Positions 1-64,000 of a stretch of DNA of 64,000 nt are shown in pieces. How positions within the stretch are numbered: position 1 is the first letter of the stretch; every line of letters starts with the position of its first letter. Origin of the DNA: Halegenticoccus soli (GTDB lineage Archaea > Halobacteriota > Halobacteria > Halobacteriales > Haloferacaceae); contig NZ_PEND01000011.1 of NCBI RefSeq assembly GCF_002844195.1, forward strand, positions 1 through 64,000. Reading direction: 5' to 3'. The notes beneath the pieces were generated by a model. That model was not told where the DNA came from. It did not search any database and worked only from the letters and a program-made list of their open reading frames with translations. Both the position numbers and the translations under genes were made by a program.

Positions 1-2
1 CG

Positions 3-1118
3 ATCGAGGCCGCCTGGAACGACGCGCAGGACGGCGACAAGGTCTACGTCCACTCGTCGTACGACGCCCAGGAGGCGGGCGAGCAGTTCCCGATCGTCCT
101 CGACAACCGGGTCAAGGAAGTCACGCTGACCGGCGGTCACCCGTCGGGGACGGTGATCGACGCGGACGACGCCGACGCGAACGTGATCGAGGTCATCGGC
201 CGGGGTCAGAGCGACTACCGCAACAACCCGATCGTCCAGAACCTCAAGATCACGGGCGGGAACGTCGGCCTGCGGATCCGCGCGGCCCCCTACTCGATGT
301 ACCAGAACCTCATCCTGTACCAGACGGGGTCCCACGGGGTGCAGATCGACGATTTCACGTCCGAGGACGGCCTCGACAAGAACACGTTCGGCGTCAACTT
401 CCGGTACTGCGTCGCGTGGGGCTGCGACGGCAACGGCTTCCGTCTGGAGACCGCCGCCGCCCCGAACAGCACGACGTTCTACGGCTGTCACGCCATGTTC
501 AACGGGCGGTACGGGAACAGCACCTACCCCGGCGTTCAGATGCGCGGGTTCGCGACGCGGTGGCACGGCGGTACCATCCAGGGCAACGGCGGCTTCGGCG
601 TCGACGCCCGCGGCGGATCGGCGCAGAGCATCTACGGCGCGTACTTCGAAGGAAACGGCGCGAGACGACAGTACCCGAGCGACGTCTACCTCTCCGGAAC
701 GGCGGTCGGACACGCGATCGAGGCGTGTTACTTCCAGGGGGCGTTCTTCAGGGATCCGCCGAACGGCCGGTCCCAGGAGTACCGCGCGATCGTCGTCTCC
801 GGCGCGCCGAACGTGTCGATCAAGAACTCGACGTACCGGAACTACGAGGACGCGTTCGTCCTCGTCCGGGACGCCCGCGACGTCGACGTCCACGAAGCGT
901 CGCACGTCGGACTCGACGACACCGCCTTCCTCAGCACGTCGGGAGCGCTGCGGCTGCGGAGCGACGGTGTCGTCCTGGAAACCGATCTGCGCGACGTATC
1001 GGGCGTCTATCGGGGCGATCTCGGGATCCACGACGGGTCGGGCGACGCCCTGTGGGGGCTCGCCATCTGGAACGGTCGGAACTGGATCAGCGTCATGGAT
1101 CCGACCGTGATCGAGTGA
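3..1118 (+). CDS. Right-handed parallel beta-helix protein (5' partial)
   Basis: The reading frame is open from the first full codon at position 3, so the gene begins outside the window; 371 residues are visible and an internal GTG at 153 is not the start. The sequence shows short beta-strand-rich repeats with G-N-G turns typical of pectate-lyase-like right-handed beta-helix proteins. These are usually exported polysaccharide-binding or polysaccharide-cleaving proteins. No catalytic residues can be named. An exported glycan-related role is inferred from the fold and from another beta-helix protein plus glycosyltransferases further along. It has no obvious operon partner downstream. Confidence 0.75.
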   Translation: MEAAWNDAQDGDKVYVHSSYDAQEAGEQFPIVLDNRVKEVTLTGGHPSGTVIDADDADANVIEVIGRGQSDYRNNPIVQNLKITGGNVGLRIRAAPYSMYQNLILYQTGSHGVQIDDFTSEDGLDKNTFGVNFRYCVAWGCDGNGFRLETAAAPNSTTFYGCHAMFNGRYGNSTYPGVQMRGFATRWHGGTIQGNGGFGVDARGGSAQSIYGAYFEGNGARRQYPSDVYLSGTAVGHAIEACYFQGAFFRDPPNGRSQEYRAIVVSGAPNVSIKNSTYRNYEDAFVLVRDARDVDVHEASHVGLDDTAFLSTSGALRLRSDGVVLETDLRDVSGVYRGDLGIHDGSGDALWGLAIWNGRNWISVMDPTVIE

Positions 1119-1337
1119 GGTGCCGGCGCCCGGTTTCGAAAGCGCGTCGCCCGCGCCGAGCGAGCTAGCGCGACGGCGGAGACCTCGGTTGACTCGCCGG
1201 TTGCCGTCCGGCACGGGGCAGAAACAGTATCGATATCCGTCAATCACCCGGATATGTACCAGATAATATATATGGGGGCAGTTCTTTCGGAGTACTGGTA
1301 AGTACTCGTGAAATTCAGAACGATAGGGTAGTTTCGA

Positions 1338-1664
1338 ATGACTGGGGGGTTGAATTCGGACCGACGAGGCGGGGGGCTCACGTACGATCAGCGGACGGAG
1401 ACGTACTCGTTGCAGCACGACTGGCACGGAGACCGGTCGGTCAGTTCGGCGGTCGTCTGGATGGTCGCGGAGATCGAGGGCGTCGATCCGATCGAACTCA
1501 ATCCGCTGCACGACTGCGTCGATCCGGACGCGCTGGATCGGCTGTTGGCCCCGACGAGGGGCGGTACGCGCCGCACCGGGGCGCACGTCTCGTTCATCTA
1601 CAGCGGCTACCACGTGACCGTTTACGGCGACGGGGAGATCGCCGTCAGCCACCTCCGCGACTGA
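1338..1664 (+). CDS. HalOD1 output-domain protein
   Basis: This 108-residue protein matches the haloarchaeal HalOD1 domain. It has an S-V-S-x-A-V-V segment near residue 35, an E-G-V-D-P-x-E-L stretch, then L-x-D-x-x-D-P-D-A-L-D, and ends in a strand reading V-S-F-x-Y-x-G-Y-x-V-T-V. HalOD1 occurs alone or as an output module in haloarchaeal signalling proteins; its biochemical role is not known. An AT-rich TATA-like stretch lies at 1264-1275. It stands alone and converges on the small gene at 1717-1923. Confidence 0.8.
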   Translation: MTGGLNSDRRGGGLTYDQRTETYSLQHDWHGDRSVSSAVVWMVAEIEGVDPIELNPLHDCVDPDALDRLLAPTRGGTRRTGAHVSFIYSGYHVTVYGDGEIAVSHLRD

Positions 1665-1716
1665 GGCCGCGCGAACGCGCCGGTCCGGGCGCCCGCGGCG
1701 CGTCCCCGACGGTCGG

Positions 1717-1923
1717 CTAGCGAATCCGTTCTAACGGAACGTACCAGCCCGCCTCGGCCGACACCCAGTGAGTTCCTCCCTTCTTCGTCGGGTCGAAGAC
1801 GATCACCTCGTCCGGTTCGAACGTCCCGTCGATGTCAGAGGCCGGCGAGCCGAAGGTGTACCGCAGGGTGAACCGCGGCCACTCGTCGGTCGAGGCCGGC
1901 CCTTGCGCCGGGTCGGTGCTCAC
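1717..1923 (-). CDS. Small acidic haloarchaeal protein (DUF7511-like)
   Basis: This 68-residue protein ends with the pattern T-x-W-V-S-A-x-x-x-x-Y-V-x-L-x-x-I-R. That ending and the general layout resemble small haloarchaeal proteins grouped as DUF7511; I make the family call from memory and hold it loosely. A clear homologue lies at 55037-55249 (shared W-P-x-F-T-L, F-x-P-D-E-V, W-[VI]-S and Y-V). No catalytic motif is visible and the function is unknown. Confidence 0.6.
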   Translation of the reverse strand: MSTDPAQGPASTDEWPRFTLRYTFGSPASDIDGTFEPDEVIVFDPTKKGGTHWVSAEAGWYVPLERIR

Positions 1924-2119
1924 CCGCGTTCCCCTCCCCGAACGCCGCGTCCTGGTTCGCTCATGGCCCGATCGTCACCTGCACCGTTTCCACAGTCTCA
2001 TCTCCTTGTCGCCTCCCGGTCGGCCGTTTCTGTCCGACCCACATATATACAAACTAACCGACACGTGATGCGAGGGGCTTACCCGGGGGTAAGCGTCGGA
2101 GCCGTCGGCCCTCCGCCGC

Positions 2120-2320
2120 GTTGGGATCGGCCTGAAACGGCGCAAGAAAGAGGGAGAGTCGTTCTCCGACACCGTCGATCGGCTCACCGACGAGCGATCG
2201 CTCCTCGATCCGGTCGGACTGCTCGCCGAAGACGACGTCGACGAGATCGAGGCGGAACTCGCCGACCGATACGAGGGGTACGGTCGGACTCTCCGACGGG
2301 AGTGGGGCGACGGCGCGTGA
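2120..2320 (+). pseudogene. VapB-like antitoxin, N-terminus damaged
   Basis: The frame ending at the TGA at 2318-2320 encodes a segment typical of haloarchaeal VapB antitoxins: K-R-R-K-x-E-G-E-S-F-S-D-T-V-D-R-L, then S-L-L-D, then an acidic helix. The stop overlaps the GTG of the downstream toxin, as expected for an antitoxin-toxin pair. The N-terminal strand of the ribbon-helix-helix domain is missing. The frame is closed by TAA at 2090-2092 and contains no ATG or GTG before the conserved part. A TATA-like stretch at 2041-2050 and an ATG at 2068 lie in other frames. The gene therefore looks frameshifted or truncated at its start. Confidence 0.55.
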
Positions 2321-2712
2321 TCCTCGATACGACGGTCATCTTCGATCTCCTGAAAGGTGAGATGACTGCCGTCGCGGCGGTCGAGCGCGCAGAGAACCGA
2401 CGAACGCCGATCCGGCTCTCTGCGATGACTCTCTACGAGATCTACGGGGGAATCGGCTACGGTACCGACGCAGCGGACGAAAAGCGCGAAATCGAAGCGA
2501 TCGTCGGATCCAAGGAGATCTACGACGTATCGCGGAAAATCACGCGGAAAGCCGGCCGCCTCGCCGGCGAGCTCGCACGGAGGGGAGAGCCACTCGACGA
2601 CGTCGGCGACGAAGTCGTCGGAGCGACGGGCGTCGTCCACGAGGAGCCGGTCTTGACGCGAAACGTCTCCCGTTTCGAGCGTACTCCCGGGCTCGAGGTC
2701 GAATCGTACTGA
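2317..2712 (+). CDS. PIN-domain ribonuclease toxin, VapC family
   Basis: This 131-residue PIN-domain protein starts with V-I-L-D-T-T-V-I-F-D-L-L, carrying the first catalytic aspartate. It has the conserved glutamate in T-L-Y-E-I and a C-terminal L-T-R-N-V-x-x-F segment. VapC toxins cleave RNA (often tRNA) and are held inactive by VapB. The GTG start at 2317 is chosen because it overlaps the stop of the antitoxin frame (GTGA) and gives the normal PIN length. The antitoxin appears damaged, so the pair may be non-functional or may rely on another antitoxin. Confidence 0.75.
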   Translation: MILDTTVIFDLLKGEMTAVAAVERAENRRTPIRLSAMTLYEIYGGIGYGTDAADEKREIEAIVGSKEIYDVSRKITRKAGRLAGELARRGEPLDDVGDEVVGATGVVHEEPVLTRNVSRFERTPGLEVESY

Positions 2713-2799
2713 GGAGGCACCTCACGCGCGAAGAAGGGCGTCCTACTCGCGGTTCGGCTTCTCGCGTCCGGGGAATCGCCGTAACGGCCTCCGAGAAGT

Positions 2800-4425
2800 T
2801 CACTCCAGGTAGCCGAGGTCGGCGAGGCGGTCCTGCACCCCGTCGTCCGCCAGCGAGTCCGCCTCCTCGTGTTCGTACGGATCGTACTCGCGCGCGCCCG
2901 CGTCGGCCACGACGGGCAGCGACCGTCCGTCCATCCGGTCGCTGTAGGGGATTCCGAGGGCGGACATGATCGTCGGCGCGACGTCGAACAGGTGCGCGCC
3001 CTCCAGGGCCGCACTCCGGTCGATGTCGACGCCCTTCGCCGCGAACACCCCGTCGAGCTTGTGGTTCCACGGTTCGGTCGGCGGGGCGAAGTACCCGTCG
3101 AGCACCTGCGCGGAGAGGAACTGCTCGAAGTCGTTCGGGACCGTGACGATGTCGACCGCCTTCTCGACGTACGGGCCGTGGAAGTACTCCTCGCGCGGCG
3201 CGACATCCTCGAACATGGGGTCGCCGTCGGGCGTCGACACGCCGCGGAGGTACTCGATGAGGTCCGCGCGGACCGAGTCGTACTCCTCCGCCGGGACGAC
3301 GCCGTTCGGCTCTCTCCCTTCGAGGTTGATCCGGATCCCGAGCTCGGTTCGGGCCCGCATGTACGCCTTCGAACTGGGGAAGTCGACCTGTTCGTTCGCG
3401 GTCCGGGTGACGTTCCTCGGCGCGTACCGTCGGGCGACCCCGTCGAGACCGACCGTTTTCAGCCCCTTGCCGACGCGTTCGGCGGTGAGGCCGAACTTCG
3501 CGGCGTAGGCGGCGATGCGCTCGACGGTGCTCGGCTCCCACGTCTCCTCGTGGTGCCCCTCGCGGAGCTGGTTGCGGATGGGGTTCCACGACGGCATTCC
3601 CTTGCCGCCCTTCCTGGTTTCGACGTACCCCTTATCGCGGAGGTACTCGTTGATGCGGAACTCGTACTTCTCGTACGGCCCCATCCCGTGGTCGCTCGCG
3701 ATGAACACCCGCTTCGGGTCGGCCTCCTCCAGGATCTTCCCGATCTCCTCGTCGGTCACCCGGTAGACGCGTTCGACCTTCTCGGCGTCGCCGGCGAACT
3801 CGTGGAACACCGTGTCCGTCTTCTGGAACTGCACGAACCCGAAGTCGGGCCGGTGTTTGTCGGCGAGGTATCGGAACGCCCCGCCGCGCATCCGGACCAG
3901 CCGGCAGTACTCGTCCATCTTCTCGTCGTCCGTCACCTTGTCGTCCCCGCGGGAGTAGGCGGGGTAGACGCGGTACTCGCCGAGTTCGCGCTTGAGTTCG
4001 TCCAACGTGCCCTCGGGGTGACAGACCGGGTTCTCCGGCCCGATGAACCCCGGAACGATCGCCCCGTCGATCTCGTCGGGGGGGTGCGTCACCGGAACGT
4101 TCACGACGACGCTCGACATGCCGTGCTCGTCGAGCAGCTCCCAGATGGCGTGTTCTCTCACGTCGTCCGCGGTGACGACGCTCCAGTCGTAGCCATCGAA
4201 GTCTACGAAGCCGTAGACGCCGTGTTTGCCCGGATTGACGCCCGTGTACATCGACGGCCACGCGCTCGGCGTCCACGGCGGGATCTGCGACTCCAGCGGG
4301 CCGCAGACGCCGCCCTCGCAGATCTCTTTGATGTTCGGGATCGCGTCCTTCTCGTACAGCCGTTCGAACACCGGCAGACAACCGGCGTCGATACCGATGA
4401 GGAGTGCCTCCATTCGTTCGCTCAC
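2800..4425 (-). CDS. Alkaline-phosphatase-superfamily phosphodiesterase
   Basis: This 541-residue protein belongs to the type I phosphodiesterase/nucleotide pyrophosphatase branch of the alkaline phosphatase superfamily. Visible metal and catalytic elements are D12 (G-I-D-A-G), T52 as candidate nucleophile in T-P-S-A-W-P-S, D204/H208 in K-T-D-T-V-F-H and D245/H246 in S-D-H-G-M. There is no signal peptide or membrane segment, so it is probably cytoplasmic. Such proteins are frequent in haloarchaeal surface-glycan clusters, where they may hydrolyse phosphodiester-linked sugar intermediates; the substrate is not known. The start is GTG at 4425, with an ATG four codons downstream as alternative. 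Confidence 0.8.
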   Translation of the reverse strand: MSERMEALLIGIDAGCLPVFERLYEKDAIPNIKEICEGGVCGPLESQIPPWTPSAWPSMYTGVNPGKHGVYGFVDFDGYDWSVVTADDVREHAIWELLDEHGMSSVVVNVPVTHPPDEIDGAIVPGFIGPENPVCHPEGTLDELKRELGEYRVYPAYSRGDDKVTDDEKMDEYCRLVRMRGGAFRYLADKHRPDFGFVQFQKTDTVFHEFAGDAEKVERVYRVTDEEIGKILEEADPKRVFIASDHGMGPYEKYEFRINEYLRDKGYVETRKGGKGMPSWNPIRNQLREGHHEETWEPSTVERIAAYAAKFGLTAERVGKGLKTVGLDGVARRYAPRNVTRTANEQVDFPSSKAYMRARTELGIRINLEGREPNGVVPAEEYDSVRADLIEYLRGVSTPDGDPMFEDVAPREEYFHGPYVEKAVDIVTVPNDFEQFLSAQVLDGYFAPPTEPWNHKLDGVFAAKGVDIDRSAALEGAHLFDVAPTIMSALGIPYSDRMDGRSLPVVADAGAREYDPYEHEEADSLADDGVQDRLADLGYLE

Positions 4426-4760
4426 GCCGACTCACCTGCCTCTCTCGGTCGCCACCCGACAGTCGGCTTCGGCGTCACGCACCACAACAGTAGCCCAGCT
4501 GGAGCGTGAACGTACCTGCTGTCCCTCCGCGCTCATCGAGTCCGAATTTACCTTCCCCTTCATTTTGTTATGACCCTGTTAATCGACGGTACCGTTTGTT
4601 TCGGAACCGGCGAACGTTCAAACTGATTGACCGGAACGTCCGCGCCGCTCGACCGCACCGCTCTTTCCGCTCCCCGACGGGAGGCGCTGCTTCTCGCCTT
4701 CGTGATCCGCAGCCGTTCTCGCATTTCCGGCGCGTTCGCCGTCGGAGCGTCCGCGGGCAT
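4426..4760. other. Gene-free stretch with one promoter-like site
   Basis: I see no convincing gene here. On the minus strand, 4561-4583 reads TTAACAGGGTC followed by ATAACAAAATG. This matches the TTA-11 bp-ATAAnAA arrangement seen before several other genes, so it is the likely promoter of the phosphodiesterase gene, with a leader of about 110 bases. The remainder is mostly GC-rich sequence with no repeats that I can recognise. Confidence 0.4.
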
Positions 4761-6710
4761 CTAGCTCGCCCCCGCGCTCGTGCAGAGGCGCACGTCGCCG
4801 TTGTTGTACGTCACGTCGCGCGGGCCGCCGCACAGCTGCTCTTCGGTGACCGCGGGCGTAGTGGCCGGTCCGCTCGGGTTCCTGAAGTACGCCGCGCCTT
4901 TGCCCTGGTACTCCCGGTAGATGACCGTCTCGTTGACCGCCGTTCCGTTGTCGAGCATCGCCGGTCTCACGTTCTCGTCCTGCCAGCGCTCGTACACCGT
5001 GTGGTAGGGGTGGTCGGTGTTCATCCGCTCGCCTTCCTCCTGCACCGTGATGTCGCTGATCGTCTGCGCGCCGGTCAGCTCGGCGTCGGTGTAGCTGTAG
5101 CGCGTCTGCGTGTGCTCGAACGGCGGGCTGTCGAGCGTTCCGTGGCTCGCCAGCACGGACACGGTCGGGAACGCGATGATGAACACGAGCAGCAGCACGA
5201 CCGTGCCGCGAGGCGTGAGGTTTCTGACGAGGAACGCGAGCCCCAGCGCCGCGATGACCGCCATCGGGGCGGCGAGGAACGCGAACCACCTGCCGGGGAG
5301 GAACGTCTCGATGCCGAAGAGCGGGAACCCGAACACGAACACGAGCATCACCACGGTCGCGACGACGCCGGTGAACGTCGCGTGCGAGGCGTTCTCCCGC
5401 CGGAGGATGTAGATGCTGCCGACGATGGTGAAAAGCAGCAGGACCAGAAAGCCAGTCACGTCGATGTACGTGACGAGCTGCTCCACGAGCGTCGGCGCGG
5501 CCTCGGCTCCGACCGCGCTGCCCTCGCCGACGCCGCTGCCGAAGCCCCCGCTCTCCGTGACCGTCGTCACGAAGTAGCTGAAGATCGTCGAGAGGAACGT
5601 CCCGCCCTGGTATGGGGTCAGCGACCACATGAAGGTGATCAGCCCGAGGTCGAACGCCAGGAGTCCCGAGAGATTCACCGTGTCCTGGGAGTTGAACTCG
5701 AACGGACTCGAAAGCCGGGGGTTGAACAGCCCGAAGCTGAGCGCGAACTGCGCGAGCAGGCCGGCGCCCGTGAACACGAGCATGATGAACGCCGACACCT
5801 GGTGCGTGAGGATCGTCCCGACGCTGAAAAACACCACCAGCGCGAAGTCGCGGAACTTGTAGTCCAGGTGGAGCACCCGCGTCAGGCTGTAGAGAATCCC
5901 GAGAAAGAACACGAGCCCGAGGCTCGTCGGGATGATGTGGATCCCCCACTCGACGACGTGGCCGGCGATCGAGTAGACCGCGGCCGCGAACACCGCCCAG
6001 CGGAGGCCGACGAAGTACCGCGCGGTGGCGTACACGAAGATCACGGACAGCGGCATCGCGACGCCGAGAGACAGGTACAACGCCTGCCGGACCGGCACGT
6101 CGAGAAGCAGGCTCGCGCCCACGACGAGCAGGTGGTACAGCGGCGACGCGTAGTACTTCCGGTGGGAGATGGGTTCGAGCGACCCCTGCTCTAAGATCGC
6201 CGCCGACCACGTCGGCGTGTGCGTCCAGATGTCGATACCGATGTAGCCGGGCGTCGTCGTCAGCGCCGCGAAACGGACGACGAGTCCCAGAAGGACGATC
6301 TGCAACAGGAGAAGGGCGGGCGAGAACTCGCGCTCGTCGGTGAACAGTACCTGCGCGAGCAGGAGCATCCCCGTCGCCGCCGCCACGTCGTAGAACAGGA
6401 GCGTCCGCTCCCCCTGGATCGTCGCAAGGAGCGCCAGAAGCGCCATGCCGAACACCGTCACCGCGGGAAGCGCGAGCGCGATGTCCGGCCTGAGCGTCGC
6501 TAACGCCTGTCCCCGCTCGTTTCTGGACGCGAGGAGGTACAGGACCGACGCGATGCCGAGGACGATCGGCAGCGTCTGTATGTACACCTGCGAGAGGACG
6601 AATCGAAGCGGCAGCGTGACGAGCGCGATCAGGAGCACGAGTGTCGCGCCTATCACGTCTAACCGTCCGCTCCGCAGCATGCCCGTCACCGAGTTGGTCG
6701 TGTTGCTCAT
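4761..6710 (-). CDS. GT-C-type multi-spanning membrane glycosyltransferase-like protein
   Basis: This 649-residue protein has about a dozen hydrophobic segments in the N-terminal two thirds and a soluble C-terminal tail. The first large loop carries G-Y-I-G-I-D-I-W-T-H-T-P, with an acidic residue in the position used by GT-C (PMT/ArnT/STT3-like) enzymes, and further on K-Y-Y-A-S-P-L-Y-H-L. GT-C enzymes transfer sugars from polyprenyl-phosphate donors outside the membrane. The ATG at 6710 is chosen over an upstream ATG at 6824 because the extra 38 residues are arginine-rich, low-complexity and out of character. A GT2 polyprenyl-phosphate-sugar synthase candidate is its upstream neighbour, which fits donor supply. 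Confidence 0.75.
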   Translation of the reverse strand: MSNTTNSVTGMLRSGRLDVIGATLVLLIALVTLPLRFVLSQVYIQTLPIVLGIASVLYLLASRNERGQALATLRPDIALALPAVTVFGMALLALLATIQGERTLLFYDVAAATGMLLLAQVLFTDEREFSPALLLLQIVLLGLVVRFAALTTTPGYIGIDIWTHTPTWSAAILEQGSLEPISHRKYYASPLYHLLVVGASLLLDVPVRQALYLSLGVAMPLSVIFVYATARYFVGLRWAVFAAAVYSIAGHVVEWGIHIIPTSLGLVFFLGILYSLTRVLHLDYKFRDFALVVFFSVGTILTHQVSAFIMLVFTGAGLLAQFALSFGLFNPRLSSPFEFNSQDTVNLSGLLAFDLGLITFMWSLTPYQGGTFLSTIFSYFVTTVTESGGFGSGVGEGSAVGAEAAPTLVEQLVTYIDVTGFLVLLLFTIVGSIYILRRENASHATFTGVVATVVMLVFVFGFPLFGIETFLPGRWFAFLAAPMAVIAALGLAFLVRNLTPRGTVVLLLVFIIAFPTVSVLASHGTLDSPPFEHTQTRYSYTDAELTGAQTISDITVQEEGERMNTDHPYHTVYERWQDENVRPAMLDNGTAVNETVIYREYQGKGAAYFRNPSGPATTPAVTEEQLCGGPRDVTYNNGDVRLCTSAGAS

Positions 6711-6886
6711 ACCGGGGTGCCTCCGTTCAACGGCGGACCGTCGCCGTCTCGTTCGTCGTGCTGTCCGTCCTCGGCTCGTCCGTCGCGCCGTCCGACGCGA
6801 CCCCGTTCGTCGCATCGTCCGCACCCGCCTCGGCTGCCCGGACCGTCGCGGCGGGGGGCGCTTCCGAACGGCGCCGTGCCGTCCGC

Positions 6887-7972
6887 TCAGTCATCGCCTG
6901 CGGCCGCCAGCCGCTCCGGCCGCGCGTCGGCTTCCTCTCCGTCGGCGGTCGCGAACGCGTCGTCCGCCGCCGCGACGCCGTCGCGCTCGTCGTCGACCCG
7001 GACCTCCCGGTCGCGGTTCTCCTGCATGTCGAACACCATCGCGAAGAGCAGGAGCGAGACGCCGAGGAACAGCGACAGCAGCCAGCTGCCCGTCTCCTCG
7101 CGGCGCTTTCGCAGCGACGCGGCAATTCCGGCGAGGCTCAGCGCCGACACGCCCGCCCCGAAGTAGTAGAAGAACGCGAGGGGGTGGAAGTCGCGCACGA
7201 GGTACTTGCGGTTCAGCCGCCAGAGGAAGTTCCGAAGGAGCATCGCCGACACCTTCGGGATGTACTCGTCGTACTCGATGTGGCTCTTCCAGTCCTCCTC
7301 GTCGTAGACGCTCTCCGCCGAGTGGGCGACGTCCGCCACGCGGAGGTTCTCCGCGTTGAGTTTGACGAGCAGGTCGTTGCAGTACCCGTAGTACTCGTAC
7401 ATCCCCTCGACGTCGATCCGCTCCAGCGCCTCCCGGGAGATGACGGTGTACCCGTTCTGCGGATCGGCGATCTTCCAGTAGCCGCTGGCGATCTTCGTCA
7501 GAAGCGAGAGGACGGAGTTGCCGACGAGCCGGAAGCGCGGCATCGCTTCGAGATCGTCGCTTCGCATGAAGCGGTTGCCCTTCGCGTAGTCGGCCACCCC
7601 GTCGACGACGGGGTCGACGAACTTCGCGAGGACCTCCGGATCCATTTGTCCGTCCCCGCCCATGACGGCGGCGACGTCGATCCCGTCTTCGAGCGCCTGG
7701 AGGTAGCCCGTCTTGATCGCGCCCCCGACGCCGCGGTTCTCCTCGTGTTGGATCGGCACGATACACTCGTCGAACTCCGGCGCTTCGGGCGGATTCTCGG
7801 CGTTGTACGACGCCGCGTGCTCCCGTATCTCCCGCCACGTCCCGTCCGTCGAACCGTCGTCGACCACGTACACCCTGTCGACGAAGCCGGGCATGGTGTC
7901 GATGACTCCACCGACGTAGCCCTCCTCGTTGTACGCGGGCACGACGACGCCGATCGTGTTGTCTTTGTACAT
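6887..7972 (-). CDS. GT2 glycosyltransferase, dolichyl-phosphate sugar synthase-like
   Basis: This 361-residue family 2 glycosyltransferase begins M-Y-K-D-N-T-I-G-V-V-V-P-A-Y-N-E-E. It contains D-D-G-S-T-D-G-T, the metal-binding region M-G-G-D-G-Q-M-D-P and the D-P-Q-N-G-Y acceptor-loop motif typical of dolichyl-phosphate mannose/glucose synthases. Two hydrophobic segments near residues 265-310 are followed by an acidic tail. It would make a polyprenyl-phosphate sugar at the cytoplasmic face, probably for the GT-C protein encoded downstream on the same strand. It is preceded by the shared promoter signature at 8037-8058. Confidence 0.85.
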   Translation of the reverse strand: MYKDNTIGVVVPAYNEEGYVGGVIDTMPGFVDRVYVVDDGSTDGTWREIREHAASYNAENPPEAPEFDECIVPIQHEENRGVGGAIKTGYLQALEDGIDVAAVMGGDGQMDPEVLAKFVDPVVDGVADYAKGNRFMRSDDLEAMPRFRLVGNSVLSLLTKIASGYWKIADPQNGYTVISREALERIDVEGMYEYYGYCNDLLVKLNAENLRVADVAHSAESVYDEEDWKSHIEYDEYIPKVSAMLLRNFLWRLNRKYLVRDFHPLAFFYYFGAGVSALSLAGIAASLRKRREETGSWLLSLFLGVSLLLFAMVFDMQENRDREVRVDDERDGVAAADDAFATADGEEADARPERLAAAGDD

Positions 7973-8036
7973 CGTTGATCGCTCTCCGGGTCAATCGACC
8001 CGACTATCGCTCGTGCCGACTACTCCCCCCACAGTC

Positions 8037-8058
8037 GCTTTATAATACACCGCCTAAG
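8037..8058 (-). promoter_or_regulatory. Promoter of the shared TTA/ATAATAA class
   Basis: On the minus strand the site reads CTTAGGCGGTGT then ATTATAAAGC, with TTA exactly 11 bases before ATTATAA. It lies about 65 bases upstream of the GT2 start at 7972, leaving a leader of roughly 40 bases. The same spacing recurs before many other genes in the window. Confidence 0.55.
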
Positions 8059-8225
8059 CGGGCCGGATCGGAACTATGGTGTGTATAGTCGCCGCGTTCC
8101 CGGCCCCGTATTCGGGTTTTGTGCGAGTCGTTCGCAGGGCGACGGGAGGGCGGTGGGTATAAGAAGCGGCGTCGGCGGAACCCGCGGGCGCGAAGGACAA
8201 CCTTCTGAGACTCATCTATATTTAA

Positions 8226-8620
8226 GCAGAGAATCCCGGCCTTGAGGCCGGGCGGGAATGCGACTACCTACTGGACAACCGCCGTCAGTGGTCGGGGCGG
8301 AACTCGACCGGAAATATTTATCGTGCATGAGAGTGTCTCATGGGTTGACGCAGGCTGTCCTGTGTCGCGTGACACAACCGAACCACCTTCGTCCGGTTCC
8401 CCGCCGGATGACGCCTTGGGTGAGAGCCGTCCCGAAAAACCGGACGGCGATGACACGCTTGGCGATGGGAACACTCGTGACAGCGCCACAGGACGCCCAC
8501 GTGCCGAGGGAGGGACCCTCCCGTCTGAGGCCGTCGGAGAGGGTCCTGAAACCGGCCCGGCATGCTGGGTTCCTGCTGTGCAGGAAGCCCCGTCGTTTAC
8601 GGCGGGCGAGGATGTCACGA
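8226..8620 (+). mobile_element. IS200/IS605-type remnant, about 0.4 kb
   Basis: The left edge is a perfect hairpin (CCCGGCC-TTGA-GGCCGGG at 8235-8252). The right edge is an imperfect hairpin near 8588-8606 followed by GAGGATGTCAC, the characteristic right end of haloarchaeal IS605-group (IS1341-like) elements. No tnpA or tnpB gene is intact; the inside lacks the TnpB zinc-finger and catalytic motifs. It is best read as a deletion derivative that kept both ends and possibly the RNA-encoding right-end segment. A similar-sized relic lies at 57601-58043. Confidence 0.55.
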
Positions 8621-9002
8621 ACGTTCGCCGTTTCAGCTCCTCCGATCCGTCGCGTGGGTTGCAACCATTGTTGCTGCCTAAATAACGAAAATATAACATT
8701 CAATATTATAGAACAGTACCATTTCGGTAACTCGCCATCCTTACCTGCTGGTACCCCCGCAGATCAGACCCGAGATTGGCGACTCCAAGCGTCTGCGGCG
8801 AACGCAGACGCTCGCGGTGCGTCGCGGTGCGTCGACCAATTGAGGGGCGTCGATCGCGTTTACCACCGACGAGGCGGGTTTAGGATGCTCGTAAGGTGGG
8901 GTGAGGTAGTCCAGACCCCGCGGTTCCCTCGATCTCGTGGGCTTGTCACCTAGATGGCGAATACGAGATGATGCGTCGCCTCGACAACGGAGCGAATATC
9001 CG
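8621..9002. other. Gene-free stretch upstream of the HxlR regulator
   Basis: I find no protein-coding frame with haloarchaeal character. The first 80 bases are AT-rich (around 8680-8710, TATA-like), perhaps the flank of the insertion remnant. Around 8810-8835 there is a short imperfect tandem repeat of GGTGCGTCGC. Nothing else is recognisable. Confidence 0.3.
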
Positions 9003-9296
9003 GTGAGAGGAGACGAAACCGATGCCGAGACGGTCGTCGAAACCGTCAATCTCATCTCGAAGAAGTGGTACCCGGTCATCATCCAGACGCTGCTGCCGGA
9101 TGGGTCGATCCGGTTCAACGAGTTGAAATGCCGGCACGACATCTCGGTGGAGGTGTTGACCAACAGCCTGGACGACTTGGCCGAGAACGACCTTGTGGAC
9201 CGCGTCGTGCTGAGCGAGCCGCCCCGGCGGGTCGAGTACGACCTGACCCGCCACGGACGGGATATGGAGTCGGTCATCGAGGCGCTGGCGGCGTAG
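9003..9296 (+). CDS. HxlR-family winged-helix transcription regulator
   Basis: This 97-residue winged-helix protein has the HxlR/DUF24 layout: I-S-K-K-W-Y-P-V-I-I-Q-T-L-L near the start, R-F-N-E-L-K in helix 2, then L-T-N-S-L-D-D-L-A-E-N-D-L-V-D-R in the recognition helix region, and Y-D-L-T-R-H-G at the wing. HxlR proteins are dimeric DNA-binding regulators responding to redox or small electrophiles. The GTG at 9003 is preferred because it leaves a normal-length protein; an upstream start at 8937 adds 22 unrelated residues. It sits directly upstream of a decayed two-component pair. Confidence 0.75.
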   Translation: MRGDETDAETVVETVNLISKKWYPVIIQTLLPDGSIRFNELKCRHDISVEVLTNSLDDLAENDLVDRVVLSEPPRRVEYDLTRHGRDMESVIEALAA

Positions 9297-9312
9297 GGAG
9301 AGAGAAAGACAC

Positions 9313-9810
9313 CTCGGAGAGGACACCCGGCCGCTCGTGCTCGTCGTCAACAACGACCCGCGGCTAGTCCGCATGCACAGCGGGCTGGCTCGAAGAGGAG
9401 TACCGCGTCGAGCGCACCTACGACGGGAAGGCGGCCCTCACGAAGGAGTCGACATCGTCCTCCTCGACCGGCGCATGCCGGGGCTGTCGGGCGAGTAGGT
9501 GCTCGATCGGATCCATGGGCTCCGCCTCGATTGCCGCGTCGTGATGCTCAGTGCCGTCGAGCCGGACTTCGACATCCTGGAGATGGGGTTCGACGATTAC
9601 GTCGTCAAGCCGGGTGACAGGGAGCGCCTCCTCGAAACGATCGCCGACGTGCTGGCACGGAACGCGTACGACGACGCGGTCTATGAATACCTCACCCTCA
9701 GCGCGAAGCGGGCGCTCCTCGAAGCGGGCAAGCCGACGGAGTCGCCGCGCAACGCGATCGTCATAGCGTCCGTACTCGAATCCGAACTGCAGACGGCGGA
9801 GCGGCTGTAG
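9313..9810 (+). pseudogene. HalX-type response regulator, interrupted
   Basis: Pieces of a receiver domain are clear: L-V-L-V-V-N-N-D-P where V-D-D-E-P is normal, then D-I-V-L-L-D-R-R-M-P-G-L-S-G-E, and later D-D-Y-V-V-K-P with the conserved lysine. A HalX domain follows (A-Y-D-D-A-V-x-E-Y-x-x-L-x-x-K-x-A-L-L-E). The gene is broken by an in-frame TAG at 9496-9498 right after the phosphoacceptor loop, by a frame change in the receiver's first half, and by loss of an acidic pocket residue. The remaining open frame from 9499 is not a normal gene. Confidence 0.75.
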
Positions 9811-10202
9811 GGCGGAATCGAGCTCTCGCCCGACGGCGACGTCCGCGACGTGGTGGTGCGGGCGAATGAGATCCTCGCCTTGATGTTAAGCAACGCTGTC
9901 CGCTACACCGGCAAGGACATGCCGGCGGAGCGCGTGAGCGTCAAGGCCGACGTCGGCGTGGATTCTGATTCCGACACCGACGCCGATCGCGAGACTGTCT
10001 GAGTCGCGGACAACGGACCCGGGATTTCGGACCGGCGGAAGGAGTCGACCTTCGGCGAGGACGAGCGGGGGCCAGACAGCTCCGGGATGGGCATTGGGCT
10101 GTATCTCGTCGAGCAACTGGTCGCGCAGTACGGCGATCGAATCTGGTCGAGGACAACGAACCTGAGAGATCGGTGTGCTGCGTCGAACTCCGGTACGCCT
10201 GA
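9811..10202 (+). pseudogene. Histidine kinase ATPase-domain fragment
   Basis: Only the HATPase_c part of a haloarchaeal sensor kinase is left. An N-box-like stretch reads M-L-S-N-A-V-R-Y-T-G, a G1 box reads V-A-D-N-G-P-G-I, a G2 box reads G-M-G-I-G-L-Y-L-V, and a typical C-terminal end finishes V-E-L-R-Y-A before the TGA at 10200-10202. An in-frame TGA at 10000-10002 precedes the G1 box, and a one-base shift is needed near 10147 to join the last part. The sensor and dimerisation domains are absent. It follows the HalX regulator relic directly. Confidence 0.75.
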
Positions 10203-10214
10203 CGCACGCCGCGT

Positions 10215-10239
10215 ATTACGAGGCCGATAATAATGCTCG
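10215..10239 (+). promoter_or_regulatory. Promoter of the shared TTA/ATAATAA class
   Basis: The site reads ATTACGAGGCCG then ATAATAATGC, with TTA 11 bases before ATAATAA. It lies 56 bases upstream of the GTG chosen for the GT4 gene. This supports that start over the long upstream extension, which would run through the promoter. Confidence 0.55.
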
Positions 10240-10294
10240 CCGGAAGGGTACACCCGGACATGAGAACGCGAAGTGGAACGGGAGTCGGTCCGAC

Positions 10295-11650
10295 GTGACC
10301 GAGCGGCTCAACGTCGGGTTCGTCCCGGCGGAGTGTCCTGGCGCGGCCGGGACCGGGGCGGTCCGGACCTCGACACTGCTCATCGAACGGCTCTCGCGGC
10401 GGCACGACCTGACGGTGTACGTGTCGAGCCAGATGGACGCCGCCGAGGCGGACCTGCCGGCGCAGGACCGCGTGGAGTACGTGCTCCACGACAACCTCTC
10501 GAAACTCCCGCATCCGATCACGGCGAAACACCGGGCGCTGCGGAAGGAGCTCGACGCACTGACCCGTCACGATCTCGTCCACTCGTACTCGTCCGCGTTT
10601 GTCCCGGTGCTCGCCGACCTCAACACGCCGACGCTGTCAACGCTCAACTCCTACGTGCCAGTTTGCCCAAAAGGCGACATGATGTATCACGGCGAGCGGA
10701 AGTGCGGGGGTCCGTCGCCCCTGAAGTGTGTCGGCTGTGTCGCGGCGACCGGGCTCGAACGGCGGCAGGGGCTCGAACGGGAGCTCCGAAGCGCCTATTC
10801 GTCGCTCGGGAAGCTTGACCTCGTCCGGAAGTCGATGGCGCGCGCTGATGAGATCGATGCGTACCACGCGCTCTCGCCGCACATGAAGGCCGACTACGCC
10901 GACCTCGGCTTTCCGGCGGACCGGATCACCGTCATCCCGCACTTCTACGACGAGGCGTTCCGCCGCGAGTTCCGCCGATCCATCCCTGCCGACGAAGCAT
11001 CGGAGGTAGACCTCGACGGCGGTTCTGCCGCTCTCGAAGGCGATTCGACCGCATTCGAAGACGGCCCAATCACGCTGCTGTACGTCGGCGCACTACAGGA
11101 TATCAAGGGCGTCCACGTGCTCGTCCGTGCGCTCCCGCACATCCGATCGCGCGGGCACAATGCGCGGCTTCAGATCGCGGGCGCGGGGCCGTTCGGCGAC
11201 CGGCTCCGGGCGCTTGCGCGCGAGGTCGGCGCGGACGAGCACATCGACTGGCTCGGCTACGTCGACCACGGTGACCTCCCGGAAGTCTACGGGTCCGCCG
11301 ACGCGTTCGTCTATCCGGGCCTCATCGACGAACCGTTCGGACGGGTCGTCTTGGAGGCGCTGTCGACGCGGACGCCGATCGTCGTCTCCGACGTCGGCAG
11401 CATGGACTACATCGTTGGCGACGCTGGCGAGCTGTTCAAACCGGGCGACGAGCTGTCGCTCGCGGACGCCTTCGACCGACTCGTCGCCGACTACGACGCG
11501 CACTACGGCGCGATCCCCGACGAACTTGACCGATTCGCACCCGAGACGGTCATCGAGAAGTTCTCGGAGTTATACAGGAAAGTCACCGCCGGGAGGCAGA
11601 ACCATGACGCGCAATCCCGCGGTGAGCTACCGACTTTCGGCGCTCGCTAG
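10295..11650 (+). CDS. GT4-family glycosyltransferase
   Basis: This 451-residue GT-B glycosyltransferase has an N-terminal acceptor domain beginning V-G-F-V-P-A-E and a C-terminal Glycos_transf_1 domain. That domain starts L-Y-V-G-A-L-Q-D-I-K-G-V and carries the E-P-F-G-R-V-V-L-E-A-L motif (E-x7-E type) that binds the nucleotide sugar. A short Cys-rich stretch (C-P-K-G-D…C-G-G…C-V-G-C) in the N-terminal half is unusual and might bind metal. It would act at the cytoplasmic face in glycan assembly. The GTG at 10295 is chosen because a promoter-like site lies just upstream. Its stop overlaps the end of the convergent beta-helix gene by four bases. Confidence 0.8.
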   Translation: MTERLNVGFVPAECPGAAGTGAVRTSTLLIERLSRRHDLTVYVSSQMDAAEADLPAQDRVEYVLHDNLSKLPHPITAKHRALRKELDALTRHDLVHSYSSAFVPVLADLNTPTLSTLNSYVPVCPKGDMMYHGERKCGGPSPLKCVGCVAATGLERRQGLERELRSAYSSLGKLDLVRKSMARADEIDAYHALSPHMKADYADLGFPADRITVIPHFYDEAFRREFRRSIPADEASEVDLDGGSAALEGDSTAFEDGPITLLYVGALQDIKGVHVLVRALPHIRSRGHNARLQIAGAGPFGDRLRALAREVGADEHIDWLGYVDHGDLPEVYGSADAFVYPGLIDEPFGRVVLEALSTRTPIVVSDVGSMDYIVGDAGELFKPGDELSLADAFDRLVADYDAHYGAIPDELDRFAPETVIEKFSELYRKVTAGRQNHDAQSRGELPTFGAR

Positions 11651-13293
11651 GGCGTCTGATTGCCTTCCAGCTGGAGGTTCGTCGTGCCCCGGTCGTCGAT
11701 GCCGTTGTACAGCACGCTGTCGACGATGGTGACGTCGCTGTTGCCGGCGAGGAGTTTGACCGCCTCGGCACCGTTGTACGCCCGCGCGGTGACGCCGCTA
11801 ATCGTCGTCCCGCTGGCGTCGTTGACGATCGCGTGGTGCGTCGACTCGTATGTGCCGGACTCGATCGTGCAGTTGTCACCGGTGAGGGTGATCGCGCGGC
11901 GGTAGCCGCCGCCGGGCTGGTCCACCGTCAGGCCCACGAACTCGCTGCCGCCGCGATCGCACCGGATTGCGCTGCGGCCGCCAGAGGCGCCGGAGGCGTC
12001 GCCCGTGACGGTGACGCCCTCAACTTGGACCTGGCCGTTGCCGTCGCGGATCTGGATGGCCTGCCCGCCGCTGTCCATCGAGATGTCCGTGTCGCTGATT
12101 TCAATGTCGCCGCTGCCGTCTTTGAGAACGATCCCGTCGTTGATCACACCACTTGCGATGGTGATCGAACTATTCGCGATCTGCGCCGACGATACCTCGC
12201 TCAACACCGAAATCGCGTCCCCGTTAGGCGCGTCGAGCTTAATCGTCGTGTTCTCGACGACCATGTTCTGACCGGCGTCGAGGCGGATTCCCGGCTGATT
12301 CTGATCGCGATTCCGATTCTCGTCGATGATGATCGTGGCGTTTCTGACGGCGCTCCCGTCGCCGGCGAGGCGGATGTTCGCGACGTTGCTGTTCTTGAAC
12401 GTGCCGCCGTCGACGATCACGCGCCCGTTTGTCCCTGAGACGTACAGCCCGTTGTCTGGGAACGCCCCGATCTCCGTGTCACGGACGGTGAGTTCGCCGC
12501 GGTGGTAGGGGCTCAGGAGGAGTCCGGTCGGACCGGTTTCAACCGTCGGGTCGGCGTCGTCCGACGCGTTGGCCGTGAACAGTCCACCGTCCGGCATCCG
12601 TACCCGCTCCACGAGTCCCGTTCCCGCGGAGTCGACGATGTCGACGAGCATCGGGCCCCACGTCCCGCTATCGTGTTCGCCGATGAACTCCACGTCGTGG
12701 ATACAGCACCCGTTCACCTGCGCCTGGATGCCGCGGAGTCCGGTATTCGACGCGGTGAAGTCGAACGTGAACCCGCCGACTTCGAGCCACTCGCCCGGGC
12801 TGTAGTAGGTGCCAAGCTTGAAGAGGCGGGCCTGCCCCGAGAAGTCGTCCCCAGAGGCCGGAACGATCGTCGTCTCGCCCGCTTCGCCCTGCAACCAGAG
12901 ATGGTCGAAGTCGGTGAAGCGGATCTGCTCGTCCATATAGTACTCACCCGGCGGGAAGTACAGCTGGACGTTGTCGGCGAGGAGCTCTTGGAGTCCCGAC
13001 ACGATCGATTCATTTCCGGTATTGTCGAGGCCACCGTCCTCGACGACGTTGATGCGCTCGTATCCCCCCTCGGGTTCGACGTCGCACGAGGCCTCTTCCG
13101 GGGAGGACGGCTGCTCTTGCTCCGGTTCCGAGTGATCGGGGGTATCGGCCGGGTCCGTCGGACAGAAGTCGGCGGCAGACGCCCGATTCGAAACCGCGCC
13201 GGCACCGACTGCCGCGCCCAGTACGCCGAGGAAAGACCGGCGAGCATACGATCGTGAACTCGAGTCCGAATTCCGTTCTGGAGTCCCAGACAT
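11647..13293 (-). CDS. Tat-exported right-handed beta-helix protein
   Basis: This 548-residue protein has a twin-arginine signal (A-R-R-S-F-L-G-V-L-G-A-A-V-G-A-G, residues about 18-33) with a likely cleavage after A-S-A. After a P/E-rich linker comes a pectate-lyase-like start (I-N-V-V-E-D-G-G-L-D-N-T…F-P-P-G-E-Y-Y) and a long right-handed beta-helix of repeated strand-turn units rich in N, G and D. It is likely outside the cell, bound to or acting on a surface polysaccharide; no catalytic site can be assigned. A decayed paralogue lies immediately upstream (13540-14560), so this was a tandem pair. Confidence 0.8.
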   Translation of the reverse strand: MSGTPERNSDSSSRSYARRSFLGVLGAAVGAGAVSNRASAADFCPTDPADTPDHSEPEQEQPSSPEEASCDVEPEGGYERINVVEDGGLDNTGNESIVSGLQELLADNVQLYFPPGEYYMDEQIRFTDFDHLWLQGEAGETTIVPASGDDFSGQARLFKLGTYYSPGEWLEVGGFTFDFTASNTGLRGIQAQVNGCCIHDVEFIGEHDSGTWGPMLVDIVDSAGTGLVERVRMPDGGLFTANASDDADPTVETGPTGLLLSPYHRGELTVRDTEIGAFPDNGLYVSGTNGRVIVDGGTFKNSNVANIRLAGDGSAVRNATIIIDENRNRDQNQPGIRLDAGQNMVVENTTIKLDAPNGDAISVLSEVSSAQIANSSITIASGVINDGIVLKDGSGDIEISDTDISMDSGGQAIQIRDGNGQVQVEGVTVTGDASGASGGRSAIRCDRGGSEFVGLTVDQPGGGYRRAITLTGDNCTIESGTYESTHHAIVNDASGTTISGVTARAYNGAEAVKLLAGNSDVTIVDSVLYNGIDDRGTTNLQLEGNQTP

Positions 13294-13539
13294 AATCGTC
13301 TACTGGACACTCTTTCACTGAGAAAAGTGTTTTGGACGAGCGTTCGTATATCGGCCATAAAAGTCATAAGTGATGAAATCTAGCTTATCGTAATCATATA
13401 AAATATACAGGAGAAAACGAATTACAACTTCTGCTATCGATAAATTCTCGTAAAATAGCGCGAATCGTGGAGGCCGAGCGACCTGCGCCCGAGCGGTTCG
13501 AATCTCGGCGGCGACCGGGCACCGCGCGGCGGCTTCCGC

Positions 13540-14560
13540 CGCTTAGTCGACGAGTCGCTGTTTCCGTCGAGGAGATTGACGGCAGCGTAGCCGTCGTAGG
13601 ACTTTACAGTGAGGTCGTAGATGACCGTCTCGCTGGCGTTGTTGACGATCGGATGGTACGTCGACTCGTACTCGCCGTAGACGACAATGCAGTCGTCACC
13701 GTTAATACTGAGCGCGTGGCGATAGTCGTCTCCGGGTTGTCTCATCGTGTTCACAGAGAACTGACAGTCGTCGCGATCGTAGCGGATGGTGTTTCGGCCG
13801 GCGTCGACGACGTGCCCGTTCGCGCCCGAGACGTACAGGCCGTTGTCCGGAACGGTCCGATCTCGAAGTCGTCGACCCAAAATTTCCCGCTGTAATAGGG
13901 GCTCAGGATGAAACCGGCCGGACCGATGTCGACCGTCGGAGTCCCGCCACCGGACGTGTTGATCGTGGACTTTCCACCGTCCGGTATCCGAACCCGTTCG
14001 ACGGAGCCGATCCAATCGGGATCGACGATGTCGACGAGCATCGGCCCCCACGTCTCGCTATCGTGTTCGCCGACGAACTTCACATTGTGGATGTAATAAT
14101 CTTTTACCTGTGCCTGGATCGCCTGGAGCCGGGCGTTAGGTGCCGTGAAGCTGAACGTGAGGCCGGCGAGTAGAATCAGTCGCCCAGGCAGTAGCAGATG
14201 CCGAACTTAAATAGCCAGGATTCGCCGGAAAACCCGTCCGCCGGCGCCGGGACGGACGTCGTCTGGCCGGCGTACCCTTACAGCCAGAGCTTCTCGAATC
14301 CAGTGAAGCGGATCTGCTCGTCCAGGCAGTACTCGCTCGGCGGGAAGTACAGCCGCACGGTGTCGTCGAGAAACTCTCGAAGCCCCGGGACGATCGACTC
14401 GCGACTGGTGTTGTCGAGGCCGCCGTCCTCGACGACGTTGATGTGTTCTACCCGCTGCCGGCCGAGGCGCGGCCTGCCGCCGCACCGGCGCCGAGCGTCG
14501 CGCCCACCGCTTTGAGGAAGGAGCGACGGCCGAGCGACGGGGTTTCAAGCTCTGTTCTAT
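13540..14560 (-). pseudogene. Decayed paralogue of the Tat beta-helix protein
   Basis: Pieces line up with the neighbouring intact protein in order. They are a twin-arginine segment (G-R-R-S-F-L-K-A-V-G-A-T-L-G-A-G, near 14500-14540), I-N-V-V-E-D-G-G-L-D-N-T with F-P-P-S-E-Y (14340-14440), E-H-D-S-E-T-W-G-P-M-L-V-D-I-V-D (14000-14075), and the C-terminal Y-E-S-T-Y-H-P-I-V-N-N-A-S end (13600-13680). No start codon is in frame before the Tat segment. There is an in-frame stop after E-K-L-W-L (near 14280), several frame changes, and about 0.5 kb of the central helix is missing. Confidence 0.8.
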
Positions 14561-14721
14561 TACCTCAAAATATTTGATTTTTAAAGCTTCTGCGGCAGAA
14601 ACCTGCTTCGAAAATGAATCAGTCAAATGACCATAAGAGTAAGAACTAGTGAGAAAGAAGCCGATCGGATCGGAGTGCAAGTGCAGTAGGACGAAACGTG
14701 AATTTCGAGGGTTAGAGCTGG

Positions 14722-15309
14722 TCAGCGTCCACGACAGTCGATCCCGACAACCGCCCGACGTAGCGTTGCGACCCCCGGTGCGCCGTCGACGATCCAAAGC
14801 ACGAACGCCGCGAGAAACGGCCCGAAGTACACCATCAGAACCCCAATCTGTTCCGAAGTTGAAAGGAGTTCGAGGAAGGCAGAGAGGTAGACGTTCACTC
14901 GTTCGAACATCGTGTACTCCGTCCCGTACTCGGGGAGCGTGACGAGCGGCCACAGCACCCGTTCGACGCCGAACCCGTCGCCCGTCGCGAGCGGGGCCAC
15001 GACGTCGCCGGCGAGGTGCGACCAGTAGCCGATGACGAACGCGACGCCGAGTTCGCGCCGGTCGACACGGACGCCGAGCAGAAGCGCGAGGAGGCCGACC
15101 GGAACGGCCACGAACGCCGAGTGCCCGACGGCGTACCCCTGTGGGAACAGCCCGAGTCCCCAGGCGAGCGGCTTATCCACGAGATCCGGTAGCTGCGTCG
15201 CGATCAGCAGTACGAACACGGACGGTCCGTCGGGCGGTCGCCCGCGGACGGCGCGCGAGCCCAGCGAGTACAGGATGTAGCCGAAGGCCGCGTGCCCCCA
15301 CGGCCACAT
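14722..15309 (-). CDS. DUF457-type membrane metal-dependent hydrolase (YdjM-like)
   Basis: This 195-residue protein has four or so hydrophobic segments. It has the family histidines near the start (W-G-H-A-A-F-G-Y), an L-P-D-L-V-D-K-P motif around residue 40, G-H-S near residue 62 and S-H-L-A-G-D-V near residue 97. Together these form the putative metal site of DUF457/YdjM inner-membrane hydrolases. The substrate is not known. Its ATG overlaps the TAA of the upstream DUF1616 gene (TAATG), so the two are co-translated from one message. Confidence 0.75.
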   Translation of the reverse strand: MWPWGHAAFGYILYSLGSRAVRGRPPDGPSVFVLLIATQLPDLVDKPLAWGLGLFPQGYAVGHSAFVAVPVGLLALLLGVRVDRRELGVAFVIGYWSHLAGDVVAPLATGDGFGVERVLWPLVTLPEYGTEYTMFERVNVYLSAFLELLSTSEQIGVLMVYFGPFLAAFVLWIVDGAPGVATLRRAVVGIDCRGR

Positions 15310-16322
15310 TACGTCCGGGCCTCCGCGGGTGACGAGACCGCCTCACGGCTCTGCGACTGCTGGCCGTCGGGGGGAGTCAGCCAGACGTGGACGGTCCGGT
15401 ACGCGTCGTCCCGGGTCGCTTCGCCGGGGTCGCCCTTGAACAGGAGGAACGCGACACGCGTCCGCTCCCCGTCGGCGGAGGCGGAAACGTCGTAGGGCAC
15501 GCGCTTCGTCTGGCCCTCCCGGACGGTGGTGCTGAACCGATCCAGCTCGGACGCCTCGGCGACGCTCCCGTCCGGGTTCACGCGTTCCAGCCGCACGACC
15601 GTCGTGTACGTCGTCTCCTCGCCCTCGTGGTTGCCGATCGCCACGTGGACCGTTCCGCCGTTGCGGACGGCCTCGGCGGCGTTCTCGTTCGTGAAGTTGC
15701 CGTCCTGTTCTGTGACGAGGTAGTACTCGGTGAGCGGATCGCTGTCGATGGGGCTGGCGATGGCGTACGCGCCCGTCCCCGCCAGCAGCAGCAGGCTCGC
15801 AGCGAGCGCGAGGCTGTACACCCCGCCTCCGCCGAGCGCGCCCTCGGCGCTCGCGCCGAGTTCTTCGAATGCGTGGTACCGGTCTGCCGGATCGAGCCAC
15901 GCGCGTCGCGCCATCGCGACTGCGAGACACATCAGCGTGAACCCGGTGAGCACGTACAGGAGGGGAACGGCGCTGATCCCGGACGGCGTAAAGTTGAGTC
16001 CGAGGAGGACCAGCGGGACGATCGCGAGGCTCAGCGCCACGGAGAGCACGGCGCGCTCGCCCGTTCCGATTTGGAAGTACTCGCGCCCGGTCGGATCGAC
16101 CACCTGCGCCCGATCGAGCGCTCGAAGCGTCCTGGACGGCGCGTATCTGTCGGGGAAGAGGACGGCGAGGAAGGCGTAGCCGGGGACGAACAACACGACC
16201 GGCAACAGCAGCACGATGCGGGGGAAGCCGCTGACGCCGAGAACGAGAACCGCGCCGGCGGCCACGAGCGTCACGAGGGCTGCCAGCACGAGGTCTCCGG
16301 CCCACCTGTACACAGCTGTCAT
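15309..16322 (-). CDS. DUF1616 membrane protein
   Basis: This 337-residue protein matches DUF1616. Two N-terminal membrane segments are separated by F-V-P-G-Y-A-F-L-A-V-L-F-P, then come two more hydrophobic segments around residues 95-140, a further one near 175-195, and a C-terminal extracytoplasmic beta-sandwich-like region (residues about 205-325) with the T-E-x-x-G-N-F and N-G-G-T-V-H-V-A-I-G-N-H-E-G stretches. DUF1616 proteins are common in archaeal surface-glycan clusters but have no known activity. It is the first gene of a two-gene unit with the DUF457 protein. Confidence 0.8.
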   Translation of the reverse strand: MTAVYRWAGDLVLAALVTLVAAGAVLVLGVSGFPRIVLLLPVVLFVPGYAFLAVLFPDRYAPSRTLRALDRAQVVDPTGREYFQIGTGERAVLSVALSLAIVPLVLLGLNFTPSGISAVPLLYVLTGFTLMCLAVAMARRAWLDPADRYHAFEELGASAEGALGGGGVYSLALAASLLLLAGTGAYAIASPIDSDPLTEYYLVTEQDGNFTNENAAEAVRNGGTVHVAIGNHEGEETTYTTVVRLERVNPDGSVAEASELDRFSTTVREGQTKRVPYDVSASADGERTRVAFLLFKGDPGEATRDDAYRTVHVWLTPPDGQQSQSREAVSSPAEART

Positions 16323-16526
16323 CGGGTCACAATACCGCGCCGCGCGATAAAAAACCCTTCAGACTGTTTATCTCAGGAGCGTCGATTTCGCCGGTCTAAA
16401 CGGTACCTAAACGCGATTCGCGCGCACGGACCGCCCCACGTGGTACCGAATAGCACGATACGTCTGCGGCACACATGATCTGTATCTGTCACCTATTCCC
16501 CCTCTTATCGAACGGATATCCGCCCT
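16323..16526. other. Divergent intergenic region
   Basis: This gap separates the DUF1616 gene (minus) from the aminotransferase unit (plus). A T-run before GATAAAAAACCC near 16345-16358 can serve as the TATA region for the minus gene. Near 16500 and 16524 the string CCCTCTTA(T/G)CG occurs twice as a direct repeat about 24 bases apart; the second copy is part of the promoter signature at 16527. Confidence 0.35.
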
Positions 16527-16551
16527 CTTAGCGGACCGATAATAAAGCGCC
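16527..16551 (+). promoter_or_regulatory. Promoter of the shared TTA/ATAATAA class
   Basis: The site reads CTTAGCGGACCG then ATAATAAAGC, with TTA 11 bases before ATAATAA. Transcription would begin around 16566-16570, just before an ATG at 16573. The first translated codon may therefore belong to a small upstream frame rather than to the aminotransferase. Confidence 0.6.
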
Positions 16552-16572
16552 TGTGAGGGCAGCGACTAGGTG

Positions 16573-16692
16573 ATGCAAGGACTGGGTCAATCGGGCGCAC
16601 CGCCGTCGCGGACCGGCGGTCGGCGGCGCGCTACGTTCCCGGCACCGACGGGCGGGAACCGGCGCGGAAACGACGGGGGGGTGGCCCCGTGA
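16573..16692 (+). CDS. Possible 39-residue leader peptide, translationally coupled
   Basis: An ATG at 16573 lies about 33 bases after the TATA box of the preceding promoter, a spacing that fits a leaderless or near-leaderless haloarchaeal message. The frame runs 39 codons and its TGA overlaps the GTG of the aminotransferase gene (GTGA at 16689-16692), the geometry used for translational coupling. The peptide is rich in G, R and P and resembles nothing I know. Such overlaps also arise by chance in GC-rich DNA, so this is a possibility only. Confidence 0.35.
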   Translation: MQGLGQSGAPPSRTGGRRRATFPAPTGGNRRGNDGGVAP

Positions 16693-17822
16693 CCATCCCC
16701 ATTGCGGATCCGGACATCGGCGACGCGGAGCTGAAGGGCGTCGTCGACGTGCTCGAATCGGGCATGCTCGCCGACGGCGACGTGGTTCGGGAGTTCGAGG
16801 ACCGCTTCGCCGAGTACTGCGGGACGGAGTACGCCGTCGCCACCTCGAACGGGACGACGGCGCTGCACGCCGCGCTGGTCGCCGCCGGAATCGGCGAGGG
16901 CGACACGGTCGTCACGACGCCCTTTTCGTTCGTCGCCACGGCGAACACGATCCACTTCGCCGGGGCGACACCGCTCTTCGCCGACGTCGATCCGGCGACG
17001 TACAACCTCGATCCGCGCTCGGTCGAGGAAGTCGCGCGCGAGCGCGGCGGGGACGTCGACGCCATCCTCCCCGTCCACCTGTACGGGCTGCCGGCCGAGA
17101 TGGATCGCCTCCGCGAGATCGCCGACGAGTACGACGCGACGCTCGTCGAGGACGCGGCGCAGGCGCACGGCGCCGAGTACCGCGGCCGTCGGGCCGGCTC
17201 GCTCGGCGACGCGGCGTGCTTCTCGTTTTATCCCACGAAGAACATGACGACGGGCGAAGGCGGGATCATCACCACCGACGACGAGGAGATCGCGCGGGCC
17301 GCAGCGAGCTTCGTCAACCACGGACGCGGCCCGGACGGCGGCTACGCGCACGTCGACCACGGGCACAACTTCCGGATGACGAACCTCGCGGCCGCGATCG
17401 GTCTCGGCCAGCTCGACCGGCTCGACGAGTTCGTCGAAGCGCGGCGAGCCAACGCCGCCGCCCTGACGGACCGACTCGACGAAACGCCGGCAATCGCGCC
17501 CGTCGAGCCCGACGACCGCCGCCACGCGTACCACCAGTACACGGTCCGGTGCGGCAACCGCGACGCCGTCCGCGACGCGCTTGGGGAGCGCGGGGTCGGC
17601 AGCGCGGTGTACTACCCGACGCCCATCCACCGGCTCGAAGCGTTCGAGTGGTACGAGGGACCCGCCGCGCCGGTTGGCGACGCTGTGGCGGAGCAGGTGC
17701 TGTCCCTGCCGGTCCACCCGAAGCTCTCGAAGGGGGACCTGGAGACGATCGGCGACGCGGTCTCGGAGATCGAGATCGAACCGGCGGCCGCCGCCGACGA
17801 AGCGGAGGCGCACTATGTCTGA
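16689..17822 (+). CDS. DegT/DnrJ/EryC1/StrS sugar aminotransferase (WbpE-like)
   Basis: This 377-residue PLP-dependent aminotransferase acts on nucleotide-linked keto-sugars. It shows S-N-G-T-T-A-L-H-A-A-L (cofactor phosphate binding), V-E-D-A-A-Q-A-H-G with the aspartate contacting the PLP ring, and K184 in Y-P-T-K-N-M-T-T-G-E-G-G, the lysine that forms the internal aldimine. With the oxidoreductase, acetyltransferase and 6-dehydrogenase genes that follow, the best guess is transamination of UDP-3-keto-GlcNAcA, as done by WbpE; the exact substrate is inferred. The GTG start at 16689 is supported by the conserved N-terminal I-P-I-A-D-P-D-I. Confidence 0.85.
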   Translation: MTIPIADPDIGDAELKGVVDVLESGMLADGDVVREFEDRFAEYCGTEYAVATSNGTTALHAALVAAGIGEGDTVVTTPFSFVATANTIHFAGATPLFADVDPATYNLDPRSVEEVARERGGDVDAILPVHLYGLPAEMDRLREIADEYDATLVEDAAQAHGAEYRGRRAGSLGDAACFSFYPTKNMTTGEGGIITTDDEEIARAAASFVNHGRGPDGGYAHVDHGHNFRMTNLAAAIGLGQLDRLDEFVEARRANAAALTDRLDETPAIAPVEPDDRRHAYHQYTVRCGNRDAVRDALGERGVGSAVYYPTPIHRLEAFEWYEGPAAPVGDAVAEQVLSLPVHPKLSKGDLETIGDAVSEIEIEPAAAADEAEAHYV

Positions 17823-18912
17823 CGACGGCCGTCTCGATCGGGAGACAGCGGGCGGCCGTCCCGATCGAGAGTCCGAGGAGGGTGGTCTCGACCGAGAACC
17901 CGAGGGCGACTGCTTCGACCGAGAGAGGGAACTCCGCGCCGGAGTCATCGGCGTCGGGAGCATGGGACAGAACCACGCCCGGGTGTACCGTGATCTCCCG
18001 GGCGTGACGCTCGAAGGCGTCTACGACGCCGACATGGAGCGGGCCGAGGAGGTCGCCGCGGAGTACCACACCGAGGCGCTCAAACTCGGCGACTTGCTCG
18101 ATCGGATCGACCTCGTCTCGATCGCGGTCCCGACCCAGTACCACTACGACGCCGCGCGCGAGTGCATCGACGCCGGCGTGCACGTGCTCGTCGAGAAACC
18201 GTTCGTCGACGATCCCGAGGACGGCCGACAGCTCGTCGAGTTCGCCCGCGAGCGCGGCGTGGTCCTCCAGGTCGGACACATCGAGCGGTTCAACCCGGCC
18301 GTGCTCACGCTCATGGACCTCGTCGACGACCTCGATATCATCGCCATCACCGCCGAGCGGCTCGGCCCGCCGCTCGACCGGGAGATCGACGACAGCGTCG
18401 TGCTGGACCTGATGATCCACGACGTCGATGTCGTGCTCTCGATCGTCGGCGACAAGGTGACGGACGCGAACGCCGTCGGGACGCGCGACGGCAACTACGC
18501 CGCCGCGAACCTCCGCTTCGGAAACGGCGTCGTCGCCGAACTCACCGCCAGTCGGGTGACCCAGGAGAAGGTCCGAAAGCTCACGATCTCGGCGGCCGAC
18601 TCGCGCGTGAAGGTGGACTACATCGACCAGACCATCGAGATCCACCGCCGGTCCGTCCCCGAGTACGTCCGGGACAACGGCGACGTCCGCTACCGCCACG
18701 AGAGCGTCGTCGAACAGCTCACGGTCGATCGGGGGGAACCGCTCAAAAAGGAGCTGACCTCGTTCGTCGAGGCCGTCCGAACCGGCTCCGAGCCGGCCGT
18801 CACCGGCGAGGACGGCCTGCGCGCGCTCGAACTGACCCACCGACTCGACGAACTCGCGCTCCCGACCGATCCCGACCCGGACGAAAACCGCCCGCCGCTC
18901 GTCCGGGACTGA
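17815..18912 (+). CDS. Gfo/Idh/MocA oxidoreductase (WbpB-like)
   Basis: This 365-residue NAD-dependent oxidoreductase has a Rossmann motif V-I-G-V-G-S-M-G-Q-N-H-A, the family V-E-K-P-F motif with the catalytic lysine, and the H-D-V-D-V stretch in the C-terminal domain. Before the Rossmann fold there is an odd 40-residue acidic leader made of four imperfect D-R-E-x units, absent in bacterial relatives. It overlaps the preceding aminotransferase by eight bases, so they form one operon. The likely reaction is oxidation of C3 of UDP-GlcNAcA ahead of transamination, inferred from the pathway set. Confidence 0.85.
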   Translation: MSDDGRLDRETAGGRPDRESEEGGLDREPEGDCFDRERELRAGVIGVGSMGQNHARVYRDLPGVTLEGVYDADMERAEEVAAEYHTEALKLGDLLDRIDLVSIAVPTQYHYDAARECIDAGVHVLVEKPFVDDPEDGRQLVEFARERGVVLQVGHIERFNPAVLTLMDLVDDLDIIAITAERLGPPLDREIDDSVVLDLMIHDVDVVLSIVGDKVTDANAVGTRDGNYAAANLRFGNGVVAELTASRVTQEKVRKLTISAADSRVKVDYIDQTIEIHRRSVPEYVRDNGDVRYRHESVVEQLTVDRGEPLKKELTSFVEAVRTGSEPAVTGEDGLRALELTHRLDELALPTDPDPDENRPPLVRD

Positions 18913-19141
18913 GCCGCGGGGGAGTTTCCCCTATTCATATTGTGATATTTCATCTTTTTATATTGTGATATTATGGAATCGACTACCTCGCTGCGATTGC
19001 AACCGTGAAGAGCCTGTTGTGAATTAGAATCAAACCGGAGATCGGTCGTGAGAAACGCCTCTGTGCCTCCAATGCGACCCCCGAACGAGGAGTGGCGAAA
19101 TACCACCATTCGAAACCGCCGCTAAAACCCTCCTAAGCCCG
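18913..19141. other. Intergenic region with AT-rich direct repeats
   Basis: This gap separates the oxidoreductase from the next promoter. It holds the paired AT-rich repeat described separately and, on the minus strand, a 139-codon open frame that runs into the coding sequence of the oxidoreductase; I take that frame as non-coding. Confidence 0.3.
18937..18972. repeat. 13-bp direct repeat, two copies 23 bp apart
   Basis: ATATTGTGATATT occurs at 18937-18949 and again at 18960-18972, so the copies are phased by about two helical turns in an AT-rich patch within GC-rich DNA. It lies 25 bases after the oxidoreductase stop and 170 bases before the next promoter. It could be a regulator binding site or the flank of an old insertion. 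Confidence 0.5.
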
Positions 19142-19166
19142 TTTACCACGCCTATAATAAAGCCGC
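19142..19166 (+). promoter_or_regulatory. Promoter of the shared TTA/ATAATAA class
   Basis: The site reads TTTACCACGCCT then ATAATAAAGC, with TTA 11 bases before ATAATAA. A CCTAAGC box precedes it at 19132-19138. It would start the message for the small membrane protein, the acetyltransferase and the two dehydrogenases. Confidence 0.55.
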
Positions 19167-19218
19167 TTCCTCCACACTGATTGGGCTGAGAACCGCGTAT
19201 GAACGCAGTGATCCAGCC

Positions 19219-19434
19219 ATGAACGGAAAAACGAAACTTCTCGTCGCGGTCGGTCTTCTGGCGGTGGCGCTGACGGCGATCGGGTTCGTCGTCAGCCGAC
19301 GCGACTGGGCGGCGGACGACGCCGACGGCAGAGACGCCGCCGCCGACGGGGACGACTCCGACGGCGGCGAGGAGACGACGGACGGTTCCGAGGACAGCGC
19401 GGGAACGAGGGTCGCGGAGGGCGCGGAGGCGTAG
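19219..19434 (+). CDS. Small single-span membrane protein
   Basis: This 71-residue protein has one N-terminal hydrophobic segment (residues 7-25, L-L-V-A-V-G-L-L-A-V-A-L-T-A-I-G) followed by an extremely acidic D/E/G/S tail. No family is recognised. It ends four bases before the acetyltransferase start, so it belongs to the nucleotide-sugar operon. A seven-codon frame (19199-19222) overlaps its ATG as ATGA. It may anchor or regulate the enzymes, but nothing shows this. Confidence 0.6.
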   Translation: MNGKTKLLVAVGLLAVALTAIGFVVSRRDWAADDADGRDAAADGDDSDGGEETTDGSEDSAGTRVAEGAEA

Positions 19435-19437
19435 GCG

Positions 19438-20022
19438 ATGGGCTGGTACCACGCGGGCACCGACTGCCAGATAGACGACGGCGCGACCGTCGGGTACCTC
19501 CACCGCGAGGACGTGTCGCCGGCGGAGCTGGGCGACAGAGCGCGGGTCCGGCAGGGGACGATCATCTACGCCGACGTGCGGATCGGCGACGACTTCGTCA
19601 CCGGACACAACGCCCTGATCCGGGAGGACACGACGATCGGCGACGGCGTCGTCGTCGGGACGGACGCCGTCATCGACGGCACGACGACCGTCGGGTCGCA
19701 CGTGAGCATGCAGACCGGCGTGTACGTGCCGACGCACACGACGATCGGCAGCAACGTCTTCCTCGGCCCGCGGGCGACGCTCACGAACGACCCGTACCCG
19801 GTCCGCCGCGACGTCGAGATGCGGGGGCCGACCATCGAGGACGGCGTCTCGATCGGCGCGAACGCGACGATCCTGCCGGGCGTGACGGTGGGCGAGGGCG
19901 CGTTCGTCGCCGCGGGGGCGGTCGTGACGAAGGACGTCCCCCCGAACGCGCTCGCGGTCGGCGCGCCGGCCCGGCACGAACCGCTTCCGGACGAACTCGA
20001 CGCGGAGAACACGCTCGCATGA
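19438..20022 (+). CDS. Left-handed beta-helix N-acetyltransferase (WbpD-like)
   Basis: This 194-residue protein is built almost entirely of hexapeptide repeats ([IV]-G-x-x-x-x) forming a left-handed beta-helix, the fold of trimeric acetyl-CoA-dependent acyltransferases. The L-T-N-D-P-Y-P segment and the stretch S-M-Q-T-G-V-Y-V-P resemble WbpD, which acetylates the 3-amino group of UDP-GlcNAc(3NH2)A. The neighbouring aminotransferase, oxidoreductase and dehydrogenase genes support that substrate. Its stop overlaps the next gene's ATG (ATGA). Confidence 0.85.
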
Positions 20023-21416
20023 GCGAGGCACGAATCCACGAAACGACGGCACTGTACGGCAACGACGCCCCGGCGGACGAACAGCGCCGCGCGCTGACGA
20101 GCGGCGAGGTGCCGGTCGCGGTGTACGGCCTCGGCAAGATGGGCCTGCCGCTCGCGGCCGTCTACGCCGACGTGACCCGGAACGTGATCGGCGCGGACGT
20201 CGACGAGTCGGTCGTCGAATCGGTCAGCGCCGGGCGGAGCCATATCGCCGGCGAACCGGGGCTCGACGACCTCGTCGGCGACCTCGTCGACGCGGGCGCG
20301 CTCCGGGCGACGAGCGACACAGTCGCGGCCGCCCGCGACGCGCGGATCCACGTCGCGATCGTCCCGACGCTGATCGACGCGGACGGGTCGCCGGATCTGT
20401 CGGTGATCGAGTCCGTGATGTCGGACGTCGCCGCCGGGCTCGAAGCCGGCGATCTCGTCGTCGCGGAGTCGACGCTCCCGCCGCGGAGCTGCGTCGACCG
20501 GCTGCTCCCGCTTTTGGAGCGCGAGTCGGGGCTCGAACTCGGCGAGTTCGGGCTGGCGTTCTGCCCCGAGCGCACGTCGAGCGGCCGCGCCCTCGAAGAC
20601 ATCCGCGGCGCCTACCCGAAGATCGTCGGCGGGGCGGACGAGGAGAGCGCGCGCGTCGCGACACTCGTCTACGAGCAGATCAACGAGAACAAGGTCATCA
20701 CCGTCTCCGACACGACGACCGCGGAGGCGGTCAAGGTGTTCGAGGGAGTCTACCGCGACGTCAACATCGGGTTGGCGAACGAGCTGGCGAAGCACGCCGC
20801 GGAGATGGAAATCGACGTGACCGAGGCGATCGAGGCGGCGAACACCCAGCCGTTCTGCGACATTCACGCGCCCGGCGCGGGCGTCGGCGGTCACTGCATC
20901 CCCTACTACCCGCAGTTCATCATGAAAGGGTTCGAGACCGAGACGCCGATCATGTCGGCGGCCCGGGAAACCAACGAGAGGATGCCCGTGTACACCGCCG
21001 AGCACGCCATCGACGGCCTCCGGGCCGAGGGCGTCGACCCCGCAGACGCGCGGGTACTGGTGCTGGGGCTCACCTACCGACCCGGCGTCGACGAGATCCG
21101 CGCGACGCCGTCGCTGCCGCTCGTCCGCCGGCTCGTCGAGGACGGCGTCGACGTGACGGCGGTCGATCCGGTGAACACCCACGCTGAACCGTTCGAGGAG
21201 GCCGGCGCGACCCTCGCGGACCTCGACGAGCTGGACGAGACGTACGACGCGGTCGTGCTCGTGACGCCGCAGGAGGCGTTCGACGGGCTCGATCTGACCG
21301 CGTTCGGGCCGGACGGCGGGGATCGGCGGCTGGTCGTCGTGGACGGCCGCCAGGCCCTCCGAGAGCTGCGCGATCACGACGCGGTTCACTACAGGGGGAT
21401 CGGAATCAATGTCTGA
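20019..21416 (+). CDS. Nucleotide-sugar dehydrogenase (WecC-like)
   Basis: This 465-residue UDP-sugar 6-dehydrogenase has the NAD-binding motif [11 protein letters not shown] at residues 35-45 and catalytic C293 in [11 protein letters not shown]. Such enzymes oxidise C6 of a UDP-hexose or UDP-N-acetylhexosamine to the uronic acid in two NAD-dependent steps. The sequence is closer to the UDP-ManNAc type than its downstream neighbour, judged by the P-Y-Y-P-Q-F context, but the substrate is not proven. It overlaps the acetyltransferase upstream by four bases and the second dehydrogenase downstream by eight. Confidence 0.85.
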
Positions 21417-22737
21417 AGCGACCGCGAAGCGGACCGAATCGGGAGAATCGTGCGCCGAAACCGCCAGCATCTGCGTGGTGGGGCAGGGGTACGTCGGCCT
21501 GCCGCTGTCCGTCGCGTTCGCGGACGCGGGACACCGGGTCGCCGGCTACGACATCGACGAGGACAAGATCGACGCGCTGTCGAGCGGCGTCGACACGACG
21601 GGCGACCTCGGAGACGACGCCGTCGCCGAAAGCGGCGTGGACTTCACGACCGACCCGGCCGTCATCGCCGAGGCCGACTACGTCATCGTCACGGTGCCGA
21701 CGCCGGTCGACGAGATGAAGAACCCGAACCTGGCGTTCATCGAGGGCGCGGCGAGAACCGTCGGAGAGCACGTCTCGCCGGACACGACGGTGGTCCTCGA
21801 ATCGACCGTCTACCCCGGCGTCACCCGCGACGTCCTCGGCCCGATCCTCGAAGCGGAGTCCGGGCTGACTATCGGCGAGGACCTGTTCCTCGGCTACTCG
21901 CCCGAGCGCCTCGCGCCCGGCACCGACCGCACACTGCAGGAGGTCGTGAAGATCGTCAGCGGTTCGGACGACGAGGTGCTCGCGGACCTCGCGGCGCTGT
22001 ACGAGTCGATCGTCGACGCGGGCGTCTACCGCGCGCCGAACATCGAGACTGCGGAGGCCGCGAAGGTGACGGAGAACGTCCAGCGCGACATCAACATCGC
22101 GCTGATGAACGAGCTGTCGATCATCTGTGACCACCTCGACATCGACACGCACGAGGTGATCGAGGCGGCCGGGACGAAGTGGAACTTCCACAAGTACCAC
22201 CCCGGCCTGGTCGGCGGCCACTGCATCCCGGTCGACCCGCTGTACCTCGCCCACGGCGCGGAACGAGCCGGCTACCAGCCGAAGCTCATCCTGCAGAGCC
22301 GCGAGATAAACGAGTACATGCCGAAGCACGCGGCGGAGCTCGCGCTGAAGGCGCTGAACCGCCAGGGGAAGGTGCTCAGGGACTCCCGCCTGCTCGTGCT
22401 CGGTCTCGCGTACAAGCCGAACGTCGGTGACATCCGAACCTCCGAGGTGAAGGGCGTCGTCAACGCGCTCGCGGAGTACGACGTCGAGGTCGTCGGCTAC
22501 GACCCGCACGCGGACGACGACGCGATGCGCGACTACTTCGGCATCGACGTGCAGGAGGAGCTGTCGCTCTCGGGGTTCGACGGCGTCGTCCTCGCCACCC
22601 CGCACGACGAGTTCGCGGACCTCGACGTCGAGACGATGGCCGCGGCGCTGAACGAAAGTCCCGTGCTCCTCGACGTGATGAGCGCGCTGAACGAGGAGGA
22701 GGCCGCGTCCGCCGGCTTCGCCTACGAGAGCCTGTGA
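21409..22737 (+). CDS. Nucleotide-sugar dehydrogenase (WbpA/TviB-like)
   Basis: This is a second, different 442-residue UDP-sugar 6-dehydrogenase. It has the NAD motif V-V-G-Q-G-Y-V-G-L-P-L (residues 23-33), the substrate loop W-N-F-H-K-Y-H-P-G-L and catalytic C272 in V-G-G-H-C-I-P-V-D-P. The F-x-K-Y-x-P-G-L-V-G-G-H pattern is typical of UDP-GlcNAc 6-dehydrogenases such as WbpA and TviB, which make UDP-GlcNAcA. It would supply the first step for the oxidoreductase/aminotransferase/acetyltransferase route encoded upstream. Confidence 0.87.
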   Translation: MSEATAKRTESGESCAETASICVVGQGYVGLPLSVAFADAGHRVAGYDIDEDKIDALSSGVDTTGDLGDDAVAESGVDFTTDPAVIAEADYVIVTVPTPVDEMKNPNLAFIEGAARTVGEHVSPDTTVVLESTVYPGVTRDVLGPILEAESGLTIGEDLFLGYSPERLAPGTDRTLQEVVKIVSGSDDEVLADLAALYESIVDAGVYRAPNIETAEAAKVTENVQRDINIALMNELSIICDHLDIDTHEVIEAAGTKWNFHKYHPGLVGGHCIPVDPLYLAHGAERAGYQPKLILQSREINEYMPKHAAELALKALNRQGKVLRDSRLLVLGLAYKPNVGDIRTSEVKGVVNALAEYDVEVVGYDPHADDDAMRDYFGIDVQEELSLSGFDGVVLATPHDEFADLDVETMAAALNESPVLLDVMSALNEEEAASAGFAYESL

Positions 22738-22804
22738 TCCGAGAGCGCTGGACCGCGGACCCGAGCGTGCGGGAGCGCGAGAGCGCGAAACCGTGGGGGA
22801 CGAG

Positions 22805-23932
22805 ATGGACTACGTGATCACGATTCAGCACCCGGCGCACGTCCACTTCTTCAAGCACGTGATCCGGGCGCTCGAAGCGGACGGCCACGACGTGCACGTG
22901 TTCGCCAGGGACAAGGAGGTCGCCATCGACCTCCTCCGGGCGTACGACATCGACCACGAGGTGCTCGTCGGCGGCCAGGGCGGGGGCGTCGTCGGGATGG
23001 TCCGGTCGCAGCTCCTGTACGAGGCGCGGCTGCTCCGGCGGGCCCGCGCCGTCGACCCCGACGTGATGGCCGCCATCGGCGGAACGGCCGTCGCCCACGT
23101 CGCGCCGCTCGTCGGCGCGCGGAGCGTCGTCTTCACGGACACAGAGCACGCCCCGGCGAACCGCATCACGTTCCCTTTCGCGGACGAGGTGTGGACGCCG
23201 GAGTGCTACGCGGACGACGTCGGGCCGAAGCAGGTCCGCTACCCCGGCTACCACGAACTCGCGTACCTCCACCCGAACCGGTTCGAGCCCGATCCCGACG
23301 TGTTGACGGCCCGCGGCATCGATCCCGACGAGCGGTTCGTCGTGCTCCGACTGGTCTCGTGGGAGGCGTCCCACGACGTCGGGCAGGGTGGCTTCGACGA
23401 CATCCGGGACGTGGTCGAACGGCTGGAGGCGACGGGCGCGCGCGTGCTCGTCACCTCCGAGGCGCCGCTCCCCGAGGAGCTGGAGGATCGACGCGTCACC
23501 GTCGAGCCCCACCTGATCCACGACGTGCTCGCCTTCGCCGACCTGTTCGTCGGCGAGGGGGCGACGATGGCGGTCGAGAGCGCCGTGCTGGGCACGCCGG
23601 CGCTGTACGTCAACACGCTCCGGATGGGGTACACCGACGAGATCGAGGCGAAGTACGGCCTCTTGTACAACTTCCAGGGGGCGTACCGTCACGGCAACGC
23701 GCTGGACCGGGCGCTTTCGATCCTCGACGGCGAAGAGAGCGCCGACTGGGGCGCTCGGCGGAGCCGACTGCTCGCCGACAAGGGGGACACGACCGAGGTC
23801 GTCCTCGCCGCGCTCCGCGGCGACGGCCGGCCGCCGGCGCTCGAACGTCCGACGGAGGCTACCGAGCCGGAGACCGCCGAAGGGGAAGTGGCCGGAGCGG
23901 CCGAACCGGCCGCGCCCGAAAGCGACGACTGA
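22805..23932 (+). CDS. DUF354 GT-B-fold protein
   Basis: This 375-residue protein starts M-D-Y-V-I-T-I-Q-H-P-A-H-V-H-F-F and shows the DUF354 family layout: an N-terminal Rossmann half with the G-G-T-A-V-A-H segment and F-T-D-T-E-H-A, then a C-terminal half with V-G-E-G-A-T-M-A-V-E-S-A-V-L-G-T-P. The fold is shared with UDP-GlcNAc 2-epimerases and glycosyltransferases. It could be a transferase, or the 2-epimerase otherwise missing from the pathway upstream. The ATG at 22805 is preferred over a GTG four codons earlier. A low-complexity E/A tail ends the protein. Confidence 0.8.
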   Translation: MDYVITIQHPAHVHFFKHVIRALEADGHDVHVFARDKEVAIDLLRAYDIDHEVLVGGQGGGVVGMVRSQLLYEARLLRRARAVDPDVMAAIGGTAVAHVAPLVGARSVVFTDTEHAPANRITFPFADEVWTPECYADDVGPKQVRYPGYHELAYLHPNRFEPDPDVLTARGIDPDERFVVLRLVSWEASHDVGQGGFDDIRDVVERLEATGARVLVTSEAPLPEELEDRRVTVEPHLIHDVLAFADLFVGEGATMAVESAVLGTPALYVNTLRMGYTDEIEAKYGLLYNFQGAYRHGNALDRALSILDGEESADWGARRSRLLADKGDTTEVVLAALRGDGRPPALERPTEATEPETAEGEVAGAAEPAAPESDD

Positions 23933-23941
23933 GCCGGGACC

Positions 23942-24880
23942 ATGACGGGATACGACGGCGAGGGCGAAGAAAACGGCCTCCGCGTCCTCCAGCTCGCCAC
24001 GTCGCCGCGGTCGTTCTTCACCCAGCAGGTCGAGGCGCTCGAAGCGCGGGGCGTCGACTGCACGACGATCACCGTGCCGACGCCCGAGGAGGGCGGGCGC
24101 TCGCCGCGCGAGTACGCCCGCTTCTACGCCGACGTGCTGCGCGAGGGAGTGGGCTCGTACGACCTCGTCCACGCGAACTACGGGCTCGTCGGGCCGGCCG
24201 CGCTCGCCCAGCCGACGCGGCCGATCGTGCTCACCCTCTGGGGGTCCGACGTGATGGGGCCGGCGTGGCTGAAGCGGTTGAGCGCGTTCGTCGCGCGCCG
24301 CTCCGACGCGGTGATCGCGCCCTCCCGGCCGCTCGCGCGCGAACTGACCTGCCCGCACCACCTCATCCCCTTCGGCGTCGACACGGACCTGTTCCGCCCG
24401 ATCGACCGCGCGGAGGCGCGCGAGCGCGTCGGCTGGGACCCCGACGCCCGCGTCGTGCTCTTTCCGTACGACGCGGGGCGGGCGGTGAAGAACTACGACC
24501 TCGCGCGGCGGGTGGTCGACGGCGTCGGTCCGGGCGTCGAGCTCGAAACCGTCTCCGGCGTCGACTACGAGGAGATGCCGTACTACATGAACGCGAGCGA
24601 CGCGCTGCTCGTGACCTCGGTCCGCGAGAGCGGACCGATGGTCGTCCGGGAAGCGGCGGCCTGCAACGTTCCGGTCGTCTCGACGCCGGTCGGCTTCGTC
24701 CCCGACGTGCTCGCCGGGGTGGAGAACTCGGTCGTCGCCGACTCCGAGGCCGACCTCGTCGCCGGGCTGAAGGCGGTGCTCGCGTCGGACGGGCGCTCGA
24801 ACGGGCGCTCCGCCGTGGCGGGGCTCAGCGTCGACGAGATGGCCGACCGGCTACTGGCCGTCTACCGCGACGTGTGCTGA
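23942..24880 (+). CDS. GT4-family glycosyltransferase
   Basis: This 312-residue GT-B glycosyltransferase has an N-terminal stretch with H-A-N-Y-G-L-V-G-P-A-A and L-T-L-W-G-S-D-V-M-G, and a donor-binding region with E-S-G-P-M-V-V-R-E-A-A-A (E-x7-E type) and V-V-S-T-P-V-G-F. It is shorter than usual but keeps both domains. It starts nine bases after the DUF354 gene and is the last gene of this glycan operon; the following gene is an unrelated oxidoreductase. Confidence 0.82.
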   Translation: MTGYDGEGEENGLRVLQLATSPRSFFTQQVEALEARGVDCTTITVPTPEEGGRSPREYARFYADVLREGVGSYDLVHANYGLVGPAALAQPTRPIVLTLWGSDVMGPAWLKRLSAFVARRSDAVIAPSRPLARELTCPHHLIPFGVDTDLFRPIDRAEARERVGWDPDARVVLFPYDAGRAVKNYDLARRVVDGVGPGVELETVSGVDYEEMPYYMNASDALLVTSVRESGPMVVREAAACNVPVVSTPVGFVPDVLAGVENSVVADSEADLVAGLKAVLASDGRSNGRSAVAGLSVDEMADRLLAVYRDVC

Positions 24881-25031
24881 GCCGCATCGGGGCGCGTGCC
24901 GAGCCCCGGCGGGGACGGTCAGCTCGATCTGAAGCGTGGTACCTCGCGGACGGAACCCGTCCGCCTCGACGCCTCCGCTCGGTAACCGGTTGGCGAACCC
25001 TTATCACCGTGAGCGCGATACGTGGCACGTA

Positions 25032-26831
25032 ATGGCACACCGGACGCGAGACCGCGTCCTCCGGGTCGACCTCTCCGACGGGACCGTCCGGCGCGAGCGT
25101 GTCCCGCAGTCGTGGCGCCGACGGTTCGTCGGCGGGAAGGGGCTCGGTGCGCGGTACCTGTACCGGGACGTCCCCGCCGGCGCGGATCCGCTCGGGCCCG
25201 AGAATGTCCTCGGATTCATGCTCGGTCCCCTGTCGGGCTACCTCCCGGGAGAATCGCGGTACGCGGCGGTGACCAAGTCGCCGCTCACGGGGGCGTTTCT
25301 CGACTCGTACAGCGGCGGGGAGTTCCCCGACAGGCTCGCCGGAGCCCTGGCCGACTGTCTCGGGCTGCTCGTCGCGGGGCGGGCGTCTGATCCCGTCGCG
25401 ATCGAGGTCGAAAACGGGACGGCGACGGTCGAACCGGCGGACTGCTGGGGCGAAGACGCCGTCTCGACGGACGAGCGCTACCCCGACGCCGCCGTCGCGT
25501 GCGTCGGACCGGCCGGCGAGCGGACGGTGAGCTACGCGACCATCGCCTCCGACGGGGGCGACCACCACGCGGGGCGCGGCGGCGCTGGCACGGTCATGGG
25601 CGCGAAGCGGCTGAAAGCGGTCGTCGCCCGGGGAGAACCGCCGGAGGGGCTACCCCGGCTCAGGGAGGCGTACGACGAGGCGTACAGGGAACACGACACC
25701 GGGCGCTGGCAGGCGGCGGGCGCGACCATCGAGAGCGTCGACTTCGCCAACGAGGTCGGCGTGCTCCCCACGAGAGGGTGGCAGACGAGCCAGTTCGACG
25801 GGGCGTCGGACATCGGCGTCGAGGCGGCGCGGGCGGCCGCGATGGGGCGTGAGCGCGACGGCGCGGTCCCCGGCGGTTTTCGCGTCGAAACGGACGACGG
25901 CGAGAGCGTCCCCCGCGGCGCGACGCCGATGACGCTCGGGGCGGGTCTCGGAATCGACGAGTTCGACGCGGTGGCGACGTTAGGCGCGGCCTGCGACCGG
26001 CTGGGCGTCGACGTCATCGACGCCGGCAGCGCCGTGGCGTGGGCCATGCGGGCGAGCGAGGACGGGCTCGTGGAGCGCGATCTCGCGTTCGGCGACGCCG
26101 CGGGCGCGCGCGACCTCCTCGAAGAGATCGCCCACCGCCGGGGACCGCTCGGGGACGCGCTCGCGGACGGCGTCGAGGCCGCAGCGGAGCGGTTCGGCGG
26201 CGGGGATCGAATCCCGACGGTCAAGTCGATGGCGCTCCCGGCGTACGATCCCCGGGGAGCGGTAGCGATGGCGCTCGCGTACGCGACGAGCGACCGCGGC
26301 GGCTGCCACCGTCGCGCTCGACCGATAGAGCGGGAGGTGTTCGCGGCCGACTCGTGGGACGCCGACGATCGCGTGACCGCGGTCGTCGACGCGCAGGACG
26401 CGCGATCCGTGCTGTGGAGCCTCGTCGTGGACGACTTCGCGGGCGAGACGCTCCGCGAGGACCTCGGAGCGGAGTGGCTGTCGGCGGTCGGTCTGTCGTA
26501 CGATCCCGACGACCTGCGGACGGCCGGCGAACGGATCTGGACGCTCGTGCGCCTGTTCAACGCGCGCGAGGGGTTCGCGCGCGACGACGACAGGCTTCCC
26601 CAGTTGCTGCGGGAACCGCTCGCCGACGGACCCGCCGCGGGGCGCGCCCTCGATCCGGACGGCTTCGAGAGACTGCTCGACGCGTACTACGCGGCCCGGG
26701 GGTGGAGTCCCGACGGTGTCCCCGCGAGGCGGACGGTCGAACGACTCGGCCTCGACGGCGTCGTCGACGCCGACACGCCGGTCGCGGACACCGTGGCCGT
26801 CGATCCGACGGAGGTGGCGTCCGGTGACTGA
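25032..26831 (+). CDS. Aldehyde:ferredoxin oxidoreductase homologue lacking Fe-S cysteines
   Basis: This 599-residue protein has the AOR N-terminal fold (F-V-G-G-K-G-L-G-A-R-Y-L-Y, G-P-E-N-V-L-G-F-M-L-G-P-L-S-G, T-K-S-P-L-T-G-A-F-L-D-S-Y-S-G-G), which binds the tungstopterin in this family. The C-terminal AOR domains are also present (N-E-V-G-V-L-P-T-R, L-G-I-D-E-F-D, R-L-F-N-A-R-E-G-F). The C-x2-C-x3-C motif and the late fourth cysteine that hold the [4Fe-4S] cluster are absent; those places read A-V-P-G-G-F and S-L-V-V-D-D-F. It may use another electron route or do a non-redox job. The ATG at 25032 gives the family start. Its stop overlaps the next gene. Confidence 0.8.
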   Translation: MAHRTRDRVLRVDLSDGTVRRERVPQSWRRRFVGGKGLGARYLYRDVPAGADPLGPENVLGFMLGPLSGYLPGESRYAAVTKSPLTGAFLDSYSGGEFPDRLAGALADCLGLLVAGRASDPVAIEVENGTATVEPADCWGEDAVSTDERYPDAAVACVGPAGERTVSYATIASDGGDHHAGRGGAGTVMGAKRLKAVVARGEPPEGLPRLREAYDEAYREHDTGRWQAAGATIESVDFANEVGVLPTRGWQTSQFDGASDIGVEAARAAAMGRERDGAVPGGFRVETDDGESVPRGATPMTLGAGLGIDEFDAVATLGAACDRLGVDVIDAGSAVAWAMRASEDGLVERDLAFGDAAGARDLLEEIAHRRGPLGDALADGVEAAAERFGGGDRIPTVKSMALPAYDPRGAVAMALAYATSDRGGCHRRARPIEREVFAADSWDADDRVTAVVDAQDARSVLWSLVVDDFAGETLREDLGAEWLSAVGLSYDPDDLRTAGERIWTLVRLFNAREGFARDDDRLPQLLREPLADGPAAGRALDPDGFERLLDAYYAARGWSPDGVPARRTVERLGLDGVVDADTPVADTVAVDPTEVASGD

Positions 26832-27612
26832 TCGGATCGACCTGGACGAACTCGACGCCGGCGGCGAGGCGGACGAGAAGTCGACGCTGAACCGGGGCGA
26901 CTGGTTCTGGAAGGGCGAAGGAGATCCCGAGGACGAACCCGCTCCGGAGACCGGGTCCGCTCCCGAGAACGAACCCGCACCGGAGGTCGAATCCGATCCG
27001 GAGGGCCGAGTCGATTCGGCGGACTCCGAGGAGGGGACCGACCCCGGGACGAGGAGGGGGACGACTGACGCGACGACCGGCGCGGAACCGACGCACAGAC
27101 CCCGCCCCCGCGTCCCCCGACGGAACGACGACAGGCCGGTCGGAATCCCGATCGAGCGAGGCGGAGGCGGCGGATCGGCCGCGGCGGAGCGCGAGCGGCG
27201 GTCCGAGACGGCTCCGCAAGCCGAGGCGAGCGGACCGCACGGCGGGGGAGCCGACGGGATGACGCTGGCGTTCACCTACGGGGCGCTCAGACGGCTCTCG
27301 AATCCGCGAGCGGCGCTCGCCGACGCCGAGCGGTGGACGGACTGGATCGGGCTCGTCGGCGGCGTGGACGCCCACGTGCTGAACAAGTTCCAGCGGGACA
27401 ACGGTGTCGACGTCGACTTCTTCAACGGAACCGGAACCGATCCGGTGGAGCGGCTCGCGGAGATCGACGAGCGCTCGATGTTCTTCGCCGAACGGATGGC
27501 GCTCGTCGGGGTGACGGAGTCGGACGAGCCGATCGCCGACGCCGCCGGCTGGGAGTTCGTCCCGCTCGAAGTCGCCGCGGAGAAGGCCGGGTGGGAGGTG
27601 CTCGACGATTGA
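26824..27612 (+). CDS. Conserved haloarchaeal protein with acidic linker (DUF7124-like)
   Basis: This 262-residue protein has a disordered, P/E/D-rich N-terminal 140 residues with the repeat-like P-A-P-E-x-x-x-x-P-E-N-E, and a folded C-terminal 120 residues beginning M-T-L-A-F-T-Y-G-A-L-R-R-L. It includes W-T-D-W-I-G-L-V-G-G-V and ends A-A-E-K-A-G-W-E-V. The C-terminal part resembles a haloarchaeal family I recall as DUF7124; this naming is tentative. The GTG start overlaps the AOR-like gene by eight bases, suggesting that the two proteins are made together and may act together. Confidence 0.6.
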   Translation: MTDRIDLDELDAGGEADEKSTLNRGDWFWKGEGDPEDEPAPETGSAPENEPAPEVESDPEGRVDSADSEEGTDPGTRRGTTDATTGAEPTHRPRPRVPRRNDDRPVGIPIERGGGGGSAAAERERRSETAPQAEASGPHGGGADGMTLAFTYGALRRLSNPRAALADAERWTDWIGLVGGVDAHVLNKFQRDNGVDVDFFNGTGTDPVERLAEIDERSMFFAERMALVGVTESDEPIADAAGWEFVPLEVAAEKAGWEVLDD

Positions 27613-27706
27613 GCGCCACCCGCTGACCGGGAAGCGCCGGCGACGGCGGCGGGACACGCGTACCTTTTTGTTCGTGCGTGCGACATCATCACACAGGTGA
27701 GTCAGA

Positions 27707-27967
27707 ATGAGTCTCAAAACCGCGCTCGGACAGTCCCGCGTCCTCACCTTCGCTGTGCTCGCGATCGCGGCGTGGCTCCTCCTGACGACGTTGAACGTCG
27801 TCGAGTCGATGGAGTCCGTCTGGAACCCCACGACCGTCGGCCAGACGGCCGCGGGCGGAATCGCGGGGGTGCTGGTGATGGCGGGCATACTCGCCCTGCT
27901 CGTCTTCCTGTACAGCGAGATCGGCGAGTCGTCGCCGGCCCCGCAGCGGTGGCCGCCGGAGGAATGA
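27707..27967 (+). CDS. Small two-span membrane protein
   Basis: This 86-residue protein has two hydrophobic segments (about residues 13-31 and 48-69) joined by a short loop with V-E-S-M-E-S-V-W-N-P, and a proline-rich C-terminal tail. No family is recognised. Its stop overlaps the following zinc-ribbon gene's ATG (ATGA), the first of several tight overlaps in this group of tiny genes. Confidence 0.6.
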   Translation: MSLKTALGQSRVLTFAVLAIAAWLLLTTLNVVESMESVWNPTTVGQTAAGGIAGVLVMAGILALLVFLYSEIGESSPAPQRWPPEE

Positions 27968-28107
27968 CGCGGTTCGAGTGCGCCGAGTGCGGCCAACTCG
28001 GTCGCTTCGTCCACCACGAGACCGCCGGGTTCTATGCCGACTGTCCGGTCTGCGAGCGGACGACACAGTGGGAGTTCGCCTTCGAGGGCGAGGGGGTGTC
28101 GTTTTGA
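27964..28107 (+). CDS. Tiny zinc-ribbon protein
   Basis: This 47-residue protein has two C-x2-C knuckles (C-A-E-C near residue 6 and C-P-V-C near residue 28) spaced as in a zinc ribbon. Such minimal zinc-finger proteins are very common in haloarchaea and affect adaptation and biofilm traits in some cases, but no specific role can be assigned here. It is coupled to the genes on both sides by four-base overlaps. Confidence 0.65.
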   Translation: MTRFECAECGQLGRFVHHETAGFYADCPVCERTTQWEFAFEGEGVSF

Positions 28108-28442
28108 CGATCGCCGTCGACGTCGACGACCGGTTCCTCGACGCCGTCGGGGAGTTCGCGGACGCGCGGATGATGGACGAGGAGGAGGCGCTCGCGGTGA
28201 AAGCGGAGCAGGCGCTGTTGGAGATCGAACACCTCGTCTCGGGCGCGACCGAGGTGGCGTTCTCGGTCGACGGACGGACGATCCGACACGAGCCGAGCGA
28301 CGAGCTCCGCGCGTTCCTCGGCGCCCAGGCGGCCGAGACCGGCCTCGGAGAGGACGAACTCCTGAAGCTGCACGTCGATCTGTTCGCCCGCACGTTCCTC
28401 GACGACGACACCGTCCGACCGTCGAACGCCCCGCCGAAGTGA
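28104..28442 (+). CDS. Conserved small acidic protein, unknown function
   Basis: This 112-residue protein is mostly helical and acidic (V-D-V-D-D-R-F-L-D-A-V-G-E-F, then M-M-D-E-E-E-A-L-A-V). No family is recognised. A TTG at 28104 overlapping the preceding stop (TTGA) is the likely start; the only earlier start in frame (27978) would overlap the zinc-ribbon gene almost completely. Confidence 0.55.
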   Translation: MTIAVDVDDRFLDAVGEFADARMMDEEEALAVKAEQALLEIEHLVSGATEVAFSVDGRTIRHEPSDELRAFLGAQAAETGLGEDELLKLHVDLFARTFLDDDTVRPSNAPPK

Positions 28443-28506
28443 GCGGTCGCTCGATCGACCTTTTCCGGGGACAAGCACTAAGTCGGAGCGCGGCCACCGT
28501 GCGAAC

Positions 28507-28677
28507 ATGTCGCACAAGGATTCGGGCTGGAAACCGAAGTGCGGGCTGGAGAGCTACCGCGGCCACGACGTCTGGGAGTACGAGTGCGGGCCGCACGAGG
28601 TGAACCAGGGCGAGGTCGACGGCGTCATCGAGTTCGAAGCGGAGCTGAAGGACGGGCTCCGGGACCGAACGCGGTAG
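28507..28677 (+). CDS. Small conserved protein, unknown function
   Basis: This 56-residue protein starts M-S-H-K-D-S-G-W-K-P-K-C-G-L and contains a second cysteine in Y-E-C-G-P-H, with an acidic C-terminal half. A pair of single cysteines and a histidine could bind a metal, but there is no family match that I know. It lies just before the convergent DyP-like gene. Confidence 0.45.
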   Translation: MSHKDSGWKPKCGLESYRGHDVWEYECGPHEVNQGEVDGVIEFEAELKDGLRDRTR

Positions 28678-28687
28678 CGGGCGGGAA

Positions 28688-29917
28688 TCAGTACAGCGGA
28701 AACGACCGCCGGTTCCGCGGCGGCACGTAGAAGTTCGCCCGCGAGGCGACCCTGATGAACTCGAGGATGCCGTTGTTCTTGCGGTCCGTGATCCCCTCGT
28801 GCTCCTTTCTGACGTACCAGCCGTTCATCGCCTTCCGAGTCCGCCGGAAGTCGTCGAGCCGCCGCTGAAGCGAGACGAAGTGGACGCCGGCCCGGCCGCC
28901 GTCGACCGTGTTGAAGTCCCGGCGGAGGACGATCGGCTCGCCGTCGCGGCGGACCTGCGCGACCTTCTCGTGGTGACCGACGACGCCGTGTTCGCGGCCG
29001 TGGTCCCGGACGCGGTCGCTGAACGGAACGTCGTCGCCGAAGCTCGACACGTCGGCCGGCGAAAACTCGGGCGAGAACATCCGCGCGACCCGCCCCGCGT
29101 CGGCGAGCCCCTCCCACCACGCGTCGAGGCGCTGGCGGAGGTGGCTGACGTGCATCGTCGTGCCGTCGGCGAACGGTTCCGAGTCGATGGCGACGCGGTC
29201 CTCGCCCGCCTGCGTGCGCCGACGCCCCGAGAAGAAGCCCATGAACATCGGCGCGTCGTCCGGGACGCCCCACTCCGGAATCCCCTCGGCGTCGGCGTGC
29301 GCCGCGGGCAACCCCTCCCCCAGGAACCCCGTCCGGCGCTCGGAAACCGAGAACACGTCGCCGAGGCGGCGTTCGACGGCGACGCCGTTCAACGTCGAGC
29401 GCGATCCGAACATGGCGCCGTCGACGGCCGTCAGGTGGGAGGGAACGTCGCTCGAAAGGACGAGCGCGGCGTCGAACGCTAGGAGGTCGGGGTCGTCGGT
29501 CCGCGAGAGGACCTGCGGCGGCTCGATCGGCGCGCGGTCGAGGGCCCCGACCCGCTCGAAATACGAGGTCCCCCACGCGAGCGCGTGAAAGACCCCGGCC
29601 GGCCGCCAGTCGTAGGCGGATTCCAGCGTCCGCATCGCCCGCTCGACCGTCCGGGCCGCCTCGGTCGAGGGTTCGGCGTCGAGCCGGAGCAGGAGGAGCC
29701 GCCGGTGGCGCGGCTGGACGGCGTTTCCCGCGTCGTCCGTCGGAAGCCATGCCTCCTGTGCGAACTGCCTGCGCGGCAGCCGCTCCGCGTGCGGGTTCGG
29801 CGGCAGCCCCTCCACGCCCGGTTCCGGATCGGGCCGAAGGAGTCGGCTACAGCCGGATAACCCCGCCGCCCCGGCTGCGGCCGCCAGGCGACGGAGCGCC
29901 TTTCGTCTGGTCTCCAT
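28688..29917 (-). CDS. DyP-type peroxidase-like Tat lipoprotein
   Basis: This 409-residue protein begins with an arginine-rich signal ending in a lipobox-like L-S-G-C (residues about 4-23), so it is probably exported by Tat and lipid-anchored. The C-terminal third resembles dye-decolourising peroxidases. It has a G-H-H-E-K segment that could hold the proximal haem histidine, then V-L-R-R-D-F-N, then V-H-F-V-S-L-Q-R-R-L-D-D-F. The usual G-x-x-D-G motif is not obvious in the N-terminal half, so activity is uncertain. ATG 29917 is chosen over 29977 because the signal then begins properly. It is near, but not in, the formate dehydrogenase operon. Confidence 0.6.
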   Translation of the reverse strand: METRRKALRRLAAAAGAAGLSGCSRLLRPDPEPGVEGLPPNPHAERLPRRQFAQEAWLPTDDAGNAVQPRHRRLLLLRLDAEPSTEAARTVERAMRTLESAYDWRPAGVFHALAWGTSYFERVGALDRAPIEPPQVLSRTDDPDLLAFDAALVLSSDVPSHLTAVDGAMFGSRSTLNGVAVERRLGDVFSVSERRTGFLGEGLPAAHADAEGIPEWGVPDDAPMFMGFFSGRRRTQAGEDRVAIDSEPFADGTTMHVSHLRQRLDAWWEGLADAGRVARMFSPEFSPADVSSFGDDVPFSDRVRDHGREHGVVGHHEKVAQVRRDGEPIVLRRDFNTVDGGRAGVHFVSLQRRLDDFRRTRKAMNGWYVRKEHEGITDRKNNGILEFIRVASRANFYVPPRNRRSFPLY

Positions 29918-30015
29918 CGTGCTACTGTATGACACGGGCAGGGTGGACAAAAGCGTTGTTTCCGCCGGAAGGGGCACCCGACAGTTTATTTCTGTGGCCC
30001 CCGAATCCGCCGGTA

Positions 30016-30168
30016 ATGCTGTCTGCTATCATTCATCAAGGAGCGGGCACCGCGCTGGACCTTCCGCTCCCGCTCGACGTCGCACTCGCGCTGGCCGGCG
30101 TCGGGGCGGTGGTCGTCGCGGTCGTCGCCTACGACGCGTACCGGACCTACGCGGAGGTAGTCGCGTGA
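30016..30168 (+). CDS. Small single-span membrane protein
   Basis: This 50-residue protein is mostly one hydrophobic segment (residues 18-38, L-P-L-D-V-A-L-A-L-A-G-V-G-A-V-V-V-A-V-V) ending in A-Y-D-A-Y-R-T-Y-A-E. No family is recognised. It is the first of three small membrane genes in the same direction (30016-30727), with a gap of 36 bases and then an eight-base overlap. Confidence 0.5.
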   Translation: MLSAIIHQGAGTALDLPLPLDVALALAGVGAVVVAVVAYDAYRTYAEVVA

Positions 30169-30204
30169 GGCCTCGGCGGAAGCCGTTCGACCGGGGGTGG
30201 CGCG

Positions 30205-30501
30205 ATGGCGTCGGGTGAGGGCGAATCGCGGTCCGCGGCGTCAGCCGCGCGATTCCTCGACGGGCGGGCGGCGCTGCACTACCTCCGCGTCACCGTGTAC
30301 GTTCTCGCGTCGCTGGTCGGGCTGTCGCTCCTGGTCATCGGAACCGTCGCGGTCATCGCCGAGGTGAAAGGGACGTGGCACTGGGCGATCCACCTCCAGT
30401 CGACGGTCAGCTACATGGGCGCGTTCATCGGCGCGGTCCTGATCGTGCTCGTTCCGTCGACGGCCGCGCTGTTCGTCGGACGGTGGTGGATCGATGGTTG
30501 A
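30205..30501 (+). CDS. Small two-span membrane protein A
   Basis: This 98-residue protein has two hydrophobic segments (about residues 30-51 and 68-90). The loop between them reads A-E-V-K-G-T-W-H-W-A, which matches A-E-M-H-R-T-W-E-W-Y in the next gene product, so the two are probably paralogues forming a complex. The function is unknown. It overlaps the next gene by eight bases. Confidence 0.6.
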   Translation: MASGEGESRSAASAARFLDGRAALHYLRVTVYVLASLVGLSLLVIGTVAVIAEVKGTWHWAIHLQSTVSYMGAFIGAVLIVLVPSTAALFVGRWWIDG

Positions 30502-30727
30502 CCGGATCGACGCCCTTCGGGGGCTCGCGCTCGCCTCGTTCGGCGGGCTCTGTCTGGTTCTCGTGGCGGTCGCGACCGTCGCGTTCGTCGCCGAGATGCA
30601 CCGCACCTGGGAGTGGTACTTCAGGATGGAGCGGGCGATCAGCTTCGCCACGCCGCTTGCGCTCGGTCTGTGCGCCGCCGCGATGGTCGGCGGGTTCGGT
30701 CTCGTCTTCCTCGCACCGGAGGAGTGA
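30494..30727 (+). CDS. Small two-span membrane protein B
   Basis: This 77-residue protein has two hydrophobic segments (about residues 12-33 and 50-72) separated by a loop with A-E-M-H-R-T-W-E-W-Y, like the preceding gene product. It is probably a partner subunit. It converges on the TorD-like gene. Confidence 0.6.
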   Translation: MVDRIDALRGLALASFGGLCLVLVAVATVAFVAEMHRTWEWYFRMERAISFATPLALGLCAAAMVGGFGLVFLAPEE

Positions 30728-30741
30728 GGGAGCGACGCGGC

Positions 30742-31371
30742 CTACGTGACCATCTGCGCGACGAGTTCGTCCTCGAACTCGACGAGCCCGCGGAGCACGT
30801 CCGCCCCCGCGAGGAACAGCGGCTCTGCGGTCTCCTCGTGGACGTCCGCCGCGAAGTCGTCGACCCACGTCGACAGGTGCTCGTCGATGAAGACGCGCTC
30901 GTATCCGAACGCCTCCTCCGCGCCGTTTCGCTGGCGCTCGACGAGGTGTCTGAGGAAGGCGAGTTCGACTGCGACGAAGTCGTTCTCCTCGCCGTAATCT
31001 CCGGGCGGTACCCAGCCGGCGGCGCGGTAGCTCGCCTCGACCTTCGCCAGCCCGGGGCCGAGGAAGTCGGTGTCCTCCCGGTAGTACGTCTCGTTCGGGA
31101 GCACTGGAGGGCGCGGGCCGACGAACACCCGCGTGTACTCCGTCCTGAGGTCCTCCCGAACCTCCGCTATCGGACGGTCGCGGTTCCCCTCGACGAACGA
31201 GTCGAGCGCCGCGAACCCGGCGTCGAGGTGCTCGTTGACCGAGTCCTCGGGCACGAGCACGTCGCCGGTCAGCACCGAGTCGAGGAACGCGGCGGTCGGG
31301 ACGTCCCAGAACACCTCGATGACGAAGTCGATCAGTTCGAGGCGGGCGTCGTAGACGGCGGCGGCATCCAT
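30742..31371 (-). CDS. TorD/DmsD-family molybdoenzyme chaperone
   Basis: This 209-residue all-helical protein matches the TorD family. It has the E-Y-T-R-V-F-V-G-P-R-P-P-V-L-P-N-E-T-Y-Y segment and a later D-F-V-A-V-E-L-A-F-L-R-H-L, corresponding to the conserved E-x-x-x-P-x-x-S and D-H-[LI] regions. TorD proteins bind the Tat signal of a molybdenum or tungsten enzyme until its cofactor is inserted. The likely client is the formate dehydrogenase alpha subunit encoded divergently nearby. Its ATG overlaps the stop of the upstream Fe-S protein (ATGA). Confidence 0.85.
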   Translation of the reverse strand: MDAAAVYDARLELIDFVIEVFWDVPTAAFLDSVLTGDVLVPEDSVNEHLDAGFAALDSFVEGNRDRPIAEVREDLRTEYTRVFVGPRPPVLPNETYYREDTDFLGPGLAKVEASYRAAGWVPPGDYGEENDFVAVELAFLRHLVERQRNGAEEAFGYERVFIDEHLSTWVDDFAADVHEETAEPLFLAGADVLRGLVEFEDELVAQMVT

Positions 31372-33494
31372 CACCGACCACCCCGTTCGAAGAGCAGCGT
31401 CGCGCGACACTGCCCGCAGTACTCGAAGATACTCCGATCGGCGTCGGGCGCGATTCCCTCGACGAGATCGCCGACCTCGTCGCGGATCTTCTCCGCCGAA
31501 CCCCGACTCGTGAACGGCGTGCCGCAGCGGGCGCACTCGAGCATCTCGCCTTCGAAGACCGTGACCCACCGATCGCCGTCGCGGTTCTCCGGGAGCAACG
31601 ACAGGTCGAGACCCGACTCCATCGTGATCGCCGTCTCCGGGCATCCCGACTCGCACAGCCCGCAGTTGACGCAGTCTTCGTGGTCGAACTGTAGGTCGCC
31701 GTCGGTCGTCCGGCGTATCGCGTCGGCCGGACAGAGGTTCGAACACGTCGGGGTGAGGTTGCACGCCTCGCTCACCTCCATCCGTCCGAAGGTCTCCAGC
31801 CCGCGGATGACGCTCCGCTCGGGTTCGACGCGTTCGAGGAGCGCACGGACGCTCTCGAGCGCCCAGTCGTGGGTGTTGAACGGCGGGTTCGGCTCGTCCG
31901 CGTCGACCCCGCCGGTCGCCTCGTGGTCGCCCGCCGGAACGGGCGACGGGTCGAGCCCCGCCTCGAACGCCGAGATCGCCTCGACGAACGAGTCCGGATC
32001 GTCCGACTCCGGCGCGAAGAAGGCGACACGCTCGCCCAGTCCGAGGTCGGCCGTCGCGACGTTGAGTCGGTCGACGAGGTCCGCCTTCGGATCCGGTCCA
32101 GAGTGCAGACACGCCTCGCCGCAGCCCACGAGCGCGACGCCGTCGGCGCCGGCCGCGAGCGCGTGGAGGACGTGCGCTTCGCCCGCGGTGTCGGCGCAGT
32201 TCACCCGGACCGGGAGGATCGGCGGGTACCGGACGTCGGCACCGCTCGCGGCCTGTCGCCCGTAGGCGCGGAGCGCGGCGGCGGCCCGCTCGGAGCAGAC
32301 GAACGCCACGACGGGGGTTTCGATCCCGCTCCGTCCGCGGGAGAAGAGCCAGCCGCCGCCCTCGTCCGTCGGGTCGAGGAGCGCCTCCACCTCCCTGGCG
32401 ATGCGGCGGTTCGAGGGCTCTCTGAGCGTCACCGCGCCGGTCGGACAGGAACTGGTGCACGCCCCGCAGTTCTGACAGGCCACCTTGTCGAACGCCACGG
32501 AGTCGATCGTCGGGCGGTCGACCGCCTCGTGCGGACACGCCTCGACGCACGCGTTACAGCCCACCTGGCTGGACTCGCCCGCCGCGCAGACGTCCATCTC
32601 GAGGTCGAGGAAGTCCGGCTTCGTCACCCCGCCGAGCAGGCTCTCGACGGCCGCGATCGTCGCCCCGTCGACGGGGCTGGCGTAGAAACCGACACGGCCG
32701 CCGCGGGAACGCCGCGCCGCGCCCGGGTAGACGACCTGGTCGGCCGAAATCGTCCGCTCTACACCGTCCAGGTCGATGGCGTCCGTCGGGCAGACGTCGA
32801 CCCAGTCGCCGCCCTCGGCCTCCGGATCGACGTCGACCGGGTAGCTCGTGAGCGTCCCGTCGGGGCCCTCGCGGACGCACTCCATGCAGGAGATGCAATC
32901 GTCGGTGACGCGCGAACGGAGCGTCAGCTCGAAGTCCCCGAACTCGCCCTCGACGGAGACGACGCGACCGCGCTCGACCGCCACGTCCGAAAGCGAAACG
33001 TCGGCGTCGGCGAAATCGCGGCCGTCGGCGACGAGCGTGACGTCGGCGGTGTCGGCGAGCGCCGCCGCCGTCTCGGCGTCGCCGACGACGGCGACCCGAT
33101 CGCCGGCCTCGCGCGACACCGACCGCGAGACGGCCTCCTCGGCCAGTCCGGCGGACGTCGCGTTGATCAGCCGCGCCGTCTTCGCGCTCGCGGCGGCCCG
33201 TTCGTGAACCCAGCCGGCCCCCTCGCGGTGGTCCACGAACGCCGTCGCGTCGGGGTGAAGCCCCTTCTCCTCGGCGAGCGCCCGGAACTTCCGCTGACAC
33301 CGCGGCTCCGGGGTCGTGACGATGAGCTGATCCAGCTCGTACTCGTCGATGAGCCGCCCCATAGCCGGGAGGCCGTCCTCGCAGAGTAGACTAGAGCTGG
33401 CCACGACGTCGACGTTCTCGACCCCCTCTCGGACGCCCTCGAGGTCGATGTCGCAGGTGTCCCCGCAGGAACAGACGAATGCTCCGACGTTCAT
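31371..33494 (-). CDS. HdrA/MvhD-like multi-cluster Fe-S protein
   Basis: This 707-residue cytoplasmic protein combines several parts. An HdrA-like N-terminus (G-A-F-V-C-S-C-G-D-T-C-D-I) is followed by a shortened region where the FAD Rossmann fold should be (V-A-V-V-G-D-A-E-T-A-A-A-L). Then come ferredoxin pairs with C-x2-C-x3-C and C-x2-C-x2-C spacing, an MvhD/FrhD-like domain (V-V-A-F-V-C-S-E to about residue 545), another ferredoxin pair and a C-terminal C-x2-C zinc-ribbon-like end. HdrA and MvhD carry electrons in methanogen heterodisulfide reductase. Here the protein probably exchanges electrons with a formate dehydrogenase or ferredoxin. ATG 33494 is preferred to 33536 because the family start follows it. 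Confidence 0.75.
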   Translation of the reverse strand: MNVGAFVCSCGDTCDIDLEGVREGVENVDVVASSSLLCEDGLPAMGRLIDEYELDQLIVTTPEPRCQRKFRALAEEKGLHPDATAFVDHREGAGWVHERAAASAKTARLINATSAGLAEEAVSRSVSREAGDRVAVVGDAETAAALADTADVTLVADGRDFADADVSLSDVAVERGRVVSVEGEFGDFELTLRSRVTDDCISCMECVREGPDGTLTSYPVDVDPEAEGGDWVDVCPTDAIDLDGVERTISADQVVYPGAARRSRGGRVGFYASPVDGATIAAVESLLGGVTKPDFLDLEMDVCAAGESSQVGCNACVEACPHEAVDRPTIDSVAFDKVACQNCGACTSSCPTGAVTLREPSNRRIAREVEALLDPTDEGGGWLFSRGRSGIETPVVAFVCSERAAAALRAYGRQAASGADVRYPPILPVRVNCADTAGEAHVLHALAAGADGVALVGCGEACLHSGPDPKADLVDRLNVATADLGLGERVAFFAPESDDPDSFVEAISAFEAGLDPSPVPAGDHEATGGVDADEPNPPFNTHDWALESVRALLERVEPERSVIRGLETFGRMEVSEACNLTPTCSNLCPADAIRRTTDGDLQFDHEDCVNCGLCESGCPETAITMESGLDLSLLPENRDGDRWVTVFEGEMLECARCGTPFTSRGSAEKIRDEVGDLVEGIAPDADRSIFEYCGQCRATLLFERGGR

Positions 33495-33669
33495 TGGTAC
33501 GTGACCAGTGGTAGCACGGTGAAAGGGTTTGCGCAAAAGGAAGTGCGCGCAAAGCCGCCGGATGCGGCGGGAACGGGTGTCTTTTCGCCGATAGGACGAT
33601 TGAGAAGCTTTCGTCCGGGATGAAAAAATCTACGCTACCGGAACACGAACATTAATGATCTTCTATGCT
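33495..33669. other. Divergent control region of the formate dehydrogenase locus
   Basis: This region separates the Fe-S protein gene (minus) from the formate dehydrogenase operon (plus). It becomes AT-rich toward 33640-33665 (ATTAATGATC), a possible promoter for the plus-strand operon, and leads directly into the palindrome at 33670. Confidence 0.4.
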
Positions 33670-33686
33670 ATACTATGCCATAGTAT
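33670..33686. promoter_or_regulatory. Perfect 17-bp palindrome, likely operator
   Basis: ATACTATG, one C, then CATAGTAT form an exact 8-bp inverted repeat. The same half-site occurs partly just before it (CTATGCTAT). It lies 52 bases before the ATG of the formate dehydrogenase alpha gene and next to its AT-rich promoter region, so a dimeric regulator binding here could block or activate both directions. Confidence 0.55.
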
Positions 33687-33737
33687 GGACATCGAACGGC
33701 ACAGGAGGGCGACGGCCGGCGTTTGGGAGGACGCTCC

Positions 33738-36700
33738 ATGAGCGCCGAGCCCGTTTCGCTCGACCTCGACAGGCGGTCGTTCATGAAGGCAAGCGCGCTC
33801 GCCGGCACGGTCGCGCTCGGCGGCGGCGGTGCCGGACAGGTGCTCGCGCAGGGCGACGACGGGGAACCGGACGGGACCGACACGGAAGGGAAGCTCACCA
33901 AGTCCGTCTGCAACTTCTGTGCGGTCGGGTGCGGGTTCCGCGGCGAACGGAAGGGGAGCGCCTTCGTCGGACAGGAGCCGTGGTTCGAAAACCCCATCAA
34001 CAACGGCTCGCTCTGCTCGAAGGGCGCTTCGATCTACGGGAGCGAACACTCGCCGAAGCGGCTGAAACACCCGATGAAGAAGGAGGGCGGCGAGTGGAAG
34101 AAGATCACCTGGAACGAGGCGTACGACACCATCGTCTCCGAGCTGAAGCGGATCCGGAAGGAGTTCGGGCCGGACAGCACGATGTGGCTCGGCAGCGCCC
34201 ACCACTCCAACGAGGAGGCGTACGCCTTCAGGAAGTTCTGTTCGCTGTTCGGGACGAACAACTGCGACCACCAGGCGCGCATCTGCCACTCCACGACGGT
34301 CGCCGGGCTGGCGAACACGTGGGGCTTCGGCGCGATGACGAACACGATCAACGACTACCGGAACTTCGATCTCAACGTCATCATCGGCCAGAACCCCGCG
34401 GAGGCGCACCCGATCGCGATGCAGCACATCCTCGAAGGGCAGAACCGGGGCGGCACCATCGCCTCCGTCGACGCGCGGTTCACCAAGACGTCGGCGCATG
34501 CCGACCACTTCTACCGCATCAGGCCGGGAACCGACGTCGCCCTGATAATGGGGCTCATCCGGTACCTGCGCGAGCAGGGCGAACTCGACCGCGAGATGCT
34601 CGACGGGCGCGTGCAGGGGTGGGCCGACGTCGACCGCGAACTCGACCGGTACGACCTCGACACGGTCGCGGACATCACCTGGATCTCGAAGGAGGATATC
34701 AGGGAGCTGGGCGACCTCATCATCGAGAACAAGCCCAACGTCCAGATCGAGTGGGCGATGGGCGGAACGCAGCACAACAACGGCACGCAGAACATCCGAT
34801 CGTACGCGCTCTTGAGCCTCGCGTCGGGGAGCGCCGCGAGGAGCGGCGGCGGCCTGCAGGTGATGCGCGGACACGCGAACGTCCAGGGGGCGACGGACCT
34901 CGCGGTCGCCAGCCACATCCTCCCGGGGTACTACTCGGTCTCGTCGCCAGGATCGTGGCAGTACTGGGCCGACGTCTGGTCGAAGAGCCCGTACACCAGC
35001 GGGACGATCTCCTTCCGCGAACTGTACGACAAGTACGACCTGATGCCCCGGGACCTGTACACCAGACAGGACGAGTACGTCAACTACGAGAAGGACGGGG
35101 GCGAGGGCGACGCGGCCGGCTCCACGAGCGAAGGCATCGACGACTCGTTCCCGAGCGAGCGGTCGATGATGTTCCAGAACGGGTTGACCGTCGCCCGCTG
35201 GTTCGAGGCCGCGATTCCGAAGGAAAAGCGGCTGGGGAAGTCGGAGCTCTACCAGCCGAACCCCGTGAAGGCCGCGATCTTCTGGGGGCACTCGGCCAAC
35301 TCGATCAGCGAGATGGACAGGATGCGTCAGGCGATGGAGAACCTCGACCTGCTCGTGGTCGTGGACCTGTTCCCGTCGCTGGCGAGCGTCATGGCCGACC
35401 GCGACGAGGGCGTGATCCTCCTGCCCGCGGCGAGCCAGTACGAGCACTACCGGTCGGTCACGAACTCGCACCGATCGGTGCAGTGGAGTGAGCCGGTGCG
35501 CGAACCGTCGCACAACACCAAGCCGGATCTCCAGATCATCCAGGAGCTCGCCGACCGTCTCGGGTTCGGCGCCCACTTCGACTGGGGGAACGGTCCGGAG
35601 CTCTACAGCGGGAAGAGCACGTACCAGGACGTACTTCGGGAAATTAACCTCGGCGTTCGCACGATCGGCTACCAGCAGGATCCGGAACGGCTGGAGCGAC
35701 AGCACGAGTACGACTGGGCGTTCAGCACCGAGGACCTGAAGGCGAGAGAGGGCCCCGTCGCCGGGGAGTTCTGGCAGCTGCCGTGGCCGTGCTGGGGCCA
35801 AGGCCACCCGGGGACGCCGATCATCTGGCGCGACGATGTCGATCCGCGCGAGGGCGGCCACGACTTCCGCACCCGGTGGGGCGTCCAGGCGCCGACGCCG
35901 GAGGAGTGGAACGGGATGACGACCCCGACGAAGAACTACCCCCTGCGGGCGACGTTCGACCGGCAGGGACAGAGCGGTCTCGACCTGGTCCGGACGCCGT
36001 ACCAGCCGAACTGGTGGAACGGCGGGGAGGTCCAGGGCGTACCGCAGTACCCGGGCTACACGACCGCGCTGCCGGACGACCCGCGAAACTCCGACGCGAT
36101 CGCGCTCCCGGTTCAGTACGCGCTCGATCCGACGAAGTCGGTGTACGACGCGGCGCAGGCGGTGAACGAGAAGTACGACTGGGCCGACTACGACCTCGCC
36201 CAGTACGAGCCGTACGACAACCCGCAGCCGGACCCGCCGACGGGTCGGGGGCGGGCGCGAGCCGTCGCGTGGAACTTCCTAGATCCGATTCCGGTTCACC
36301 GCGAGCCGATCGAGAGTCCGCGGCCGGACCTGGTCGAAACGTGGCCCGCCAACGGCCAGCAGCGGAACTTCTACCGCCTCGATCAGAACAACGCGCCCGT
36401 CCAAAAGCGGGCGACGACGAGAGCCGCCGAGGAGAACTTCGACGTGATCATGACCACCGGCCGGCAGGTCGAACACCAGGGCGGCGGATCCGAGAGCCGC
36501 TCGAACGTCTTTCTGGCGGATCTCCAGCCGCACATGTACGCCGAGATCACGCCGAAGATGGCGGACGAACTCGGCGTCGACGGCGGCGACCTCGTCGTCG
36601 TCTCGACCACCAACCGCGGCTCCGTGCTGGTGAAAGCGAGGGTGACGAACCGGCCGAACGACAGGGAGACCTTCCTCCCGTTCCACTGGGGCGGCGTCTT

Positions 36701-36974
36701 CAAGGGCAAGAACCTGGAGGAGCGGTACCCCGACGGGACCGTCCCGTTCGCCATCGGCGACAGCGTCAACATCATCACGTCGCCGGGATACGACGTCGAA
36801 ACCCAGATGCAGGAGACGAAGGCGGCGATGGTGAAGATCCGCCCGGCGACGCAGGAGCTTGTCGACGAACTCAACATGGACGTCGATCTGTCGACGTTCG
36901 AGTTCCCGCAGGACCGCGACGGCATCGGCACGCAGAAGGACTTCGACGTTCGCGACTCGAAAACAGTTCAATGA
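33738..36974 (+). CDS. Formate dehydrogenase alpha subunit (Mo/W, Tat-exported)
   Basis: This 1078-residue bis-pterin enzyme has a twin-arginine signal (D-R-R-S-F-M-K-A-S, residues 11-19). The [4Fe-4S] ligands are C58, C61, C65 and C93. The metal ligand region A-R-I-C-H-S-T-T-V-A-G-L is diagnostic of formate dehydrogenases, with C183 (codon TGC) in the place of selenocysteine and H184 next to it. A C-terminal dinucleotide-binding domain follows. The protein acts outside the membrane, oxidising formate to CO2 and passing electrons to the beta subunit. The ATG at 33738 starts the Tat signal cleanly. Confidence 0.88.
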   Translation: MSAEPVSLDLDRRSFMKASALAGTVALGGGGAGQVLAQGDDGEPDGTDTEGKLTKSVCNFCAVGCGFRGERKGSAFVGQEPWFENPINNGSLCSKGASIYGSEHSPKRLKHPMKKEGGEWKKITWNEAYDTIVSELKRIRKEFGPDSTMWLGSAHHSNEEAYAFRKFCSLFGTNNCDHQARICHSTTVAGLANTWGFGAMTNTINDYRNFDLNVIIGQNPAEAHPIAMQHILEGQNRGGTIASVDARFTKTSAHADHFYRIRPGTDVALIMGLIRYLREQGELDREMLDGRVQGWADVDRELDRYDLDTVADITWISKEDIRELGDLIIENKPNVQIEWAMGGTQHNNGTQNIRSYALLSLASGSAARSGGGLQVMRGHANVQGATDLAVASHILPGYYSVSSPGSWQYWADVWSKSPYTSGTISFRELYDKYDLMPRDLYTRQDEYVNYEKDGGEGDAAGSTSEGIDDSFPSERSMMFQNGLTVARWFEAAIPKEKRLGKSELYQPNPVKAAIFWGHSANSISEMDRMRQAMENLDLLVVVDLFPSLASVMADRDEGVILLPAASQYEHYRSVTNSHRSVQWSEPVREPSHNTKPDLQIIQELADRLGFGAHFDWGNGPELYSGKSTYQDVLREINLGVRTIGYQQDPERLERQHEYDWAFSTEDLKAREGPVAGEFWQLPWPCWGQGHPGTPIIWRDDVDPREGGHDFRTRWGVQAPTPEEWNGMTTPTKNYPLRATFDRQGQSGLDLVRTPYQPNWWNGGEVQGVPQYPGYTTALPDDPRNSDAIALPVQYALDPTKSVYDAAQAVNEKYDWADYDLAQYEPYDNPQPDPPTGRGRARAVAWNFLDPIPVHREPIESPRPDLVETWPANGQQRNFYRLDQNNAPVQKRATTRAAEENFDVIMTTGRQVEHQGGGSESRSNVFLADLQPHMYAEITPKMADELGVDGGDLVVVSTTNRGSVLVKARVTNRPNDRETFLPFHWGGVFKGKNLEERYPDGTVPFAIGDSVNIITSPGYDVETQMQETKAAMVKIRPATQELVDELNMDVDLSTFEFPQDRDGIGTQKDFDVRDSKTVQ

Positions 36975-36983
36975 GGCGATAAA

Positions 36984-37655
36984 ATGTCAGCGGAAAACCC
37001 GAAAGACAGGGAGGTCATGCGGCAGGGCGTCCGGAGCGTCGGCGAGGGGACGCGGATCTTCCCCGACGTCGAGGCCTGCATCGACTGCGGCGGTTGCGTC
37101 GTCGCCTGTAAACGCACCTGGGACATCGGTCCGGGCGAACAGCGGATCAGCATCTCGACGATGCTCGAGGGTGAGGAAGCCGCGGCGGGACTGAACGCGA
37201 GCAGCGCGAAGGCGATCCAGCAGGGGAAGAGCCCCGGCGAGACGAGCATCCCGATGCAGTGTTACCACTGCGAGAACGCGCCCTGCGTGTCCGTCTGTCC
37301 GACGGACTCGCTCCTCAAGAAGGACAGCGGCTTCGTGGAGGTCCGCGACAACCTCTGTATCGGCTGTCAGTACTGCCTGTCCGCGTGTCCGTTCGGGGCG
37401 CCGCAGTTCCCGAACGCGGACGACGGGGCCGCAAAACTGTTCGGCACCGGCGGGACGATGGACAAGTGCACGATGTGCGAGGAGCGCCAGGAGGTCGGGA
37501 AGGGGCCGGCCTGCGCCGAGGAGTGCGCGACGGACGCCATCCTCGTCGGAACGTCGGAGCAGATCGCCGAGGAGCTCGACCGCCGGGACAGCGGGACGTT
37601 CTTCAACGACGCGGCGATGGAGATCATCTTCGGCGAGGACGCGGAGGTGTTCTGA
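36984..37655 (+). CDS. Formate dehydrogenase beta subunit (four [4Fe-4S])
   Basis: This 223-residue ferredoxin-like subunit has four cysteine clusters: C-I-D-C-G-G-C-V-V-A-C-K, C-Y-H-C-E-N-A-P-C-V-S-V-C-P, C-I-G-C-Q-Y-C-L-S-A-C-P and C-T-M-C…C-A-E-E-C-A. It carries electrons from the alpha subunit to the membrane. It has no signal of its own and is probably exported with the alpha subunit. It lies nine bases after the alpha gene, and its stop overlaps the next start (TGATG). Confidence 0.88.
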   Translation: MSAENPKDREVMRQGVRSVGEGTRIFPDVEACIDCGGCVVACKRTWDIGPGEQRISISTMLEGEEAAAGLNASSAKAIQQGKSPGETSIPMQCYHCENAPCVSVCPTDSLLKKDSGFVEVRDNLCIGCQYCLSACPFGAPQFPNADDGAAKLFGTGGTMDKCTMCEERQEVGKGPACAEECATDAILVGTSEQIAEELDRRDSGTFFNDAAMEIIFGEDAEVF

Positions 37656-38098
37656 TGGACCGCGATCTCCCCGAAACGGCCGGCTACAGCCCGCTCGCCG
37701 TTCTCGGCAGCGCCGTCGGCGGGCTCGTCATCGCGTTCCTCTCGGTCTGGTGGGCCGCCGGCAACGCGGTGTCGGCCGAATCGCTCTTCCGGGTCGCCCC
37801 GACGGTCGAAAACAGGGGCGTCGGGTCCGACTGGGTGGCGGGGAACACGATCGAGTGGTTGGATTTCCTCATTGCGCTCACCCACGCGGCCGACGTCATC
37901 ATGGGCGTGTTCATCCTCGTGATGGTGTTCGTCCACTGGGCCGCGTTCCGTCGACTCGCGGGACGGATGCGTCGACCGGGAGAACCGAACCGGGGCGACG
38001 GCGTCGCCGCAGACGGCGGCGGGACGGCCAAACCTGTCGACAGTAGCGGGACGACCGAAAACGCCGGCGGGGACGATTCGGGGGGTGAACGGCCGTGA
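37655..38098 (+). CDS. Membrane protein of the formate dehydrogenase operon
   Basis: This 147-residue protein has two hydrophobic segments (about residues 9-30 and 70-92) and a disordered acidic tail. The second reads W-L-D-F-L-I-A-L-T-H-A-A-D-V-I-M-G, with a histidine that could ligate haem. It may replace the transmembrane anchor normally found on the beta subunit, or be a second membrane subunit. It overlaps both neighbours (TGATG before, GTGA after). No family match is certain. Confidence 0.65.
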   Translation: MDRDLPETAGYSPLAVLGSAVGGLVIAFLSVWWAAGNAVSAESLFRVAPTVENRGVGSDWVAGNTIEWLDFLIALTHAADVIMGVFILVMVFVHWAAFRRLAGRMRRPGEPNRGDGVAADGGGTAKPVDSSGTTENAGGDDSGGERP

Positions 38099-39114
38099 CG
38101 AATCTCGACCACGGGAAGTTCACGCACGTGACGACCGTCTTCCACTCGCTTCTGGCGCTCGACGTGTTTGCGCTGTTCTTCACGGGGTACGGTATCATGT
38201 TCAACGACGAACTCTGGTGGCTCGTCGTTCTCCTCGGCGGCTATCAGGGGGTCGCCGCACTCCATCGGATCGCCGGATTCGGGCTCGTCGCGCTCATCGG
38301 CTTCTGGATGCTGCTCATGCTCACTACCTCGACCGGACGGGGGAACTTCCGCGAGATCGTTCCGACCGGCGACGACGTCGCGGCTTTCGTTCAGGACGTC
38401 AAGTTCGTGCTGGGGCGGGCCGACGAGCGTCACCCGAACGCGCGGCAGTTCGCCGGGTACAAGGCCGACGAGGTGCCGCTCCTGTCGTACGTCGGGAAGG
38501 GCGTCGTGTTCATCTTCTCCGTCGAACTGACCCTGCTCACCGTCTCGGGGTTACTCATCTGGAGTAAAACCGGCGTGATGCAGTTCTTCGCGACGAAGAC
38601 GGCGGCCATGGCGTTCGTCGTCTTCCACGGGCTGCTCGGCGTCATCATGCTGATGGGCGTGATGTTCCACATCTTCGAACACGGCTTCCACCCGGCGTTC
38701 TACCCGGTCGAGACCAAGGCGTTCATCCCCCGGAGCATGATCCCGGAGGCCCACGGCCACGAGGGGGAACGCGAGGCGGACACGACCGGGATCGAACGGC
38801 TGACGCTTTCGCCCTCCTGGAGCTGGGTGACGAACCTCATGGGCGCCTTCGTCGTCATCGGAATCGTGAGCGTCCTCATGGGGAGTATCTTCGACGAAGG
38901 CTACCCGGTGCCGAACGAACTCGCCGTGGGTGGCGGGCCGTCGAACCTGCTTCTCACCGTCGGGATCAACATCGGCGTGTTCGTGCTGTTCGTCGGCATC
39001 GTCCTCTCGATGTACGGAAACCTCGTCCGAATCCGCTGGGAACGACAGCTGGAACGGGAGCGTCCGCGGACGACGGCCGACGGCGGACGAGTCGCTGAGA
39101 GTGGAGAGGACTGA
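38095..39114 (+). CDS. Formate dehydrogenase gamma subunit, cytochrome b
   Basis: This 339-residue integral membrane protein resembles FdnI/FdoI-type cytochrome b subunits but is longer. Its N-terminal half has two spans with an H-S-L-L-A-L-D segment and L-H-R-I-A-G-F. A second half has V-F-H-G-L-L-G-V-I-M-L and M-F-H-I-F-E-H-G-F-H, with histidines placed for haem and quinone binding, and a further span pair follows near the C-terminus. It takes electrons from the beta subunit to the quinone pool. The GTG start overlaps the preceding stop (GTGA). Confidence 0.83.
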   Translation: MTNLDHGKFTHVTTVFHSLLALDVFALFFTGYGIMFNDELWWLVVLLGGYQGVAALHRIAGFGLVALIGFWMLLMLTTSTGRGNFREIVPTGDDVAAFVQDVKFVLGRADERHPNARQFAGYKADEVPLLSYVGKGVVFIFSVELTLLTVSGLLIWSKTGVMQFFATKTAAMAFVVFHGLLGVIMLMGVMFHIFEHGFHPAFYPVETKAFIPRSMIPEAHGHEGEREADTTGIERLTLSPSWSWVTNLMGAFVVIGIVSVLMGSIFDEGYPVPNELAVGGGPSNLLLTVGINIGVFVLFVGIVLSMYGNLVRIRWERQLERERPRTTADGGRVAESGED

Positions 39115-39167
39115 TCGACCGGGGGCGGAAGCCGGTACCGCCGGAGCGGATTCGGCCCGGCGGCGAG

Positions 39168-39563
39168 TCAGGTCGAGATGAGTTTGGCGCCCTCGTCGGA
39201 GAGTTCGACCGCCACGTCCTGCCTCGTGTGCTCGCGTATCTGGTCGATGTTGCGGGTCAGCACTTCGAGGATGTCCTTCGGCTCGGGGTAGACGAGCACG
39301 TTCCCGTCGCCGTCCTCCATCACCAGTTGCGTGTCGGCTAACTGGATCTGGCTTCCCTCGATGCTCGCGACGATCACGGGGAGCGCTTCGGCGCCGCCGG
39401 GGTCGCCCTCCTCGACCATGGTGATGTAGAGCGAGTCCAGCCCGATGAGGTCCTTGTACTCGCGGACCCGCCTCGCACACGCGACCATGTCCCCGGTCAC
39501 GTCCGCCTTCTGTCGGTTCCCGTGCTCCCCCTCGTAGCAGTGCTTACAGACCCGAAGTTCCAT
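39168..39563 (-). CDS. Conserved haloarchaeal protein with N-terminal C-x2-C
   Basis: This 131-residue protein starts M-E-L-R-V-C-K-H-C-Y-E-G-E-H-G, with a later single cysteine near residue 29. The rest is an alpha/beta region ending D-V-A-V-E-L-S-D-E-G-A-K-L. No family is known to me. The ATG at 39563 is preferred to 39569 and far-upstream starts because the cysteine motif follows at once. It converges on the formate dehydrogenase operon and may or may not be linked to it. Confidence 0.5.
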   Translation of the reverse strand: MELRVCKHCYEGEHGNRQKADVTGDMVACARRVREYKDLIGLDSLYITMVEEGDPGGAEALPVIVASIEGSQIQLADTQLVMEDGDGNVLVYPEPKDILEVLTRNIDQIREHTRQDVAVELSDEGAKLIST

Positions 39564-39679
39564 CCGCATGCGCCCGTTCGTTCGACCCGGTGACGTGATA
39601 TAACTTGTCACCCTCGCCACCGCGTTCGGCGGAGTTCGACTTTCATAATTTTTAGGCACTTACGGCGAGAAGGAGACGT

Positions 39680-39859
39680 ATGGCCGGAGTACTCAACACC
39701 GTCTACGCGGCCGTCGTCGTACTCGTCGCTCTCGGAGGTATCGGTGCGGTCATGTGGCTCACCCCCTCGGACAACGAATCCGGCGGATTGACCGGCGCGA
39801 TCGTCACGACCGCGGTCGCCGTGTTCCTGCTCGCGATGATCGGGACGCTCCTCGTGTGA
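39680..39859 (+). CDS. Small two-span membrane protein
   Basis: This 59-residue protein has two hydrophobic segments (residues 6-25 and 40-58) and a short polar loop between them. No family is recognised. An AT-rich TATA-like stretch (CATAATTTTTAGG) lies at 39644-39656. It stands alone. Confidence 0.45.
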   Translation: MAGVLNTVYAAVVVLVALGGIGAVMWLTPSDNESGGLTGAIVTTAVAVFLLAMIGTLLV

Positions 39860-40038
39860 ACGGACCGGCCGGATCCGGTCGTGGGGCCCCGTAGCGGGCG
39901 CCACCGGGCCGGACTGTGAAGCGCCGCGGCGACCGTCGCCACGGTGTCGCAAACCGGATAGTCGCCGAAACGAAACTGTCCGGGAGAGAAGATTGATTAG
40001 GCGTCAGCGTCTTCATAGTGATAGCCAGGTGAAATCTG

Positions 40039-40692
40039 ATGAGCACGGCGGAACCTATCGACGACGCTGTCGAGGCGGGTGGAGCGGCCGGCGGTCGCGA
40101 CGCCGACGAGTCGGCCGGCGAACGGAGGGAGCGTTCGGAGCGGGCGTCCGACCTCTCCAAGGACGACCTGTTCCACGTGCTGCAGAACCAGCGTCGCCGC
40201 CGTGTCCTGAAGTACCTGCAAGGGCGGGAAGGGCCGGTCGGCATGCGCGACGTCGCGGAACAGGTGGCCGCGTGGGAGCACGACACGACGGTCGAGGCGC
40301 TGGCGTCCGACGAGCGCCAGCGCGTCTACATCGCGCTGTACCAGTCGCACCTCCCCAAACTCGACGAGAAGGGCATCGTCGACTACAACCAGAGCCGCGG
40401 CCTCGTCGAACGCACCCCCCTCGCCGACCAGTTCGACCCCTACCTCGAAGTCGGCGGTGCCAACGACGGAGACGGAGCCGACGGGGCGGCGCTCGAACCG
40501 GCGAAGCGGACGCCGACCCCGAAGCGATTCGATCCGGTGGGATACTACGGCGGCGCGACCGCGCTCAGCCTGCTTCTGACGGGCGCGTCGTGGCTCGGCG
40601 TCGTGCCGGCGGTGGTTTCCAGCTATCTGGCGGCGATCATCCTCGGGATGTTCGCCCTCATCACGGCGGGCGCGCTCTACCGCGGGCGGTAG
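40039..40692 (+). CDS. DUF7344 winged-helix protein with C-terminal membrane spans
   Basis: This 217-residue protein has an acidic N-terminus, then the DUF7344 core (L-F-H-V-L-Q-N-Q-R-R-R-R-V-L-K-Y-L, A-A-W-E-H-D-T-T-V-E-A-L, R-Q-R-V-Y-I-A-L-Y-Q-S-H-L-P-K-L), a winged-helix DNA-binding domain, and two C-terminal hydrophobic segments. Membrane-tethered regulators of this type are a haloarchaeal speciality. Its closest relative in the window is 47385-48032, on the opposite strand, with a nearly identical core. Confidence 0.78.
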   Translation: MSTAEPIDDAVEAGGAAGGRDADESAGERRERSERASDLSKDDLFHVLQNQRRRRVLKYLQGREGPVGMRDVAEQVAAWEHDTTVEALASDERQRVYIALYQSHLPKLDEKGIVDYNQSRGLVERTPLADQFDPYLEVGGANDGDGADGAALEPAKRTPTPKRFDPVGYYGGATALSLLLTGASWLGVVPAVVSSYLAAIILGMFALITAGALYRGR

Positions 40693-40948
40693 TCGACTCG
40701 CGTCCGATCGTTTGGCAACCCGGTTCTGCTTTCGGCGTCCGTTCCGTGGGAGTCGGGACGACGCACCGCCGATCAGCGATCGACGGAGACGAGCCGTCGC
40801 CCCGGGGCCCCGTTAAGCACCGATTAGCCGGCTGAACCGATCGGTGCGCCGTCAGCGCGCGGGGTCGCCGCTCAACCGTCCGACCGGTGGAGACGCGGAG
40901 CCGCGGAGAAAGGAGTCCCATACTCACGGTAGACGGCGTGACACCTCG
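40693..40948. other. Gene-free stretch
   Basis: I see nothing that looks coding between the DUF7344 gene and the promoter of the DUF7563 gene. The sequence is plain GC-rich DNA without clear repeats. Confidence 0.3.
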
Positions 40949-40971
40949 CTTATCAGGCAGATAACAAAGTA
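40949..40971 (+). promoter_or_regulatory. Promoter of the shared TTA/ATAAnAA class
   Basis: The site reads CTTATCAGGCAG then ATAACAAAG, with TTA 11 bases before ATAACAA. It lies about 40 bases before the ATG of the DUF7563 protein, the same distance as for several glycan genes. This shows that the signature is not confined to glycan genes. Confidence 0.45.
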
Positions 40972-41001
40972 CGCCGGACGAGAGCGGGCGATCGAAGCAC
41001 C

Positions 41002-41196
41002 ATGAGTTCGCGGACAAACTCGGGGGCCGGAGCACAGAGCACGTGCAAGAACTGCGGGGCGTTCGTCACGCGGCGGTTCGCCCGCGTCTACGGGAACAAC
41101 GCCGACGAGGTGTACGGCTGTCTCAACTGCCAGCGCGCCCGCGACCTGCGCGAGGGCAATCACCTCGACGCGCGCCACAAGCGTGCGACGACGTGA
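41002..41196 (+). CDS. DUF7563 zinc-ribbon protein
   Basis: This 64-residue protein has C-K-N-C near residue 15 and C-L-N-C near residue 40, separated by V-T-R-R-F-A-R-V-Y-G-N-N-A-D-E-V-Y-G, which is the DUF7563 pattern found throughout haloarchaea. It probably binds zinc; the role is not known. It stands alone with its own promoter. Confidence 0.75.
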   Translation: MSSRTNSGAGAQSTCKNCGAFVTRRFARVYGNNADEVYGCLNCQRARDLREGNHLDARHKRATT

Positions 41197-41627
41197 ACGG
41201 GCGCGGTCGGCCCGTTCCCCCTCTCCGGTTTCTGGCGGTCGCGTCGTCCCCTCACCATCTGCCCGTCTCTTTTGTCCTCCTCTCGCATCGCGATCTCACC
41301 GTCCCTCTCCCGCATCGCCACCTCTCGATTCTCTCCGACTTCTCTCGGGTCTTCCCGTCCCCGAGCGCGTTCTGCGAACTCGGACCGCCGGTTCCCCGAT
41401 CGGTTCCGTCTCGCTCGCCGGACGGCGGGGCCCCCTCGTCCGGCGGTACCGCTGAGACGCAAACCGCGATTTCGGCTGTTTGAGGCGGGTTTATCTGATT
41501 CCTAAGCCGATTCGACCGTTCGGGCGACGAAGCGCGCCTGCGAACAGGGGTGTGCGTAAATCGCAGGACTGCGCCGGGTTCGATCGTCCGAAGGTGTCGC
41601 GAAATCGTCGGGTTCGGCACCCGAGGC
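41197..41627. other. Gene-free stretch, pyrimidine-rich
   Basis: Nothing here looks coding. Roughly 41260-41370 is pyrimidine-rich with many TCTC and CGATCTC-like repeats, so any minus-strand transcript would be purine-rich. Near 41500 the string CCTAAGC appears, as it does near promoters elsewhere. The rest is unremarkable. Confidence 0.3.
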
Positions 41628-41652
41628 GTTAGCCCGCGTATAATAATGGGCG
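41628..41652 (+). promoter_or_regulatory. Promoter of the shared TTA/ATAATAA class (glmS)
   Basis: The site is GTTAGCC, five bases, then ATAATAATGGGCG. It matches the site before the glmU-type gene (51183-51207, minus) at 22 of 25 positions. TTA is 11 bases before ATAATAA. The leader to glmS is long (about 145 bases) and holds a 27-codon frame (41731-41814) whose TGA overlaps the glmS start. Confidence 0.65.
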
Positions 41653-41730
41653 TATCAGAAGTACCGACTTTCACGGAATCGCGGCTTCCCGGCGACGGGA
41701 GGCGCGGAAGGAAAACGTGAACGTGAAACC

Positions 41731-41814
41731 ATGATTCGACGGGGCACCCAGCAGAACGCCGGCGGGAAGACCGCCGTGACGGCGACCGAACCGATCAGGA
41801 AGGAGGGTCGATGA
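41731..41814 (+). CDS. Possible 27-residue upstream frame in the glmS leader
   Basis: An ATG at 41731 opens a 27-codon frame that ends in TGA at 41812-41814, overlapping the tandem ATGATG at the start of glmS. The peptide is basic and matches nothing I know. It could couple translation into glmS or be a chance frame. Confidence 0.3.
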   Translation: MIRRGTQQNAGGKTAVTATEPIRKEGR

Positions 41815-43622
41815 TGTGTGGGATCATCGCGTGCATCGGATCCGACGACGCGGTCGGCGAGTTGCTGACCGGCCTCGAGAACCTGGAGTACCGCGGCTAC
41901 GACTCGGCCGGCATCGCCGTCCAGAACGGCAGCGGCATCGCCGTCCGGAAAAAGGCCGGCAAGATCAGCGAGCTGAAGGACACCATCGCGAGGGACGTAT
42001 CGAACGGGACGATCGGCATCGGTCACACGCGCTGGAGCACTCACGGGCCGCCGACGGACAAGAACGCCCACCCGCACACGAGCCGCACGGAGCGCGTCGC
42101 CGTCGTCCACAATGGGATCATCGAGAACTACGAGGCCATCCGCCGGAAGCTGATCGCCGAGGGCTACGAGTTCCGAAGCGAGACGGACACCGAGGTCATC
42201 CCGCACCTGGTCGAGTACTACATCGACCAGGGGATGGGCGTCGAGGAGGCGTTCAAGACCACGGTCGGCGAACTCGACGGGAGTTACGCCGTCGCGCTCA
42301 TGGTTCACGGAACGGACACCGTCTACGCCGCCCGGCAGGACTCCCCGCTGGTCGTCGGCGTCGACGACGGCCGGTACTACCTCGCGAGTGACGTGCCGGC
42401 GTTCCTCGACTTCACGGACGAGGTCGTCTACATCGAAAACGGCGAGTTCGCCCGCGTCCGGCCGAACGAGCTGGTGATCACGGACCGCGACGGCAACGTC
42501 GTCGACCGCGACGTCGAGACGGTCGAGTGGAGCGCCGAGGAGACTGGCAAGGGGCAGTACGCCCACTACATGCTCAAGGAGATCAACGAGCAGGCCGACG
42601 CGCTCGCGAACACCATCGCCGGGCGGATCGGCGAGGACGGCACGGTCGAACTGGAGGCGTTCCCGCCGGGAACGTTTGGCGGGATCGACGAGGTCGAGTT
42701 CGTCGCCTGCGGCACCTCCTACCACGCCGCCCTCTACGGCGCGCAGCTGCTTCGCCGCGCCGGCATCCGGACGTACGCGAGCCTCGCGAGCGAGTACGAC
42801 ACGTCGACGGTCAGCGATGGGACGCTCGTCGTCGCCGTGACCCAGAGCGGCGAGACCGCCGACACGCTGACCGCGCTCCGGGCCGCCCAGGACGCCGGCG
42901 CGGAGACGGTCGCGGTGACGAACGTCGTGGGATCGAGCGCCGCGCGCGAGGCCGATCACGCGCTGTACATCCGCGCCGGCCCCGAGATCGGCGTCGCGGC
43001 GACCAAGACCTTCTCGTCGCAGGTCGTCACGCTCGCCCTTCTCGGCCACCAGCTCGCCGAAGACCTCGAACAGGGCAGGCCCCGGGAGGACGCCGCCGAG
43101 TTCTTCGAGGAACTCCGGAAGCTCCCCGACCACATCGCGACGGTCCTCGAGACGACGCGGGCCAAGGAGATCAGCGAGGAGTACTTCGACAAGAAGTCGT
43201 ACTTCTTCATCGGCCGGGACAACGAGTTCCCGGTTGCGCTGGAGGGGGCGCTGAAGTTCAAGGAGATCACCTACGAGCACGCCGAGGGGTTCGCATCGGG
43301 GGAGCTCAAGCACGGCCCGCTGGCGTTGGTGACGGAGGAGACGGCGGTGTTCGCACTGTTCACCGGGCAGAACGGCCGGGAGACGCGAAAGAACGCGGAG
43401 GAGGCGCACACGCGCAGCGCGGACATCGTCGCGGTCGCGACAGACGGGACGGACGTCGGCGAGTTCGCCGACAACGTGCTGTGGGTGCCGAAAACCCACC
43501 CCGACCTCGCCGGATTGCTGGCGAACGTCCAGCTCCAGCTCGTCTCCTACTACACCGCAGACCTCCTCGGGCGCGAGATCGACAAACCGCGGAATCTCGC
43601 AAAGAGTGTCACAGTTGAATAA
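41814..43622 (+). CDS. glmS: Glutamine--fructose-6-phosphate aminotransferase
   Basis: This 602-residue enzyme makes glucosamine-6-phosphate from fructose-6-phosphate and glutamine. The N-terminal glutaminase domain begins M-C-G-I-I-A-C-I-G, where the cysteine becomes residue 1 and the nucleophile. The E-Y-R-G-Y-D-S-A-G segment and two SIS isomerase domains (A-C-G-T-S-Y-H-A-A-L near 300) follow, ending D-K-P-R-N-L-A-K-S-V-T-V-E. The second ATG of the ATGATG pair is the start, because the nucleophile cysteine must follow the initiator methionine. It begins the UDP-GlcNAc pathway, completed by the glmM- and glmU-type genes at 49.9-52.8 kb. Confidence 0.95.
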   Translation: MCGIIACIGSDDAVGELLTGLENLEYRGYDSAGIAVQNGSGIAVRKKAGKISELKDTIARDVSNGTIGIGHTRWSTHGPPTDKNAHPHTSRTERVAVVHNGIIENYEAIRRKLIAEGYEFRSETDTEVIPHLVEYYIDQGMGVEEAFKTTVGELDGSYAVALMVHGTDTVYAARQDSPLVVGVDDGRYYLASDVPAFLDFTDEVVYIENGEFARVRPNELVITDRDGNVVDRDVETVEWSAEETGKGQYAHYMLKEINEQADALANTIAGRIGEDGTVELEAFPPGTFGGIDEVEFVACGTSYHAALYGAQLLRRAGIRTYASLASEYDTSTVSDGTLVVAVTQSGETADTLTALRAAQDAGAETVAVTNVVGSSAAREADHALYIRAGPEIGVAATKTFSSQVVTLALLGHQLAEDLEQGRPREDAAEFFEELRKLPDHIATVLETTRAKEISEEYFDKKSYFFIGRDNEFPVALEGALKFKEITYEHAEGFASGELKHGPLALVTEETAVFALFTGQNGRETRKNAEEAHTRSADIVAVATDGTDVGEFADNVLWVPKTHPDLAGLLANVQLQLVSYYTADLLGREIDKPRNLAKSVTVE

Positions 43623-43652
43623 CTGCAAGACGGGGGCGATCGATACCATACG

Positions 43653-45368
43653 ATGAGGAACGAACTGTTCGGCGTATTCGGCGATCGGGAGCAGTTTGCG
43701 CGGTTCTGCAGTCCGCACCGGTTCACCAAGGTGGTGTTGTCAGAGCACGCTACGATCGGAATTAGAGATCTGGGCTACGGACTCCCTGGAAGGAGCGACT
43801 TGTATCATGGCGAAGAGGGGACGTGCGTCATCTGGGGCGAACTCATCCCCGAGAACGGCATCGGATCGCCCGCGGAGCGGCTGCTGAAGCGGTACGCGAA
43901 AGTGGGAACCGACGCGTTCGACCAGCTGAACGGATCGTACCTAGTGTTTGTTGACCACGACGGTGACGCGGTGCTGGCGACGGACGCCATTCGGTCGTGG
44001 GAATGTTACTACACCGACGCGCCGGGAGTCCGCGTGTTCGGGACCGATGCGGCGAACGTGGCGCAGACAATCCCAGACCCGACGTTGAATGGTCGCACAC
44101 TCACCGAAGTCACCCACTTCGGTATCGCGTTCGAGGACAGAACCGCGTTCGATGAGCTGCACCGGGTCCCGTTCGACGGCTACCTCACGGCCGACGGAAC
44201 GGACGAGCTACGGCGCTTCGTCTACGAGCCGCGCGAGTTCGATTATGCCGACGAACTCGCTCGCCGGCTCAGACGGGCGATCAAACGCCGCGTCGAACTA
44301 CCTGGCCGCAAGGGGCTCCTCCTGAGCGCCGGTTACGACTCGCGGGCAATCCTCTCACAGCACCCGCGACTCGACGTCGGCTACACCATTGGTACGCCCG
44401 GCTGCGCCGAAGTCGAGATCTCGAAGCAGCTGACGGACCAGTACGGGATCGAACACCAGACCCTGCCGGTGACGAACCGGTATCTGGATATGCGGCCGGA
44501 GATTATCCAGTACTCCCAGGGAATCAGAGAGTCACTGCACATCCACCACCGCGGCAACGTCGACGAGATCGACGTCGACACGATTTACCACGGAATGCTG
44601 TTTGACACGCTGTTCCGTGGTTTCTTCCTCCCGAAGAGGGGGATCGAGCTGTTCGACCGGACGTTCCCGCTGCGGGGGCTCGAACCGAATCCCGACGTGC
44701 CGAAGCACTTCTCGAAGAAGTTCGGTTTCCTCGGGGACGACGACGCCCTCTTCGCCGGGTGCGGCATGATCGGGGCGGACACGGCCGAGGAGTTCGCCCA
44801 TAACGTCATCCAGCCGCAGTACGAGGCGTGCTTCGACCGCACCGACTCGAAGTACAACGCGATGGAGCTGTTCGCCATCAAACAGAAGCCGACACTCCCG
44901 TTCCGCGAGCACCTGGCCGACAACTACGTCGAGAGCTTCGTGGCGGTCGACCGCGAACTCCTCGAGTGGCACCTGCAGACGCCGCCGGAACACCGGAACA
45001 ACCGGACGTTCCTGAAGGCGCTCAGGAAGCTCGATCCGGACATCCTCCGCTACCAGCCGCCGGACCGGCCGCACGATTCCTTCCGGCTCAACCAGATCGA
45101 GAAGTTCCTGCGCGAGAAGATCCCGGGCGTCCCGAGCTTCGAGAGCCCGTGGCCCGACAGAAAGGAGATCTACGACCGGAACAACCTCGATCAGAAGCTC
45201 TTTCCGGGATACGAGGAGGTGCACCGGCTCCCGCCGCGCGTCAAACTCCGGATGAACGACCTCACGACGTGGATCGAGTTCGCGACCGGCGAATCGCGCT
45301 GTACGCCCGATCAGATCCTCTGTCCGCCGGAGTACGGGGTCGAGGAACGCGATGTCACGTCGGACTGA
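43653..45368 (+). CDS. Asparagine-synthase-like protein without the N-terminal cysteine
   Basis: This 571-residue protein has an N-terminal region shaped like a glutamine amidotransferase domain, but it begins M-R-N-E-L-F-G-V-F instead of M-C-G, so it lacks the nucleophilic cysteine that cleaves glutamine. The C-terminal half has the PP-loop S-A-G-Y-D-S (225-230) that binds ATP in asparagine synthetases. Such proteins occur in surface-glycan clusters and may amidate a sugar acid or peptide using free ammonia. It follows glmS by 30 bases on the same strand. Confidence 0.75.
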   Translation: MRNELFGVFGDREQFARFCSPHRFTKVVLSEHATIGIRDLGYGLPGRSDLYHGEEGTCVIWGELIPENGIGSPAERLLKRYAKVGTDAFDQLNGSYLVFVDHDGDAVLATDAIRSWECYYTDAPGVRVFGTDAANVAQTIPDPTLNGRTLTEVTHFGIAFEDRTAFDELHRVPFDGYLTADGTDELRRFVYEPREFDYADELARRLRRAIKRRVELPGRKGLLLSAGYDSRAILSQHPRLDVGYTIGTPGCAEVEISKQLTDQYGIEHQTLPVTNRYLDMRPEIIQYSQGIRESLHIHHRGNVDEIDVDTIYHGMLFDTLFRGFFLPKRGIELFDRTFPLRGLEPNPDVPKHFSKKFGFLGDDDALFAGCGMIGADTAEEFAHNVIQPQYEACFDRTDSKYNAMELFAIKQKPTLPFREHLADNYVESFVAVDRELLEWHLQTPPEHRNNRTFLKALRKLDPDILRYQPPDRPHDSFRLNQIEKFLREKIPGVPSFESPWPDRKEIYDRNNLDQKLFPGYEEVHRLPPRVKLRMNDLTTWIEFATGESRCTPDQILCPPEYGVEERDVTSD

Positions 45369-45555
45369 CGGGGTCGGCTGTTCGCCGCCCTCTCCGGACG
45401 ACAGTACGGCGGCGCGTTCGCGGTTTGCGGGGAGCGGCCGTGGCGAACACCGCGGATGCAGAGGCGGCAACCAACGTGTCTGAAAGCAATCAGCACGCCT
45501 ACAACCAAACAACGCGCCTAAGAGGAACGAACGGAGTTTGTGTGCAACGAGTGAT
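45369..45555. other. Intergenic region upstream of the CapA-family gene
   Basis: GC-rich at first, then more mixed near 45485-45530, with CGCCTAAGAGG at 45514-45524 resembling the CCTAAG box seen near other promoters. No clear ATAATAA box is present, so the promoter is uncertain. Confidence 0.3.
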
Positions 45556-46869
45556 ATGGCGGTGACAACGTGCGACAGGGTCACGCTAGCCGACGGAGAC
45601 GAGGAGTGGTCGGTCCTCCTGGCCGGCGACTGCATCTACCGAGATAAGCGAGCGAGCCGACCGATCTCCGAGCCGCTCGTCGACCGCATCTCGCGGGCTG
45701 ACCTCTCCGTCGTCAACCTCGAAGCCCCGATTTCGGGGCCCGGGGAGCCGATCGACAAGTCCGGGCCGGTGAAGCAGTCCGACCCCGAGGTGCCGGAGCT
45801 CCTCGTCGACGCCGGATTCGACGCGGTCACACTGGCGAACAACCACATCATGGATCACGGCGCGGAGGGGCTCGAAGCGACGCTCCGAGCTTGTCGGACG
45901 GCCGGGCTGTCCGCGGTGGGCGCGGGGGAGTCGGCTGAAGACGCGCTTGAGCCGCTCACGGCGACCGTCGGAAGCGGTCGGACGCTGTCGATCGTCAACG
46001 TCTGCGAGCGCGAGTTCGGCGTTGCCGACGAGGATGAACCCGGGACGGCCTGGATCGGACACCACTCGGTCGAACGGCGGATCTCGACCGCGGCGGACGA
46101 AGCCGACGCCGTCCTCGTCGTCGCCCACGGGGGCGTCGAGTACGTTCCGCTGCCGCCGCAGCAGCGACAGGCCCAGCTACGGGCGCTCGTCGACGCCGGC
46201 GCCAACGCCGTCGTCGGCCACCACCCTCACGTCCCGCAGGGGTGGGAGGTCTACGACGGGAGCCCGATCTGCTACAGCCTCGGAAACTTCCTCTTCCGGC
46301 AGTCCTCGCGGCCGAAGACCCAGTGGGGGCTCGCGGTCGAGCTCGGTTTCGACGGCGGGACGCCGACCGGCTTGGAGCTAATTCCGACTGAACAGGTCGA
46401 CGGGGTCGTCGTCCCGCTCGGGGCCGAACGGTCCCGCGACGAGCACCTCGAATACCTCCACCAGGTGTCGGAGATCACCGCGGACCGGAGCCGGCTCCGC
46501 GCGCACTGGCAGGAGCTCGCCGTGCGCCTGTTCGCCCAACGGTACACGAGTTGGCTGCGCGCCGCGACCGGCGCGGGGCTCCTGCAGCTAGTCCGAAACC
46601 CGCGCGCCGCGCTCGGCGGCGGAACGTGGGACGTCGCTGACCGGCAGTCGGAGCTCCTCACGCTGCTCAACCTCGTCCGCAACGAGTCCCACCGGGACGT
46701 CATCGAGACGGCGCTCGCGGTGAAAACCGGCGAACAGACGGACCGGCGGACGCCGGCCGTCCGCCGAAACGTGTGCGAACTCCTCTCGTGGACCGAGGAC
46801 CAGGCGGTGTACGACCGGCCGTCGGCGGTAAGGCGGACACTGAAAGCCGTCTTTGATCAGATCAGGTGA
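45556..46869 (+). CDS. CapA-family (PGA_cap) metallophosphatase-like protein
   Basis: This 437-residue protein has the calcineurin-like fold of CapA/PgsA. It shows L-A-G-D-C-I near the start, V-N-L-E-A-P-I-S, A-N-N-H-I-M-D-H-G, V-A-H-G-G-V-E-Y and G-H-H-P-H-V-P-Q-G…Y-S-L-G-N-F-L-F. In bacteria these proteins help make or anchor poly-gamma-glutamate capsules. No poly-glutamate ligase (CapB) is in the window, so a role in another surface polymer is equally possible. ATG 45556 is preferred to a TTG six codons earlier. Confidence 0.8.
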   Translation: MAVTTCDRVTLADGDEEWSVLLAGDCIYRDKRASRPISEPLVDRISRADLSVVNLEAPISGPGEPIDKSGPVKQSDPEVPELLVDAGFDAVTLANNHIMDHGAEGLEATLRACRTAGLSAVGAGESAEDALEPLTATVGSGRTLSIVNVCEREFGVADEDEPGTAWIGHHSVERRISTAADEADAVLVVAHGGVEYVPLPPQQRQAQLRALVDAGANAVVGHHPHVPQGWEVYDGSPICYSLGNFLFRQSSRPKTQWGLAVELGFDGGTPTGLELIPTEQVDGVVVPLGAERSRDEHLEYLHQVSEITADRSRLRAHWQELAVRLFAQRYTSWLRAATGAGLLQLVRNPRAALGGGTWDVADRQSELLTLLNLVRNESHRDVIETALAVKTGEQTDRRTPAVRRNVCELLSWTEDQAVYDRPSAVRRTLKAVFDQIR

Positions 46870-47384
46870 GTCGGAACCGGGACTCGTCGGATGTGACCAC
46901 CGATCAAAGGGCAGGTTTCGCCGTTCATGACCCCGAACACACCTGATTTCCGGTGTCCATACTCATCAGGGTCATTCGCTTGCGCGTTCACCCACACCCC
47001 TCGTTTCAGTGAATGAGTCCGGTTGATAGCTTAGTTTACAGAACTGGGAGGTTTCTTCGAAGGCGTTTCGTAACGATAGCATTTGTCATTTACCCATAAT
47101 TTTAGCTGTGAGATCAAACGTGGGACTCCCTATCTGACCACAGAGGATCGTAGGCAGTCTGACTTCCTCCCACGACTTCAGTCGTGGGCTTTCTCCTCGA
47201 ACCTCTGTAATCGCCACTCGGGTTCAGCGTCCCGTTGGTCGTCGTACACCTTGTCGTGTGTTTTCAACTATCAATGTCGATAGCGAACTCTCAGCGCCGC
47301 TATGACGTCGAGACAACGCTGTCGAATCAATGTTCGGGGGTCTCGATAGGGTTGATCGGTTACAAGTCGAAAACCGGATCAGTC
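46870..47384. other. Gene-free stretch with insertion-sequence debris
   Basis: No coding frame is convincing. Base composition is lower in GC than its flanks. A perfect hairpin typical of IS605-group ends lies at 47169-47188 (described separately). The rest may be the worn flank of a lost element, but no transposase motif remains. Confidence 0.4.
47169..47188 (-). repeat. Solo IS605-group end hairpin
   Basis: CCCACGAC-TTCA-GTCGTGGG is a perfect 8-bp stem preceded by CTTCCTC and followed by CTTTCTC, the signature end of haloarchaeal IS200/IS605-group elements. No second end and no tnpA/tnpB are seen nearby, so it is a single leftover end. Confidence 0.55.
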
Positions 47385-48032
47385 CTAGCGGCCGTCGAAC
47401 AGTTGACCGACCGTGAGCGCTGCGAACAGAGCGAGGATCGCCGCGCCGATCGCGAGATCCGAGACGGCCGAGAACGCCGCCACATTCAACCGCGCGGCGG
47501 TGATCAGGGCCATCCCGACACCTGTTGCGCCGAGATAGTACCCGAGCCAGCGCGCGTCAGAGTCGGCCGGAGTTGCCTCGGTCGCTTCCAACGTGTCGTA
47601 CTCGGAGGCGGCCGGAGCGTCGTCGTGGACTTCGTCCGTCTCGTCGTCGACGGTCGCGTCGAGGTAGGGGTCGAGTTGGTCGGCCAGCTGCGTGCGGACG
47701 ATGTGGCCGCGGGCCTGGTTGTACTCGATCACGTCTTCGTCTGCAAGTTTGGGCAAATGACACTGGTACAGCGATATGTAGACGCGCTGGCGCTCGTCGG
47801 TCGTCAGCGCCTCGACCGTCGTGTCGTGCTCCCACGCCGCCACTTGCTCTGCAACGTCGCGCATGCGAACCTGCCCCTCCGTCTCCTTGAGGTATCGCAG
47901 CACGTACCGCCGCCGCTGGTTCTGCAGAATATGGAACAGCTTGTCCTTCGAAAGTTCCTCCTGCTGGGTCGATTCCTCCTCCTCCCTGGTAACCGTCGCG
48001 GGGGACGTACCACCAGTCTGCGTGGCAGTCAT
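47385..48032 (-). CDS. DUF7344 winged-helix protein with C-terminal membrane spans
   Basis: This 215-residue relative of the protein at 40039-40692 has the DUF7344 winged-helix core (L-F-H-I-L-Q-N-Q-R-R-R-Y-V-L-R-Y-L, M-R-D-V-A-E-Q-V-A-A-W-E-H-D-T-T-V-E-A-L, V-Y-I-S-L-Y-Q-C-H-L-P-K-L) and two hydrophobic segments near the C-terminus (about residues 165-182 and 190-210). It probably regulates nearby surface genes from the membrane. A TTTAATA box on the minus strand near 48060 is its likely promoter. Confidence 0.78.
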   Translation of the reverse strand: MTATQTGGTSPATVTREEEESTQQEELSKDKLFHILQNQRRRYVLRYLKETEGQVRMRDVAEQVAAWEHDTTVEALTTDERQRVYISLYQCHLPKLADEDVIEYNQARGHIVRTQLADQLDPYLDATVDDETDEVHDDAPAASEYDTLEATEATPADSDARWLGYYLGATGVGMALITAARLNVAAFSAVSDLAIGAAILALFAALTVGQLFDGR

Positions 48033-48379
48033 GCGTAGTGGTACGTTTACATGACGGGTATTAAACCAAGCGGTCGCTCCCGACTGTTGCAGTCCGTTAC
48101 ATCAAATGTCTGTTCCCGTGAACGGTCCACCGCTGTCGGTCGATAATCGTTTATCGCAGTTCAAAATAGTCGTGATTCTGAAACTAGTATGCCGTGAGTC
48201 AGACGATGACGATTGCCGTCAGGTATCCGGTATGACAGTATTCCGAAACGGACAATTAAGACCCGCGTCAGCAGCATGCAAGCGATCCAATGTCGGCCGA
48301 AATGACGGTTTAGAACGTATCGCCGATTCGAGGGAGAGTGACGGGAAGCGAGTAGGCGCGGTGGCGAGCACGAGAAGCA
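48033..48379. other. Intergenic region upstream of the DUF7344 gene
   Basis: This gap lies between the start of the DUF7344 gene and the end of the flippase gene, both on the minus strand. It is less GC-rich near 48090-48250. I see no gene, hairpin or repeat beyond the TATA-like box near 48060. Confidence 0.3.
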
Positions 48380-49903
48380 TCACTCCCCGCTCGAACCGAC
48401 GCGAACCCTGAGAGCGGCCGCCTTCGAGGAGATCGGTTCGGGTAGCGCTCCGAAGATGTCGAACACCTCGTCGAATGAGATCGCGCCGGTCGCCACGGCC
48501 AGTGCGGAGTAGATGACGAATCCGACGGGCGGGACGATGACGAGCGACAGGAGCGAGTTGTCGATGAGAAGAGGGAGACCGATGATTGGAACGCCCGCGC
48601 CGATCGTCGTCAGCGCAATGCGCCCCAGGCGAACGTCCGCGAACGGATCGTACCCGAGCCGATGACCGACCCATGCCTGGAAGAAGGGAAGCGATCCGTA
48701 CCCCGTGCTGGTCGCGATCGCCGCGCCGATCATCCCGTATCGGGGGATGAGAAGCAGGTTGAGCGTGACGTTGATCGCGGCAGCCGCGCCGGTAGCGAGG
48801 ATGAGGATCTTCATGTCGCCCTTCGCGTGGTTGATGGAGAGCAGCGGCCGCGCTATGGCGAACCCGATCACACCCGGGAGGAGCAGAATCAGCGGAAGCA
48901 CCATCTCCGAAGCGCCGTCGCCGTAGTAGAACGGGACGAAGTCCGACGCGAGCGCGCCGAGTCCGAGGCCCATGAGCGTCGTCAAGAGGAGGGCGTACCG
49001 GGTCGACCGCGAGGCGATTCGCTGAATCCGGTCGGTCCGTCCCTGGACCCAGAGGTTGGATGTCGACTGGATCATCACCGACTGCACCGACCGGGGAACG
49101 AACCAAAGGAACTCGACGAGGACGAGCGCGGCCTTGTACACCCCGGCCTGCTCGTTGCCGACGAGCGTGTCGAGGAAGATCACGTCAACATGGTACATCG
49201 ACGTGAGGAGGAAGATGTAGACGATCGACGTGTGATTGAAGCTGAAAAGCTCCTTCTTCGGGAAGTCCTCGGGGAGCGGCTGGAAGAGGTGTGTGAGCGA
49301 GATGTACCTCGTGACGAACGTCAGCGAAATGATGAACACGAGCGTGCTGGCGAAGATGTACCCGACCAGCACCCCGGCGACGCCATAGCCGAGTGCGGCT
49401 AACCCGACCGCGGTGACGCCGAAGGCGATCCGGTGGACAACATTCAGCGGCTCGCCGATGTGTTCGAGCTTCAATCCCATCAGCGCCCGGCGGGAGTACT
49501 CGCGGAACTGCGCCGCGAGCACCAGCACCGCGAGCAGGTAGAAGTACACCGTGTAGTCGGGCTTCATCAGCTGACCCATGATACCGGTGTACGCGCCGAC
49601 CGCCAGCGCGACGGCCGCGACGAGCGACAGCGCGAGCGCGAGGCGGAAGTAGTAGGCGAAGACGTAGTCCTTCCAGTCGCTCTCGGCGCGCTCTTCGGAG
49701 ATATACTTCCGGACGCCGCTGTTGATCCCCGAGCTCACGAGGATCATGAGCAGGTTGAAGACGGCGATGACGGCCGCGTACTGCCCGTACTCCCCCTTCC
49801 CGAGGATGCGGAACAGGAGCGGCGTGATGAGCGCCGACACGAGCGCGTCCAGCATCCGCGATCCGGCGATCGAAGCGAACGCGGTGACTATGTTCCGTCG
49901 CAC
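48380..49903 (-). CDS. Wzx-like oligosaccharide flippase (MOP superfamily)
   Basis: This 507-residue integral membrane protein with about 12-14 hydrophobic segments belongs to the polysaccharide-transporter family (MATE/MOP superfamily). The N-terminal I-A-G-S-R-M-L-D-A-L-V-S-A-L-I-T-P and the later N-H-A-K-G-D-M-K and N-L-L-L-I-P-R-Y-G-M-I-G-A-A-I-A-T segments are characteristic. It would flip lipid-linked oligosaccharides across the membrane. It lies 67 bases after the glmU-type gene on the same strand. Confidence 0.87.
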   Translation of the reverse strand: MRRNIVTAFASIAGSRMLDALVSALITPLLFRILGKGEYGQYAAVIAVFNLLMILVSSGINSGVRKYISEERAESDWKDYVFAYYFRLALALSLVAAVALAVGAYTGIMGQLMKPDYTVYFYLLAVLVLAAQFREYSRRALMGLKLEHIGEPLNVVHRIAFGVTAVGLAALGYGVAGVLVGYIFASTLVFIISLTFVTRYISLTHLFQPLPEDFPKKELFSFNHTSIVYIFLLTSMYHVDVIFLDTLVGNEQAGVYKAALVLVEFLWFVPRSVQSVMIQSTSNLWVQGRTDRIQRIASRSTRYALLLTTLMGLGLGALASDFVPFYYGDGASEMVLPLILLLPGVIGFAIARPLLSINHAKGDMKILILATGAAAAINVTLNLLLIPRYGMIGAAIATSTGYGSLPFFQAWVGHRLGYDPFADVRLGRIALTTIGAGVPIIGLPLLIDNSLLSLVIVPPVGFVIYSALAVATGAISFDEVFDIFGALPEPISSKAAALRVRVGSSGE

Positions 49904-49970
49904 TGAAATCTGCTCCCTTGGTAATCCGTCGTGTGTTTGATCCCTCGGTGAACGGTCGCCGGTCGGTTCC

Positions 49971-51152
49971 TCACCGGTCTCTCGTGACCGTCTCGCCGGG
50001 CAGCGTCGTCGCGCCGAGCGAGAGCGTCAGACCCGGGCTGAGGCTGGTGTTGATTCCCGTCTTCGCGCCGTGACCCGCGACGACGCCGAACTTCCGACGG
50101 CCCGTCGAGACGCGCTCGCCCTTGACCGTCAACTTCACGGGATCGTCGTCGTGCCGCAGGTTGGCGACGTTCGTCCCCGCGCCGAAGTTGACGTTCCGGC
50201 CGAGGAGGCTGTCGCCCACGTAAGAGAGGTGCGAGACGTGCGCCTCCTCCATCAGGACGCTGTTTTTGATCTCGACGCTGTGGCCGACGCGGACGTCCGG
50301 CCCGACGAGCGTCGCGCCCCGGACGTACGCGTTCGGACCGACCTTCGCGCCGGAGCGAATTAGGGCAGGGCCCTGGATGACGACGCCCGGCTCGACCGTC
50401 GCGCCCTCCTCGACGACGACGTTCCCGCGGACGTCGGCGTCCTCGGAGACGTCGCCGGCGAGGTCGCGCTCTAGCTCGCCCAGGAAGAGCTCATTCGCCT
50501 CCAGGAGCTCCCAGGCGCGTCCGACGTCGAGCCACCGGTCGACCGTCACCGCCGTCACGTCGTGGTGGTCGATGACGCGTTCGACGACGTCCGTGATCTC
50601 GTGTTCGCCGCGCTCGCTCTCGGGCACGTCGAGGTACTCGCGCGCGTCCTCGGGGAAGATGTACGCGCCGGCGTTGGCGAGGTTCGTCGGCGGATCGGCC
50701 GGCTTCTCGACGATCGCGGTGACCGTGTCGCCGTTCGTCGAGAGGACGCCGTAGTTCGTCGGGTTGTCGACCGTGAACGCGCCGATGCTCGGCGCGCGTT
50801 CGAACAGCTCCGCGACGCTTTCGGGGTCGTAGAGGTTGTCGCCGTTGAGGACCGCGAACGTCCCGTCGATCCACTCCCTCGCCGCGTTGACGGCGTCCGC
50901 GGTGCCGAGCTGTTCCTCCTGTTCGACGTATCGGACGGGGACGCCGGCGTACTCCTCGCCGAAGTACTCGCGCACTTGGTCGTCCAGATACCCCACGACG
51001 AAGATGAGCTCGTCCGCATCGCCCTGAAGGGCGGCGTCGGCGACGTGAGCGACGATGGGGCGGTCCGCGACCGGCAGCATCGGTTTTGGAATCGTCTCAG
51101 AAAGGGGTCGAATCCGGGTTCCCTGGCCAGCTGCAAGGATGACTGCCTGCAT
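49971..51152 (-). CDS. glmU: Bifunctional sugar-1-phosphate nucleotidyltransferase (GlmU-type)
   Basis: This 393-residue enzyme has an N-terminal nucleotidyltransferase domain (L-A-A-G-Q-G-T-R-I-R-P-L-S-E-T-I-P-K-P-M, signature G-x-G-T-R-x-x-P and the K of K-P-M) and a C-terminal left-handed beta-helix of hexapeptide repeats from about residue 240. Archaeal enzymes of this type carry both glucosamine-1-phosphate acetyltransferase and UDP-GlcNAc pyrophosphorylase activity. With glmS and the phosphomutase next door it completes UDP-GlcNAc synthesis. It is preceded by the promoter at 51183-51207. Confidence 0.82.
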   Translation of the reverse strand: MQAVILAAGQGTRIRPLSETIPKPMLPVADRPIVAHVADAALQGDADELIFVVGYLDDQVREYFGEEYAGVPVRYVEQEEQLGTADAVNAAREWIDGTFAVLNGDNLYDPESVAELFERAPSIGAFTVDNPTNYGVLSTNGDTVTAIVEKPADPPTNLANAGAYIFPEDAREYLDVPESERGEHEITDVVERVIDHHDVTAVTVDRWLDVGRAWELLEANELFLGELERDLAGDVSEDADVRGNVVVEEGATVEPGVVIQGPALIRSGAKVGPNAYVRGATLVGPDVRVGHSVEIKNSVLMEEAHVSHLSYVGDSLLGRNVNFGAGTNVANLRHDDDPVKLTVKGERVSTGRRKFGVVAGHGAKTGINTSLSPGLTLSLGATTLPGETVTRDR

Positions 51153-51182
51153 AGTCTCGATACTCGACCGATACTATTCACG

Positions 51183-51207
51183 CGCCCATTATTATGGGCC
51201 GGCTAAC
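51183..51207 (-). promoter_or_regulatory. Promoter of the shared TTA/ATAATAA class (glmU-type gene)
   Basis: On the minus strand it reads GTTAGCC, five bases, then ATAATAATGGGCG. It differs from the glmS promoter at only three of 25 positions. The ATG follows about 36 bases after the TATA box, giving a leader near 10 bases. Confidence 0.65.
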
Positions 51208-51389
51208 GGAATGACGGGAACGAAACGGGCGAAAATCGATAGATAGCACGCACCTAAGCGGGTTTCGCTACTCGGGTGTGGTTGCATTCGGAGTCGATTG
51301 CGCTCCGCATCGATTGTATCCGTGACGGTCCCTAAACCACCGGCACAGGAGGTAGTTATTATACGGTCGAAGAGCGCGCGAGAACCACG

Positions 51390-52832
51390 CTATCGAACGC
51401 CGTCGATCAACCCCGCCGCTTGGTCCAGAAGCTCCTCGGTCCGTGCTTCGTCCCGCGCCTCCGCAGTGAGCCGAATCAGCGGCTGCGTCCCGCTCGCGCG
51501 GACGAGGAACCAGCCGTCGTCGAAGGCGACGTGGACGCCGTCGGTGGTTGTCAGCCGATCGTCGGCGTACTCGGCCACGGCGGCCTCTTCGATGCGCGCC
51601 ATCGCGCCGTACTTGTCGTCGAGTTCGACGCTGCGCCGCCGGAGAGGATACGACGCGATCTCCGAGACCAGCCCGTCGAGCGACCCGGCCGCCGCGACGA
51701 GCGCCACGAGCTTGCACGCCGCGAGCGGACCGTCCGGGCAGAGCGTCTCGTCGGGCCAGATCCACGCGCCGCTGGACTCGCCACCGAAGACGACGTCCGG
51801 TTCGGTCGCCCGCTCGGCGACGAACACGTCACCGACCCGCGTCCGGGTGAGCGACGCCCCTCGAGCCTCCAGTTCGTCGTCCACGGCAAGGCTGATGTTG
51901 ACCGGAGCGGCGACGCGCTGTCCCTCGGAGACGACCGCGCGGGCGAACAGCGCGAGCTGCACGTCACCCTGGACGAACTGCCCGGACTCCGTCACGGCGC
52001 GCATCCGGTCGGCGTCGCCGTCGTGGGCGATCCCGAGGTCCGCGTCGGTCTCGGCGACGAACTCGCACAGCGCCCGGCAGTTCTCCCGCGTCGGCTCGCT
52101 CGGTCGACCGGGGAACCGCCCGTCCGGCTGGGCGTTCAGCGTCAGCACGTGCGCGCCGAGCGCCGCGAGCGCGTCGGCCGTGAGCCCCCCGGCGCCATTG
52201 CCGACGTCGACGACGACGGTGAGCCCAGACAGCGGTTCGTCGTTCCCGCCGTCTTCGCCCCCGTCGTCCGCATCCCTGTCGTTCACAACCCTCTCGTCCG
52301 TGCTTCCGTCGTCTGCGTCCTCATCACCCGCGCGTCCGTCGTCCGCCCCGCGCCGGATCGTTTCGACGAGCGCCTCGACGTGGCGGTCGGTCGCGTCCGA
52401 CTGGGTCGACTTCGAGCCGATCCCGTCCCAGCGTTTGAGCTCGTAGTCGCCGGACTCGATGCGTCGGCTGATCGCCTCCCGCTGGTCGGTGTCGAACGCC
52501 TGTCCGGACGGGTTCCAGAGCTTCAGCCCGTTGTCCGGCGTGGGGTTGTGCGACGCCGTGACCATGATACCGGCGTCGGCGTCTAGCCAGCCGACGGAGC
52601 GGGCGAGTGTCGGCGTGGCGACCATCCCGAGATCGATCACGTCGGCGCCGCACTCCTCGGCGCCGGCCATCGCAGCGTCGGCGAGCAGCCGCCCGCTGAC
52701 GCGGGGATCGCGCCCGACGACGATTCGGGTCGCCCCCTCCGATGCGACCGCTCGACCGACCGACAGCGCGAGGTCGGCCGTCACCTCCTCGCCGACCGGC
52801 CCTCGTATGCCGCTGGTTCCGAACAACGTCAT
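51390..52832 (-). CDS. glmM: Phosphoglucosamine mutase-type phosphohexomutase
   Basis: This 480-residue alpha-D-phosphohexomutase begins L-F-G-T-S-G-I-R-G-P-V-G. It carries the phosphoserine S94 in V-T-A-S-H-N-P, the metal loop D-G-D-A-D-R, the sugar-binding G-G-E-S-S-G and the phosphate-binding R-A-S-G-T-Q-P. A highly acidic insert near residues 180-205 is a haloarchaeal addition. The glmM label is chosen over phosphomannomutase because of the glmS and glmU-type genes nearby; the family alone cannot decide. It has its own promoter at 52861-52880. Confidence 0.85.
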   Translation of the reverse strand: MTLFGTSGIRGPVGEEVTADLALSVGRAVASEGATRIVVGRDPRVSGRLLADAAMAGAEECGADVIDLGMVATPTLARSVGWLDADAGIMVTASHNPTPDNGLKLWNPSGQAFDTDQREAISRRIESGDYELKRWDGIGSKSTQSDATDRHVEALVETIRRGADDGRAGDEDADDGSTDERVVNDRDADDGGEDGGNDEPLSGLTVVVDVGNGAGGLTADALAALGAHVLTLNAQPDGRFPGRPSEPTRENCRALCEFVAETDADLGIAHDGDADRMRAVTESGQFVQGDVQLALFARAVVSEGQRVAAPVNISLAVDDELEARGASLTRTRVGDVFVAERATEPDVVFGGESSGAWIWPDETLCPDGPLAACKLVALVAAAGSLDGLVSEIASYPLRRRSVELDDKYGAMARIEEAAVAEYADDRLTTTDGVHVAFDDGWFLVRASGTQPLIRLTAEARDEARTEELLDQAAGLIDGVR

Positions 52833-52860
52833 TACGCGTACACTGGAAATCCGGCACCTT

Positions 52861-52880
52861 GGTTATGATAGCCGTAAGCG
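52861..52880 (-). promoter_or_regulatory. Promoter of the shared TTA/ATAA class (glmM-type gene)
   Basis: On the minus strand it reads GCTTACGGCTATC then ATAACC, with TTA 11 bases before ATAA. It is weaker in the second half than the glmS and glmU-type sites, but spacing and position (about 35 bases before the ATG) agree. Confidence 0.45.
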
Positions 52881-53096
52881 ATTAGCTGCGAATCAGTCGT
52901 TTGCAACGTTCGTGAGGAATCCGTGCGGATCGACGTACTGCGAGCCGATCCGCGCTCGGACTCCTTCGCCGGGACCGCCGCCGACGGACGCGACTACGAC
53001 ATCCGGTGGGACGTCGCGTCCGGCAGTTCCTCACGAAGGAAACGTTGCCGTTCGGTGGATGATCCGAATCGACGACGAGGGGGAAGGGGATGTGCG

Positions 53097-54401
53097 CTAC
53101 TCGTTCGGGATGACGTCCGACGGACGAACGACCTCGAGTTCGCCTGAATCGCGCTTGTCGGCCACGAACTCGCAGATCCGCCGGAACTGGTCCGCGTTTA
53201 TCACCGCGTCGTCGTTGACGTAGTGGAGGTACATCGTGTACAGGCCCCTGTACTGAATCGCCGGATCGACCTGGTTTATTACAGCCTGGTCCGTGTTCGG
53301 TCGCGATCGGTTCACGAAATGCGGATTCATGAGGGCCGACTGCGAGAGCCCCTTCTCGGCCCCTTTGAACGTGAGGAAGGCGACGTCGTGCAGCTCACTG
53401 ACAAGTTCAAGCGTATTGTTGTCGCATGCACCGCCGGGGTACATGAACGCGGGGGCGTCGCCGAAGCCGCGACCCTTGATGATCTCCTTCGCTCGCTCCA
53501 GCTTCTTCCGCTGTTGTTCGCGCGGGAGTCCGTAGAGCCCCTGCAGGTCGTCGCTGTGGCTCGCGATCTCCCAACCGACACCGTGCATCTCCTCCAGCTG
53601 ATCCTGATTGATGCGATTTCGGTAACCGATGACGGCCGGCGGGACGGCGAGCGCACCCTTCAGGTCGTACTCCTGCATGATGGGGAACGCGGTCTCGTAG
53701 ACGTCGGTGACGATGTCGTCGAAGGTGAACATGAACTGCCCCTTGTTCGTCCGCTTGTCGTGGAAGCGGATGTCGTCGAGCCAGTAGCGCTTCCCCTCCC
53801 CGTCCCCGTCAAGCGTGATCAGGATCTCCTCGACGCTACTCAGGTCGGCGTTCACCGAGTTGATCGAGGGATTGATCCGGATCCACCCCCCCGGGTGATT
53901 CTGGTTGATCTGCTGGATAAGCCGCGTTTCGTTGCCTCTAGAGTCTGTGAACCAGATTCGGAGGTTCGTCGGCCGCGGCTTTTCCACCTTGACGGCGATC
54001 GAGATGTCCTTCTTCGAGAGGTCAAGCGGGATGTCGAAATTGCCCACGATCGTTCCGCTGTCGCCCTCGACCCGTGCGGACTGGCTGCCGCTGTAGACGG
54101 TGTCGGTGTCCGCCTCGAGCGTTACGTTCGCTTGCGGCTGCCACACGGAGTGGTCCTCGAATCCGGCTACGGCGGAATCCATGGGTGCGGGCGACCCGGG
54201 GTCGCCGCTGTCTCCGCCGGAATTTCCGCCCGGCATCTCGGTCTCGGCTTCGTTTTCGGAAGCCGTTCCCCTCGTCCCGGTGGGGGTCTCAGTCTTGTTG
54301 GATGATTCGCCACCGATTCCCCCACATCCCGCGATGAGGACGCTCGTACCCGCGATGCCTGCTAGGAAGGATCGTCGACGGAATGTTCGATCTGATGCCA
54401 T
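53097..54401 (-). CDS. NodB-like polysaccharide deacetylase lipoprotein
   Basis: This 434-residue protein has a twin-arginine signal and lipobox (R-R-R-S-F-L-A-G-I-A-G…I-A-G-C, residues 8-26), then a low-complexity linker, a beta-sandwich carbohydrate-binding-like domain (residues about 80-225, Y-S-G-S-Q-S-A-R-V-E…W-L-D-D-I-R-F) and a NodB deacetylase-like domain starting F-T-F-D-D. The usual H-[ST]-x-x-H motif reads H-S-D-D-L, so one metal ligand is missing and activity is uncertain. It would sit on the outer membrane face, acting on or binding N-acetylated surface sugars. A paralogue lies at 58141-59433. Confidence 0.82.
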   Translation of the reverse strand: MASDRTFRRRSFLAGIAGTSVLIAGCGGIGGESSNKTETPTGTRGTASENEAETEMPGGNSGGDSGDPGSPAPMDSAVAGFEDHSVWQPQANVTLEADTDTVYSGSQSARVEGDSGTIVGNFDIPLDLSKKDISIAVKVEKPRPTNLRIWFTDSRGNETRLIQQINQNHPGGWIRINPSINSVNADLSSVEEILITLDGDGEGKRYWLDDIRFHDKRTNKGQFMFTFDDIVTDVYETAFPIMQEYDLKGALAVPPAVIGYRNRINQDQLEEMHGVGWEIASHSDDLQGLYGLPREQQRKKLERAKEIIKGRGFGDAPAFMYPGGACDNNTLELVSELHDVAFLTFKGAEKGLSQSALMNPHFVNRSRPNTDQAVINQVDPAIQYRGLYTMYLHYVNDDAVINADQFRRICEFVADKRDSGELEVVRPSDVIPNE

Positions 54402-54612
54402 CTCTTAGGGAATTCTATTGAATGTAGACACGATAACTATGAAGAAGATAAATCCACTTCTAAGCCGCCGGTAAGCGGCCTTGGGGAGAAGTTAATAAAG
54501 GTACAAGTCAGTAATAGATAATGCGTCCGCCGGTCGATGGTATGATGGGGTCAAACTCAGGCCGTTTCGGGTCAGAGTTCCGAACTCCCCATAGAGATTG
54601 ACACATACGCAC
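54402..54612. other. Promoter region of the NodB-like gene
   Basis: On the minus strand, CTTAGAAGTGG then ATTTATC at about 54442-54463 has the TTA and a TATA-like box at nearly the shared spacing. An imperfect repeat of GCTTA(C/G) occurs twice nearby (54459-54478). The rest, up to 54612, is less GC-rich and has no gene I can support. Confidence 0.35.
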
Positions 54613-54957
54613 TTAACCGTTTGCGGAAACCGTGCTGTGCGAGTTGGTACACAGCGGAGGGTGAATGCGAGGGATCCATTGCCTTCGGTTTTCGTCTCCG
54701 AACGACGGCGCATCGGTTGACCGATACGGTCTGTAAACGGCCGTCCTTTGGGACGTGACGCCACCATCCGGCATCGTAGCGACGCGGAACCCGCCCTCTG
54801 CGTGCCCGCTCAGCGGTGACGTATACGGATAATTGATGTAGATCGGCTCGCCGTCCCTGGTCATTGTCTCGCGGATCGTCTCTACTGCGGTCAGTTCGTA
54901 CTCGTTGAGGTACTCCGTCGGTTTCGCGGTGGCTGACCACCGGGTAACGGTGTACAC
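54613..54957 (-). CDS. Unclassified open frame, possible gene fragment
   Basis: A 114-codon frame with haloarchaeal third-position GC in its first 75 codons (V-T-R-W-S-A-T-A-K-P, P-I-Y-I-N-Y-P-Y-T-S) and poorer character toward its end. No family is recognised. The frame is also open upstream to about 55030 without a better start. It may be the worn remainder of a longer gene in this debris-rich region. Confidence 0.25.
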   Translation of the reverse strand: MYTVTRWSATAKPTEYLNEYELTAVETIRETMTRDGEPIYINYPYTSPLSGHAEGGFRVATMPDGGVTSQRTAVYRPYRSTDAPSFGDENRRQWIPRIHPPLCTNSHSTVSANG

Positions 54958-55036
54958 CGACGGGAACGTCGCTGTCAGACCGACAGTACACGAGAACGAG
55001 GCCGGTTTCGAGGCCGAAGACGGGTGAAAAAGGCGT

Positions 55037-55249
55037 CTACCGCATTTCGTCGACCGCGACGTACGATTCGCGCTTTCCCGAGATCCAGCGCGTGCCGATG
55101 GCGCCGCCTCTCGGTTCGAAGATCACGACCTCGTCGGGGTCGAATCGGTCCTTGAGCGTCGAGTCACGCGGATTGAACGTGAACTCGAGCGTGAAGTTCG
55201 GCCATTCTTCGGTTATCGCCTTGTGGATGTTTCGGCTCATGTCGTTCAC
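55037..55249 (-). CDS. Small acidic haloarchaeal protein (DUF7511-like)
   Basis: This 70-residue homologue of the protein at 1717-1923 shares E-W-P-[NR]-F-T-L, the F-[ED]-P-D-E-V-[IV]-[VI]-F segment and the ending T-[RH]-W-[IV]-S…Y-V-x-x-[DE]-x-[MI]-R. The N-terminus differs. Function unknown; the family name is tentative. It stands alone between a NodB-like gene and insertion-sequence debris. Confidence 0.6.
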   Translation of the reverse strand: MNDMSRNIHKAITEEWPNFTLEFTFNPRDSTLKDRFDPDEVVIFEPRGGAIGTRWISGKRESYVAVDEMR

Positions 55250-55403
55250 CCCATCGGTACGCGTTTCCGGTCGGCAGACCGGCAGAAGCGGTCCCCAGCC
55301 GCCTCCAATCGAGCCTGTCGTGTCTACTCCTACGCAACGAATCCCTTAAACCTTCGGTGAGAATTGAGGGTCGTATTTAGTCAAGGATGAAGGATGAGGC
55401 AAT

Positions 55404-56055
55404 GTGATTGTGTGGTGCTCTAGGCCAAAAATCACCCGCCTTAGTGGAGGCACGGACTGGATTGATTTGGATTTTGTGGAGCGGCAGCGGACACCCAAGC
55501 GTGCGATGAAGCTCGGTATTCAACTGCAGGTTAACGGGGCTGTCGCTATTGAATACCGTCTCCATCCTCGAAGATTGGATGTCAAGCGATCTCGCAAAGC
55601 AATCCATGATTGGGTCCAAAAGGCCGATTTACAGCCCACAGAGGGTCAGAGCCCCAATCACGTAGCGGTTGACGAAACTGCGATTCGAATCAAAGAGCAG
55701 CGATTCTGGCGTACGCTGCAGCCGATCTCGACACAAACGATCTGCTGCATTTGCGGTTAGTTTCGATAACAACGACCGCATTAACTGAGATCTTTTTCCG
55801 AGAGCTCCGCCAAAAACACGATGTCGAATCCGCTGTGTTTCTTGGTCGATAACACTCAACACCTCCAAACTGCGCTGACCAGAGTAGCGCTCCGATTCCA
55901 AACGGAACGGAAGGGAAATCGGAACGCCATCGAACGCATTTTCGGGATCACAAACGCCGCACATCCTCGTTCCAAACTGTTTCAGCCACGTTGAGCCTCA
56001 GACCGCTGAAAATTGGCTCCAAGCATTTGCCGCCTGGGTCAATGCTCCAAACTAA
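55404..56055 (+). pseudogene. IS6-family transposase, decayed
   Basis: The first part reads like a haloarchaeal IS6 (ISH14/ISH15-type) transposase: L-S-G-G-T-D-W-I-D-L-D-F-V-E-R-Q-R-T-P, V-Q-K-A-D-L-Q-P-T, N-H-V-A-V-D-E-T-A-I-R with the first catalytic aspartate. It then breaks near 55710 (I-S-T-Q-T-I-C-C). The rest is recoverable in other frames: T-T-T-A-L-T near 55765, F-L-V-D around 55845, G-N-R-N-A-I-E-R-I-F with the catalytic glutamate (55912-55940), and an ending A-E-N-W-L-Q-A-F-A-A-W-V-N-A near 56005-56055. At least three frame changes make it inactive. Terminal repeats could not be defined. Confidence 0.85.
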
Positions 56056-56248
56056 ACACGACCGGATTGAGAGGTTTGCGTCGGAGAGGGGCGTCGTGCA
56101 GCGGCGTCCGAACCGGAGCCAGCGTGCGCCGAAGTTGTCGGCGCGGAATCCCTTCTTACAGAGAAAACGAGCTCGTAAATTCAAGATCAGCCACCGAGGG
56201 AACAGTCATACGGTTTCCGGAGGCTATCAGTAGCCTATCGAGCCGGTC

Positions 56249-56950
56249 TCATCCCGACGAGTTGTTTGTCGACTGCTGCAATCCGCCTGTGTTCGACGAG
56301 TTCGTCGAGAAGGAGCCATTCTGCTGGGGCTGAGTAGTCGGCGGCAACGCCGTCGTACTCATCGGCTCTTGCGTGGTCTCGTTACCCGGGAAGCTGAAAC
56401 CGTCGTCGTCATTCCCGTTATTGTTGTTTCCGTCGTCGGTGTTATTACCGCTGTTATTATTGTTGTTATTGTTGTTATTGCCGTTGCCATCGGTTCCGTT
56501 ATTATCGTTGCCTGGGAGGCCGAAACCGTCGTCCGTAGTCGTAGGCTCCGGCGTCGGCGTTGGCGTTGGCGTTGGCGTTGGCGTCGGCGTCCTCGTTGTC
56601 GGCTGTTCGGTCGGCGTCGTTGTCGGCATGGGTGTCTGCGTGTTCTCGTTCGGCGTCTCAGTGGTTGTCGGCGTGGGCGTCTCAGTCGTGGCGTTGTCGA
56701 TGTTGTCGGTCGGTGTCGGTGTTCCGGCATCGGGGCCCGGAATTAAACCTGATGAGCCTGGAACGCCGAGAACGATGGCGACGCCTCCGAGAAAAAACAA
56801 CAGCCCAGCGACAAACAGCCCGGCCTGTATGAACCGACCGTCGGTCTGCAACCGGTACGACGGCCAGTCTCGAACTGATCCACCGGCGGACGGGCGAATC
56901 TGCGCCCACTTTGGCAGCCGCGCGATCGTTCGTGAAACTGCGGTCGACAT
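56249..56950 (-). CDS. Single-span protein with PT and N repeats, many sequons
   Basis: This 233-residue protein has a basic cytoplasmic N-terminus, one membrane segment (residues about 41-63, L-F-V-A-G-L-L-F-F-L-G-G-V-A-I-V-L-G-V) and an outer tail of low complexity: a P-T-P-T-P-T block, then a run of asparagines and G-N-[ND] units, then S/T/Q-rich sequence. The tail has many N-x-[ST] sequons (for example N-G-T, N-N-S, N-E-T, N-S-S), so it could be a heavily glycosylated stalk. The DNA behind the P-T block is a GGCGTT tandem repeat. No family is known. A promoter-like site lies at 56981-57006. Confidence 0.65.
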   Translation of the reverse strand: MSTAVSRTIARLPKWAQIRPSAGGSVRDWPSYRLQTDGRFIQAGLFVAGLLFFLGGVAIVLGVPGSSGLIPGPDAGTPTPTDNIDNATTETPTPTTTETPNENTQTPMPTTTPTEQPTTRTPTPTPTPTPTPTPEPTTTDDGFGLPGNDNNGTDGNGNNNNNNNNNSGNNTDDGNNNNGNDDDGFSFPGNETTQEPMSTTALPPTTQPQQNGSFSTNSSNTGGLQQSTNNSSG

Positions 56951-56980
56951 AGTGGCTCCTGATCGATGCTTACCCGACGG

Positions 56981-57006
56981 CCACCATTATTAGATGGTAA
57001 ATAAAG
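56981..57006 (-). promoter_or_regulatory. Promoter-like site related to the shared class
   Basis: On the minus strand it reads TTTATTTACCATCTAATAATGGTGG. A TTA lies 11 bases before CTAATAATGG, and the TAATAATGG half is the same as at glmS. It ends about 31 bases before the ATG. Confidence 0.4.
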
Positions 57007-57600
57007 GGCAGTCTCCCTACGCGCGGGAGAACAATCTTTCGCAGATCGACAACCTTCCGCGGATCAGCAAACCACGTGAGCGTGAGAGGCTCGCACGCGC
57101 TCAAGATCTCGATTGATCACCACGTGCGAAGACGGACCGATCGACGGCTACCGACACTCGACGACTGTGGTACAGCTCTGGTGTTATCATTGACACCGGC
57201 ATGTTGTCCGCTAGTGGAATAGTTTCGAAAAGACTGCCAGAAACGGTACGGGTGGGAGGGGAGGGAGGTGGCTGGCAAGGGGTGGGAGGTAGGGCCCCTC
57301 TTGTTCCGTCTCGACCCGTGCAGTCTGACACCCCTCTGAACGAGAGGCGTCACATCAGCCTATATTTGCTAATAGCTTAGTTACTAGGTGAATAAACCGG
57401 ATAACACCGAAAAACGAGACCCTAAAATCGAACTTACGATGCCATGAAAGGTTTATACCATACATTTTCTTTATTGCTTCTATAGATATAAATAATGAAA
57501 TAAACGTAACATACTCCGGATATCGCTTATTTAGCAGTGAACATCTGCTTTGAGTCTCAGTCGACTGGAGAGACACGCAACGACGGACAGTGGCCAGTTT
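57007..57600. other. Gene-free stretch, AT-rich in its second half
   Basis: Frames here are short and lack haloarchaeal codon bias. About 57240-57300 has a G-rich run (GGGTGGGAGGGGAGGGAGG) that might fold into a quadruplex. From 57355 the sequence turns AT-rich (near 57400-57540), unlike the rest of the window, pointing to transferred or insertion-derived DNA. No transposase motif was found. Confidence 0.35.
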
Positions 57601-58043
57601 TGACATCCTCCCACGCCTGAAGACATGGGAATCTCGCGGCACCGCTGGATTAAGATATTATGGTTTGCAGTCTACCACCTCTGTCCGCGGTTGGAATCCT
57701 CGACAGAGGTCATGAAGATAGGCTGCTGGCTGTACCAACCAGCCGGTACTCCTATCCCCACCAAAGTGGATGCAGACCCGGAGTTACTGTTCGTGGACTG
57801 ACGGCCAGTGGCTCCGCCACAAAACCGATACTCGTACCGCAAAGGGACTTTGAGTTACTACAGCTGGCGCGGTTGGCTCACTAGTTTGGGTTTGGACGAT
57901 ACCTGTGGCAAACGCCAAGTCAACTGCCAGGATTCTATGTACATCCACTCAAACGAACTATGAAGATATGAACCGTCAGTACACAGTGAGAGTAACTGAC
58001 AACAGGCGATTATCCTATAACTTTAGTCGTAGGTTTTCTCGCC
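57601..58043 (-). mobile_element. IS200/IS605-type remnant, about 0.44 kb
   Basis: On the minus strand the right end (57601-57640) ends in the typical GGAGGATGTCA preceded by a worn hairpin. The left end near 58012-58043 carries a worn copy of the CCTACGACTTTAGTCGTAGG-type hairpin with two changes. The interior has only traces of tnpB-like sequence (a G-G-A stretch near 57810, minus strand) and no open tnpA or tnpB. Size and layout resemble the remnant at 8226-8620. Confidence 0.55.
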
Positions 58044-58140
58044 CTGAAAATCTCCTAAATTGGGAAGAGGTTGGTGATATGGGATAGTTACGAGAGCGAG
58101 TTCTTCGGCCGCTAGACAGGACAACCGAGACAGGGATCCG

Positions 58141-59433
58141 TCACTGTCCGTCGATAAGTTGGGACGGCGTGATGACGTCCATGTCTTTCTTCCCGACGTG
58201 GTTGACAATATTCTTGAAATCGTCAATGGATGTCTCGTAGTCTTTTCCATTGCCGATATCGTGGTACGTGATGACCACCATCTGGTTGAATGCCTCGGCG
58301 ATATTGAGAAGCCGTCGCGTTCCTTGGGCATCCTTGCCCATAATGCGGGAAATGCTGTGCATGTCCGACGGCTGCTGCGCGTTGCTCGGACAGGCACCTT
58401 GTAGGAAGCCGGTTTCGTGGAACTCGCGGACTATGTCCAGTGTCTCTGAACTTACGCGGTTGTACGGGGCGACGAAGTGCCGCGCGCCCTTTTGGAATCC
58501 CTTCAGTTCAAGGTACCGCTTAGTGCTCTGGATTTTCCGACGTTGTTCCTCTACCGGGTATGCGGGTAACGGTTTCCTTGTCTGCGGGTGGGCCATCATG
58601 TCCCACCCCGCATCACGCATTTCACGCATCTGGCCCGTATTCAGGTTCCCTTGCGTATTAATCGCGTCAGGGATAACGGCGACACTGGCCGGCCAACCTT
58701 TTTTCTGCAGTTCTTTGAATGCTACGTTGTATTGAGACGTGACGGCATCGTCAAACTGGAAGATAACTTTCCCCTTCTTGGGTTTGGGGATCCTACGCAG
58801 ATCGTCGATCCAGCATTTGATCGGCTCACCCTTATCAGAGATGGCCATGAGGCGCAGTTCCTGAACTGCCTTCATGATCGGGCTCCCCTGCCGATCGGTG
58901 TACCCAAGGTCGATCCGGATCCAGCCGTTCAGTTCTTGCGGTATATACCGACGACTGGTCAGCATGTCACTACGCGCTGGGGCGATGATTTCGGCTGCGA
59001 AGTAACCGCTAGCTGGTTTTTCGAGTTTCACAGCCAGCGAGAGGTCGTGTTTCGTAAGATCAAGTCCCTCGGGGAACGCCTTGAAGATCCCGGCTGCTTC
59101 GCCATTCTTATTTTCTAACCTCACGGACTGCGTCCCGGAATACACCTGGTTTGAGTCCGCCTTTGCTTTACCGCGAATCAGTCCCCAGTTCGCATTCTCG
59201 AAGTTCTCGAAATCCTCAACGAGTTTCCCTCGTGTGAAGGGGGACTTCTTCCCCTTCGAGCCGCCGGGCGTGTTCTCGTCGTCCGGCGAGGCCGAGGTGG
59301 TCTTGTCCCCGGCCGGAGTTTCGTCTCCCGGTGTCTGCGAGGTTCCTTGCAGGCTCGAGCAGCCTGCAAGAGATACCGCACCGGTGGTTCCGAGCGCTGC
59401 GAGGAAACTGCGGCGGGTCGATGGTCGCTTCAT
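58141..59433 (-). CDS. NodB-like polysaccharide deacetylase lipoprotein, paralogue 2
   Basis: This 430-residue protein has the same plan as the protein at 53097-54401: Tat signal with lipobox (T-R-R-S-F-L-A-A-L-G…L-A-G-C, residues 7-25), disordered linker, beta-sandwich domain (Y-S-G-T-Q-S-V-R-L-E…C-W-I-D-D-L-R) and NodB-like domain from F-Q-F-D-D. The expected H-[ST]-x-x-H motif reads H-P-Q-T-R, so metal binding is doubtful. Base composition is clearly lower in GC than its relative, suggesting separate arrival rather than recent duplication. The promoter is at 59461-59485. Confidence 0.82.
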   Translation of the reverse strand: MKRPSTRRSFLAALGTTGAVSLAGCSSLQGTSQTPGDETPAGDKTTSASPDDENTPGGSKGKKSPFTRGKLVEDFENFENANWGLIRGKAKADSNQVYSGTQSVRLENKNGEAAGIFKAFPEGLDLTKHDLSLAVKLEKPASGYFAAEIIAPARSDMLTSRRYIPQELNGWIRIDLGYTDRQGSPIMKAVQELRLMAISDKGEPIKCWIDDLRRIPKPKKGKVIFQFDDAVTSQYNVAFKELQKKGWPASVAVIPDAINTQGNLNTGQMREMRDAGWDMMAHPQTRKPLPAYPVEEQRRKIQSTKRYLELKGFQKGARHFVAPYNRVSSETLDIVREFHETGFLQGACPSNAQQPSDMHSISRIMGKDAQGTRRLLNIAEAFNQMVVITYHDIGNGKDYETSIDDFKNIVNHVGKKDMDVITPSQLIDGQ

Positions 59434-59460
59434 TTTCCTCTCGCGCTCATTGTACTCAGG

Positions 59461-59485
59461 TCACCATTATAATACGGACGCTAAG
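59461..59485 (-). promoter_or_regulatory. Promoter of the shared TTA/ATAATAA class
   Basis: On the minus strand it reads CTTAGCGTCCGT then ATTATAATGG, with TTA 11 bases before ATTATAA and the same ATGG end as the glmS site. It keeps the consensus although the surrounding DNA is AT-rich. Confidence 0.6.
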
Positions 59486-59689
59486 ATGCGCCTTAGCAGC
59501 ATTCTAATCGCTCAAATCGCCCAAATTAGCCTTTTCGAGGGTCAACGTGATAAGGATTTAATTCATACGTAAGTTATGAAATATTATCCGTAGATTATCT
59601 TCATTCATGCCATTTATTTATTCTCTTTTAAAATTTTAGCAGCAAAGCTGTCGTCAGAAGCTCCTGCTGTGACGGGCCCCTCCTTGACG

Positions 59690-59996
59690 CCCAGTCACTG
59701 TAAAACGTCGCTCACCGGAACCGTGATTCTAATCGACCTTAAGGTGGTAAGCGGGACCAAATTTGCCAATTCTCCGACGGACCCACGATTGGGACGGGTG
59801 AGACACTCACAATTGCCACGGGCTACAAGGACGTCGAGGCCGATATCATCTTGAACGAGAACAGGCGCCCTTGCTCAACAACGATGGGAACGACGTCGTT
59901 TCGATCCTCAATCCCGATGGACAGGTCGTCCTCCGCAGCGACACTGACGCTCACTGGGAATCTGACATTGATAATGGCTCCGAGGGTTCTGAATGA
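59690..59996 (+). pseudogene. Lamin-tail-domain protein fragment
   Basis: Two adjoining frames together spell the second half of a lamin-tail domain: K-V-V-S-G-T-K-F-A-N, then (shifted by one base near 59771) D-G-P-T-I-G-T-G-E-T-L-T-I-A-T-G, then after a further shift near 59867 N-N-D-G-N-D-V-V-S-I-L-N-P-D-G-Q-V-V, ending at a TGA at 59994-59996. The N-terminal half and any signal are absent. Lamin-tail domains occur in exported archaeal proteins, often with nucleases or surface proteins. Confidence 0.6.
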
Positions 59997-60706
59997 GGAG
60001 AAGAGACGTCAAACGACTCAGAGGGGTCAGAGAGTCTCTCAACGATTTAGACTTTTGACGCGGATTCTGACTCTGACTCAGACGGCAGAGCGGAATCAAG
60101 CCCGGCTCTGAGATGGAAGAAGATTGCTAGCTGACGGGGAATATTCACACACTTTTTGTCTGATCTCACGAACCTCACGCACGTCGTCGAACACCCATTC
60201 AAACCTATTCCAGGGATGGTGTTCTGCAGAGAGACCTCACTACCGCCGTCGCCCAACGCGGTCACTCGGAGGACACGATTCGGCGGCAGATAATGTCACT
60301 CTACGGAGTAGGGACAGAAGCAAAGAACCGAACGGTAACCTCCGACCGATGTAGCGACGACTAACCCCACACTATCCACGGAGGCCGTCTGGTAGTTGAG
60401 CTATCGTCGGTAGCCACTCGAGTCTGATATGTTCCGACCAGGTTATAGCAAGTGATAGAGGCCATATTATTATCCCTGGATATAGCCATATTCGGATCCA
60501 CCGAATGTTTCCTATGGAAACTGTCGTGGGTAGGTGATAGCGAACTTTGTAGTGCCTGGCGGAATCTCTCAGATAGATAGGAAAGGTGCTAAGTGAGTGT
60601 GAGATTATTGGTGGGCATAAGAAGGTCTGTCCCTGTGTAGTTTTTTCATTCCGAGAAAGACCCGGTGTAGAAGCACCGAGCCGGCCTTCTTATGGGGAAG
60701 AAAGCC
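59997..60706. other. AT-richer stretch with possible gene debris
   Basis: No complete gene is seen. Around 60217-60353 a plus-strand frame (G-V-L-Q-R-D-L-T-T-A-V-A-Q-R-G-H-S-E-D-T-I-R-R-Q) resembles a helix-turn-helix or replication-protein fragment, but it has no start and no upstream partner. A TATA-like CCATATTATTATCC lies at 60462-60475. The region looks like accumulated remnants. Confidence 0.3.
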
Positions 60707-60787
60707 ATGACAACCTGGACACCGAACACAGGTATCTCTTCGCGTATCGACGTCGAACGCCAGCGGCCCGACACGGGGGCAGGGTAG
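60707..60787 (+). CDS. Very small frame preceding the regulator operon
   Basis: A 26-codon frame starts ATG at 60707 and ends at the TAG just before the next ATG, with no gap. The product is polar (W-T-P-N-T-G at its start). Its head-to-tail arrangement with the 53-residue gene and the regulator suggests an operon of tiny genes, but size alone makes it uncertain. Confidence 0.3.
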   Translation: MTTWTPNTGISSRIDVERQRPDTGAG

Positions 60788-60949
60788 ATGCTCCTGTTTG
60801 AGACGGTCACAGTAGACGGCTACAGAAGCGTCAGCTACCACCTCGAAGTATCTCAACGTGGCAACTGTTTCCAGAGTGTGCTCGAGGTCGGGTTCAATCC
60901 AGACACGGGGCCTGCCGGACGAGAAGTAGAAGAGGGGGGCCGCCTATGA
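60788..60949 (+). CDS. 53-residue protein coupled to a winged-helix regulator
   Basis: This small protein begins M-L-L-F-E-T-V-T-V-D-G-Y-R-S-V and appears to be one beta-rich domain ending in an acidic tail. Its stop overlaps the following ATG (ATGA), so it is translated with the regulator. No family is known to me; a partner or small modulator of the regulator is possible. Confidence 0.45.
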   Translation: MLLFETVTVDGYRSVSYHLEVSQRGNCFQSVLEVGFNPDTGPAGREVEEGGRL

Positions 60950-61467
60950 GTGAGCGTGACGTCCCGGGCTCCAACTCCGACTCAGACTCCGACTTGGATT
61001 TTGAGGAGCTTGCCGACTGGTTAGGCCAGCACCGCTACGCGCTCATGACAGCCTTGTCGCGGACCGAGGGACGGGCGACCACGCGGACCCTCCGGCGGCG
61101 AACGGACGTCCCGCGCGGGAGCTTCTCGCACCACATGGAGCAGCTCGCCGAGTGGAACCTCGTCGTTGAGGCGGGCCGTGTGGAGACACACGGGCAGGGG
61201 TCGCCCTCTCGTGTATGGGAACTCACGCCCTGCGGCGAGGATTTCGTGGCCTATCTCCGAGCGACGGGCGCTGTTGAGGTTACGGGTGACGATATCACCG
61301 CCCTGAAAGAGCAGCTTGCGCGTCTCGAAGATCGACAGGATACTCTGGAAGAGCGACTCGAAAAGCTCCGAAAGACAACGAAAGAGGTCGTCGGCATGAT
61401 CGGCGAGAAAATCGACGACATAGAGGATCAAATCGATACGATCGACCCCGCTGAGACGCACGAGTGA
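60946..61467 (+). CDS. Winged-helix regulator with C-terminal coiled coil
   Basis: This 173-residue protein has an acidic S/D-rich start and a winged-helix domain from about residue 24 to 105 (T-R-T-L-R-R-R-T-D-V-P-R-G-S-F-S-H-H-M-E-Q-L recognition region, W-E-L-T-P-C-G-E-D wing). A heptad-patterned coiled coil follows (L-K-E-Q-L-A-R-L-E-D-R-Q-D-T-L-E-E-R-L) for dimerisation. It looks like a haloarchaeal plasmid- or island-type transcription regulator. It is the last gene of a three-gene group. Confidence 0.7.
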   Translation: MSERDVPGSNSDSDSDLDFEELADWLGQHRYALMTALSRTEGRATTRTLRRRTDVPRGSFSHHMEQLAEWNLVVEAGRVETHGQGSPSRVWELTPCGEDFVAYLRATGAVEVTGDDITALKEQLARLEDRQDTLEERLEKLRKTTKEVVGMIGEKIDDIEDQIDTIDPAETHE

Positions 61468-61618
61468 CTAACTTTGTCCTTGCTCACCGCGATTTACGCT
61501 GAATCCAGTCTGGACAGAGAATAGGCATCGACACAGCAGGAGGACTCTGAGGTGATCTCTCACCGGCAGAGATCTCCGGTGAACCGAGAGAAAAGACCAA
61601 GAAGAGCTGAATGCTTTG

Positions 61619-61849
61619 CTACGCAGGACTCATTCCCCAAGTGATGTGGTCCCAGAGCCGTTCGTAGAAGAAATAGACGACCGTTTTCAAGAACATTGAC
61701 GCAAGCCCGATATTCAACGCGGTGCTCGTATCACCGAGGAGATAGTATGCGACCGCGAATGTCACAGCGAGTGTGACCGCCCGGTACAGAATCGTCTTCG
61801 TCAGGACACGCATCCATCCTTGGTGTGCTCGCCGACAAATCATACTCAT
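61619..61849 (-). CDS. DUF2061 membrane protein
   Basis: This 76-residue protein matches DUF2061: K-T-I-L-Y-R-A-V-T at about residues 18-26, hydrophobic segments on either side of a short loop, then F-L-K-T-V-V-Y-F-F-Y-E-R-L-W-D. These small membrane proteins are widespread and uncharacterised. An alternative start at M13 (61813) would remove a basic leader and gives the usual family length. Confidence 0.8.
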   Translation of the reverse strand: MSMICRRAHQGWMRVLTKTILYRAVTLAVTFAVAYYLLGDTSTALNIGLASMFLKTVVYFFYERLWDHITWGMSPA

Positions 61850-61949
61850 TCACATCTCTGTGTGTATGAAAAAATATTCCGGAACGTCTCATCTTCCTGT
61901 ACGAAGGTGAGTGGTGACACGGTGTCAGAGGTCTGGCCGGAAACTCGCC

Positions 61950-62735
61950 TCAGCTGCCGGTACACACGGTCGAAACAAATTTTCGAAGGCGTCGACGAAC
62001 CGCATCGCCGTGCTTCTCGACAACGAGAGCCCGTGCGTGTGCCCCACCAGAATACGTGATGAGTTCTTTCGGCTCAGGGGCGTTCTCAGCGAGTGCGTGG
62101 CCGACGCGCACATACTCAGGGCGTTCATCTTCGCTGATCATGAAGAGGAGTCTCCCCTGAAGTTCCGACGCGTTTTCTGCGCCACCGTTCGCCGAAAGTG
62201 TAACTGTCCCGTCTACCGCGCCCGCTTCGGCTCGTACGTTCGCTTCAAGAGCTGCTTTCCCCCCGGTGCTCGCGCCAATGAGGAGTAACCGCGTCACATT
62301 CTGTTCGCGCCGCATGAACCGTATCGCACCGAGAACCGACTCGGTACGATTAGTGGGGTCCACCTCAGTTGTCAGCGCCAGATGGCCCAGCTGCGCATAC
62401 GTCTTCGCCTGCGGCCTCCAGATGTGGCGGTCCTTGTGGCTTTGCGGAATCAACACAATGCCACAGTCACCGGCCCCATAGAGCGTTCCTTCTAGTTCGG
62501 CCCCGTGTGTCGCTCGGAAGGAAACGCGTTGTGACCGAGGTGCCGCTGTGGAGTCTGGTGGCGCGTCAGCGCTCGATGGGGGCGGTGTCTGAGTGGAGGG
62601 AGATCCCGTGGTGGTGGTATTCTGAGAGCGCAGGGAACCGCGCGAGTCGAATACGCAGCCACTGAGTCCGCCGCTCACGACGAGTGCACCACTCGCTGCA
62701 AGCACGTCTCGCCGACGGAGCGCGCCACGGTCCAT
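61950..62735 (-). CDS. Alpha/beta-hydrolase-fold Tat lipoprotein
   Basis: This 261-residue protein has an R-R-R-D-V-L-A-A-S signal and an L-S-G-C lipobox (residues 7-27), then a T/S/P-rich linker. The alpha/beta hydrolase core has nucleophile S in I-G-A-S-T-G-G and a late histidine in Y-S-G-G-A-H-A-R that could be the third triad member. It is probably exported and lipid-anchored; the substrate (an ester or peptide) is unknown. The start at 62735 places the twin arginines near the N-terminus as expected. Confidence 0.72.
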   Translation of the reverse strand: MDRGALRRRDVLAASGALVVSGGLSGCVFDSRGSLRSQNTTTTGSPSTQTPPPSSADAPPDSTAAPRSQRVSFRATHGAELEGTLYGAGDCGIVLIPQSHKDRHIWRPQAKTYAQLGHLALTTEVDPTNRTESVLGAIRFMRREQNVTRLLLIGASTGGKAALEANVRAEAGAVDGTVTLSANGGAENASELQGRLLFMISEDERPEYVRVGHALAENAPEPKELITYSGGAHARALVVEKHGDAVRRRLRKFVSTVCTGS

Positions 62736-62889
62736 ATTCGAAACCGAGACGGTTATCGGTATTGTACGTTCTGGCGGTGTCGCTTCTCGGAGCGGACGGT
62801 GCGACCACTACATGCGGAGCGTCCGTTCGGTGGAGACGTCCGTGCTCGTCGTACGTCCCTGCAACTGACAATCAACGCCGTAGGGTGTG

Positions 62890-64000
62890 TTAATTGATTT
62901 CGGACCTTCCGCTCGACACCAACGATCCGACGTACGCGCGAATACGATCGAGCCATGGCGTATGACTTCCTCCGAGTTCGATGACCCCAATCTTCGCCAT
63001 GAAGAGATAGACGAGTAGCGAAAGGACGTAGACGAGCGGCGTTATAGCCACCTGCCACAGAAGCGTCGTCGTGAGGTCGATGCCGAGTGCCGCCCCCCAG
63101 ACTCGATTCACCGCCTGGAGGATACGGAAAAGCGGAACGTGAACCAGATAAATCCCGACGGCGTATCGTCCAACCGTCGGAAGCGTCGTATGTTCACCTA
63201 GCTCTGGATTCGACAGAGCATACGCAAAGAGCGCGAGGACAAAGAACACCGTCGAGACAGTGTACTCCGTCAAGACCACCGCTTGAGGAAGAGTGTGGTC
63301 ACGGAGTACATACCCGATGGCGTACTGCTCGAGTAGTTGAGTTACCAAGAAGAGACAGACCGCTCCGAGATAGATGTGACTCCGGTCTTCGCTCGGCGTC
63401 CAATCGACCGATCGAAGCTGAAATCCGAGAGCGACGTAGAAGAACCCGAAGAAGAGGGCATCCCGTGTGGGAAACGGAATCTCGAAGACGTGTTGGAAAT
63501 TCATCCCGATCAGCCCGAGAAGGTGGAGTACGGCTGCGACGGGCACCAGATAGCGCGTCTTCCCGACCCGAACGAAGAGTACGACGAAGCAGATGGAGAA
63601 AAAGAGGGCGGTCAGAAACCACAGCGGGACGCCGATAGCATCTCCGTAGTACAGTAACCCAGCCACGGAGAGGTCGCCGAGCCGATGAGCAACTAATGCA
63701 GCTGTGACGGGAGTATCTTGGATGAGAGCAACGCATGTCGTCGCTGCCAAGTAAAGCAGGATACCGAACAGATAGAGCGATCCCAATTTTTTGAATACAG
63801 TCCACAGTCGGGAAGTGACGGTATTGGCATCCACTGTTTTCGCGAGAAAATACCCAGACGCTGCGAAAAAGAACGGGACGTCGAATTGCCCAATGGTGTC
63901 CAACGCGAAGAAGACATAGTTTCCGTACGTCTCGAAGCCCTTGAACGGTTTCACGTGCGCAATGACGATGAAAAACATTGCGACAGCGCGCATTGTGTCG
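62890..64000 (-). CDS. Acyltransferase-3 family membrane protein (5' partial)
   Basis: About 370 residues with ten or so hydrophobic segments match the acyltransferase-3 family, which O-acylates surface polysaccharides or lipids. The catalytic-type histidine lies in F-F-I-V-I-A-H-V. The frame stays open past the ATG at 63993 with D-T-M-R-A-V-A-M-F-F, exactly the family's I-D-x-[LM]-R start, so the true start lies beyond the window edge. It is another surface-modification gene, on the same strand as the hydrolase. Confidence 0.82.
   Translation of the reverse strand, partial: DTMRAVAMFFIVIAHVKPFKGFETYGNYVFFALDTIGQFDVPFFFAASGYFLAKTVDANTVTSRLWTVFKKLGSLYLFGILLYLAATTCVALIQDTPVTAALVAHRLGDLSVAGLLYYGDAIGVPLWFLTALFFSICFVVLFVRVGKTRYLVPVAAVLHLLGLIGMNFQHVFEIPFPTRDALFFGFFYVALGFQLRSVDWTPSEDRSHIYLGAVCLFLVTQLLEQYAIGYVLRDHTLPQAVVLTEYTVSTVFFVLALFAYALSNPELGEHTTLPTVGRYAVGIYLVHVPLFRILQAVNRVWGAALGIDLTTTLLWQVAITPLVYVLSLLVYLFMAKIGVIELGGSHTPWLDRIRAYVGSLVSSGRSEIN

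Follow-up and report, generated by a model that had tools for sequence, protein, structure and literature searches.

An aldehyde:ferredoxin oxidoreductase branch in Halobacteriales without iron-sulfur cluster ligands and linked to formate dehydrogenases

The 64,000-nucleotide stretch of Halegenticoccus soli DNA analyzed here (contig NZ_PEND01000011.1, hereafter the window) encodes a full-length homolog of aldehyde:ferredoxin oxidoreductase (AOR) that has lost all four ligands of the [4Fe-4S] cluster. The first-pass annotation had claimed this from the sequence alone, and alignment to the Pyrococcus furiosus enzyme (PfAOR, 1AOR), the Pfam domains, and an identical loss in 72 of 72 orthologs bear it out. 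The orthologs also lack a catalytic acid, and their genes are associated with formate dehydrogenase (FDH), MobA, and YqeC.

Gene and predicted fold

The open reading frame runs from ATG to TGA at positions 25032-26831 of the + strand and specifies an Fe-S-free AOR-fold protein of 599 residues. Enzymes of the AOR/WOR family carry W- or Mo-bis-MPT bridged by Mg and oxidize aldehydes with ferredoxin. Both AOR domains are detected by Pfam (AFOR_N, 2.4e-60; AFOR_C, 4.1e-95) and were the only ones returned, the FdhD-NarQ domain (PF02634) being absent from the protein. Its closest solved relatives, 9MQX, 1AOR, and 1B25 among them, are AORs. The AlphaFold2 model, built from an alignment of 43 sequences (pLDDT 94.4, pTM 0.94), superimposes on 1B25, 9MQX, and 1AOR over almost its whole length (VIA Z ~50, TM ~0.9). 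As far as prediction can say, the AOR fold is intact in the cluster-free protein; in domains and fold it conforms to the AOR/WOR family.

Cluster ligands and active site

The cluster ligands of PfAOR are C288, C291, C295, and C494. In the alignment to 1AOR, C288 pairs with D276, C291 falls opposite a gap, C295 corresponds to G281, and C494 to D467; the ligand set of the AOR/WOR family is missing from all 72 orthologs examined. The loop that held C288, C291, and C295 in a CxxCxxxC arrangement now reads RDGAVPGGF (residues 275-283; 25854-25880, + strand), and the model predicts a β-strand at its end (residues 283-287). The second DxxGLC pterin/cluster motif, D489 to C494 in PfAOR, has become W462-S-L-V-V-D467-D468 (26415-26435, + strand), with Trp in place of D489 and Asp in place of C494; W462, D467, and D468 are invariant in 72/72 orthologs. 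No replacement cysteines occur at the cluster positions in this alignment, in agreement with the earlier remark that the remaining ones lie elsewhere. The clade-invariant cysteines (C157, C321, and C425, query numbering) occupy columns that are also Cys in several Cys-bearing AORs, in addition to their cluster ligands. Compensation by cysteines elsewhere was rejected on both grounds.

Two further losses, of E311 and E313, are absent from the first-pass annotation. The E311-Y312-E313 site is aligned with R295-G296-A297 (25914-25922, + strand). Arg295, which replaces E311, is invariant in 72/72 orthologs, and the catalytic E313 has given way to Ala, Gly, or Ser in all of them (A297 in the window protein). 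E313 is one of four second-shell residues regarded as conserved in the AOR family (PMC12096430, PMC13328260) and is the proposed proton acceptor in AOR (PMC12096430). The other three, T243, Y427, and H448, are kept in nearly all members, so that no ortholog has the full T243/E313/Y427/H448 set; H448 corresponds to H426 of the window protein (26307-26309, + strand). The pterin site is likewise preserved, with R76 in most members, the GRGG motif, and D338/G341/D343, and the first-pass statement that its motifs are well kept extends to most pocket residues across the clade. Conservation of 90% or more in 19 Cys-bearing AORs defines 52 columns, of which the clade keeps 40 at that level and a further three at 88-89%. 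Nine are clear losses: the four cysteines, E311, E313, T344, G242, and P257. The 72 orthologs have also acquired clade-specific invariant residues, including E234, R295, R427, W462, D467, and D468. Judged from the sequences, this pattern is that of a protein under selection, not of one in decay.

Phylogeny and distribution

An IQ-TREE analysis of 31 cluster-free orthologs, 5 sister sequences, and 14 other Cys-bearing sequences places the cluster-free proteins in a single clade (support 100/100), adjoined by a Cys-bearing sister clade (100/100) that keeps E313. Whether relatives with the same loss form a clade had been raised in the first-pass annotation; they do, and on this tree the loss of the cluster is shown to have arisen once. 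The 72 orthologs span many haloarchaeal genera, in the GTDB family of H. soli and in several further families of the order, and some are plasmid-borne. The best identity outside the order is 42% among 295 sampled genomes of the phylum, and the clade appears, by sequence comparison, to be confined to Halobacteriales. The source genome also holds five AOR paralogs with intact cysteines.

We note that a Cys-bearing AOR from outside the order (L116, G650:C28) already has W489 and Y93, and these two changes may therefore predate the loss of the cluster. In-frame stops were listed for some orthologs. In one of them (L095, G441, listed with one TGA) the reading frame is intact at 590 residues, and that TGA looks like the gene's normal stop codon, past which the search continued. 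Genome G042 carries two AOR-like copies (L048 and L049), each with its own FdnG less than 9 kb away.

Genomic context

The window carries an FdnGHI-like operon 8.7 kb from the AOR-like gene, and the FdnG-like, Fe-S, and cytochrome b561-type subunits together with a TorD-like chaperone are found within ~4-14 kb of it. The catalytic subunit (33723-36974, + strand) has a Tat-like N-terminus and an RICHSTT (Cys-His) motif; its best NCBIfam model is TIGR01591, with a score below the cut-off. It is followed on the + strand by an FdnH-like 4Fe-4S subunit (36984-37655), a small FDH-cluster protein that is predicted to lie in the membrane and has no Pfam hit (37655-38098), and a cytochrome b561-type, FdnI-like subunit (38095-39114). 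On the - strand are a TorD/NarJ-type molybdoenzyme chaperone (PF02613, 30742-31371) and a conserved protein with FlpD and ferredoxin domains (neighbor cluster c6, 31371-33494), which is encoded between the FDH operon and the AOR-like gene and may serve the FDH as an electron partner. A DUF7405 protein (28688-29977, - strand) is conserved near the AOR-like gene in several genera.

The flanks of ~35 of 53 ortholog loci contain YqeC, MobA, and/or FDH, in varying arrangements and on plasmids as well, compared with none of the five Cys-bearing sister loci; flank lengths are unequal between loci, and these figures are to be read as counts, not rates. One of six Cys-bearing paralog loci (L074) has a MobA-like hit (41%), ~4 kb beyond the end of the gene, and some orthologs have no YqeC, MobA, or FDH nearby. 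YqeC matches TIGR03172 above its cut-off, and the best NCBIfam match of MobA, TIGR02665, falls below. Every FDH reading frame near the AOR-like gene whose motif region was covered has the RxCH motif. The first-pass annotation had put forward the DUF7124-like gene (26824-27612, + strand), whose start overlaps the AOR-like stop, as a common partner. This did not hold: DUF7124 (cluster c5) overlaps or adjoins the AOR-like gene in only 10 of 34 loci of one set and 5 of 20 of another, and FDH, MobA, and YqeC are the more widespread neighbors. A conserved protein of ~190 residues without a Pfam hit (cluster c7) adjoins type-A FDH in L043, L056, L063, L064, L079, and others. A separate YqeC, MobA, and FDH cluster (L084, G000:C10:55000-74000) lies away from the AOR-like gene of the same genome.

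Across 167 genomes of the family, the AOR-like gene and YqeC occur together in 118, the AOR-like gene alone in 1, YqeC alone in 17, and neither in 31 (Fisher 2e-20; counts tallied by hand and uncorrected for phylogeny). YqeC is therefore present in 118/119 genomes with the AOR-like gene and in 17/48 without it. In genus g8, genomes with the AOR-like gene give two YqeC matches, one of which adjoins the gene in the locus read (L046). Co-occurrence with two types of FDH is near-perfect. The AOR-like gene is present in 102 of the 103 genomes that encode type-A FdhF (≥67% identity) or an FdnG ortholog, the sole exception being G144, which is 84% complete; genomes with neither have it in 17 cases and lack it in 47 (Fisher 7e-26, again uncorrected for phylogeny). 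All 35 FdnG genomes carry the gene, and 26 of 36 FdnG/AOR-like pairs are no more than 15 kb apart. A third FDH type, ~50% identical (e.g., L087), is found beside YqeC without an AOR-like gene.

Proposed function

The first-pass annotation argued that a protein without the ligands either passes electrons by a new route or has a role outside redox chemistry. That fork is still the right one, and both the genomic context and the missing E313 lean toward the non-redox side. We favor, with slightly less than even confidence, a reading in which the AOR fold has taken on a new task, as a holder of a Mo/W bis-pterin cofactor while FDH matures. It fits because the electron exit and the proton acceptor are lost, the pocket is kept, and MGD genes and FDH are nearby; association with FDH and MGD genes is also what characterizes FDH maturation factors. 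A haloarchaeal AOR branch would have given up electron transfer but retained its fold and the greater part of the bis-pterin pocket. The protein would bind Mo- or W-bis-pyranopterin, bis-MPT would be made into bis-MGD with MobA, and the cofactor would be held or finished, possibly through a terminal sulfur step with YqeC, and handed to particular FDHs. Counting against this reading are YqeC in 17 of the 48 genomes without the gene, the FDH type that does without it, and the loci that have no such neighbors.

The protein would thus serve as a maturation scaffold where FdhD, the sulfurtransferase that normally carries the FDH cofactor, was not found. Searches for FdhD with PF02634 gave no match in 167 genomes of the family or in 243 of the order, two samples that overlap, and TIGR00129 gave nothing above its cut-off in 40 genomes; the search was positive in 8 of 14 control genomes, archaea among them, and a very divergent FdhD could escape it. 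Many of the 243 Halobacteriales genomes without detected FdhD carry FDHs. Methylorubrum depends on FdhD both to sulfurate its FDH and to deliver the cofactor (PMC13197769). Since FdhD is needed there and was not detected here, haloarchaea would require another route, provided that the same sulfido ligand is present in their FDHs. That they exchanged FdhD for a module in which YqeC and MobA are joined by an AOR-fold protein that is redox-dead and holds the bis-pterin is a more doubtful proposal; if true, a Mo/W enzyme fold has been turned into a device for cofactor assembly and delivery. The AOR-like protein as a universal substitute for FdhD is contradicted by the YqeC-linked FDHs (~50% identity, L087) that have no AOR-like gene.

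The same residues can be read otherwise. The new invariant charged residues (E234, R295, R427, D467, and D468) lie close to the pocket motifs and could equally form a new catalytic site. Together with the retention of T243, Y427, and H448 in nearly all members, and with plasmid loci in which formate-THF ligase, dihydropteroate synthase, and FDH adjoin the gene, they would suit a catalyst of C1/formate metabolism that uses a Mo/W-bis-pterin and needs no Fe-S cluster. Such an enzyme could carry out a non-redox hydration or hydrolysis in which formate is produced or consumed; alternatively, it could be a redox enzyme that passes electrons straight to a small acceptor or to a docked protein. We consider it rather unlikely: the proposed proton acceptor of AOR (PMC12096430) is lost, no partner that binds NAD or flavin is a constant neighbor, and MobA and YqeC point to cofactor assembly. 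To our knowledge, known AORs have no nucleotide on the pterin. The near-perfect co-occurrence with two FDH types, the physical linkage, and the lost cluster and acid residues would also be expected of a pseudoenzyme, a structural or regulatory subunit of certain FDHs that no longer binds cofactor. This is unlikely, since R76 (in most members), GRGG, D338/G341/D343, and H448 would be superfluous in a cofactor-free scaffold.

An ordinary aldehyde oxidoreductase with an unseen electron route, such as an Fe-S partner subunit docking at the pterin, would account for the conserved fold and T243/Y427/H448. The ortholog loci compared have no constantly adjacent ferredoxin-type subunit, however, and E313 is gone from 72/72 members, which makes this very improbable. 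A sequencing error, named in the first-pass annotation among the things that could overturn its reading, can be set aside along with chance, as all 72 orthologs share the loss; with the invariant new residues added and nothing found in its favor, error or a decaying pseudogene has a negligible probability.

Comparison with known systems

Published accounts of the AOR family attribute both cofactor and cluster to all its known members (PMC12096430, PMC13328260). A large cluster-free branch of single origin that lacks the catalytic acid would be the first found in our literature search, which returned neither cluster-less AORs nor haloarchaeal FdhD; phage records gave no match. YqeC has no proven function (PMC11448449). 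The tie to FDH and MobA/YqeC makes both this function and haloarchaeal FDH maturation without detectable FdhD testable. The AOR-like protein may play a role in bis-MGD handling analogous to that of FdhD, although the two families are unrelated.

The clade shares with P. furiosus AOR (1AOR), FOR (1B25), and class I WORs the full-length fold, R76, GRGG, D338/G341/D343, T243, Y427, and H448. It differs from them in lacking the [4Fe-4S] ligands and E313, in the D489 to Trp and C494 to Asp changes, and in its linkage to FDH, MobA, and YqeC. Its closest relatives are the Cys-bearing haloarchaeal sister proteins (Natrialba magadii NMAG_RS18645, L083; L059, L060, L067, and L071), at 41-46% identity. 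Both have Y93, H182, and H183; unlike the cluster-free proteins, the sisters keep the four cysteines and E313 and have no FDH, MobA, or YqeC nearby. The BamB/YdhV branch (PMC12096430) likewise departs from the standard second shell, but gains a Cys ligand to the metal, whereas the cluster-free clade keeps T243/Y427/H448 and has lost the cluster instead.
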